The notes beneath the pieces were generated by a model, which did no database searches, had not been told where the DNA came from, and saw only the letters and a list, made by a program, of their open reading frames with translations. The translations under genes and the position numbers were made by a program. A DNA stretch of 33,072 nucleotides from Deltaproteobacteria bacterium (GTDB lineage Bacteria; Desulfobacterota; Binatia; UTPRO1), in assembly GCA_029262315.1 (NCBI GenBank), contig JAJCZP010000096.1, positions 1-33,072 on the forward strand, written 5' to 3'. Position 1 is the stretch's first letter, and every line of letters starts with the position of its first letter. Positions 1 through 33,072 of the stretch are shown here, piece by piece.

Positions 1-207
<207 letters not shown>

Positions 208-218
208 GAACAGCGGCA

Positions 219-971
219 CTATTCGGAGGTTGGAGTACCGGGGCGCGCGGGGGGGGAAGTGACGACGTGGCTGTGGTGGTGGCGGAGTGCGTCGGGCGGA
301 TAGACGTGGGCGCGGCCGTAGACGCACGCGACGCGCGCGTCGCACTGCGACTGGCAGTCATCCGTGCGTTGGACGCGGTGATCGATGCACCGACGGACGT
401 TCCACCCGTCACCATCGACCGCGGCGGCAGGACACATCGCGACGCACGGACGCGCCTCGCACGACGCACACGGGTCGAAGCCGGCGGCCGGACGCGGGGC
501 CGTGAGCACCTCGTCGACCATGATCGCGCCGCGAAAGGCGATCCACGGCCCAAACTCCGGGTGGATCAGTACACCGAGCAGGCTCCGACGACCGAGCTCG
601 GCAGCTTCGGCGAGATGCACGAATGAGACGCGAGGCTCGTCGGTCCGGAAGGGGAAACGCACGCGGCCGTCGATCCCGATCGCACGCAGCCTCGGCAAGA
701 CCTCCGTCTGCATCAGCGCCTCGGTGAAATCATCGAGCGGATCGGCGCGCTCCCCGTGCTCGGGATGCGCACCGATGTGGTGCTGATAGGCTGCCCAGAA
801 GCCGCCCCCGCCGTGCCCCATGACGATCACGCTCGTCGCACGCTGGGTACCGAGTCGCCACGCGGCCGGAACCAGCGCGTCGTACTCGGACACCGGCGCG
901 ATGCCGACGAGGTTCAGGCCGAAGGGTCGGACGATGGAGACGATACGCGCGCCGATCGTCGCCGCGCTCAC
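219..971 (-). CDS. 4Fe-4S ferredoxin-type protein, epoxyqueuosine-reductase-like
   Basis: This is a 250-residue protein whose C-terminal half carries an iron-sulfur cluster motif, CASCEARPCVAMCP, and a second cysteine group ending in CQSQC...ACVYG. This resembles the ferredoxin-like part of QueG-type proteins, but the large cobalamin-binding N-terminal region of true QueG is not evident, so queuosine synthesis should not be assumed. The N-terminal part (about residues 1-150) contains conserved-looking stretches such as PLDDFTEAL and RRSLLGVLIHPEFGPW. I choose GTG at 971 because it overlaps the upstream gene's TGA (GTGA, 971-968), indicating translational coupling. It is the last gene of the minus-strand argA cluster. 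The redox role is inferred from the cysteines only; the substrate is unknown. Confidence 0.75.
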   Translation of the reverse strand: MSAATIGARIVSIVRPFGLNLVGIAPVSEYDALVPAAWRLGTQRATSVIVMGHGGGGFWAAYQHHIGAHPEHGERADPLDDFTEALMQTEVLPRLRAIGIDGRVRFPFRTDEPRVSFVHLAEAAELGRRSLLGVLIHPEFGPWIAFRGAIMVDEVLTAPRPAAGFDPCASCEARPCVAMCPAAAVDGDGWNVRRCIDHRVQRTDDCQSQCDARVACVYGRAHVYPPDALRHHHSHVVTSPPARPGTPTSE

Positions 972-1258
972 CCCGTGCGGCGATCCAATCGGCCCAGAAT
1001 CGATGCCAACCCAAGAAGGACGGCGCTGCCAATGATGGCGGTGAGCCCCGACAGAGCCGCGGTCACCGCATAGGCGACGTGACGCGCGAGTGCGGCCTGA
1101 TACTCGGCCTGAAAGAGGATGTGATCGGGATGACGCTCGAGCGCATGCGCCGCCCGAAAGTACACCTCGTCCCCGAGCACCCACCGCATGGAGACGACGG
1201 CCAGCGCCAATCCGCCGACGAGAAGCAGGGTCGCAAGGATCCGTAGGTAGAGCGTCAT
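968..1258 (-). CDS. Small two-helix membrane protein, hypothetical
   Basis: This 96-residue protein has two clear hydrophobic segments: residues about 4-24 (LRILATLLLVGGLALAVVSM) and about 63-88 (HVAYAVTAALSGLTAIIG and following). They are separated by a polar, His-containing loop, and the C-terminus is Arg-rich. I recognise no family. The ATG at 1258 overlaps the TGA of the preceding gene (ATGA, 1258-1255), and its own TGA overlaps the GTG of the 4Fe-4S gene, so the three genes are probably translated together. Inner-membrane location is inferred from hydrophobicity. A longer in-frame start exists upstream (1468) but would add a low-complexity Arg/Pro stretch antisense to a repeat copy, so I rejected it. 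Confidence 0.6.
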   Translation of the reverse strand: MTLYLRILATLLLVGGLALAVVSMRWVLGDEVYFRAAHALERHPDHILFQAEYQAALARHVAYAVTAALSGLTAIIGSAVLLGLASILGRLDRRTG

Positions 1259-1572
1259 GTACTGCTGTGCCCGGGGACGCGCGCGGCGAACGCGCCGTGC
1301 TCCGATGGGCCTCGGAGCGGGAAGTGAGTCTCCGCTTCCCCCCGTGTCGCCACGCGCACCAGGCGCAGGACCTCTGATACGGGGTCCGCGCGCATTGGTG
1401 CTGCGAGCATCGGTGGCGGCGCGACGGGCGGGCGCGCCGCCAGCATCAGAGCGTGCACCTTCGCGCAACCACTCTCGGGATCAACGGGACACTGGGCACC
1501 CTCGGTGACATACGCGAGCACCCCCACGTATGCGGCGGCCACCGCGAAACCGAACCATCGTCGAACGCGCAT
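1255..1572 (-). CDS. Small exported or membrane-anchored hypothetical protein
   Basis: This is a 105-residue protein beginning MRVRRWFGFAVAAAYVGVLA, a basic start followed by one hydrophobic stretch, as in a signal peptide or anchor. The rest has two cysteines (AQCPVDPESGCAKV) and Pro/Ala-rich sequence. The last ~25 residues are encoded antisense to a copy of the dispersed hairpin repeat at 1271-1341, so the C-terminus may have been recruited from that repeat. The gene follows argA by 31 bases and overlaps the next gene by ATGA. No family recognised. Its position in a tight operon supports it being real. Confidence 0.5.
   Translation of the reverse strand: MRVRRWFGFAVAAAYVGVLAYVTEGAQCPVDPESGCAKVHALMLAARPPVAPPPMLAAPMRADPVSEVLRLVRVATRGEAETHFPLRGPSEHGAFAARVPGHSST
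1271..1341 (+). repeat. Dispersed two-hairpin repeat, divergent copy (copy D)
   Basis: Bases 1291-1310 are identical to the 20-base core of the repeat found at 12652-12671 and, inverted, at 26619-26638. Upstream is the first hairpin (GGCG/CGCC). Downstream, the second hairpin has arms GGGAAG (1319-1324) and CTTCCC (1335-1340), which differ in sequence from the other copies but keep a stem. Unlike the other copies, this one lies inside a coding region, antisense to the small hypothetical protein. Confidence 0.6.
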
Positions 1573-1603
1573 GGCACTAGCATACGCTGGCACACTCGGG
1601 CGC

Positions 1604-2869
1604 TCAACCACGCGCTTCATCCAGGTCGAGACGATACACCTGCACCCTCCGTTGCCGGATCGGGTCGTAGGCATGCCACTTCTCGGCGGGCACCTCGGCC
1701 GCGTCGACACGCCGAAACCCCTGGCGCCCGAAGAAATCCCCGACCCGTGCCCGCGTGGTGCACGCAAACAGATACGAGAGTCTTCGTTCCCGAGCCTCGG
1801 CCTTCATCGATGCCACCAGAGTGAGGCCCACCCCCTCCCCCTTGAATCGCGTCAAGGTATAGAGACCGACGATCTCGCCGGCATGATGCGATGCGTACGG
1901 TACCGTCCGCAACGCACAGACACCCGCCAGGTGCCGATGGCCGACGGTCGCCCCGAACCCTTCGAACAGAATCTCGGCAAGCTCCTCCGCACTCCGTTCC
2001 TTCAGAAACCCCTCACGCTGCCCGCGCTCGAGGAGCTTCTCCACCTCGTGGAAGTCGTCGACGCCGAGTCGTGCCACTCGGCAATACTCTTCCCGCGTGC
2101 ACAATGTCCCGGCGCCCTCGTACGTGAAAAGCTCACGCGCTGCTCCGTCGACGGTGCACACGTTCACCGCCTCGACGCCGCCAGCGAGCGCCCGCTCGAT
2201 CGCGCCGAGAAGCGCTCGGCGATCGGCAACGCGCTCGTCCGCGAGCAGCTGTCCCAGCACTCTGGCGTTCGCGAACGAGATGAGCCGCCCGGTCTCTGGG
2301 TGACGAATCCCACCGGTCGGATCGAGGACGATGAGTTTGCGAGCGCGCAAACGCTCGGCCAGGATACGCGCGCGTTCGACGAGCCCGGCCATGGAGTCGG
2401 CATCACAGCAGGCCGCCAGCAGCATGTTGGAGCGAAGCATGCCCCACACATCGGCCAGGAATGGAAGCGTCATTGCCCCGGGGGGGAGGGTCGCCATGCA
2501 CGGCGAGGCGCCCTCCGACACGTCGGCGGGGCCGCTCAACGCCGCACGGAGCGTGTCGTCGGTCACGCCGCCTCCAGCGGCGACTACCAACACACGGGTC
2601 CCGTTACGCACGAGCTCGCCGGTGACCTCGCCGAGGGCGCGAAGCACACCCGGATCCCCCTCGTAGTACACGGCGCAGAGCAACGTCCGACCGCGAAACT
2701 CCTCGAGGTAGAACTCCTTCTCAGTGAACTCCGACCGATGCATCCTTGGCTGGTACCAGAAAGGCGGCACGCGAGAAAGAAACCGCAACGCCGCGAAGTT
2801 GCTTTTCCCCAGAACGCCTCGTAGGTACAACGCCGTGCCACGAGGGAATCCCGAAGGACGGTTCGTCAT
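1604..2869 (-). CDS. argA: N-acetylglutamate synthase-like protein (kinase-like + GNAT domains)
   Basis: ArgA-type enzymes acetylate glutamate with acetyl-CoA, the first step of arginine synthesis. The N-terminal two thirds resembles an amino-acid-kinase fold (FRGRTLLC, TRVLVVAAGGG, ARKLIVLDPTGGI) without obvious phosphotransfer residues, as is usual in ArgA, where this domain senses arginine. The C-terminal ~150 residues are a GNAT domain with the acetyl-CoA loop RFKGEGVG, then CTTRARVGDFFGRQGF and a typical ArgA ending (KWHAYDPIRQRR). The start is uncertain. ATG 2869 gives 421 residues and keeps the protein-like stretch NFAALRFLSRVPPFWYQPR. TTG 2830 or ATG 2743 (379 residues) are alternatives. 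The 2869 start overlaps the 5' end of the divergent ggt gene. It heads a minus-strand cluster of four genes. Confidence 0.8.
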   Translation of the reverse strand: MTNRPSGFPRGTALYLRGVLGKSNFAALRFLSRVPPFWYQPRMHRSEFTEKEFYLEEFRGRTLLCAVYYEGDPGVLRALGEVTGELVRNGTRVLVVAAGGGVTDDTLRAALSGPADVSEGASPCMATLPPGAMTLPFLADVWGMLRSNMLLAACCDADSMAGLVERARILAERLRARKLIVLDPTGGIRHPETGRLISFANARVLGQLLADERVADRRALLGAIERALAGGVEAVNVCTVDGAARELFTYEGAGTLCTREEYCRVARLGVDDFHEVEKLLERGQREGFLKERSAEELAEILFEGFGATVGHRHLAGVCALRTVPYASHHAGEIVGLYTLTRFKGEGVGLTLVASMKAEARERRLSYLFACTTRARVGDFFGRQGFRRVDAAEVPAEKWHAYDPIRQRRVQVYRLDLDEARG

Positions 2870-4571
2870 CACCATCGTCGCGATGGCACTGGTCAGCGCG
2901 GTCGCGCCCTCGGCGTGCCGGCCCCCTGCCACCGCCGGTCGGGACGCGGCACCCGCCGTGGCCACCGCCGGTCGAGACGTGGCACCCGTCGCCGATACTC
3001 GCGGTGGAGTGGCCACCGAGCACCCGCGTGCCACCGAGATCGGACTCGCCATCTTGGAACAAGGCGGCAACGCGGTCGACGCTGCAATCGCGATCTCGTA
3101 CGCGGGGTGCGTCCTGAACGCATCGTCGTGCGGCATCGGGGGCGGCGGCTTCATGCTCATCCGCACTGCGGAGGGCGCGGTACACGCGCTCGACTATCGT
3201 GAGCGTGCGCCGGAGGGCGCACATCGCGATCTCTACCGCCGCGGCGACGAGATTCTACGCGCGCAGTCCCGCACGGGTGGGCTGGCGGTCGGTGTCCCTG
3301 GAGAAATCGCCGGACTCGAGGCGGCACGCGAGCGCTTCGCGCGACTGCCGAGGGCAACCCTGATGGAACCCGCCATCGCGCTCGCTCGCGACGGCTTCCC
3401 GATCGGCCAACACCTGGCCAAAGCCATCGCACGCAACAAGGGATCCATTCGCGCCTCGACGGGACTAGCCCCGCTGCTGCTCGACGCCTCGGGCACACCG
3501 CGTGCGGCGGGCTCGATCCTGAAGCGGCCAGCGCTGGCGCGTACGCTGGAGTTGGTCGCCCGCGACGGCAGCGCCGCATTCTATCACGGTGCGGTTGCGA
3601 ACGAGCTCGCGCGCTCGGTCACAGCGGCTGGCGGTATTCTGACCGCGGACGATTTGGCGGCATATCGACCCGAATGGCGCACACCGCTCCGGGCAACCTA
3701 CCGCGGCTTCGAGATCTTCACGATGCCGCCGCCGAGCTCGGGCGGCGTCCTGCTCGAGGTACTGCACATTCTCGCCGCCGACGACCTCGCCGCGATGGGA
3801 CACCTCTCGCCAGAGTATCTGCACCTTCTGGCCGAAGCGATGAAGCACGGCTTTGCCGATCGCGCCCGCTGGTACGGTGACCCAGCATTCACCAACGTTC
3901 CGATCGAACGACTGACCTCACCCACGTACGGACAGGCCCTACGTAAACGCATCAAACCCGATACCGTCGGCCCAGCGGGACAGTACGGCATGATCGACGC
4001 CGGCACCGCGCACTATTCGGTAATGGACGAGGACGGCATGATCGTCGGATGCACGACGACCATCAATACCGCGTTTGGCGCCATGATCATCGGCGGGGAC
4101 ACCGGGATCATCCTGAACAACGAGATGGACGATTTCTCGATCGCGCCAGGCGTACCGAACTCGTTCGGCCTCGTGGGCGGCGAAGCGAACGCGGTGGACA
4201 GCGGCAAACGGCCGCTCAGCTCGATGACACCCGTGATCGCGCTCGGTCCTGACGACCAGCGGATCGTGGTCGGCGGATCCGGCGGGCCGCTGATCATCAG
4301 TGGCGTACTGCAGACACTCCTCGGCATGATCGACTTCGGACTTGGTGCAGAGCCGGCGATCCACGCGCCCCGTATCCACGATCAGTGGGCCCCGCCGGTC
4401 CTCGGGATCGAGGAGGGCATCGACGCGACAATCGCAGAGGCGCTCCGCGATCGTGGGCATACGGTCCGCACGCTACCTTTCAGCGCCGCCGTCCAGGTCG
4501 TCGCGCGACGAAACGCCCACTTCCAAGCGGCGGCTGACGCTCGCAAAGGTGGCCGCGGCGCGACCTGGTAG
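2835..4571 (+). CDS. ggt: Gamma-glutamyltranspeptidase
   Basis: This periplasmic Ntn-hydrolase cleaves glutathione and other gamma-glutamyl compounds or transfers the glutamyl group. It is made as a precursor that cuts itself before a catalytic Thr. Here the cleavage site reads DAGTAHYSV, with the Thr codon at 4005-4007 (residue 391 of 578), and the typical downstream motifs are present (NNEMDDFS, KRPLSSMTPVI, GGSGGPLIISG). The large-subunit motif GIGGGGFML is also clear. GTG 2835 is preferred because it yields a basic n-region and a hydrophobic signal stretch (VITIVAMALVSAVAPSA). A following Cys might be a weak lipobox. ATG 2724 would add a long non-signal extension. Length fits the family. 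The next gene begins 4 bases after the stop. Confidence 0.9.
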   Translation: MPRGNPEGRFVITIVAMALVSAVAPSACRPPATAGRDAAPAVATAGRDVAPVADTRGGVATEHPRATEIGLAILEQGGNAVDAAIAISYAGCVLNASSCGIGGGGFMLIRTAEGAVHALDYRERAPEGAHRDLYRRGDEILRAQSRTGGLAVGVPGEIAGLEAARERFARLPRATLMEPAIALARDGFPIGQHLAKAIARNKGSIRASTGLAPLLLDASGTPRAAGSILKRPALARTLELVARDGSAAFYHGAVANELARSVTAAGGILTADDLAAYRPEWRTPLRATYRGFEIFTMPPPSSGGVLLEVLHILAADDLAAMGHLSPEYLHLLAEAMKHGFADRARWYGDPAFTNVPIERLTSPTYGQALRKRIKPDTVGPAGQYGMIDAGTAHYSVMDEDGMIVGCTTTINTAFGAMIIGGDTGIILNNEMDDFSIAPGVPNSFGLVGGEANAVDSGKRPLSSMTPVIALGPDDQRIVVGGSGGPLIISGVLQTLLGMIDFGLGAEPAIHAPRIHDQWAPPVLGIEEGIDATIAEALRDRGHTVRTLPFSAAVQVVARRNAHFQAAADARKGGRGATW

Positions 4572-4575
4572 TGCG

Positions 4576-5487
4576 ATGGCCAGCCTCGCGATCATCGTCG
4601 CAACGCGCGACCGCGAGGCGATGCTCCAACGCATGCTCACGAGTGCGCTCGCATTCGTCGCGACCGACCAGGCAGGCCTCGACGTCATCATCGCCGACAA
4701 CGGCTCGCGGGACGGCACGCGATCGATCGTCGAGGCCGCCACCCAACGCGACGCCAGGGTCCGATACCTGTGGGCGCCCCACGGCGGCAAGAGCCAGGCC
4801 CTCAACACCGCCATTCGGATGACCGACGCCCCGATCCTCGCCTTCGTCGACGACGACATCATCTTCGATCGCGCCTGGCTCGATGCCGTAACGGCGTACT
4901 TCGCCAACACCAACGCCGGCGCCGCGCAGGGCGCCATCCTGCTACCCCCAGAGGTCGCCGCCGATGCCGCGCTTACCGCCGAGGTGGAGCGCTGGGGGAC
5001 CATCCCCCGGCGGGAGCTCACGCCGACAGCCCGGACGTCCCGCTCGCTGACCGGCGCCAACATGTTCGTGACGCGGCAGACGTTCGCACGTGTCGGGCTC
5101 TTCGATGAGCGGCTGGGACCCGGCGCCGCGGGCGCCTGCGAGGACACCGAACTCGCGCTTCGGGTTCAAGCCGCGGGCATCGACATCGGCACCATTCCGA
5201 ACGCCATCGTCTACCACGCCGTCGAACGCGAGCGCCTCACGACCGAGCATCTGCGCGCCATGCACGAACTCCGAGGCCGAAGCCGCACCTACTACAAACC
5301 GTCTGGGGCGAGCCGCATTCTCCCCAACCTCGCGATGGCCGCCCTCGCGGTCGCCTGGACCACGATCGGCGGCTCACCACGGGCGCGGGTGCGCGCGCTC
5401 GGCCGGTGGTACCACTACCGAGCCATGCTCCGCATGCGGCGCGCCCCCCGGCTTCCCGGTGGCGCACCACAACTCGAGGAGTCGTAA
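4576..5487 (+). CDS. Glycosyltransferase family 2
   Basis: This is a 303-residue GT-A fold enzyme that would move a sugar from a nucleotide-sugar donor to an unknown acceptor. Residues 4-12 (LAIIVATRD) and 37-48 (VIIADNGSRDGT) form the nucleotide-binding start. The metal-binding DxD-type motif is FVDDD (90-94), and the acidic acceptor motif ACEDTELALR lies near 187-196. A hydrophobic segment near residues 255-270 (LAMAALAVAWTTIGG) may tether it to the inner membrane. ATG 4576 follows the ggt stop by 4 bases and is followed by a second glycosyltransferase after 17 bases, so the three genes are likely one transcript. Acceptor and sugar cannot be told from sequence. Confidence 0.85.
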   Translation: MASLAIIVATRDREAMLQRMLTSALAFVATDQAGLDVIIADNGSRDGTRSIVEAATQRDARVRYLWAPHGGKSQALNTAIRMTDAPILAFVDDDIIFDRAWLDAVTAYFANTNAGAAQGAILLPPEVAADAALTAEVERWGTIPRRELTPTARTSRSLTGANMFVTRQTFARVGLFDERLGPGAAGACEDTELALRVQAAGIDIGTIPNAIVYHAVERERLTTEHLRAMHELRGRSRTYYKPSGASRILPNLAMAALAVAWTTIGGSPRARVRALGRWYHYRAMLRMRRAPRLPGGAPQLEES

Positions 5488-5504
5488 GGGCCCCCCGTGC
5501 AATC

Positions 5505-9274
<3,770 letters not shown>

Positions 9275-9291
9275 GGGCTCCTCCCTCTTCC

Positions 9292-10446
9292 TCAGCGGCC
9301 TGGTTCGGGGAAAGCGTCCATCAGGACGGCCTGGGCCGCCCCGACACCCGCCCCGAATGCCACAGGATGTCCGAATCTCGCCAGCCCCATCTCGAACGCG
9401 GCGAGCCCCTGGACGACATCGAACGCATCGGCATACCCGAGGTGGGCGAGTCGTACGATCTTCCCCTTGAGGGCATCCTGCCCACCGGCGAACGTCACGC
9501 CGATCTCGTCGCGCAGATACCCGACGATCTTCCCGGGCACGCCGTCCGGCAGGTACACACCCGTCGCGGCTGGGCTCGGATCGTCCGGCGCGACGAGCCG
9601 TAGCCCGAGCGCCGCGACCCCCGCCCGCATCGCGCGCGCCAGCAACTCGTGCCGCGCGTACACCGCCGGAAGCCTCTCGGTCAGCATCAGATCAAGCGCC
9701 GCCCGAAGACCAGCGATGAGCGAGATGGCCGGCGTCCATGCCGTCGTGTCCTTCGCTTGGCTGGCGCGCTCGCGCGGAAGATCGAAGTAGTAGCGGGGAG
9801 TCGTCGACCGCTCGGCCGCCTGCCACGCCTGCTCAGAGAGCGCAATGCACGCGAGCCCCGGGGGCAGCATCAGTGCTTTCTGCGAGCCCGTGATGAGTAC
9901 GTCGATTCCGAGGTCATCCATCGGGAGATCGAACACGCCCACCGCGGTGATCCCGTCGACGACCAACAACGCCTTGCGTCCGCGGGTGACCGCCGCAAGG
10001 CGGTCGACCGGATGACGCACGGTCGTCGAGGTCTCGCTCCCCTGCGCCAGGACGAGCCGCGTATCAGGGTACTCGTCGAGCGCACGCGCGACGGCATCGG
10101 GGTCGACGGCGCGGCCCCACTCGACCTTGATCTCGGTCACGGCCAGGCCGTACGCGGCAGCGATCTTGCCCCATCGCTCACCGAACTTCCCGCCGTTCAC
10201 GACCAACACACGATCGCCGGGCGACGTCAGGTTCGTTACCGCCGCCTCCATGGCTCCGGTCCCGGAAGACGCCAGGACGAGCACGTCCTGTTGAGTTTGG
10301 AAGAGCTGACGGAGGCCGTCGCGCACCTCGGCGACGACTGCCTCGAATTGGGGCGTCCGGTGATGAATCACCGGCTGCGCCATCGCGAGGAGAACCTCAG
10401 GCGGCACGGGCGTAGGCCCAGGCGCGAGCAGATATTTCTTGATCAT
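9292..10446 (-). CDS. Class V aminotransferase, serine/alanine-glyoxylate type
   Basis: This is a PLP enzyme of 384 residues. The start MIKKYLLAPGPTPVPPEVL is typical of the serine-pyruvate / alanine-glyoxylate aminotransferase family. The PLP-contacting SSGTGAMEAAV (60-70), VVDGITAVG (162-170) and the Schiff-base Lys190 in ITGSQKALMLP are all present. ATG 10446 is preceded by AAAGGAAA as ribosome-binding site. A long in-frame extension to 10614 runs through the riboswitch leader and is rejected. Being first in an operon with serA suggests it works as the phosphohydroxypyruvate (SerC-type) aminotransferase, as reported for some members of this family, rather than in photorespiration-type glyoxylate removal. 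That assignment is inference. Confidence 0.9.
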   Translation of the reverse strand: MIKKYLLAPGPTPVPPEVLLAMAQPVIHHRTPQFEAVVAEVRDGLRQLFQTQQDVLVLASSGTGAMEAAVTNLTSPGDRVLVVNGGKFGERWGKIAAAYGLAVTEIKVEWGRAVDPDAVARALDEYPDTRLVLAQGSETSTTVRHPVDRLAAVTRGRKALLVVDGITAVGVFDLPMDDLGIDVLITGSQKALMLPPGLACIALSEQAWQAAERSTTPRYYFDLPRERASQAKDTTAWTPAISLIAGLRAALDLMLTERLPAVYARHELLARAMRAGVAALGLRLVAPDDPSPAATGVYLPDGVPGKIVGYLRDEIGVTFAGGQDALKGKIVRLAHLGYADAFDVVQGLAAFEMGLARFGHPVAFGAGVGAAQAVLMDAFPEPGR

Positions 10447-10464
10447 GTTTCCTTTGACCGGGCG

Positions 10465-10502
10465 AAAAAAAACCCGGACCCCAATTTGTTCAGAGGCCCA
10501 GG
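10465..10502 (-). terminator. Intrinsic terminator of riboswitch expression platform
   Basis: On the minus strand the arms CCTGGGCC (10502-10495) and GGTCCGGG (10480-10473) pair over 8 positions, two of them G-U, and are followed at once by eight T residues (10472-10465). The left arm includes part of the conserved 3' segment of the aptamer (CGCCTGGGC, 10505-10497). Aptamer and terminator therefore cannot form together, so ligand binding should switch the operon on. A competing CCGGG/CCCGG hairpin around the T run (10477-10457) is also possible. Confidence 0.8.
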
Positions 10503-10565
10503 CGTTCGGCTCCTGAAGATCGCACTCCCCCGTGGTGCTCCACGAAAACGCCAGTCGTGCGTCCA
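10496..10565 (-). promoter_or_regulatory. ZMP/ZTP riboswitch (pfl motif) aptamer
   Basis: On the minus strand the leader reads CGCACGACTGGCG (10562-10550), a hairpin CGTGG-agca-CCACG, then GGGGAGTGCG (ending at 10521), a linker, and GCCGAACGCCTGGGC (10511-10497). This matches the known layout of ZTP aptamers as I remember it: stem P1 (here CGCA/TGCG), the internal GACTGGCG strand, an apical hairpin, GGGGAG, and the 3' CGCCTGGGC segment whose CGCC can pair with GGCG as the pseudoknot. The ligand, 5-aminoimidazole-4-carboxamide ribotide or its triphosphate, accumulates when 10-formyltetrahydrofolate is short. It controls the aminotransferase-serA-purA operon, which fits a demand for serine-derived one-carbon units. 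Confidence 0.9.
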
Positions 10566-10585
10566 AGGACTTTCGGAAGGGCCGA

Positions 10586-10614
10586 ACGCTAACGAAGGCA
10601 CGCCAGGGTGTCAA
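10586..10614 (-). promoter_or_regulatory. Sigma-70-type promoter of aminotransferase-serA-purA operon
   Basis: Minus strand: TTGACA (10614-10609), 17-base spacer, TAGCGT (10591-10586). The -35 is perfect and the -10 weak. The predicted transcript start, near 10579, lies about 15 bases before the riboswitch aptamer, leaving a leader of roughly 130 bases. Confidence 0.65.
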
Positions 10615-10773
10615 GGCGATCCAGGAGATGCACCGGGCCTGGCGACAACACTCGGCAAAGCACGAGGCTGCAATAGCTCTCCCGGTACGCTACATCACCG
10701 TGCGGAGCGTGATCCGACAGGTCCGGACACAGGGTCGGCACGATCCACTGGACGCGGACGAGGGAGAATGCGC

Positions 10774-12615
10774 ATGACACACCATGGCATGTTGATTCCG
10801 CTGGCGGCTCTCGCGCTTGGCGCGCTGATCGTCGTCACGGATGGGAACGCAGCCTCAGATGCCGCGCCGGGGGATGACGCGGCCGCGAGCGCAGTCGACG
10901 ACGAGCCGCGTGCCAGCGAGAGCGCTGCCGAAGGCGACACCGGCAACTACGTCGCGGACACCGCGGGCGGACAGGCCATCATCGACCACGAGGCCTCGCG
11001 GCAGCGTGAGCTGGAGTTCGAGGACACACCCAGCCTGCCAACGATCTTCGTACACCAGTGGACCTATCGCGACATCAAGGAGCCGACCCCCACAGTCTCG
11101 GTCGACGACCGCGCCCCCGCCGAGCTGACACTGATCGATGCCGTGCATCACGCACTGGCCAACAATCCAGGAATCTCGGCCCAGCGTCTGACACCCCTCA
11201 GCTTGCGACAGGACGTGCGAAACGCCGAGGCGGTCTTCGATCCGCTGCTGTCGATCAACGCCTCGCGGGATCGGCGCGAAGCACCAAACCCCTCCGCGCT
11301 CGTTGGCGTCGCGTCAACGAACGTCACCAACTTCGACGGCGAGCTGAAGATCGAGAAGACCTTGCGTACCGGCGCGGAGATCTCGGGCGCGCTCACGACA
11401 AACCGGCAATCGTTGAACGCCGCGTTTCAGACATTGCGTCCGCAATACACGACCGATCTGCAGTTCTCGCTGAATCAACCGCTGCTCCGAGATTTCGGAA
11501 AGAACTTCGCGTACCTCCTCGTCGACGTGAGCGAGACCAACTCCGAGGCCGCGCGTTACCGCTACCGTGCCGAGCTCGCCAATTTCGTGAAACGCGTGAT
11601 CGAGGCCTATTGGGTGGTCGTCTTCACACGCCAGAACCTTGTCGTGCAGGAACAGTCGCACGAGCTCGCCCTGCAAACGCTCCGCGAGAACCAGGAACGG
11701 GTGCGCGTCGGCCTGCTCGCTCCGGTGGTCGTCAAGGAGGCGCAGAGCCAGGCGGCGCTCCGTGAGGAACAGGTCATCCTCGCCCAGAACGACCTCGAAA
11801 ACTCGCTGGCTGCGCTCCGGCAGATCGTCTACATGCAAGTCCGCAACGACTTCCTCCCGCAGAAGGTCAACCCGGTAGAGGAGCCACACACGCGCCCGAT
11901 ATCGGTCGACACCGAGTTTGCGCTGACCCTGGCCTTCGACGAGCGCCCGGAAATCATGGCCCAGAGTCTGGAGCTCAAGAGCAGGCGCATCACCGAGCGG
12001 GTACGTGAGAACCAGGTATTGCCGCGCGTCGACCTCGTCGCCGGGGGAGGCCTGAACGCGTTGTCCGGTGATCCGGAACCGGTCGAGTTCCAGGGACAGA
12101 TCGTGACCTCCCCGTTCGGTGGCAGCTACGAGGAGGCCTTCGAACGCCTGGGCGACGGCGATTTCTACTCGTACTCGTTCGGCATAGAAATCGAGATCCC
12201 GTTCGGCAACGCCGCCGCCAAGAGCGAGTACGCGAAAGCCAAAATCGCGACGGCCCGTGCCCGCCTCGACCGCCGCCAACTGCTCTCGGACGTGACCGTC
12301 GAGGTCGAGCAGGCCGTGAACGACGTCGAAGCCAATATGAAGCGAATCCACTCCACACGGATCGCGCGTGAACTCGCCGAGGAGAATCTCCGTAACCAGC
12401 AGAAGCGTCTCGAGGTCGGCATGGCGACCACGAAGGACGTGCTCGATTTCCAGGACGATCTCACGCAAGCACGCGGCAACGAACTCAAGGCTGCCGTCGA
12501 TTACAACATCTCTCTCGCCGAGCTCTCCCGCGCCACGGGCATGATCCTCGAGCGCTTCTCGGTCGTCATCGAAGAACCGGGCGAGCGCTACGTGCCGTGG
12601 TGGGCGAAGTTTTAG
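10774..12615 (+). CDS. TolC-family outer-membrane efflux protein
   Basis: This is a 613-residue precursor with a signal peptide (MTHHGMLIPLAALALGALIV), an acidic Ala/Asp-rich linker (residues ~30-90), and a TolC/OEP body. The body shows two repeats of long coiled-coil helices: DAVHHALANNPGISAQRL ... DPLLSINASRDRR ... SLNQPLLRDFG ... VVKEAQSQAALREEQVILAQNDL, and again the C-terminal half with FSFG-type strands (YSFGIEIEIPFGNAAAKSEYAKAK) and NQQKRLEVGMATTKDVLDFQDDL. TolC proteins are trimeric outer-membrane channels for export pumps. No pump genes are adjacent. ATG 10774 fits the GAGGGAG ribosome-binding site (10760-10766) better than ATG 10768. The protein is longer than E. coli TolC because of its linker. 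Two hairpin repeats follow the stop. Confidence 0.9.
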   Translation: MTHHGMLIPLAALALGALIVVTDGNAASDAAPGDDAAASAVDDEPRASESAAEGDTGNYVADTAGGQAIIDHEASRQRELEFEDTPSLPTIFVHQWTYRDIKEPTPTVSVDDRAPAELTLIDAVHHALANNPGISAQRLTPLSLRQDVRNAEAVFDPLLSINASRDRREAPNPSALVGVASTNVTNFDGELKIEKTLRTGAEISGALTTNRQSLNAAFQTLRPQYTTDLQFSLNQPLLRDFGKNFAYLLVDVSETNSEAARYRYRAELANFVKRVIEAYWVVVFTRQNLVVQEQSHELALQTLRENQERVRVGLLAPVVVKEAQSQAALREEQVILAQNDLENSLAALRQIVYMQVRNDFLPQKVNPVEEPHTRPISVDTEFALTLAFDERPEIMAQSLELKSRRITERVRENQVLPRVDLVAGGGLNALSGDPEPVEFQGQIVTSPFGGSYEEAFERLGDGDFYSYSFGIEIEIPFGNAAAKSEYAKAKIATARARLDRRQLLSDVTVEVEQAVNDVEANMKRIHSTRIARELAEENLRNQQKRLEVGMATTKDVLDFQDDLTQARGNELKAAVDYNISLAELSRATGMILERFSVVIEEPGERYVPWWAKF

Positions 12616-12625
12616 TTTCAAGGCT

Positions 12626-12703
12626 GTTTCGCCCCCGTGCGCGCGGCGCTGCGCGCCGTGCTCCGATGGGCGTCGCCCCAGCAAAGCGCGGTTTGCTGGG
12701 GCT
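12626..12703 (+). repeat. Dispersed two-hairpin repeat, copy A
   Basis: It starts 11 bases after the tolC-like stop. The order is GTTTCGCCCCCGTGCGC, hairpin 1 (GGCGC 12645-12649, loop TGC, GCGCC 12653-12657), a conserved linker GTGCTCCGATGGGCGTCG, and hairpin 2 with 10-bp arms (CCCCAGCAAA 12676-12685, TTTGCTGGGG 12692-12701). No T run follows. It may act as a transcript 3' end, but the dispersed copies elsewhere argue for a REP-like element. Confidence 0.85.
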
Positions 12704-12712
12704 GTCGGTACA

Positions 12713-12792
12713 GTTTCGCCCCCGTGCGCGCGGGCGCTCCGCGCCCGTGCTCCGATGGGCGTCGCCCCAGCAAAGCGCGGTTTGCTGGGGCT
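12713..12792 (+). repeat. Dispersed two-hairpin repeat, copy B (tandem with A)
   Basis: It is nearly identical to copy A, 87 bases downstream. The only changes are in hairpin 1: an extra G in the left arm and an extra C in the right arm (GGGCGC 12732-12737 / GCGCCC 12741-12746), plus one loop change (TGC to TCC). The paired insertion keeps and lengthens the stem. Hairpin 2 is unchanged (12765-12774 / 12781-12790). Confidence 0.85.
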
Positions 12793-12884
12793 CCTGAAAA
12801 CGCGTTAGCCAGCGTCGCGCCGTGAGCGGGACGGGGGTACGATCGGCGATGATGCGTGGTCGTCAGTCGCGTAGCCTTGGATCT

Positions 12885-13280
12885 GTGGGCGTCACGTTCG
12901 CGAAGGCTAGGATCGCCAATCCGCTGGCAACCGACGTTCCGCCGGTGGAGCTGGAGTTCCTCGTCGACACTGGCGCGATCTACAGCGTCGTTCCCGCAAC
13001 TATGCTCGAGAGTCTCCGAGTCGTGCGGCTCGAACAACACGACTTCACGCTCGCCGACGGGACCCACCGCGCCTACGATATCGGGGAGGCCTCGTTCGAG
13101 ATCTCGGGCCGGACTCGGACGTCCCAGGTCGTCTTCGGCCCTGCGGGTGTGACCCCGCTGCTCGGGGCATTCACGCTGGAAAGCCTCGGGCTCATGGTCA
13201 ACCCGGTTACTCGAGAGCTGCTGCCGATGCGGCTCCTACTTGCGACCCACCAACAGGCCGCGTCACCCGCCGTACCGTAA
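12885..13280 (+). CDS. Retropepsin-like aspartic protease (clan AA), single-domain
   Basis: This 131-residue protein carries the catalytic motif FLVDTGAIYSVVP (Asp28-Thr29-Gly30), then LADGTHRAYDIGEASFEI and PLLGAFTLESLGLMVNP. The order DTG ... flap ... LLG-x-x-x-LE is typical of small bacterial retropepsin-like proteins, which need to dimerise to form an active site. GTG 12885 gives the start VGVTFAKARIANP, which resembles the usual family N-terminus. GTG 12822 would add 21 Arg/Ser-rich residues and is less likely. There is no signal peptide. The substrate is unknown. The gene lies just after the repeat pair and 9 bases before a truncated membrane-protein gene. Confidence 0.75.
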   Translation: MGVTFAKARIANPLATDVPPVELEFLVDTGAIYSVVPATMLESLRVVRLEQHDFTLADGTHRAYDIGEASFEISGRTRTSQVVFGPAGVTPLLGAFTLESLGLMVNPVTRELLPMRLLLATHQQAASPAVP

Positions 13281-13289
13281 CGTCGATCG

Positions 13290-13598
13290 ATGGAAGTGAC
13301 GATTCAGGATCTCGGCAGCTTGGGGGAGCTGATCGCGGCAATCGCGACGGTCGCTACCCTGGCCTACCTCGCCTTCCAGATTCGGCAGAATACCGCGTCG
13401 TTCAGAGCCGCGGCGTACCGGGACGCCACGGGATCCATGAACGACTGGAGCGCGTTGTTCATCCACCATCCCGAGACCATCGCGCTCTTTGGGAGAGGGC
13501 TGAAGGATCCGCGCTCACTCGAGGTCGGCGAGCGAGCCGAATTCAATCACATCTTGGCGACGCTGCCAGACGAAACGGCTGCCCCTCGGGCGCGCTAA
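13290..13598 (+). pseudogene. Truncated single-helix membrane protein, hypothetical
   Basis: This is a 102-residue reading frame with an N-terminal transmembrane stretch (LIAAIATVATLAYLAFQIRQ, residues ~14-33), then NTASFRAAAYRDATGSMNDW and PETIALFGRGLKDPRSLEVGERAEFNHIL. Proteins of this pattern that I recall (a QIRQNT motif after one helix) usually continue for roughly another 50-100 residues. Here the frame ends shortly after the EFNHIL helix with an unrelated-looking tail (PDETAAPRAR). I therefore read it as a 3'-truncated or decayed gene, though a short functional protein is possible. It follows the retropepsin gene by 9 bases. Confidence 0.5.
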
Positions 13599-13605
13599 GA
13601 CCGCG

Positions 13606-13695
13606 ATGCAAGCCGAGGGCACACTGCAACTGGTCGCGGAGATCGCGGTCGCGTTCGTCGGCGCCCTGGCGCCGCTCTGGCGACGCGGAGACTAG
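13606..13695 (+). CDS. Possible 29-residue hydrophobic peptide
   Basis: ATG 13606 to TAG 13695 encodes 29 residues with one hydrophobic stretch (LQLVAEIAVAFVGALAPLW) and a charged end (RRGD). It starts 7 bases after the truncated gene above, on the same strand. Small single-helix peptides of this form are plausible, but the only support is composition and placement. It could equally be debris of the truncated gene. Confidence 0.2.
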   Translation: MQAEGTLQLVAEIAVAFVGALAPLWRRGD

Positions 13696-13703
13696 CGCTC
13701 CGA

Positions 13704-14360
13704 TCACCTGGTGACGATACGGCGGACGCGCCCAAGCATCCGCGCCATCGCGCCCGGGGCGGCGGCGGTCGTGACCGGACGGCGCACGCCGTCGCGGGTC
13801 TCCGAGTAGGTCCGGGCAGGCGGCGCGGGCTGTACCGGCGCATCCTCGTGCCAGACGCGGATGTGAGTCCCGAACTCGACCGCGACTTCCTTCAAATGCT
13901 TGAGCGCGAACTCGAGGCCGAACCCGTGCCGGTGCAGTTCCGCTAGCACGTCCGGGGCGACTACGAACTGAAACTCGGAGCACTGCCAGCGCGCCCCAAG
14001 AATGTCCTGCCAATGCTCCGGGTAGAGGTAGCAGGGATGCAGGTAGTGGGCCTCGTTGAAAAAGGTCCGGTGCGTGTAGATGAACGCCTCGTTCGTCCAA
14101 GCGTACGGAGTCCAGATTTCGACCTGGGCGCCGTTCATCGCCACGCGACTGATCTCGCGGTAGATCATGGCGTGATCGGCGAGGTGCTCGAGACAATGCG
14201 CGCTGAAGATCGTCTCGACGCTCCGATCCGCAAACGGCAACCGCTCGCGCTCGATGTCGACGATGTGGTCGACCTGATCGCCAGGTTCTTTGTCGACCCC
14301 AACAAAGCCAGGCCGCTTGGCCCAGCCGCAACCGATGTCGATCGCGAGCCCACCGCTCAT
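13704..14360 (-). CDS. Class I SAM-dependent methyltransferase
   Basis: This is a 218-residue protein with the SAM-binding loop AIDIGCGWAKRPGFVGVD (residues 6-23), where the usual DxGxG is DIGCG. It is followed by DHIVDIERERLPFADRSVETIFSAHCLEHL, the standard acidic post-II position and motif. It resembles methyltransferases of sugar or glycan clusters, but the substrate is not evident. The C-terminus is Arg- and Ala-rich. Its ATG overlaps the TGA of the preceding gene (ATGA, 14360-14357), so the two are coupled. It is the last gene of the kinase-folE-methyltransferase run and is convergent with the retropepsin gene pair. Confidence 0.8.
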   Translation of the reverse strand: MSGGLAIDIGCGWAKRPGFVGVDKEPGDQVDHIVDIERERLPFADRSVETIFSAHCLEHLADHAMIYREISRVAMNGAQVEIWTPYAWTNEAFIYTHRTFFNEAHYLHPCYLYPEHWQDILGARWQCSEFQFVVAPDVLAELHRHGFGLEFALKHLKEVAVEFGTHIRVWHEDAPVQPAPPARTYSETRDGVRRPVTTAAAPGAMARMLGRVRRIVTR

Positions 14361-14905
14361 GCGCCCGCCATGGTCGTGGATTCGGCGGCGGCGTCAACCC
14401 GCGCGATGACGAGCTGCACACGCTCTCTGCCGGCCAGCCGAAGCGCCTGCACGGTGAATCCCTGTCCCTGCGCTTCGCGCGCCGTCGTATAGCCGAGTCT
14501 ACGCCAACGCGCGCCCGGAGTGGCGCCGGGAGGCACAGGCGCGACGACAAGCGCACCCATCGCAGCCAACCACCGGCGCGGCCGATTGTGGTCGAGCAGG
14601 AGCAGCTGACCTCCGAGGGCGAGCGTCCGCCTCGTTTCGGCCAGCAAGTGCCGCCGGTCCGCACCCGACGGCCCCACCCCAACGAAGCTCACCAGGACGG
14701 CCGGCTGGGTGGCATCTCCGTACGGCAACCGCCCACCGGCCAGAGGCGTTGGCGTCGTCGGCCGCACGTGCCCCGACCCGAGGAGCGCGCCGTCCACCGA
14801 CCCGCAAACCGGAATCCGGCCGTCGAACGCGACCACCACGAGAGGCGTCTCGCCCAGGACTGCCAGAATTTCGGCGGAAACCTCACGCTCCCACACGTGC
14901 AACAT
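14357..14905 (-). CDS. Methyltransferase-like protein lacking a clear SAM loop
   Basis: This is a 182-residue protein whose middle (LLAETRRTLALGGQLLLLDHNRPRRW, about residues 87-112) resembles the motif IV-VI half of a Rossmann methyltransferase, ending in REAQGQGFTVQALRLAGRERVQLVIARV. The first ~70 residues contain no GxGxG-type SAM loop, so it may be a degenerate or partner subunit of the following methyltransferase, with which it shares an ATGA overlap. ATG 14905 is preferred because AGGAAAAGGG lies directly upstream. ATG 14953 would add 16 residues. Function unknown. Confidence 0.6.
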   Translation of the reverse strand: MLHVWEREVSAEILAVLGETPLVVVAFDGRIPVCGSVDGALLGSGHVRPTTPTPLAGGRLPYGDATQPAVLVSFVGVGPSGADRRHLLAETRRTLALGGQLLLLDHNRPRRWLAAMGALVVAPVPPGATPGARWRRLGYTTAREAQGQGFTVQALRLAGRERVQLVIARVDAAAESTTMAGA

Positions 14906-15068
14906 CCCTTTTCCTGCCCACGCTCGGCCGCGCCGCGCAACGGCTTCGGCCATCCCGTCTCGCCCCGCTCGGACCCGCTTTGCGACGCGTCAGCCCGCGA
15001 CGCGCCCGGTCTCGTCCCCGCGCAGCCCCGCCGGGCCCGCGCAGTAAACTCGCTGGCCCCCTCCGAGC

Positions 15069-15629
15069 CTACCGGCCGGGCTGGTTGCGGATGAGACCCA
15101 TGAACTCCTGGCGCGTCTCGCTGTTCTTGCGAAACGTCCCGAGCATGGCGCTGGTGGTCACGAACGAGTTCTGCTTCTCGACGCCGCGCATCCGCATACA
15201 GAGGTGCTCGGCCTCGACGACGACCCCGACCCCGTCAGGCTCGATCGCCTCCATGAGGCTCGACGCGACCTGCGTGGTCAATCGTTCCTGCACCTGCAAC
15301 CGTCGCGCGAACACTTCGAGCAACCGCACGATTTTGCTGAGGCCGAGTATCTTGTGGGAAGGAATGTAGGCGATGTGCGCCTTGCCGAAGAACGGCAGCA
15401 TGTGGTGCTCGCACATGGAGAAGAAGTCGATGTCCTTGACCAGGATCATCTCGGAGTACTCCTCGGTGAAGAGCGCCGAGTTCAGGATCTCACGCGGATC
15501 CTCTTTGTACCCCTTGGTGAGCGTCGAAAGGGCGCGGACGACCCGTTCGGGCGTACGTTCCAGTCCCTCTCGCTCTGGATCCTCACCAATCGCCCGCAGC
15601 AACTCGCGGACGTGCTCCGCTCCCGTCAA
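15069..15629 (-). CDS. folE: GTP cyclohydrolase I
   Basis: FolE converts GTP to 7,8-dihydroneopterin triphosphate, the entry to folate and related pterins. It acts as a cytoplasmic decamer with one zinc per active site. The zinc ligands are visible: Cys73 and the His pair in [20 protein letters not shown], and Cys144 in [31 protein letters not shown] is also intact. The start is TTG 15629, which overlaps the stop of the upstream kinase gene (TTGA, 15629-15626) and has GAAGAAGGG upstream. This gives 186 residues, normal for the family. The long upstream extension to 16433 is an out-of-frame reading of the kinase gene. Confidence 0.95.
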
Positions 15630-16663
15630 GATTTGCCCTTCTTCTCGATGGCGCGAACCTTTTGGTACTTCCGGTAGTCGTATCCCGTCGCCATCGCCAT
15701 CAGAAGGCCTTCCATGCCGCCCTCGCGCTCGCGACGCAGGATGCTCAAGCGGTCGTAGAACTCGCGGAAGTCTTTGTTGATGCGCTGTGACGTATCGACC
15801 GGGTTCAAGAAGAAGTCGTTCAGGCGCGTGATCGTGAAGCGCAGCGCCGAAAAGCGTAGCTCGTTCGGAAAGGCATCCCATTCGGCGAGCGACAACGTTC
15901 TCAGCGACTCGTACCCCGCAATGAGGGATTCGAAGCGCTTCAGGTCGTAACGCTCGCCGTCGTAGCAAAGCGCATTCACGGCAGTCGCCAGGTCGAAGAT
16001 GTACTTCCCGCGTGAGGCCGCTTCGAAATCCAGGACGGCAACGACCTTCTCCCCACGGAACAGCAGGTTGTCGAGAAACGGATCTCCGTGGATGATGCCC
16101 TTGGGGAGCTTCGACTCGAGGTAGTGCTCGAGATAGCCGACCTCTTCGTCCAGCGTGCGGGTGATCTTCTTGAAGTAGCTGGGCAGGCGCTCGCGAACGT
16201 CGAGATACACCTCGGCGACCCGCTCGAAGCTGAAGCGGTTCTCGATGCCCTTCTTGTAGCCTTTGCCGATGACGTGCAGGTCGGCAAGAACGCGGCCGGC
16301 GTTCTCGATCTGGTTCAGGGTGAGCTTGGGAGCTTCCTTGTGGTTGCCATCGACGAACTTGTAGAGGGAGACGCACTTGCCCCCGACCTCCCGGTACTGC
16401 CGCCCCTTGCGATCGACCGCGAGCTGCGGACACGGGAACCCGTGCTTGCGCAGATAGAGCAGGAGGTCGAGCTCGCGCTTGACCTCGATCTCGCTCTTCA
16501 CTTCGTCGACCCGGACGAGATACCGCCCCTTCGAGGTGTCGACGCGATGGTGCGTATTGACGGAGCCCTCGACGACGCCGTTGGTCGTCTGCAACTTGCC
16601 GAGACCGTAGTCTTCCGCAAGCTGTGCCAGCTGCCGCTTATCGAGAAGTGTATAGGGTGCCAT
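15626..16663 (-). CDS. APH-fold kinase, homoserine kinase type II-like
   Basis: This 345-residue protein belongs to the aminoglycoside-phosphotransferase / choline-kinase fold. The catalytic loop is [13 protein letters not shown] (residues 190-202, with Asp194 and Asn199), followed by the metal-binding VLDFEAA (210-216). The N-lobe has [20 protein letters not shown]. The overall pattern (N-lobe start, HGD loop, [11 protein letters not shown]-terminus) is closest to the type II homoserine kinases (ThrB2), which make phosphohomoserine for threonine. Other small-molecule kinases share this fold, so the substrate is tentative. ATG 16663 lies about 35 bases after a predicted promoter. It is coupled to folE by TTGA. 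Confidence 0.75.
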
Positions 16664-16704
16664 TGAGGGTTTCCGTTTCGGGAAGCGTGGAGCGAGTGCT
16701 GCCC

Positions 16705-16732
16705 TTTATACGCCTAACCCCGCGATTGTCAA
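16705..16732 (-). promoter_or_regulatory. Sigma-70-type promoter of kinase-folE operon
   Basis: Minus strand: TTGACA (16732-16727), 16-base spacer, TATAAA (16710-16705), close to full consensus. The predicted start of transcription, near 16698, leaves a leader of about 35 bases before ATG 16663. Confidence 0.75.
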
Positions 16733-16838
16733 GAAGATTCTGGAAACTGGCATATCCCAGGCAACCTGCGCTGGAACTCCCGAGGTCGGGCAGGTACCCG
16801 ATTTCACAGGCCGGATTCAGCCCGAGCGATGGTCAGCC

Positions 16839-17534
16839 CTAGGACGGTTTGGAGCGGGGGCGGCGACGTTGGGGGGGCGGGGGCTCATCGGAGACCCCTA
16901 TTTGTGGACACTGCTTCAGGATCTGACAGTCGGGACATTTGGGCTTCCGGGCAAGGCATACCCGACGGCCGTGATGGATCAGCCTATGGGTGAAATGGGT
17001 CCATTCACGCTCGGGAAGCAGGGCCCGCAGATCCATTTCGATCTTGTCGGGATCAGTCTCATCGGTCAGCCCGAGTCGCTGTGAGAGGCGCTTGACGTGG
17101 GTATCGACGACAATCGAGGGGACCCCGAACGAGGTGCCGAGGACGACGTTCGCGGTTTTCCGCCCTATTCCAGGGAGGGTGACGAGAGTGTCGAGGTCGG
17201 CGGGCAGGCTACCGCCGAAGTCGTTCGCCACGACGCTCGCAACTGCCCGTAATGACTTGGTCTTCTGCCGGAAGAACCCGGTTGAGTGGATCATCGTCTC
17301 GAGCGCGGCGGGATCGGAGGCCGCAAGCGAATCCGGATCGGGATAGCGCGCGAAGAGCTCCGGGGTGACCATATTCACCCGCTCGTCGGTACATTGGGCG
17401 GCCAGAATCGTCGCGACCAGGAGCTGCCAGGCGTCCTCGTGGCGCAGCGCACACCACGCGTCGGGATAAGAGTCTGCCAGGAGCTTGGCGATCCGCCGGG
17501 CCCGCGTCTTCCCGTCGGCGGCTGGGGAACTCAC
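16839..17534 (-). CDS. nth: Endonuclease III (DNA glycosylase/AP lyase)
   Basis: Nth removes oxidised pyrimidines from DNA and nicks the resulting site. The helix-hairpin-helix LPGIGRKTANVVL (120-132) contains catalytic Lys126, and VDTHVKRL contains the catalytic Asp144. The C-terminal iron-sulfur cluster follows the standard C-x6-C-x2-C-x5-C spacing (Cys193, 200, 203, 209). The 231 residues include a short basic Pro-rich tail after the cluster. The start is GTG 17534, 3 bases after the glpD stop. It is the last gene of the dksA-like / glycerate kinase / glpD run. Confidence 0.96.
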   Translation of the reverse strand: MSSPAADGKTRARRIAKLLADSYPDAWCALRHEDAWQLLVATILAAQCTDERVNMVTPELFARYPDPDSLAASDPAALETMIHSTGFFRQKTKSLRAVASVVANDFGGSLPADLDTLVTLPGIGRKTANVVLGTSFGVPSIVVDTHVKRLSQRLGLTDETDPDKIEMDLRALLPEREWTHFTHRLIHHGRRVCLARKPKCPDCQILKQCPQIGVSDEPPPPQRRRPRSKPS

Positions 17535-17537
17535 GGG

Positions 17538-19253
17538 TCAAGCACGCCGAAGTGTCGTGGCGCCTGCCGGACCGGCGGCCAGCGCCTTGCGCTCGGCCGC
17601 GACCCCGGCTCGGTATCGCTCCACGGCGGTGGCGACCTCGGTGCGGTCCCAGCCGTGGACCGCACCCATCATCTCGGCGACCTCTTCGACGATGTCGAGG
17701 CCCGACGCGGCATCCCGAAACGTCAGGCGGAGGCGGCGCCGCAGCACGTCGTCGACGGTCATGGCGAGCTCGGCGGACGCGGCGCGCGGCACCTCGCCAC
17801 GCCGGTACGGCAGTGTGGGCACCAGCCGGCTGGCCGCGGCAGGATCGGATCCGAGCAGCGCGACCATCTCAGGGGCACTCGCCCCGTAGCGGCCGAGGAG
17901 GTGGCGCATCGTCTTTTCGTCGAGCTGCGGCGGCGCGGTCGCGCGCATACGCTTGGCGAAGCCCTGGTAGCCGCCACGGCCCGGCAGATCGACCTTGGCG
18001 CCGGGGAGCGGCGTGGTCGAGGTTTCGCACCGGCCGAAGCGACGGCTTGGATCGGCGCTGCGCAGGCGCTCGACGACCCGATCGACCATCTTCTCGGCCA
18101 CACTCCGGTAGGTAGTGAGCTTGCCGCCGCCAAGCGACAGCATTCCCGAGGGGCTCTCGAAAATCTCCTCCTCCCGAGACGTCTCTGACGGACTGGCGTC
18201 CTCGGGGGGCGCCACCAGCGGACGAAGACCCGCGAAGGCGCCAATGACATCGCGCTCGGCGAGCGCCGCCTGCGGAAAGTAGTGATTCACGGTTTCCAGA
18301 AGGTAGTCGACGTCCGCCGCGTCGGCCCTAACCGCTTCAGGGGCGGCGTCGTAGTCGGTGTCGGTCGTCCCCACCAGGATCTGGTCGTCCCACGGGATCG
18401 AGAACATGACCCGCCCATCCCGAGGTGAACGGAGGACGGTGGCTCGTTCGCTCTGGAGACGATCCCGCGCGACCAGGATGTGCACGCCCTTGGTCAGCCG
18501 CAGCACGGGCCGGCAGGCCGGATCGTCGAGGCGACGGACATGATCGAGCCACGGGCCGGTCGCGTTCACGATCTGGTGCGCGGAGAGCGTCATCGTGCCG
18601 CCACGCAGCCGGTCGACCAGATGCGCGTGGGTCGTCCCGTCATCGGCATGCGTAAACCCGTCGACGCCGACGTAGTTACAGGCAACGGCGCCAGCAGCGA
18701 CTGCTGACAAGACCGTTTCGAGCGTCAGCCGCGCATCGTCGGCCCAGCAATCGTAGTAGTGCATCGCACCGAGGAGGCCCTCCCGACTGAGGCCGGGCTC
18801 GTTCTCGAGCGTCGTCTGCCGTCCCCACCAACGGTGCCTGGCAATGTTCCGGAAGGCCGACAGCCCATCGTAGACCCAGAGTCCGGCGCTGAGCCGCAGG
18901 CGTCCGACGGGATCGCCGGCAAAGATCGGGAACACGAATGGCATCGGCCGGACAAGATGCGGGGCGATGCGCCGCCGCAATTGGTCGCGCTCGCGACTCG
19001 CTTCGAGCACCAGGCCGAACTCGTAGTTCTCGAGGTAGCGGAGGCCCCCGTGAATCAGCTTCGAGGACTTGCTACTCGTGCCACTCGCGAAATCAGCCTG
19101 TTCGACCAGGGCGACGCTGAGGCCACGCATGGCGGCGTCACGGGCGATCCCCGCGCCGTTGATACCACCTCCGACGACCAAGAGGTCGAAGGTCGGTGTG
19201 GCCAGCGCCTCGGCAAGCGCGGCCCGACGTGCCTCGAGGGCGTGCTCCGCCAT
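17538..19253 (-). CDS. glpD: Aerobic glycerol-3-phosphate dehydrogenase
   Basis: GlpD oxidises glycerol 3-phosphate to dihydroxyacetone phosphate at the inner membrane, passing electrons to quinone. The 571-residue protein starts with the FAD-binding DLLVVGGGINGAGIARDAAMRG (about 23-44). It has the conserved SSKSSKLIHGGLRYLE and DDQILVGTTDTDYD, and ends with the DAO C-terminal domain (LGRYGASAPEMVALL ... EVAEMMGAVHGWDRTEV). The gene begins 1 base after the glycerate kinase stop. No glycerol kinase or transporter is adjacent, so the source of glycerol 3-phosphate is probably lipid turnover. Confidence 0.95.
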   Translation of the reverse strand: MAEHALEARRAALAEALATPTFDLLVVGGGINGAGIARDAAMRGLSVALVEQADFASGTSSKSSKLIHGGLRYLENYEFGLVLEASRERDQLRRRIAPHLVRPMPFVFPIFAGDPVGRLRLSAGLWVYDGLSAFRNIARHRWWGRQTTLENEPGLSREGLLGAMHYYDCWADDARLTLETVLSAVAAGAVACNYVGVDGFTHADDGTTHAHLVDRLRGGTMTLSAHQIVNATGPWLDHVRRLDDPACRPVLRLTKGVHILVARDRLQSERATVLRSPRDGRVMFSIPWDDQILVGTTDTDYDAAPEAVRADAADVDYLLETVNHYFPQAALAERDVIGAFAGLRPLVAPPEDASPSETSREEEIFESPSGMLSLGGGKLTTYRSVAEKMVDRVVERLRSADPSRRFGRCETSTTPLPGAKVDLPGRGGYQGFAKRMRATAPPQLDEKTMRHLLGRYGASAPEMVALLGSDPAAASRLVPTLPYRRGEVPRAASAELAMTVDDVLRRRLRLTFRDAASGLDIVEEVAEMMGAVHGWDRTEVATAVERYRAGVAAERKALAAGPAGATTLRRA

Positions 19254-19254
19254 C

Positions 19255-20727
19255 TCAGGCGCCTCTGCCGCGCGAACTGGGAGCCGAGCGTCTCAGGCGG
19301 CCCCTGCGCCCAGCCCCATCTGCTTGCTGACCGTCCATCGGGAGCGTCCCCGCTTCTATCATACCCGGAGGCGGTCGCCATCGCGCGGCGGGCCAGACCA
19401 ACCCCAGCTTGAGATCGGCGACATTGGTCCCCGTCGGGCCGGTCATCACCAAGTCCCCGAGCGCGCGCAGGAGCGGATAGGCATCGTGGCCGACGAGCGC
19501 GTCGTCGAGGGCCCGCCCGACGCGGGCCGCACGCCGGCGCGTCTGTCCATCGACGTAGGCGCCCGCGGCGTCGGTTGGGCCATCGATACCGTCGGTCCCG
19601 ACGCTCAGCAGCGCCCATCCCGGACGATCGGCCAACACCTGGGCAACCCGGAGCGCGAACTCCTGATTGCGCCCACCGCGCCCAGGCGCGGGCCCGAGCC
19701 TGACCGTCGTCTCACCCCCAGCCACGACGAGCGTCGGCACCGTGACACGTGCCCTGGCGGCATCGAGCCGCCGAGCGAAATGCTCGGCGGCCGCGGTCGT
19801 CGCCCCGGTGAGGGGCGTCAGGACGACCCGCACCGCGAGGCCCACCCGTCGAGCGGCGCGCGCGGCACCCGCCCGCGCGGTCTGGTTCCCGGCCAAGAGC
19901 AGGGTCGGCACCCGTTGGCTCGCCAGCGCGCCGGGCTTCGGGGTCTCGACGCATCGTCCACGCATGCCACCCTGGAGACGCCGCCGCACCGCGTTGGGAA
20001 CCCGCGCTACGATTCCCGTCCGCACGAGCACCTGGAACGCCTCCGCGAACGTACTGGGATCGGCGACAGTCGGTCCCGAGCCGATCACCGAGAGATCGTC
20101 TCCCGGCACATCGGACAACACCAGCGCGGCGGCTGGCCTGATCCCCAAAGACGCCGCGAGACGTCCTCCCTTGATGGCGGAGAGATGTTTCCGAACGACG
20201 TTCATGTCGTCGATACTGGCACCGCTTGCCAACAGCAGCTCGCCCACCCGGCGCTTGTCACGAAGCGTGAGCCCCGGAGCGGGTGCGGCCATCAGGGCCG
20301 AGGCACCGCCCGTAAGGAGGACCAGCACCGGCGACGACTTGGCGCTTGCGATCGTGCGCAGCAGTCGACGGGTACCGTCCACGCTCCCGCGCGTCGGGAC
20401 CGGATGACCGCCATACACGAGATCGATGGCGGCGAGCGACGCGGCAGTGCCCGGTGGGACAATGATCAGCCCACCACGGACGCTGGCACCCAGACGGCGC
20501 TCCACGGCCGCCGCAAGTCCGGCCGCACCCTTCCCCGCACCGACGACGATCAGCCCAGCCCCAAGGGGCAATCGCACAGGGCGTCGGCGCTCGACGTGAA
20601 GATCGAGCGCGGCGCCCCCGGCGGCAATCGTCAGAACCCGCGCGATCAGGACGTCGGGGTCGAGCGCCCGCAGCGCCGCGGCAAACAGCCCGTCGAGCAG
20701 AACCCTCCGTGCCTGCCGCGCGGTCAC
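19255..20727 (-). CDS. Glycerate 2-kinase, MOFRL family
   Basis: This 490-residue protein of the DUF4147/MOFRL type phosphorylates glycerate to 2-phosphoglycerate. Visible marks are LIVVGAGKGAAGLAAAVE, GGHPVPTRGSVDGTRRLL, LTGGASALMAAPAPGLTL, MNVVRKHLSAIKGGRLA, LVLSDVPGDDLSVIGSGP, and the MOFRL segment GGETTVRLGPAPGRGGRNQEFAL with SVGTDGIDGPTDAAGAYVD. The family core ends near TGPTGTNVADLKLGLVW; about 40 further Arg/Gly-rich residues are an odd tail. Start GTG 20727. It sits between the dksA-like gene (33 bases) and glpD (1 base). With glpD it feeds three-carbon compounds into lower glycolysis. Confidence 0.92.
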   Translation of the reverse strand: MTARQARRVLLDGLFAAALRALDPDVLIARVLTIAAGGAALDLHVERRRPVRLPLGAGLIVVGAGKGAAGLAAAVERRLGASVRGGLIIVPPGTAASLAAIDLVYGGHPVPTRGSVDGTRRLLRTIASAKSSPVLVLLTGGASALMAAPAPGLTLRDKRRVGELLLASGASIDDMNVVRKHLSAIKGGRLAASLGIRPAAALVLSDVPGDDLSVIGSGPTVADPSTFAEAFQVLVRTGIVARVPNAVRRRLQGGMRGRCVETPKPGALASQRVPTLLLAGNQTARAGAARAARRVGLAVRVVLTPLTGATTAAAEHFARRLDAARARVTVPTLVVAGGETTVRLGPAPGRGGRNQEFALRVAQVLADRPGWALLSVGTDGIDGPTDAAGAYVDGQTRRRAARVGRALDDALVGHDAYPLLRALGDLVMTGPTGTNVADLKLGLVWPAARWRPPPGMIEAGTLPMDGQQADGAGRRGRLRRSAPSSRGRGA

Positions 20728-20760
20728 CCAGCCGGCGACCGCAGCGCTGGTCGAGCTATC

Positions 20761-21186
20761 CTACTGGCTGTCTTCGTCGAGATCAGCCGTGGGAAGCCGG
20801 CGGTAGGCCCGATCGTCCTCGACACGGCGATTCTGCCGGGCCTCGGTCTCGCGGTCGCCCTGACATTGCACGCAGAGTCGCGTAAACGGCATGGCTTCGA
20901 GACGCCCCTCGGCGATTTCCGACTCGCAGGACTCGCACTCGCCATAGGAACCGTCCGCGATCCGCTCGATCGCATCTTCGATGGCCTGCAACTTGCCACG
21001 ATCGCGATCAGTGAGGATGAAGCTGATCTCGCGATCTCGCTCTTCGCTGGCAAGATCGTAGGTATCCATGCCGTCGTCTTTTGACCCTTCGCGGCCCTGC
21101 TTCAGATCTTGGCGAATCTCCGCCATGAGCTGGTCTTTCATCGCCGCGAGGGTGGCGTTGGCTTTCTTGAGGAAGGCTTTTCTCAT
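20761..21186 (-). CDS. DksA/TraR-family zinc-finger transcription regulator
   Basis: DksA-like proteins enter the secondary channel of RNA polymerase and tune transcription, often with ppGpp. This 141-residue protein has a predicted coiled coil (residues ~1-75) whose tip DTYDLA matches the DksA D-x2-D-x-A pattern (Asp41, Asp44, Ala46). It also has the four-cysteine finger CESC...CVQC (Cys84, 87, 105, 108) with the family sequence GRLEAMPFTRLC. ATG 21186 is chosen over the upstream in-frame ATG because a strong promoter predicts transcription beginning near 21202 and AGGA lies at the right distance. It is first in the operon with glycerate kinase, glpD and nth. Confidence 0.9.
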   Translation of the reverse strand: MRKAFLKKANATLAAMKDQLMAEIRQDLKQGREGSKDDGMDTYDLASEERDREISFILTDRDRGKLQAIEDAIERIADGSYGECESCESEIAEGRLEAMPFTRLCVQCQGDRETEARQNRRVEDDRAYRRLPTADLDEDSQ

Positions 21187-21197
21187 AGGAATCCTAT
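21185..21197. promoter_or_regulatory. 13-bp palindrome over start codon and ribosome-binding site
   Basis: ATAGGAATCCTAT is a perfect palindrome around a central base. On the minus strand it covers the AGGA ribosome-binding site and the first two bases of the ATG of the dksA-like gene. It could be a repressor site, or a chance by-product. Two near-identical GCTAAGG(A/G)G direct repeats lie just upstream (21211-21230) within the promoter. Confidence 0.35.
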
Positions 21198-21208
21198 CGG
21201 CCCGACGA

Positions 21209-21237
21209 ATGCTAAGGAGTGCTAAGGGGCGTGTCAA
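21209..21237 (-). promoter_or_regulatory. Sigma-70-type promoter of dksA-like operon
   Basis: Minus strand: TTGACA (21237-21232), 17-base spacer, TAGCAT (21214-21209). The predicted start near 21202 gives a very short leader of about 16 bases. This marks the 5' end of a new transcript in the gap after the 810-residue gene. Confidence 0.75.
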
Positions 21238-21276
21238 CTAGCTAATTCGACGTTCGTGCACAACTGCCCCACCTTA

Positions 21277-23709
21277 CTATTCTTTGGTGGCAGGGCCCAC
21301 GCGAACCAGCATCGCGCTCCCGACGGGAAGATTCGCAGCCTCCGCGAGGGCCCGCTGCAGGTCGAACAGGACGGGCGCGAGATGCGCCCCAGGCCCACCG
21401 AGCACGACCGAGGCCGCGTGCAGCCGGCCGAGCTGACGCCGCACCTGCATGCAGACGAGCGGCGTCGCCTCCCGCTCGCGATCGACCTCGGGATCCCTCG
21501 GGGACAGGAGCAGACTATTGCTCCGTTCGCGACCGCCGCCGGCACACTCGGTGCGCAAACGCGCGGCGACCGTGGCGACCTGATCGAGACTGCCCTGGTA
21601 TCGAAGCAGCCGATCAGCGAGTACCGGGTGAGCGGCGAGGATCTCGGCCGGAGACAGGCCGGGTGTCGGCGAATCCTCGGGAAGCTGGGGCACGTAGCAC
21701 GCCGCCACGGGACCACCTCCACTCCCGACCGCCGTCGCGGCGTCGGCGGCGTCCCCAATCGCGACCACCGGCAGCGGGAGACCGGACGGCGTCCCCCCGG
21801 AGGTCCCGCCCGCGGGCATACTCCGGATGGCCTTCCGCACGTTCTCGGCATCATCCCCTACCCGAAAATTGTTCGAAATCGACAGGAAGCAGACGTCGCC
21901 CAACGGCAATCCGGACGCCGCCCCCAGTGCAGCGCCCCACCCGCGGGCGACACCCAACGCGTTCTGCGGCAACCCGCCGTAGATGTCGTGACTCCGGGCC
22001 ACCTGGACCGTCTGCAACGCGCCTTCGTGGCAGAACCAGAGATCGAAGACGAGGCACGGTCGATGTTGCGCGGTGGCGGGCAGGTCGACCATCGGGACCC
22101 ATCGCTGGTTGATGCAGACCCGCGCCGGATCAGCGGCGAGCGCCGCGCCCGTGGCCGCGATCTGATCGAAAAAGAAGTGACAGGTGCGATCGCCATACGT
22201 GTAGTCCCCACGCGCACGCACGTCAGGCGCGGCGGCAAGAAGCTCCTGGGCGTAGTGATCGATGTGCTCCTCGCTGGCCGGATACGCGGCCGGTATCGCC
22301 ATCGCGTCCATGGCTGGAATGACGAAGAACGTGCACCAGCCTTCGGCGACGCGTCCCTTCTGCGTCGTGGTAAGGAGGCCGTGTTCCCGGAGATTCTCGA
22401 GCCCCGCGGTCCAGGTCTCCTCGAGTGAGCCGCCCGTGATGACGGTGCCCGCGCTCAGATGATGATCGACGTTCTTCCTGGCATCGGACGCGAGCGGCTG
22501 CCCTTCCTCGAACCGAAGCCCGGTCCGCAATGCGAACTCGGCGCGCCCGACCTGGACGGCGAGATACACCAGATGCTGATCGCGTTCCGGATAGTCGCCC
22601 AGGTAATCCCCCGCGCAGATGGCGGCCAGGAGATCGACAGCAGAGCGCGCTTGGAGCGTCTCGACGTGCGCCCCGTCGGCGTCGTGAAAGTCCGCGGCCA
22701 GTGTCCCCTCTTCGTACGACGGGCGCACTTTGAAGAACCCGTTCGGGTCCAACCGAATTGGAGAATTGCGTCCTTCCTCAGCGGGGTCGGGCAGTGGACC
22801 GTCCGGCACCGCGAGGCCAAGCCGCGCGGCGTCGTCCGGAAACTCGGTGGCGAGGACAGCGTACTCGGCGGTCATGGCCCACGCACTGAGGCGCTCCTCC
22901 CAGCCAGACACACGCTCGACGGCGCCGCGGCGAAGCGCCGTGTGCAGTGCGCGCTGCGCGCGTCCGTCCGGCTTGCCAACGCTGACGACCGGCGGGCCCC
23001 CACTCGCATCCTCGAGCACGAGCGCGGCGCCCGCCCGCCGCACCGTCAGCCGTGGGTTCTCCTGCAATTGCCCCGCCGGCACCTGGAGGATGCGCGGGCG
23101 CCAACGATAGACGTCGATGCTTTCGAGGAAACTCCACGACGGCGCAGCAACCGGCTGGACCCGCTCGGCCAAGGTCTCGGCGACCGCGCCGAACAGGCTC
23201 GGCGGATCGACGGGACCGCGACAGTCGACGATGTCGAGCGAACGCCCCCGGAACACCGCGATGTCATCGTGCGACAGCGTTGCCAGCGCGTCACGCGCGA
23301 AGACTTTCGTCACGCGAGGCTCTGCTCCGTCGCCAGGCAGAACATGCCGCCCCTCGTCGACCCCGTGATGATACAGGCAACGCACACCCTCGAGCGGATA
23401 GAACACCGGAGAATCCTCGCCGCAGAGCACGAGCACGGACACGTACGGATTGGTGATCAGATTCTGCACCACCCGCTCAACGCCATCGCGAAGCGTGGCG
23501 ATCGTCCCGATCACCGCGAGCGCCGCGCTCGGGATCGAGACCGGCAGGTGCTCGAGGATCGTCGCCAATGGCGGATCCGCCTTCCGCTGCCCGGCGATCT
23601 CCAGCTCGGTATGGCCGATCAGGATCGCGACGTTGGCGCGGGGGTCGAAAACGCGGACCTTCTCGTCATCGGGAAAGAAGGGCCACTCGCGCTCGAAATC
23701 AAACGACAC
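21277..23709 (-). CDS. MtrA-like / DUF4346-like / tandem thymidylate-synthase-like fusion protein
   Basis: An 810-residue protein in four parts. (1) Residues ~25-155 resemble subunit A of tetrahydromethanopterin S-methyltransferase (ALAVIGTIATLRDGVERVVQ, NPYVSVLVLCGED, CLYHHGVDEG). (2) Residues ~195-410 end in RDQHLVYLAVQVGRAEFAL, like DUF4346. (3) Residues ~430-630 look like thymidylate synthase: RPCLVFDLWF with the candidate nucleophile Cys552, ARSHD (Arg572, Asp575) and GLPQN (Asn583). The Cys-Arg and Arg-Asn spacings (20 and 11) equal those of E. coli ThyA (Cys146, Arg166, Asn177). The ThyA His207 and Tyr209 positions read Asn and Phe. (4) Residues ~690-810 repeat this fold without Cys, Arg or Asp. 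It is last in an operon with a dCMP deaminase fusion. I infer a dUMP-related methyl or hydroxymethyl transfer; whether it makes dTMP is unknown. Confidence 0.75.
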   Translation of the reverse strand: MSFDFEREWPFFPDDEKVRVFDPRANVAILIGHTELEIAGQRKADPPLATILEHLPVSIPSAALAVIGTIATLRDGVERVVQNLITNPYVSVLVLCGEDSPVFYPLEGVRCLYHHGVDEGRHVLPGDGAEPRVTKVFARDALATLSHDDIAVFRGRSLDIVDCRGPVDPPSLFGAVAETLAERVQPVAAPSWSFLESIDVYRWRPRILQVPAGQLQENPRLTVRRAGAALVLEDASGGPPVVSVGKPDGRAQRALHTALRRGAVERVSGWEERLSAWAMTAEYAVLATEFPDDAARLGLAVPDGPLPDPAEEGRNSPIRLDPNGFFKVRPSYEEGTLAADFHDADGAHVETLQARSAVDLLAAICAGDYLGDYPERDQHLVYLAVQVGRAEFALRTGLRFEEGQPLASDARKNVDHHLSAGTVITGGSLEETWTAGLENLREHGLLTTTQKGRVAEGWCTFFVIPAMDAMAIPAAYPASEEHIDHYAQELLAAAPDVRARGDYTYGDRTCHFFFDQIAATGAALAADPARVCINQRWVPMVDLPATAQHRPCLVFDLWFCHEGALQTVQVARSHDIYGGLPQNALGVARGWGAALGAASGLPLGDVCFLSISNNFRVGDDAENVRKAIRSMPAGGTSGGTPSGLPLPVVAIGDAADAATAVGSGGGPVAACYVPQLPEDSPTPGLSPAEILAAHPVLADRLLRYQGSLDQVATVAARLRTECAGGGRERSNSLLLSPRDPEVDREREATPLVCMQVRRQLGRLHAASVVLGGPGAHLAPVLFDLQRALAEAANLPVGSAMLVRVGPATKE

Positions 23710-23733
23710 CAGGGCCTCGCGCTCGGGTCGCGC

Positions 23734-24354
23734 CTAAGCGGCAGGTGTCCGCGGTCGAAATCCGGTCGCGCTCCGAAAGGCCGTGTTGAAGTCACGATAG
23801 AGCGATCGGTGCGGCTCCAGCCGGTAGTTCTTCTTGACGAGCGTCTCGGAGATGTCGTCGACCTCCTCCACACCCGCCCATCCCTTCGGCGTGGGGTACG
23901 CGTAGTAGGGCGTATCGTCGGGCACGCCGGCGACGTACACGACGTTGATCGGCCGTCCGGCTTTGCGCGCCGAGTAGACGCGGTGCATGCCGTCGTTCAC
24001 GAGCTTGATACACGGGCCGGCCGGCTCACGGGAACATTCGACCACGGGCGGGAGCAGATCCATGCCGTCTTCCGGGCCCTCCGGCGTCCAGAAACGCACG
24101 AAGCCGCGCAATCCGTAGAGATCGACCTCGTGCGCGCGAAGTGCCGCCGCCAACGCCGCGATCTTCTCGAGCTCGCCCCGCTGCACGTAGAGTTGTGCGG
24201 GCTGGAGCGCATCCGCGTCGTAGGACTCGAGAAGCGTCAGGTCGGCACGCGCGTACGGCAAACTGAGCGGTCGGCGATGCAGCGCGACGCGACGCAGCCC
24301 GGCGAAGAGATCCTCCACCCCGAAACGCTCCACGCGTGAGATTTCGATGTTCAC
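23734..24354 (-). CDS. ParB/Srx-fold protein with DGMHR motif (SerK/ParB-like)
   Basis: This 206-residue protein contains VNDGMHRVYSARKAGRPINV (residues 119-138). The DGxHR signature with a following helix is shared by ParB-type CTPase domains and by the ADP-dependent free serine kinases (SerK/SbnI). The sequence YYAYPTPKGW (150-159) after it is also reminiscent of SerK. The C-terminus is rich in Arg and aromatics (KKNYRLEPHRSLYRDFNTAF). There is no helix-turn-helix region of chromosomal ParB, so DNA partitioning is unlikely. GTG 24354 overlaps the HAD gene's stop (GTGA, 24354-24351), fixing the start. It precedes the TS-like fusion by 24 bases. A nucleotide-dependent kinase or binding role in the same pathway is inference. 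Confidence 0.55.
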   Translation of the reverse strand: MNIEISRVERFGVEDLFAGLRRVALHRRPLSLPYARADLTLLESYDADALQPAQLYVQRGELEKIAALAAALRAHEVDLYGLRGFVRFWTPEGPEDGMDLLPPVVECSREPAGPCIKLVNDGMHRVYSARKAGRPINVVYVAGVPDDTPYYAYPTPKGWAGVEEVDDISETLVKKNYRLEPHRSLYRDFNTAFRSATGFRPRTPAA

Positions 24355-25070
24355 GAGGATGCGATACCGCGCGAGGATGCCGTAGACAAGTACGCGCGTG
24401 GCGCCTGAGGTTGGCCGAGCGCCGCGAGCAACAGCTCGCGAACCTCGGCGAGATCGCGAGCGTAGACCGCACCGGGGGGTAGGGTTGTCCGCTCGGAGGC
24501 CGCCGTGGCTCCCGGAACCCAGATCGCGCCCATGCCGAGCTCGAGCGCCGGTACGACGTCCTTGTCGAGACTGTCCCCGACCATGACCGTGAACTCCGGC
24601 GCCACATCGGCCGCGGCGAGCGCCACCTCGTACAACGCGGGATCGGGCTTGGCGATGCCGACTTCGTAGCTGAGATGCCAGGACTCGATGCGCGGTACGA
24701 TCGCCGGACACGCCCGACGAAACCCCGCCGCGTACGGCGCCCAGATGTTCGAGATGACACCGATGTGGGCACCGGCAGCGGCGACCGCGTCAATACACGC
24801 GGTCGCGCCCGGGACCTCCACCGGCTCCCGTTGCTGCGCCTCCCAGACCTCGGTCACGACCGGCTCAATGTCGCGAGCAATCTCGAGCACGGAGCGCAGA
24901 CGCGCCGCGAGGGCCCCGGGCGAGGCAAAGGACTCCCGGAACACGAGCTGGGTGATCGTCCGCCCCTGCTCGCGCGGCAGGCCGAGCGCCTCCGCCAGCC
25001 GCTTCCCAGGGCCAACGGTCGGGCGATGCACGAGGGTATCGCCGATGTCGAAAAAGACGGTACGGGTCAC
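24351..25070 (-). CDS. HAD-superfamily hydrolase
   Basis: This is a 239-residue haloacid-dehalogenase-fold phosphatase. Motif I is VFFDIGDTLVH with nucleophile Asp8 and acid/base Asp11. Motif II is IGVISN, motif III is the Lys in VGIAKPDPALYE, and motif IV is VMVGDSLDKDVVPAL. A helical cap lies between motifs I and II (residues ~18-95). Such enzymes hydrolyse phosphate monoesters, nucleotides included. Here the setting between a dCMP deaminase fusion and a TS-like protein suggests a (deoxy)nucleotide or sugar phosphate as substrate. GTG 25070 overlaps the upstream TGA (GTGA, 25070-25067), and its own stop overlaps the next start in the same way. Confidence 0.88.
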   Translation of the reverse strand: MTRTVFFDIGDTLVHRPTVGPGKRLAEALGLPREQGRTITQLVFRESFASPGALAARLRSVLEIARDIEPVVTEVWEAQQREPVEVPGATACIDAVAAAGAHIGVISNIWAPYAAGFRRACPAIVPRIESWHLSYEVGIAKPDPALYEVALAAADVAPEFTVMVGDSLDKDVVPALELGMGAIWVPGATAASERTTLPPGAVYARDLAEVRELLLAALGQPQAPRAYLSTASSRGIASS

Positions 25071-26023
25071 GCGTCCCCTTCGTGCCACCACACGACATCC
25101 TTCTTGGCGCGCCGCAGAATCTCGACCCCCATCGCGTCGCCGCGCCGGTTCGGATGCCGACAGTATACCCGAGACACGCCGCTATTGATGGCACGCTTGG
25201 CGCACATGATGCACGGCGTGTGCGTCACGAACATCACCTTGTCCTTCTCGATCGCCCCGGCCTTGAGGAGGGCGTTCTCCTCCGCGTGGACGTACCCACT
25301 CCGATCGTGGGGAATGAACTTACGATCGTCGATCCCCGCCGCGCCGCCGTTGTATCCAACGCCCAACACGCGCTCGAGATCAGCCGACACCACGACGCAT
25401 CCAACCTTCTGTGAGCCATCGGTCGAACGCAGTGCCAACGCCTCCGCGAACCGCTGATACGCTTCGGGCAACGTCAAGCGTGGCGGAAGACGCAACGAAC
25501 CGGCACCGGGGCTCGGCCCGCCGGCTGGCGGCCGCCAACGCGGATACTGCACGACGGTCCTACCCGCACGACGCAGGAGCTCGACGCCGTCCAATGAGTG
25601 CGGCCCGCGATTGCGATAGTACACGTGACTGACACCGCTGTTGAGCGCACGCACGGCACACAGGTAGCACGGCGCCTGCGTGACGAAGAGCAGCTTGTCC
25701 TTCTCGACCGCACCGGCGATCAGGAGTGCGTGCTCTTCCGCGTGGAGGTGGCTGCCACCGCGCATCGGATGGGCGGTAGTCATCGCTCCGCCCGAGAAAC
25801 CCGCGCCGAGCACGCGTTCGAGATTGAAGCTCACGACCACACAGCCGGTACGATGGCTGCGCGCCGGCGAGCAGCGTGCCAGAGCCTCGGCAAAGCGCAG
25901 GTAGGACTCGAACAGCGGAATCCGATCCTGCGAACGACCGCGGTTCAGCGGGTGGCTATTGTCCGGCCGCCCATCCTTGTAGCCCCGCGGGTTCTTCTGG
26001 CCGCGAGTGGCGCGCGTCAGCAT
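25067..26023 (-). CDS. Tandem dCMP-deaminase-family fusion protein
   Basis: A 318-residue protein made of two zinc-dependent cytidine/deoxycytidylate deaminase domains. Domain 1 (about 36-160) has HAEEHALL (His94, Glu96) and APCYLC (Cys119, Cys122). Domain 2 (about 185-310) has VHAEENALL (His246, Glu248) and TPCIMC (Cys271, Cys274) plus the nucleotide-loop sequence GYNGGAAG typical of dCMP deaminases. Domain 1 reads GFSGGAMT there, so substrate binding may differ. Both domains keep the zinc ligands and the catalytic Glu. dCMP deaminase makes dUMP, the substrate of thymidylate synthase, which fits the TS-like gene two genes downstream. ATG 26023 is used; GTG 26026 is possible. It follows yajQ by about 15 bases. 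Confidence 0.88.
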   Translation of the reverse strand: MLTRATRGQKNPRGYKDGRPDNSHPLNRGRSQDRIPLFESYLRFAEALARCSPARSHRTGCVVVSFNLERVLGAGFSGGAMTTAHPMRGGSHLHAEEHALLIAGAVEKDKLLFVTQAPCYLCAVRALNSGVSHVYYRNRGPHSLDGVELLRRAGRTVVQYPRWRPPAGGPSPGAGSLRLPPRLTLPEAYQRFAEALALRSTDGSQKVGCVVVSADLERVLGVGYNGGAAGIDDRKFIPHDRSGYVHAEENALLKAGAIEKDKVMFVTHTPCIMCAKRAINSGVSRVYCRHPNRRGDAMGVEILRRAKKDVVWWHEGDA

Positions 26024-26038
26024 CACCGGCCAACGGGC

Positions 26039-26524
26039 TCAGTCGCGAAAGTTGACGAACTGCAACTCGAGGCCGAAGTCCTCGCCACGAAGCAGCTCGA
26101 TGGTCGCCTGGAGGTCGTCCCGCTTCTTCCCACTGACCCGGACCTCCTCCCCCATGATCTGTGACTGCACCTTCTGCTTGGAGGCTTTCACGCGCTTGAC
26201 GATCTCGCGGGCCTTCTCGGCCTCGATGCCCTGCCGGACCGTAATCACCTGCCGGGCTCGGCTCCCGGCGGCATCCTCGACCTTGCCGTACTCGAGATTC
26301 TTGATCGGCACCTGGCGCCGGACAAACTTCGATTGCAGAACATCGACCACGGCTTTGAGCTTGAAATCGTCAGCGGTGGTAATCGTCAGGACCTTCTGAT
26401 CCCACTCGATCTCCGTCTTCGCATCCTTGAGATCGTAGCGCTGCGCGACTTCTTTGCGCGTCTGGTTCAACGCGTTGTCGATCTCCTGCACATCCACTCG
26501 CGAGACCACATCAAACGACGGCAT
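26039..26524 (-). CDS. yajQ: YajQ-family nucleotide-binding protein
   Basis: YajQ proteins are small cytoplasmic proteins with two RRM-like folds that bind nucleotides or RNA; some are reported to bind cyclic di-GMP. The 161-residue protein has the family landmarks MPSFDVVSRVD, EIDNALNQTRKEVAQRYDLK, TEIEWDQKVLTITTADDFKL, QVPIKNLEYG, VTVRQGIEAEKAREIVKRVK and QIMGEEVRVSGKKRDDLQ. ATG 26524 matches the standard family start. The long upstream extension is the hairpin repeat read in frame. It lies between lolA (142 bases, filled by the repeat) and the deaminase fusion. Confidence 0.95.
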   Translation of the reverse strand: MPSFDVVSRVDVQEIDNALNQTRKEVAQRYDLKDAKTEIEWDQKVLTITTADDFKLKAVVDVLQSKFVRRQVPIKNLEYGKVEDAAGSRARQVITVRQGIEAEKAREIVKRVKASKQKVQSQIMGEEVRVSGKKRDDLQATIELLRGEDFGLELQFVNFRD

Positions 26525-26550
26525 GGCCCGCCTACGTACCAGCAACCCCC

Positions 26551-26585
26551 GCGCCCTGCCAGCGCCGCGCGCACGGGGGCGAAAT
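26551..26585 (-). repeat. Partial copy of the two-hairpin repeat (copy C')
   Basis: On the minus strand, right after copy C, the repeat start recurs (TTTCGCCCCCGTGCGCGCGG) but the conserved linker is missing and hairpin 1 is disrupted. It leads into the yajQ start region. The C + C' tandem arrangement mirrors A + B. Confidence 0.6.
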
Positions 26586-26589
26586 CGAC

Positions 26590-26663
26590 GCAACCGCGGC
26601 TTTGCCGCGGTTCGCGACGCCCATCGGAGCACGGCGCGCGCGCGCCGCGCACACGGGGGCGAG
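26590..26663 (-). repeat. Dispersed two-hairpin repeat, copy C
   Basis: It begins 4 bases after the lolA stop, in the direction of transcription. It shares the 20-base core (26638-26619) with copies A and D and has hairpin 1 as GGCGC-GCGC-GCGCC. Hairpin 2 has quite different bases (AACCGCGGC/GCCGCGGTT, loop of 3, 26592-26612) from those in A and B, but again forms a perfect stem of 9 pairs. Confidence 0.85.
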
Positions 26664-26666
26664 AAT

Positions 26667-27533
26667 CTATAGCGGTGGGGCCGAGCCCGGCGCGAGGATC
26701 ACGTCGACACCCGCGGGGACCTCGAACAGGAACTCCTCCGGCGGTATCTCGACATTGCGCTGCATGTCCGTGAAGCGCAGGGTCGTCACGTTCTCCAGCG
26801 GATCGGTGACCGCGGCCTCGAGGATGTCGAACGTCGCGCGATCGACGGTCAGCTCGAGCCCACCGAGGCTCCGCGAATCCTTGGCCTCGAGCTGCACGTA
26901 CGCCCGTGTCTCGGTACAGGCTCGTTCCGCCGGGCGGGGATTGAAATCGTCGATGATCCTGCCGACACCCGCCAGAAACGAGACCGGCGTCGTCGACACG
27001 AACGCCGCTTGGAACGCGGCGCGCAGCACCTGCTGCTCTTCCGGCTGGTAGATCCAAAGCGTCTTCCCGTCGGAGACGATCATTTGCGAGGTCGGCGATA
27101 CGAAATCCCACCGCATGCGTCCCGGCTTGGAAAACGCCACCGTGCCGCGAGCGTGGTCGCGCTCTCCCATCGCCAAGACGTACGTTTCCTGCTCGAAGTC
27201 GGCACGGAACGCCTGGGTCTCGTCGTAGCGAGCCTGCAGACGGCGCACGATCTCATCGGGTGCCGGGCAGGAGGAATCCGCCCGGTCGGCGGGCGCTGCG
27301 TCGCTGGCGGACTCGGTTGCGGCGGACGGCACGGGCGTCGACGTGGTCACGGGCGCGGGCACGGAAGGGTCTGGGATGTGCGCCACCGGAGCGTCGTCCT
27401 GCACCGTGCGCGCATCGGGCACGCCTCCCGGTGGGGTGTCGTCCGCCACCGTGGTTGCGGCAACGGGAAGACAGGCCGCCAGGCCTGCCAGCATTCCGAG
27501 GAGCCGCAGCGACGCGAGCCGCCGCGTCATCAT
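26667..27533 (-). CDS. lolA: Outer-membrane lipoprotein carrier protein LolA
   Basis: LolA carries lipoproteins across the periplasm from the LolCDE exporter to the outer membrane. The mature domain (about residues 88-288) has the family pattern: VRRLQARYDETQAFRADFEQ, GTVAFSKPGRMRWDFVSP, QMIVSDGKTLWIYQPEEQQV and LGGLELTVDRATFDILEAAV with LRFTDMQRNVEIPPEEFLFEVP. The N-terminus has a signal peptide and then ~55 Pro/Ala/Asp-rich residues, longer than in E. coli. LAGLAAC in the signal could be read as a lipobox, which would be unusual for LolA. ATG 27533 overlaps the ftsK stop (ATGA, 27533-27530). The operon order ftsK-lolA is common. Confidence 0.92.
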   Translation of the reverse strand: MMTRRLASLRLLGMLAGLAACLPVAATTVADDTPPGGVPDARTVQDDAPVAHIPDPSVPAPVTTSTPVPSAATESASDAAPADRADSSCPAPDEIVRRLQARYDETQAFRADFEQETYVLAMGERDHARGTVAFSKPGRMRWDFVSPTSQMIVSDGKTLWIYQPEEQQVLRAAFQAAFVSTTPVSFLAGVGRIIDDFNPRPAERACTETRAYVQLEAKDSRSLGGLELTVDRATFDILEAAVTDPLENVTTLRFTDMQRNVEIPPEEFLFEVPAGVDVILAPGSAPPL

Positions 27534-29830
27534 TCGTCGATCCGTTGCGCCAAGACCTCGCGCGGGCGGGATCCCTCGGCGGAGGAGACGACGCCTTCGC
27601 GCTCCATGCGCTCGATCATCCGCGCCGCCCGGTTGTACCCCACACGCAATCGACGCTGGAGCCACGAGATCGACGCTTGCCGGCTCTCGGTCACGACGCT
27701 GACCGCCTGATCGTACATTTCATCGTGGAGCTCGTCCTCGTCATCACCGCCGCCTGCCTCGTCGTCCTTCCCTTCGAGTAGCTCCATGTTGTACTGCGGC
27801 CCGGCCTGCTTCTTCCAGAACGCGACGACCCTCGTGATCTCTTCGTCCGAAACGAAAGCGCCATGCACGCGAGTGACACGCGCGGTTCCGGGCGGGAGGA
27901 GGAGACAGTCGCCTTCGCCAAGCAGGCGCTCGCTGCCGATCATATCCAGGATGGTCCGCGAATCCACGCGCGAGGTCACCTGGAACGAAATACGCGCAGG
28001 GAAATTGGCTTTGATGAGGCCGGTGATGACGTCCACCGACGGGCGCTGCGTCGCCACGATGAGATGAATACCCGCCGCACGTGCCTTCTGGGCAAGACGG
28101 GTGATCGACTCCTCCACCTCCCGACCGACCGTCATCATGAGGTCGGCAAGCTCGTCGATGATGATGATGAGACGCGGGAGGTGCTCGTGGACGATCTTCT
28201 CCCCATCGGCATCTTCGACGACCGCAGGCGGCGGAGGTTCGTAGTCGCCGATGTCCTCGCCGTCCTCCGGCTCGGTCAGCTCGATGACGCCGGCACGGCG
28301 CTCGCCCTCCTCCGCGGCGACCATCTTGTTGTAGCTGTCGATGTTGCGGACGCCCTTGTCCCGTAGCATCCGATACCGGAGATCCATTTGGTGCATGCAG
28401 TTGGCGAGCGCGTAGGATGCCTTCTTCGGATCGGTAACGACGGGCACTAGCAGATGCGGAATGTGGTCGTACATGGAGAGTTCGAGCATCTTCGGATCGA
28501 TCATGATGAAGCGGACGTCCGCCGGCGTCGCTTTGTAGAGGATGCTCATGATCATCGCGTTCAGCGACACCGACTTGCCGGTGCCGGTCGCGCCGGCCAT
28601 CAGCAAGTGCGGCATCTTCGCGAGGTCCGCGACATACGTGTTACCGGTCGTGTCCTTGCCGAGCGCGAGCGGGAGACGCGACTCGGCCGTCTGAAACTGC
28701 TCGCTCGTCACAATCTCGCGGAGATTCACCCGCTCGCGCCTGGGATTCGACACTTCGATCCCGACGACGGCCTTCCCCGGAATCGGCGCCAGGATCCGAA
28801 CGCTCATCGCGCGCAGCGCCATCAAGAGATCGTCCGCCAACGTGACAACCCGGTTGACCTTCACGCCCGCAGCGGGCTCGAACTCGAAGGTCGTAATCAC
28901 GGGTCCAGGGCGGACGGCGACGACCTTGCCCGCGACCCCGAAGTCGGCGAGCTTCGCCTGCAGAATCCGCGAACTGGCAATGAGCGCGTCCTCGTCGACG
29001 TGCACGCCATCGTCGACGCGGGCGTCGAGAAAACTCACTGGCGGCAGCTCGTACTGATCCTCCGGTCCGAAGTGGAACTCCTCCTGACGCACCTTCTTCT
29101 TTGCCGGCTTACCGGAAGGATCCGCCGGCATCGGCGCCGACGGATTCATCACGATGGGTGGCGCCGCCGGGGCAGCCTCCGGCGCCGGCACGTCCTTGAC
29201 GCGCTCACGCGCCGCCCGCGGTCGGGGCACGACCGGCTCGTCCGATAGCTCCTCGTCGGGTTCACGCCACTGATCGAAGGCTTCACTGAGTGCGTCGCGG
29301 GCCGCGGTCACCTGGCGACCCGCGGCCGCGGCGACACCGAGAATCGAGCCCCCGGTGGCAATCATCATCGTCATGACCAGTCCAGTCAAAACGATCATCG
29401 AGGCGCCAGCCATGCTGAAGAGCCCCTCGAGCACCGTGGCGAGAAAGCCTCCCACCCAACCGCCGCCGCTGGTTTCATTCCCGGGACCGCGGAGCAGCCC
29501 GAGCGCGGTCGCCAACAGCAGCAACTGCACTGTCAGCGCGATCCCCCGGGCCATCGAAAGACTGAGCGACACCTTGCGCATCACGAGGACGGCAACGGCG
29601 GCGACCGAAAGGGGCACCAAGAAGGCGGCGAGACCGAAGGCCTGCACCACGAGGTCGGCCAGGAAATGGCCCACGGGCCCACCGGCATTCGTCTCCGGCC
29701 GCCCCGTAGAATACGAGAGAAAACTGATCGCCAGGTAGCACGCCCCGGCGATACTGATGAGCGCCTCGATCTCGCGCCAGCGCGTTCCCTGCGCGCGCTC
29801 GGCCTTCCCGCGTGCCCCGCTCTTCGCCAC
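27530..29830 (-). CDS. ftsK: DNA translocase FtsK
   Basis: FtsK is a septal, membrane-anchored motor that pumps chromosomal DNA and aids dimer resolution at division. The 766-residue protein has four N-terminal transmembrane segments (about residues 22-165), a short Pro/Ala linker (190-250), and the RecA-like motor with Walker A AGATGTGKSVSL (412-423) and Walker B LIIIIDELADLMM. It ends in the winged-helix gamma domain (SISWLQRRLRVGYNRAARM), which reads polarity sequences. GTG 29830 is chosen because GGGGGAGGTG sits 5-7 bases before it; the in-frame ATG at 29881 has no such site. Confidence 0.96.
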   Translation of the reverse strand: MAKSGARGKAERAQGTRWREIEALISIAGACYLAISFLSYSTGRPETNAGGPVGHFLADLVVQAFGLAAFLVPLSVAAVAVLVMRKVSLSLSMARGIALTVQLLLLATALGLLRGPGNETSGGGWVGGFLATVLEGLFSMAGASMIVLTGLVMTMMIATGGSILGVAAAAGRQVTAARDALSEAFDQWREPDEELSDEPVVPRPRAARERVKDVPAPEAAPAAPPIVMNPSAPMPADPSGKPAKKKVRQEEFHFGPEDQYELPPVSFLDARVDDGVHVDEDALIASSRILQAKLADFGVAGKVVAVRPGPVITTFEFEPAAGVKVNRVVTLADDLLMALRAMSVRILAPIPGKAVVGIEVSNPRRERVNLREIVTSEQFQTAESRLPLALGKDTTGNTYVADLAKMPHLLMAGATGTGKSVSLNAMIMSILYKATPADVRFIMIDPKMLELSMYDHIPHLLVPVVTDPKKASYALANCMHQMDLRYRMLRDKGVRNIDSYNKMVAAEEGERRAGVIELTEPEDGEDIGDYEPPPPAVVEDADGEKIVHEHLPRLIIIIDELADLMMTVGREVEESITRLAQKARAAGIHLIVATQRPSVDVITGLIKANFPARISFQVTSRVDSRTILDMIGSERLLGEGDCLLLPPGTARVTRVHGAFVSDEEITRVVAFWKKQAGPQYNMELLEGKDDEAGGGDDEDELHDEMYDQAVSVVTESRQASISWLQRRLRVGYNRAARMIERMEREGVVSSAEGSRPREVLAQRIDE

Positions 29831-29847
29831 CCCGACACCTCCCCCAC

Positions 29848-29864
29848 GGCCCGCCCTGCGGGCC
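29848..29864. other. 7-bp hairpin just upstream of ftsK ribosome-binding site
   Basis: GGCCCGC (29848-29854) and GCGGGCC (29858-29864) form a perfect stem with a 3-base loop. It abuts the GGGGGAGG site of ftsK on the minus strand. With no T run it is a poor terminator and might affect ftsK translation or be incidental. The rest of 29865-29984 shows no recognisable feature. Confidence 0.3.
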
Positions 29865-29984
29865 CTTGGCAGGTCTCTCATGTTCGTCGGGGGCAGCGCA
29901 AGTCCCGGCCAAACGGGGCTTCCGTGCGCCTACCGCGCCGCTCGACGGCGATGCCGGGCGCCTACACCCCACCCACCTCGGACG

Positions 29985-30698
29985 CTATTCGCCGAGGGCG
30001 GTGAAGAAGGCCGAAATCCTTGCGGCGTTCACACCGAGATCCCCCTGGCCATCGCGCGACTTGGAACGCATCTGGACGAGGCTTCCGCTTTCACCCGCGC
30101 GCACTTCGACGACGAAATCATCGACGAAGCGAAAGAGCCCGCTCGACTGCGTGCCCTCGAGCGCACCGGCCTCGGCGTCCTCCCTGGTGATCTCCCACCC
30201 TTCCATGGACCGGGCCACTTTTTGGACCCGCGCGAATGCCTCTGTCGGCGCCTCGGACAACGCCAACGGCGCGATCTCCCCGTAGCCCTCACGCTGCTGC
30301 GTCGCGAATGCGGCGCCAGGATAACTCATGTCACGGCCATGGTTCGCGGGGATCGACGCGGCATGCACGAATCGCGGCGGGCGATCGACATCGGTAGTGA
30401 TGTCGTTGATCCGCGGATGGCCCCCGCCACCGCCGAGAGTCAGCACGAGGGCAATGGCGCCGACCACACTGAAACCGGGCAGCATGGCGCGGGCCGCCGC
30501 CCCGCCGCCCCCTGTGACCAGCGCGACGATCCCGGTCACGAGACTGACGATGGCGAGCAGCAGCCCGAGTGCCATCACGCCGAATCCCGCAAGCGGCGAC
30601 ACGATTCCGCTATAGGCCGCCAACGGACCAACGACCGCACATCCGAGTCCGACGGCTCCGAGCAACCGCGTGCGTCCCCCAGGATTCGATTTCGCCAT
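29985..30698 (-). CDS. DUF1499 domain membrane protein
   Basis: This 237-residue protein has three hydrophobic segments (about residues 12-34, 36-62 and 72-88), then the DUF1499 domain (about 95-237). The domain shows PRINDITTDVDRPPRF, YPGAAFATQQREGYGEIAPL, FVDDFVVEVRAGESGSLVQM and SRDGQGDLGVNAARISAF, which fit the family well. Its function is unknown; the domain probably faces the periplasm. ATG 30698 follows the rnj stop by 1 base and has GGAG upstream. It lies between rnj and ftsK. Confidence 0.9.
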   Translation of the reverse strand: MAKSNPGGRTRLLGAVGLGCAVVGPLAAYSGIVSPLAGFGVMALGLLLAIVSLVTGIVALVTGGGGAAARAMLPGFSVVGAIALVLTLGGGGGHPRINDITTDVDRPPRFVHAASIPANHGRDMSYPGAAFATQQREGYGEIAPLALSEAPTEAFARVQKVARSMEGWEITREDAEAGALEGTQSSGLFRFVDDFVVEVRAGESGSLVQMRSKSRDGQGDLGVNAARISAFFTALGE

Positions 30699-30699
30699 A

Positions 30700-32361
30700 T
30701 CAGAGCTCCGTAACGACGGGGAGAATCACCGGCCGACGATCGAGCGCTTTCTTGAAGTAGCGTCGCAACGTCCGCCGCATCTCCTCTTTGACTTCGGCCG
30801 GCACCGTCCGCGACTCCGGCGCCAGCTCTTCCAGAGCGGCGAGCACGGCCTCCCGCGCCCGCTCGAAGTGCGCCTGGCTCTCATCCCCCACGCCGAACCC
30901 GCGCGAGATGAGCTCGGGACCCGAGATCACATCGCCGGTGTGCTGGTCGACCGCAAGCATGGCGAGGACCAGCCCACCGTCCGACAGATGACGGCGGTCA
31001 CGCAAGACGACATCCTCCACATCGCCAACGCCCTTTCCGTCGACGAAGACGCGTCCCGCCGTCACGGGTTCGCCCCGCCGTGCATGCTCCTGCTCGAGCT
31101 CGAGCACGTCGCCATCCTCGAGCAGAAAGCAGTTCTCCGCGGGCATACCCATGCGCTCGGCGAGCGCAACGTGGCGAATGAGGTGCCGATACTCACCGTG
31201 AATCGGCACGAAGAACTTCGGCCGGATGAGCTGCATCATGAGGGAGAGCTCGGCCTGATTGGCGTGCCCCGATACATGGAGACCGGTCGCCACCTTCTCG
31301 TACAGCACCTCGGCGCCACGCCGATGCAGATGGTTGATGACCTCGCCGATCGCCTTCTCGTTTCCCGGAATCATTCGAGAGGAGAGGATCACCGTATCGC
31401 CGGGATCGATCGCGAGCTTCTTGTATCCATTCATCGCGATACGCGTGAGCGCCGAGCGCGGCTCGGCCTGGCTGCCGGTCGTGAGCACGGTCAATCGATC
31501 GGGCGGGACCTGGCGTGCCTCGTTCAAGTCGACCATCACCCCGTCGGGGACACGCAAGCACCCCAGGTCCTGACCGATACCGATGTTGGTGACCATCCCA
31601 CGCCCCGCCACCGCGACCCTGCGATTGGTCCGTGCCGAGATGTCGAGCACCTGCTGAATGCGATGCAGATGCGAGGCGAACGTCGAGACCAGCACGCGAC
31701 CGGGCGACTGCAGGAAGACCGCTTCCAGATTGCGCGTGATGCTGCGCTCGGACGGCGTGACCCCGGGGCGCTCGACGTTCGTCGAATCGGAAAGGAGCGC
31801 CAGCACGCCCTCGTCACCGAGCTCGGCCAGATGGGGAAGGTCCGAGGGGTGATCGTCGAGGGGCGTGGGATCGAACTTGAAATCCCCACTGTGCACGATG
31901 GTGCCGACGGGCGTTCGGATGGCGAGCGCAACCGTGTCGACGATGCTGTGGGTGATATGGATCGCCTCGATCTCGAACGGCCCGACGCGCCATGAGTCGC
32001 CGGCCCGAAAACATTCGAGCGGGAACTCGATATTGTGCTCTTCGCGCTTGTTCTTGATCAGCGCATGCGCAAAGGGCGTCGCGTACGTCGGCACCGGAAA
32101 CTCGCGCGCGAGGAACGGAAGCGCGCCGATGTGATCCTCGTGGCCGTGGGTGCAGATGAGCCCTTGCAGGCTGTCCGGACGCTCACGCAGGTAGGTCCAG
32201 TCGGGGACGACCAGATCGATGCCCAGCATCGAGGGCTCGGGAAACATGACACCGCAATCGATGGCGAGCGACTGCCCCCCGTACTCGATCAGCATCATGT
32301 TGAGGCCGATCTCACCGAGCCCGCCGAGCGGGATGATGCGCAGGGTCTCAGGCGCCGCCAC
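30700..32361 (-). CDS. rnj: Ribonuclease J
   Basis: RNase J is a zinc-dependent metallo-beta-lactamase-fold RNase with 5'-exonuclease and endonuclease activity in RNA maturation and decay. The 553-residue protein has the metal motif THGHEDHIGALPFL (about 72-85), HSGDFKFDPTP, LLSDSTNVERPG, the beta-CASP part (VSTFASHLHRIQQVL ... TTGSQAEPRSALTRIA) and the late His motif HVSGHANQAEL with PKFFVPIHGEYRHL. The C-terminal domain is complete. GTG 32361 is preceded by GGAGG at the right spacing. It is the first gene of the long minus-strand run toward ftsK and lolA. Confidence 0.96.
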   Translation of the reverse strand: MAAPETLRIIPLGGLGEIGLNMMLIEYGGQSLAIDCGVMFPEPSMLGIDLVVPDWTYLRERPDSLQGLICTHGHEDHIGALPFLAREFPVPTYATPFAHALIKNKREEHNIEFPLECFRAGDSWRVGPFEIEAIHITHSIVDTVALAIRTPVGTIVHSGDFKFDPTPLDDHPSDLPHLAELGDEGVLALLSDSTNVERPGVTPSERSITRNLEAVFLQSPGRVLVSTFASHLHRIQQVLDISARTNRRVAVAGRGMVTNIGIGQDLGCLRVPDGVMVDLNEARQVPPDRLTVLTTGSQAEPRSALTRIAMNGYKKLAIDPGDTVILSSRMIPGNEKAIGEVINHLHRRGAEVLYEKVATGLHVSGHANQAELSLMMQLIRPKFFVPIHGEYRHLIRHVALAERMGMPAENCFLLEDGDVLELEQEHARRGEPVTAGRVFVDGKGVGDVEDVVLRDRRHLSDGGLVLAMLAVDQHTGDVISGPELISRGFGVGDESQAHFERAREAVLAALEELAPESRTVPAEVKEEMRRTLRRYFKKALDRRPVILPVVTEL

Positions 32362-32466
32362 GCTCAGCCTCCGCGCAACGCCGCGAGATCGCGATGTTCC
32401 AGCCCGTCAATGTGCAACCTTCCCCCCATCCGCACGTCCTGCATCAGCACCACACGGACCGCAGAA

Positions 32467-32496
32467 ACGTTAACGGCGGCGGACCCGAAATGTCAA
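32467..32496 (-). promoter_or_regulatory. Predicted promoter of rnj operon
   Basis: Minus strand: TTGACA (32496-32491), 18-base spacer, TAACGT (32472-32467). Perfect -35, weak -10. The leader to GTG 32361 would be about 100 bases; I see no riboswitch-like motif in it. Confidence 0.5.
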
Positions 32497-32515
32497 ACCG
32501 GGGTACTCGTCCTCG

Positions 32516-32542
32516 TTGACCACTCCAGGCCCCGCTGTTAAT
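32516..32542 (+). promoter_or_regulatory. Weak predicted promoter of ssb
   Basis: Plus strand: TTGACC (32516-32521) and GTTAAT (32537-32542) with a short 15-base spacer, about 25 bases before the ssb start. The ribosome-binding site GGGAGG follows at 32551-32556. Confidence 0.35.
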
Positions 32543-32567
32543 CGTCTCGCGGGAGGGCTCCGAACTC

Positions 32568-33017
32568 ATGTCCGTCAACAAAGTCATCCTCGTCGGCAAT
32601 CTCGGGAAAGATCCCGAGATCCGCTTCACGGGATCAGGCTCCGGCGTCTGCAAGTTTCCGATCGCCACCAGCGAGCGCTGGCGCGACAAGGAAAGCGGCG
32701 AGATGAAAGAACGCACGGAGTGGCACAACATCACCGTGTGGGGAAAACAGGGAGAGCAGTGCAATCAGTACCTCTCCAAGGGACGGCAGGTCTACATCGA
32801 AGGCGGAATCCGCACGACGTCGTACGACGACAAGCAGGGGCAGAAGCGCTATTTCACTGAGATCATCGCGCAGCGTGTCCAGTTTCTCGGCGGCCAGGGC
32901 GGCGCTGAGCGCGGCGCCAGCAGCGGCGGCGGAAGCGGAGGCGGAGGAGGCGATGGACCGCCGCCACCTCGCAACGACGATGGGCCGCCTGTTAGCGACG
33001 ACGATATCCCTTTCTAG
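32568..33017 (+). CDS. ssb: Single-stranded DNA-binding protein
   Basis: SSB coats single-stranded DNA in replication and repair and recruits partners through its acidic tip. The 149-residue protein has the OB-fold start [20 protein letters not shown], then [44 protein letters not shown] and [15 protein letters not shown]. After a Gly/Ser/Pro-rich linker (residues ~108-140) it ends in DDDIPF, the canonical partner-binding tip. ATG 32568 is preceded by GGGAGGG. It is divergent from rnj across a 206-base gap holding both predicted promoters. Bases 33018-33072 show nothing recognisable. Confidence 0.96.
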
Positions 33018-33072
33018 AGCGGGGTCGCGACCGGGCGGGTGGTTGCCGTCTCAGGGTGGGGGTGTTGCGTCG

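Follow-up and report, generated by a model that had tools for sequence, protein, structure and literature searches.

A short two-hairpin element, several copies of which lie in the 33,072-nucleotide stretch of DNA analysed here (the window), appears to be a REP-like dispersed palindromic element of one class of deltaproteobacteria-like genomes, and is most probably a non-autonomous unit of mobile, or formerly mobile, DNA. The window is contig C96 of G000, a 5.92-Mb genome in 298 contigs. The original prediction described a family of four copies and one partial copy, with a constant linker and an exchangeable hairpin. This description is correct and the family is real, but it is far larger, with 30 copies in the genome. 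Orthologous sites in related genomes hold full copies, decayed copies or none. The pattern is one of gain, persistence and decay, which is typical of REPs and would be surprising for an element that regulates a particular gene in an essential way.

The unit is about 75 bp long and is composed of hairpin 1, the linker GTC, hairpin 2, whose sequence is free, and the tail TCC. The arms of hairpin 1, GCCCCCGTGCG and CTCCGATGGGC, are conserved and its apical stem is variable, the consensus with all copies aligned being T-rich flank-GCCC C CG T G C [stem 1] T CCG AT GGGC-GTC-[stem 2]-TCC. GTC follows GGGC in 67 of about 105 copies, and TCG takes its place in family f11. Stem 2 is 6-14 bp long and opens with a G-C pair in 20/20 copies, and the base after the tail is C, T or A. 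The identity of the element is, consequently, the fixed hairpin-1 frame (GCCCCCGTGCG...CTCCGATGGGC) with the GTC linker and the TCC tail, while the apical stem of hairpin 1 and the entire hairpin 2 are preserved solely as paired structure. The same letters flank the hairpin-1 core (CGTG-C[stem]-TCCG) and hairpin 2 (CGTC-[stem]-TCC), which makes the unit look like two direct CGT-hairpin-TCC modules, with the outer helix clamping the first one. Some copies in G023 have an outer-helix 3' arm that can pair alternatively with hairpin 2 (GATGAGC/GCTCATC).

All five places originally named in the window exist (Table 1). The 20-mer core CGCGCCGTGCTCCGATGGGC is exact at three of them, 1291-1310(+), 12652-12671(+) and 26638-26619(-), where 0.05 occurrences are expected from shuffles, and copy B carries a variant. 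The folds of copies A, B and C each comprise two distinct hairpins and are more stable than those of nearly all shuffles (12626-12706, 12713-12795 and 26668-26585(-)). Folding also confirmed that the insertion of a G and a C in hairpin 1 of copy B is paired, and that hairpin 2 differs among copies and always pairs with itself. Copies A and C do begin soon after a stop codon, copy A 11-14 nt downstream of it. The copy claimed at 1271-1341 is present, but as a degenerate relic, and it does not follow a stop codon; it sits some 12 nt upstream of a minus-strand gene's start codon.

Table 1. Copies of the two-hairpin element and associated features in the window
Feature	Position	Strand	Support or remark
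TAG stop codon, TolC-like outer membrane efflux gene (10789-12615)	12613..12615	+	Pfam PF02321
Copy A, whole element	12626..12703	+	R1 match 12629-12676; fold
Copy A hairpin 1: outer helix CGCCC/GGGCG, internal loops, 9-bp apical stem	12630..12672	+	fold; covariation
Copy A linker GTC	12672..12674	+	conserved in most copies
Copy A hairpin 2	12675..12702	+	fold; such hairpins covary
Copy B, direct tandem copy; extra G-C pair in hairpin 1; tail TCC	12713..12795	+	R1 match 12716-12765; fold
Copy B hairpin 2, identical to copy A hairpin 2	12764..12791	+	
Copy C, whole element	26592..26662	-	R1 match 26614-26662; fold
Copy C hairpin 2, AACCGCGGC-AAA-GCCGCGGTT	26612-26592	-	
lolA stop codon TAG	26669-26667	-	copy C begins 4-5 nt downstream
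Partial copy: 5' arm of hairpin 1 alone, truncated after it	26560..26585	-	
Degenerate relic: hairpin-1 core and apical stem kept, CCGTG arm lost	1267..1341	+	R1 26 bits, E=0.011
Empty counterpart: gap upstream of dksA-like gene	21187..21276	-	orthologous loci L113 (G001) and L144 (G003) occupied

A covariance model was built, and the covariation persists once all copies are aligned. In hairpin 1 (model-fitted alignment, 87 matches), 9 pairs have changed on both sides, in 82 cells, a result reached in 0/500 shuffles, and pairing collapses to 36-62% when the partners are slid by 1-3 columns. The outer helix changes in step, from GCCC/GGGC to GTCC/GGAC, GGCC/GGCC, GCGC/GCGC or GCTC/GAGC. In hairpin 2, compared over 20 copies of comparable length, 9/10 pairs have changed on both sides (49 cells, 0/500), and the joint changes far exceed those in slid versions; the percentage paired is partly given by construction, since these rows were picked for a readable stem. 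Stems differ between copies at many positions simultaneously. Template switching between the arms during DNA synthesis can maintain hairpins with many positions changing together (PMC8794818), and covariation alone is therefore no proof of an RNA function. The comparison of G-U with A-C pairs has opposite signs for hairpins 1 and 2, with no significant effect of gene orientation, and does not single out a folded strand.

The core is not confined to the loci of the window: the 14-mer GTGCTCCGATGGGC occurs 26 times in G000, against 0 for a reversed-pattern control, and R1, the covariance model of hairpin 1, finds the 30 copies at E<=0.001. In a scan of 84,980 species, the exact pattern was matched in two MAGs, G001 and G003. 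Model R2, run across 148 genomes of the class, has matches in 14, distributed patchily, with 30 copies in G000, 17 in G031, 16 in G001, 15 in G102, 13 in G003, 8 in G101, 7 in G043 and 1 in each of the others; these numbers are lower bounds, since several copies lie at contig ends in carriers that are draft assemblies of apparently uncultured organisms. Among the single matches, that in G007 is probably false, since it has no hairpin 2. The carriers span several families of the class, many relatives of which are without any copy, and R2 had no match in 395 genomes sampled from the phylum besides the window's own genome, and none outside the class. About 20 altered copies in G023, many of them in arrays, were found by pattern search and missed by R2. 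A phage or plasmid origin was set aside, as viral contigs (searched with the exact pattern) and plasmids gave no match. A search of Rfam returned no family at gathering score, and the papers searched for the core held no relevant mention of it.

The history of individual copies was followed through flanking core genes in G001 and G003, which belong to one genus, and in G000 and G002, which belong to other genera; gene names were read by eye from the protein sequences. Ten orthologous sites in these four related genomes hold full copies, truncated relics or nothing. The leuB site is full in G001, a relic in G003 and empty elsewhere. The acpP site is full in G001 and truncated in G003, and the prfA site is full in G001 with relics in G003 and G000. 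The element is present in G001 only at the sucD, ilvC, ihfA, era and lon sites, in G003 only at the pheS site, and in both at the flgH/flgI site, where it now overlaps the FlgI N-terminus. These states indicate that copies are gained and decay, and are not conserved regulators; the notion of a conserved cis-regulator of particular genes was rejected, as the ten sites are mostly empty or decayed. There are also older sites, such as L155/L115/L151, which share one gene across three genomes. The orthologous flanks are highly diverged, and no insertion junction with a target duplication could be made out in them. At the flgI place in G001 (L233, G001:C81:83050-83800), hairpin 1 is degraded and hairpin 2 is intact, and the reading frame of FlgI runs through the copy, which supplies the signal-peptide region at the N-terminus. 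The same place in G003 (L252) is occupied by another, different remnant. The lon site of G003 (L225, G003:C463:800-1500) holds an unrelated perfect hairpin, GGACGACGCG-TTCCA-CGCGTCGTCC.

Tandem copies repeat the unit together with 4-8 nt of 5' flank in exact direct arrays, reaching six units of 53 bp in G023. Arrays in G023 (L267, L268) and G102 (L173, L174, L177) contain as many as six units of 52-68 bp each, and hairpin 2 is nearly identical within an array and differs between arrays. The original prediction of a REP/BIME-like mobile element is thus supported in its first half, as the element is dispersed, intergenic and patchy, with empty, relic and full orthologous sites, but not for its second, since BIMEs consist of alternating inverted REPs, whereas the arrays found here are direct tandems, none of them alternating.

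The position of copies relative to genes was determined with approximate gene boundaries from a codon-usage caller trained on these loci. Of the 71 clusters that could be resolved, 36 run antisense to both neighbouring genes, 19 have convergent genes on either side, 12 run in sense with both, and only 4 are divergent; divergent gaps are thus avoided (67/71 clusters in non-divergent settings). Where the 5' gene is on the same strand, 26/31 copies begin <=15 nt from its stop codon, and the placement inside gaps departs strongly from uniformity (KS p=7e-10). Where the 5' neighbour is on the opposite strand, its start codon is <=15 nt away in 11/40 copies. The 5' flank is T-rich; the element has no GTAG tag, starting with GCCCC after the T-rich flank and ending in TCC. 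A preference for AT-rich, T-ending targets would explain the proximity to both stop and start codons, because such sequences lie at these codons in GC-rich genomes. A promoter-like TTGACA-N17 sequence belonging to the neighbouring minus-strand gene directly adjoins several copies. The element was rejected as a promoter component, and this adjacency is read as an insertion boundary, as the dksA-like gene of the window has a TTGACA-N17-like sequence without the element.

The tight placement behind stop codons and the avoidance of divergent gaps would also be expected if the element were a structured RNA of 3'-UTRs or intercistronic regions, selected for its effects on mRNA protection, termination or ribosomes, with its spread being secondary. 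This idea, whose 3'-UTR form was part of the original prediction, is partly supported by the many sense copies directly after stop codons, the strong stem covariation and the sites common to different genera. It also agrees with the reduced translation reported for genes upstream of E. coli REPs that lie <=15 nt from the stop codon (cited in PMC12306157). About half of the clusters, however, are antisense to both neighbours, wobble pairs favour no transcript strand, orthologous copies are decayed or absent at the same core genes of sister species, and no Rfam family matches. The hairpins resemble intrinsic terminators in being GC-rich and right after stop codons, but neither strand has a U-tract or T-run after them, and a terminator was rejected for this reason. 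A structured RNA is, on balance, unlikely. More generally, strong covariation of stems at the ends of genes is no sure sign of a conserved regulatory RNA.

A family of binding sites in duplex DNA at gene ends, for instance for a nucleoid or gyrase-type protein, would account for the letters of the hairpin-1 arm and linker being fixed in both gene orientations, and gyrase is bound by some known REPs (PMC3733652). Such a site would not need the joint changes that keep both variable stems paired, and the low number of copies and their patchiness between sister species also speak against it; this explanation is very unlikely. A classical GTAG-REP/REPIN family moved by a genome-encoded RAYT (an IS200/IS605-type TnpA) is highly improbable and already largely refuted, even though the dispersal resembles that of REPs and G000 has 4 weak Y1_Tnp matches. 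The originally suggested search for a RAYT-type transposase revealed no link: the carriers G003 and G031, with 12-17 copies, are without a match to PF01797 (RAYT and IS200 TnpA), the PF01797-rich genomes G006 (17), G035 (13) and G055 (12) are without copies, and PF01797 is present in many non-carriers in counts that do not follow those of the element. Judged from coordinates, none of the copies lies beside a PF01797 gene, there is neither GTAG tag nor inverted pairing, and no transposase or integrase tied to the element was found with PF01797 as the profile. That the covariation merely results from hairpin arms serving as templates for each other during DNA synthesis (template switching), with no selection for the fold, is hardly credible: many stem positions do differ at once between copies, which is what template switching would yield (PMC8794818), but the process leaves the hairpin-1 frame, the GTC linker, the TCC tail and the dispersal unexplained, and it can act jointly with a mobile element.

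The preferred reading, a mobile or formerly mobile DNA unit, would involve an enzyme acting in trans, other than a RAYT encoded beside the element, for which the hairpins, folded in DNA form, would serve as the recognition signal. It would copy the unit, or insert it, on the 3' side of short AT-rich sequences that end in T. Where the element is transcribed right after a stop codon, its hairpins may, if they act like E. coli REPs, incidentally protect the end of the mRNA or delay ribosomes that are terminating, and its position may likewise allow a lowered translation of the upstream gene. Several observations count against mobility. The search with PF01797 revealed no transposase or integrase tied to the element, and the diverged flanks showed no insertion junction with a target duplication. 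A few sites are common to different genera, as would be expected of old insertions but equally of a partial retention for function, and the orientation to genes in G031 is nearly uniform, which random insertion does not explain. In family f8 of that genome, every cluster except one is antisense to both genes and an extra hairpin precedes hairpin 1; in the copies L124, L127 and L131 this third hairpin lies immediately 5' of hairpin 1. A more far-reaching proposal would be a new kind of RAYT-free mobile DNA defined by its hairpins, whose enzyme reads the two-hairpin shape (fixed frame, free stems) and which has become a gene-boundary RNA/DNA element in part of the class; this appears unlikely.

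Among known systems, the element is nearest in layout to the CGTC-tagged REPs, from which it nevertheless departs in several defining traits. Di Nocera et al. 2013 distinguished GTAG- and CGTC-tagged REPs (PMC3733652), the latter including neisserial dRS3 and rickettsial RPE-4/RPE-6 and having CGTC beside the stem, a CCA tail, no transposase and a location between co-directional or convergent genes. Similarly, hairpin 2 of the element has CGTC directly 5' of the stem and a short unpaired 3' tail, copies lie between co-directional or convergent genes with intragenic cases, no transposase is linked (PF01797 being the one tested here), and the family is old and patchy. The stem, however, starts with G-C and has 6-14 bp instead of starting with A-T and having 8-9 bp, the tail is TCC and not CCA, clusters are direct tandems where CGTC-REPs form mainly head-head dimers, there is an obligatory upstream second hairpin with an outer helix, and family f11 has TCG in place of CGTC. 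Owing to the differences in stem start, tail, pairing mode and upstream hairpin, the element is not filed as a CGTC-REP, and the classical alpha-proteobacterial consensus is absent from these genomes. With the GTAG-REPs, REPINs and BIMEs of E. coli and Pseudomonas it shares short dispersed extragenic hairpins with internal mismatches, many right after stop codons, but it has only tens of copies and lacks the tag, the RAYT link and the inverted pairing. In the broad sense of REP, it shares a short palindromic unit mostly between genes, in tens and not hundreds (30 in G000), and differences in position between related genomes. Like the MITEs (Correia/NEMIS, ERIC), it is short, non-coding, folded and dispersed beside genes; unlike them, it does not have two ends that form terminal inverted repeats, and no target duplication was seen. 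CGTC-group REPs pose a puzzle as to how they spread without a transposase. The element adds a clearly structured and compact case, restricted to one class, whose sites at orthologous core genes are variously occupied, reduced to relics or empty; candidates for the mobilising enzyme and the rules of insertion can thus be sought by comparing carriers with non-carriers within one class.

The window also contains a ZMP/ZTP riboswitch (Rfam RF01750, 57.6 bits) at 10489-10568(-), just upstream of a class-V aminotransferase gene (9292-10446) that is followed by same-strand genes resembling serA and purA. An 810-aa protein encoded at 21277-23709(-) combines stretches resembling MtrA (tetrahydromethanopterin methyltransferase subunit A) and a methanogen-type thymidylate synthase.

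Follow-up and report, generated by a model that had tools for sequence, protein, structure and literature searches.

A conserved four-gene module built around a fused thymidylate synthase-fold protein is the probable source of dTMP in Deltaproteobacteria in which ThyA and ThyX were not found

Four adjacent genes in the genome of a Deltaproteobacteria bacterium (GCA_029262315.1, here designated G000) probably form a module that makes the dTMP of this organism in place of thyA or thyX, an activity that is predicted from the protein sequences and a structure model. The genes are located in a 33,072-nt stretch of DNA (JAJCZP010000096.1), referred to here as the window, and encode a tandem dCMP deaminase, a HAD hydrolase, a ParB-CE domain protein, and a fusion of an MtrA-like domain, DUF4346, and a thymidylate synthase (TS) domain. 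Every cell must make thymidylate or take it up, and to our knowledge only two classes of TS are generally recognized, ThyA and ThyX. Because the fusion is the sole TS candidate in genomes in which ThyA, ThyX, and dihydrofolate reductase (DHFR) were not found, the module is expected to replace thyA and thyX. The confidence expressed here covers the production of dTMP by the module as such; the case in which its redox chemistry is that of ordinary ThyA, considered below, is a sub-case, and the likelihoods given for the two overlap.

The open reading frame coordinates confirmed an earlier note on this DNA that had described four minus-strand genes with two exact 4-base GTGA overlaps (positions 25070 to 25067, between the start of the HAD gene and the stop of the deaminase gene, and positions 24354 to 24351, between the start of the ParB-CE gene and the stop of the HAD gene) and a spacing of 24 bases between the ParB-CE gene and the fusion gene. 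The note had called these genes a four-gene operon. The gene set is real, but the locus sits in a longer run of closely spaced genes on the same strand (ftsK-lolA-yajQ-four genes-dksA-glycerate kinase-glpD). With co-directional neighbors this close, the four genes are likely a module within a longer transcription unit.

Table 1. Genes of the four-gene locus (window coordinates) and domains of the fusion protein (residue numbers)
Feature	Position	Strand	Characteristics or basis
Tandem dCMP deaminase, 319 aa	25067..26026	minus	two zinc-deaminase domains, HAEE and PCxxC in both
HAD hydrolase, 239 aa	24351..25070	minus	PF13242 5.8e-12, PF00702 2.3e-11
ParB-CE domain protein, 206 aa	23734..24354	minus	PF24392 (Parb-CE) 1.9e-38; DGMHR motif
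Fusion MtrA-like/DUF4346/TS, 810 aa	21277..23709	minus	Pfam/NCBIfam, alignments, hhalign, AF2 model, PDB matches
MtrA-like domain	~25-136 of fusion		PF04208 9e-8
Possible DUF4346-like fold (weak)	~221-290 of fusion		strand/helix order as in DUF4346
DUF4346	320-401 of fusion		PF14251 9.4e-6
TS domain	~423-640 of fusion		Y505, C552, R572, D575, N583
Possible degenerate second TS core	~690-805 of fusion		hhalign 8e-5, probability 61%

Elsewhere in the window, a ZTP riboswitch (RF01750, 57.6 bits) is located at positions 10489 to 10568 on the minus strand, directly before SerC-like class V aminotransferase, SerA, and PurA-like genes. This arrangement would fit ordinary folate one-carbon metabolism, with serine and purine synthesis apparently under the control of folate one-carbon status via the riboswitch.

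The TS domain of the fusion did not reach the curated cut-off of 24.3 bits for ThyA (PF00303, EC 2.1.1.45; E value, 0.18; 11.4 bits). Its closest named model was TIGR03283, the methanogen-type TS (5.6e-17), and the match covered most of the model length, at a score of 61.9 bits that is far under the cut-off of 174.55. A profile of the TS domains matched solved TS structures at 1.6e-15, and the five residues listed for this domain in Table 1 are invariant in the three genomes that have the fusion and correspond in alignments to active-site positions of solved TS, ThyA included. An AF2 model of the fusion was poor overall (mean pLDDT, 49) and usable in just two parts, with pLDDT values of 60 to 89 over much of DUF4346 (residues 320 to 400) and the TS domain (residues 460 to 610). 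Modelled residues 421 to 631 matched TS-fold structures with a Foldseek E value of 6.5e-6, and VIA-align gave Z scores of 14 to 16 and an rmsd of 3 to 4.8 Å over 175 to 192 residues. The leading matches were the flavin-dependent dCMP hydroxylases 9iqu and 9iqc and classical TS, with CMP hydroxymethylase also among the top structures. Thus, the TS fold is present in the modelled domain, one of the points on which the earlier note had let its reading stand or fall. The domain differs from ThyA in that the His-x-Tyr ribose contact is missing throughout the window family and in that the same polypeptide carries at least two further domains. ThyX (PF02511) has the same apparent genomic role as the fusion and likewise occurs without DHFR, but its fold is unrelated. 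The best reading is that the fusion makes dTMP independently of DHFR and is a divergent protein of the ThyA fold.

The DUF4346 part of the fusion scored 26.8 bits against PF14251 (cut-off, 29.6) and was matched by hhalign at 8e-11 to DUF4346 domains that score above that cut-off, and the MtrA-like domain matched PDB entry 5laa at 2e-7. The comparisons that point to a second TS core in the C-terminal 120 residues (hhalign against a wider TS set) and to a second DUF4346 (hhalign, ∼0.007) are suggestive only, and an internal repeat in the fusion was unsupported by BLAST. The tandem deaminase matched PF00383 in two stretches (2.1e-27) and deoxycytidylate deaminases in the PDB (9.5e-13). The zinc motifs that its two halves have in common with dCMP deaminases (HxE, here HAEE, and PCxxC) are invariant across the three genomes with the fusion. 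The structure model of the ParB-CE protein had a pLDDT of 48. A phage origin of the module was rejected, as phage records contained no matches to the fusion or to the ParB-CE protein.

Searches for thyA and thyX, which the earlier note had proposed as a check, detected neither ThyA nor ThyX (PF02511) in G000 (99.96% complete, 5.9 Mb) or in the two relatives with the fusion (G001 and G003), and a FolA-type DHFR was not found in G000; control genomes were positive in the ThyA, ThyX, DHFR, and thymidine kinase searches. Among 58 relatives, the fusion was present in 3 (G000, G001, and G003), ThyA in 13, and ThyX in 40, and no genome had two of these. Exactly one of ThyA and ThyX was present in 53 of the 55 relatives without the fusion, and the association between the fusion and the lack of any standard TS had a Fisher P value of 3.2e-4, which is a guide only because the genomes are related. 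These absences were called on draft metagenome-assembled genomes (MAGs), and the three close genomes with the fusion are not phylogenetically independent. The sister genus g3 (G002, G004, and G005) has ThyA, together with DHFR. Neither ThyA, ThyX, nor the fusion was found in G006 (100% complete) and G046, although G053, from the same genus as G006, has ThyX; gaps in the assemblies or a different route are possible.

The two other close genomes with the fusion, the only ones found, are both labelled Deltaproteobacteria and come from groundwater (G001, JACQEO010000053.1) and soil (G003, VBKW01000257.1). Both have all four genes in the same order, with ∼59 to 79% identity (73 to 75% for the ParB-CE protein), between yajQ and dksA. 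The gene neighborhood that the earlier note had suggested looking for is therefore conserved, and its recurrence in the same order and place in three genomes argues that the module belongs to this lineage and did not arrive in the genomes through faulty binning. A scan of genome contigs with a four-sequence alignment recovered only these two relatives, one Thermoflexales MAG, and two other MAGs.

A search of the phylum detected, in distant genomes, proteins of ∼480 to 550 amino acids with the domain order MtrA-TS-DUF4346, which matched TIGR03283 at 1e-28 to 1e-45. They share their three domain types with the window fusion but have DUF4346 at the C terminus rather than between the MtrA-like and TS domains, do not have its extra regions between and after the domains, and are just 22 to 27% identical to it in the TS region. 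In six genomes (G093, G282, G348, G285, G325, and G437) such a protein was the only TS, with no ThyX and no other ThyA. The gene order was dCMP deaminase-(MtrA-TS-DUF4346)-HAD in G282 and G093, where the HAD proteins were 33 to 34% identical to that of the window (5.9e-28 and 3.3e-21), and ParB-CE-dCMP deaminase-(MtrA-TS-DUF4346) in G348, a member of a distant family, in which the ParB-CE homologue was 39% identical (1.8e-18). No dCMP deaminase, HAD, or ParB-CE partners accompanied the gene in G285, in G325, or at the Thermoflexales locus. That each partner in the window recurs beside a differently built version of the enzyme is strong evidence for functional linkage. One genome, G272, had ThyX alongside MtrA-TS-DUF4346, but the contig with its fusion was 99.3% identical over 3.8 kb to the Thermoflexales contig (L039, 7985 to 11742; L040, 1 to 3758). 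The contig was likely mis-binned in one of the two genomes, and this co-occurrence was therefore set aside.

Stand-alone relatives of the TS domain were also detected. The viral contig IMGVR_UViG_3300000727_000007 (L057, 4980 to 5591) encodes a TS-domain-only protein of 203 amino acids with YTYG and RSHD motifs, the gene for which precedes one that resembles an anaerobic ribonucleotide reductase gene. Short stand-alone TS-like genes in G162 (L054, 3601 to 4281) and G165 (L055, 4035 to 4802), both without ThyX, are possibly a further case in which bacteria use a TS of methanogen-like type.

In the proposed pathway, the tandem deaminase would convert dCMP to dUMP, the C6 of which would be attacked by Cys552 of the fusion, with N583 selecting uracil. 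DUF4346 would hold a reduced pterin, in all likelihood methylene-tetrahydrofolate, from which a one-carbon unit would then be added at C5 and reduced to a methyl group to give dTMP. The HAD protein might be a house-cleaning phosphatase that clears unwanted phosphorylated nucleotide or pterin, and the ParB-CE protein might be an accessory protein for nucleotide or phosphate handling or phosphate transfer; both of these assignments are guesses.

The distribution of DHFR bears on how the one-carbon unit might be reduced. DHFR was detected in all 13 genomes with ThyA but in none of the 40 with ThyX and none of the 3 with the fusion (Fisher P value for DHFR versus ThyA, 3e-13, again a guide only for related genomes). 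Since genomes with the fusion resemble ThyX genomes in this respect, the pterin probably leaves in the tetrahydro form, or in a dihydro form for which there is another means of reduction. Hydride may come from an external donor bound at the MtrA-like Rossmann domain, in which the cobalt ligand has been lost. A broader proposal, which we put forward tentatively, is that several bacterial lineages have a third thymidylate route, served by their only TS with dCMP deaminase, HAD, and ParB-CE proteins as partners. In this route, a ThyA-fold enzyme would use an outside reductant through the domains fused to it, a DUF4346 that binds pterin and an MtrA-like domain without corrinoid, and would return tetrahydrofolate, needing neither DHFR nor the flavin-type ThyX. 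The open-access literature, to which the search was confined, gave no description of DUF4346, ParB-CE, TIGR03283, or a third TS. Alternatively, and with a likelihood that we would place at roughly one chance in three, the same module could use ordinary ThyA chemistry, differing in the redox step only: methylene-tetrahydrofolate would give both the carbon and the hydride, and dihydrofolate would be recycled by a non-FolA DHFR. The intact Cys/Arg/Asp/Asn set in a TS fold is consistent with this possibility, and non-FolA dihydrofolate reductases are known and have been discussed (PMC1971073). However, the strict association of DHFR with ThyA within the same class and its absence with the fusion speak against it, as does the fact that ordinary ThyA works without MtrA-like and DUF4346 domains.

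Synthesis of a modified pyrimidine nucleotide, such as 5-hydroxymethyl-dUMP or -dCMP, for DNA modification or defense rather than of dTMP is a very improbable role of the module. The earlier note had raised this possibility, and the dCMP hydroxylases and CMP hydroxymethylase among the top fold matches are in its favor. An Asn-to-Asp change at the uracil-selecting position marks dCMP-acting relatives of TS, and the window protein differs from dCMP hydroxymethylase in having at this position N583, which aligns with the TS Asn. Furthermore, no other source of dTMP was found in the three genomes with the fusion, the presence and absence of the fusion mirror those of ThyA and ThyX, and phage records had no match to the two proteins searched. 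Hypermodification as the main role is thus not supported.

A thymidine auxotrophy that the organisms cover by salvage, with the module serving another purpose, is in our view very improbable. The two members of the class without any known TS (G006 and G046) could be taken to favor this explanation, and they illustrate that absence alone can have other causes. However, the genomes with the fusion are 4.5 to 5.9 Mb in size, and in six genomes the same gap is filled by the same class of protein, MtrA-TS-DUF4346. G000 has no PF00265-type thymidine kinase, as the sole match (7e-4) was a PilT-type ATPase, and salvage via thymidine kinase was rejected on this basis.

In MtrA, His84 is the cobalt ligand and Glu54 is its hydrogen-bond partner (PMC4915002). 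Despite the Rossmann-type homology of the fusion to this corrinoid protein (PF04208; PDB 5laa), the MtrA-like domain is highly improbable as a functional corrinoid carrier giving methyl to dUMP in a methylcobalamin-type TS, because both residues are gone in every TS fusion compared (Phe and Leu in the window family), whereas His84 is kept in the aligned stand-alone MtrA-like proteins of the phylum, and a corrinoid methyl carrier was rejected. Tetrahydromethanopterin is also unlikely as the carrier in the window genome, since Mch (PF02289), the sole tetrahydromethanopterin marker searched, was found in none of the 58 relatives, with positive controls; in this respect too the window TS is unlike the methanogen-type enzyme. 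The unusual one-carbon carrier envisaged in the earlier note is only partly supported: a corrinoid version is not favored; as to a pterin, a pterin-binding domain is present, and Mch was not found. The stand-alone MtrA-like proteins (L014, L025, L028, L030, and L031), some of which have a DUF4346-like C terminus and a Cys-rich N terminus, may be corrinoid proteins; several of the genomes that encode them have ThyX and no TS fusion.

The suggestion in the earlier note of a thymidylate route that replaces thyA and thyX is thus supported by the absence of these genes, the conserved neighborhood, and the TS fold. Genomes of free-living size without ThyA or ThyX, but with a conserved fused-TS operon, point to a third solution to thymidylate synthesis, and the DHFR pattern predicts that its redox chemistry is different. 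With the fused-TS module, the metabolic reconstructions of several uncultured lineages would lose a gap.
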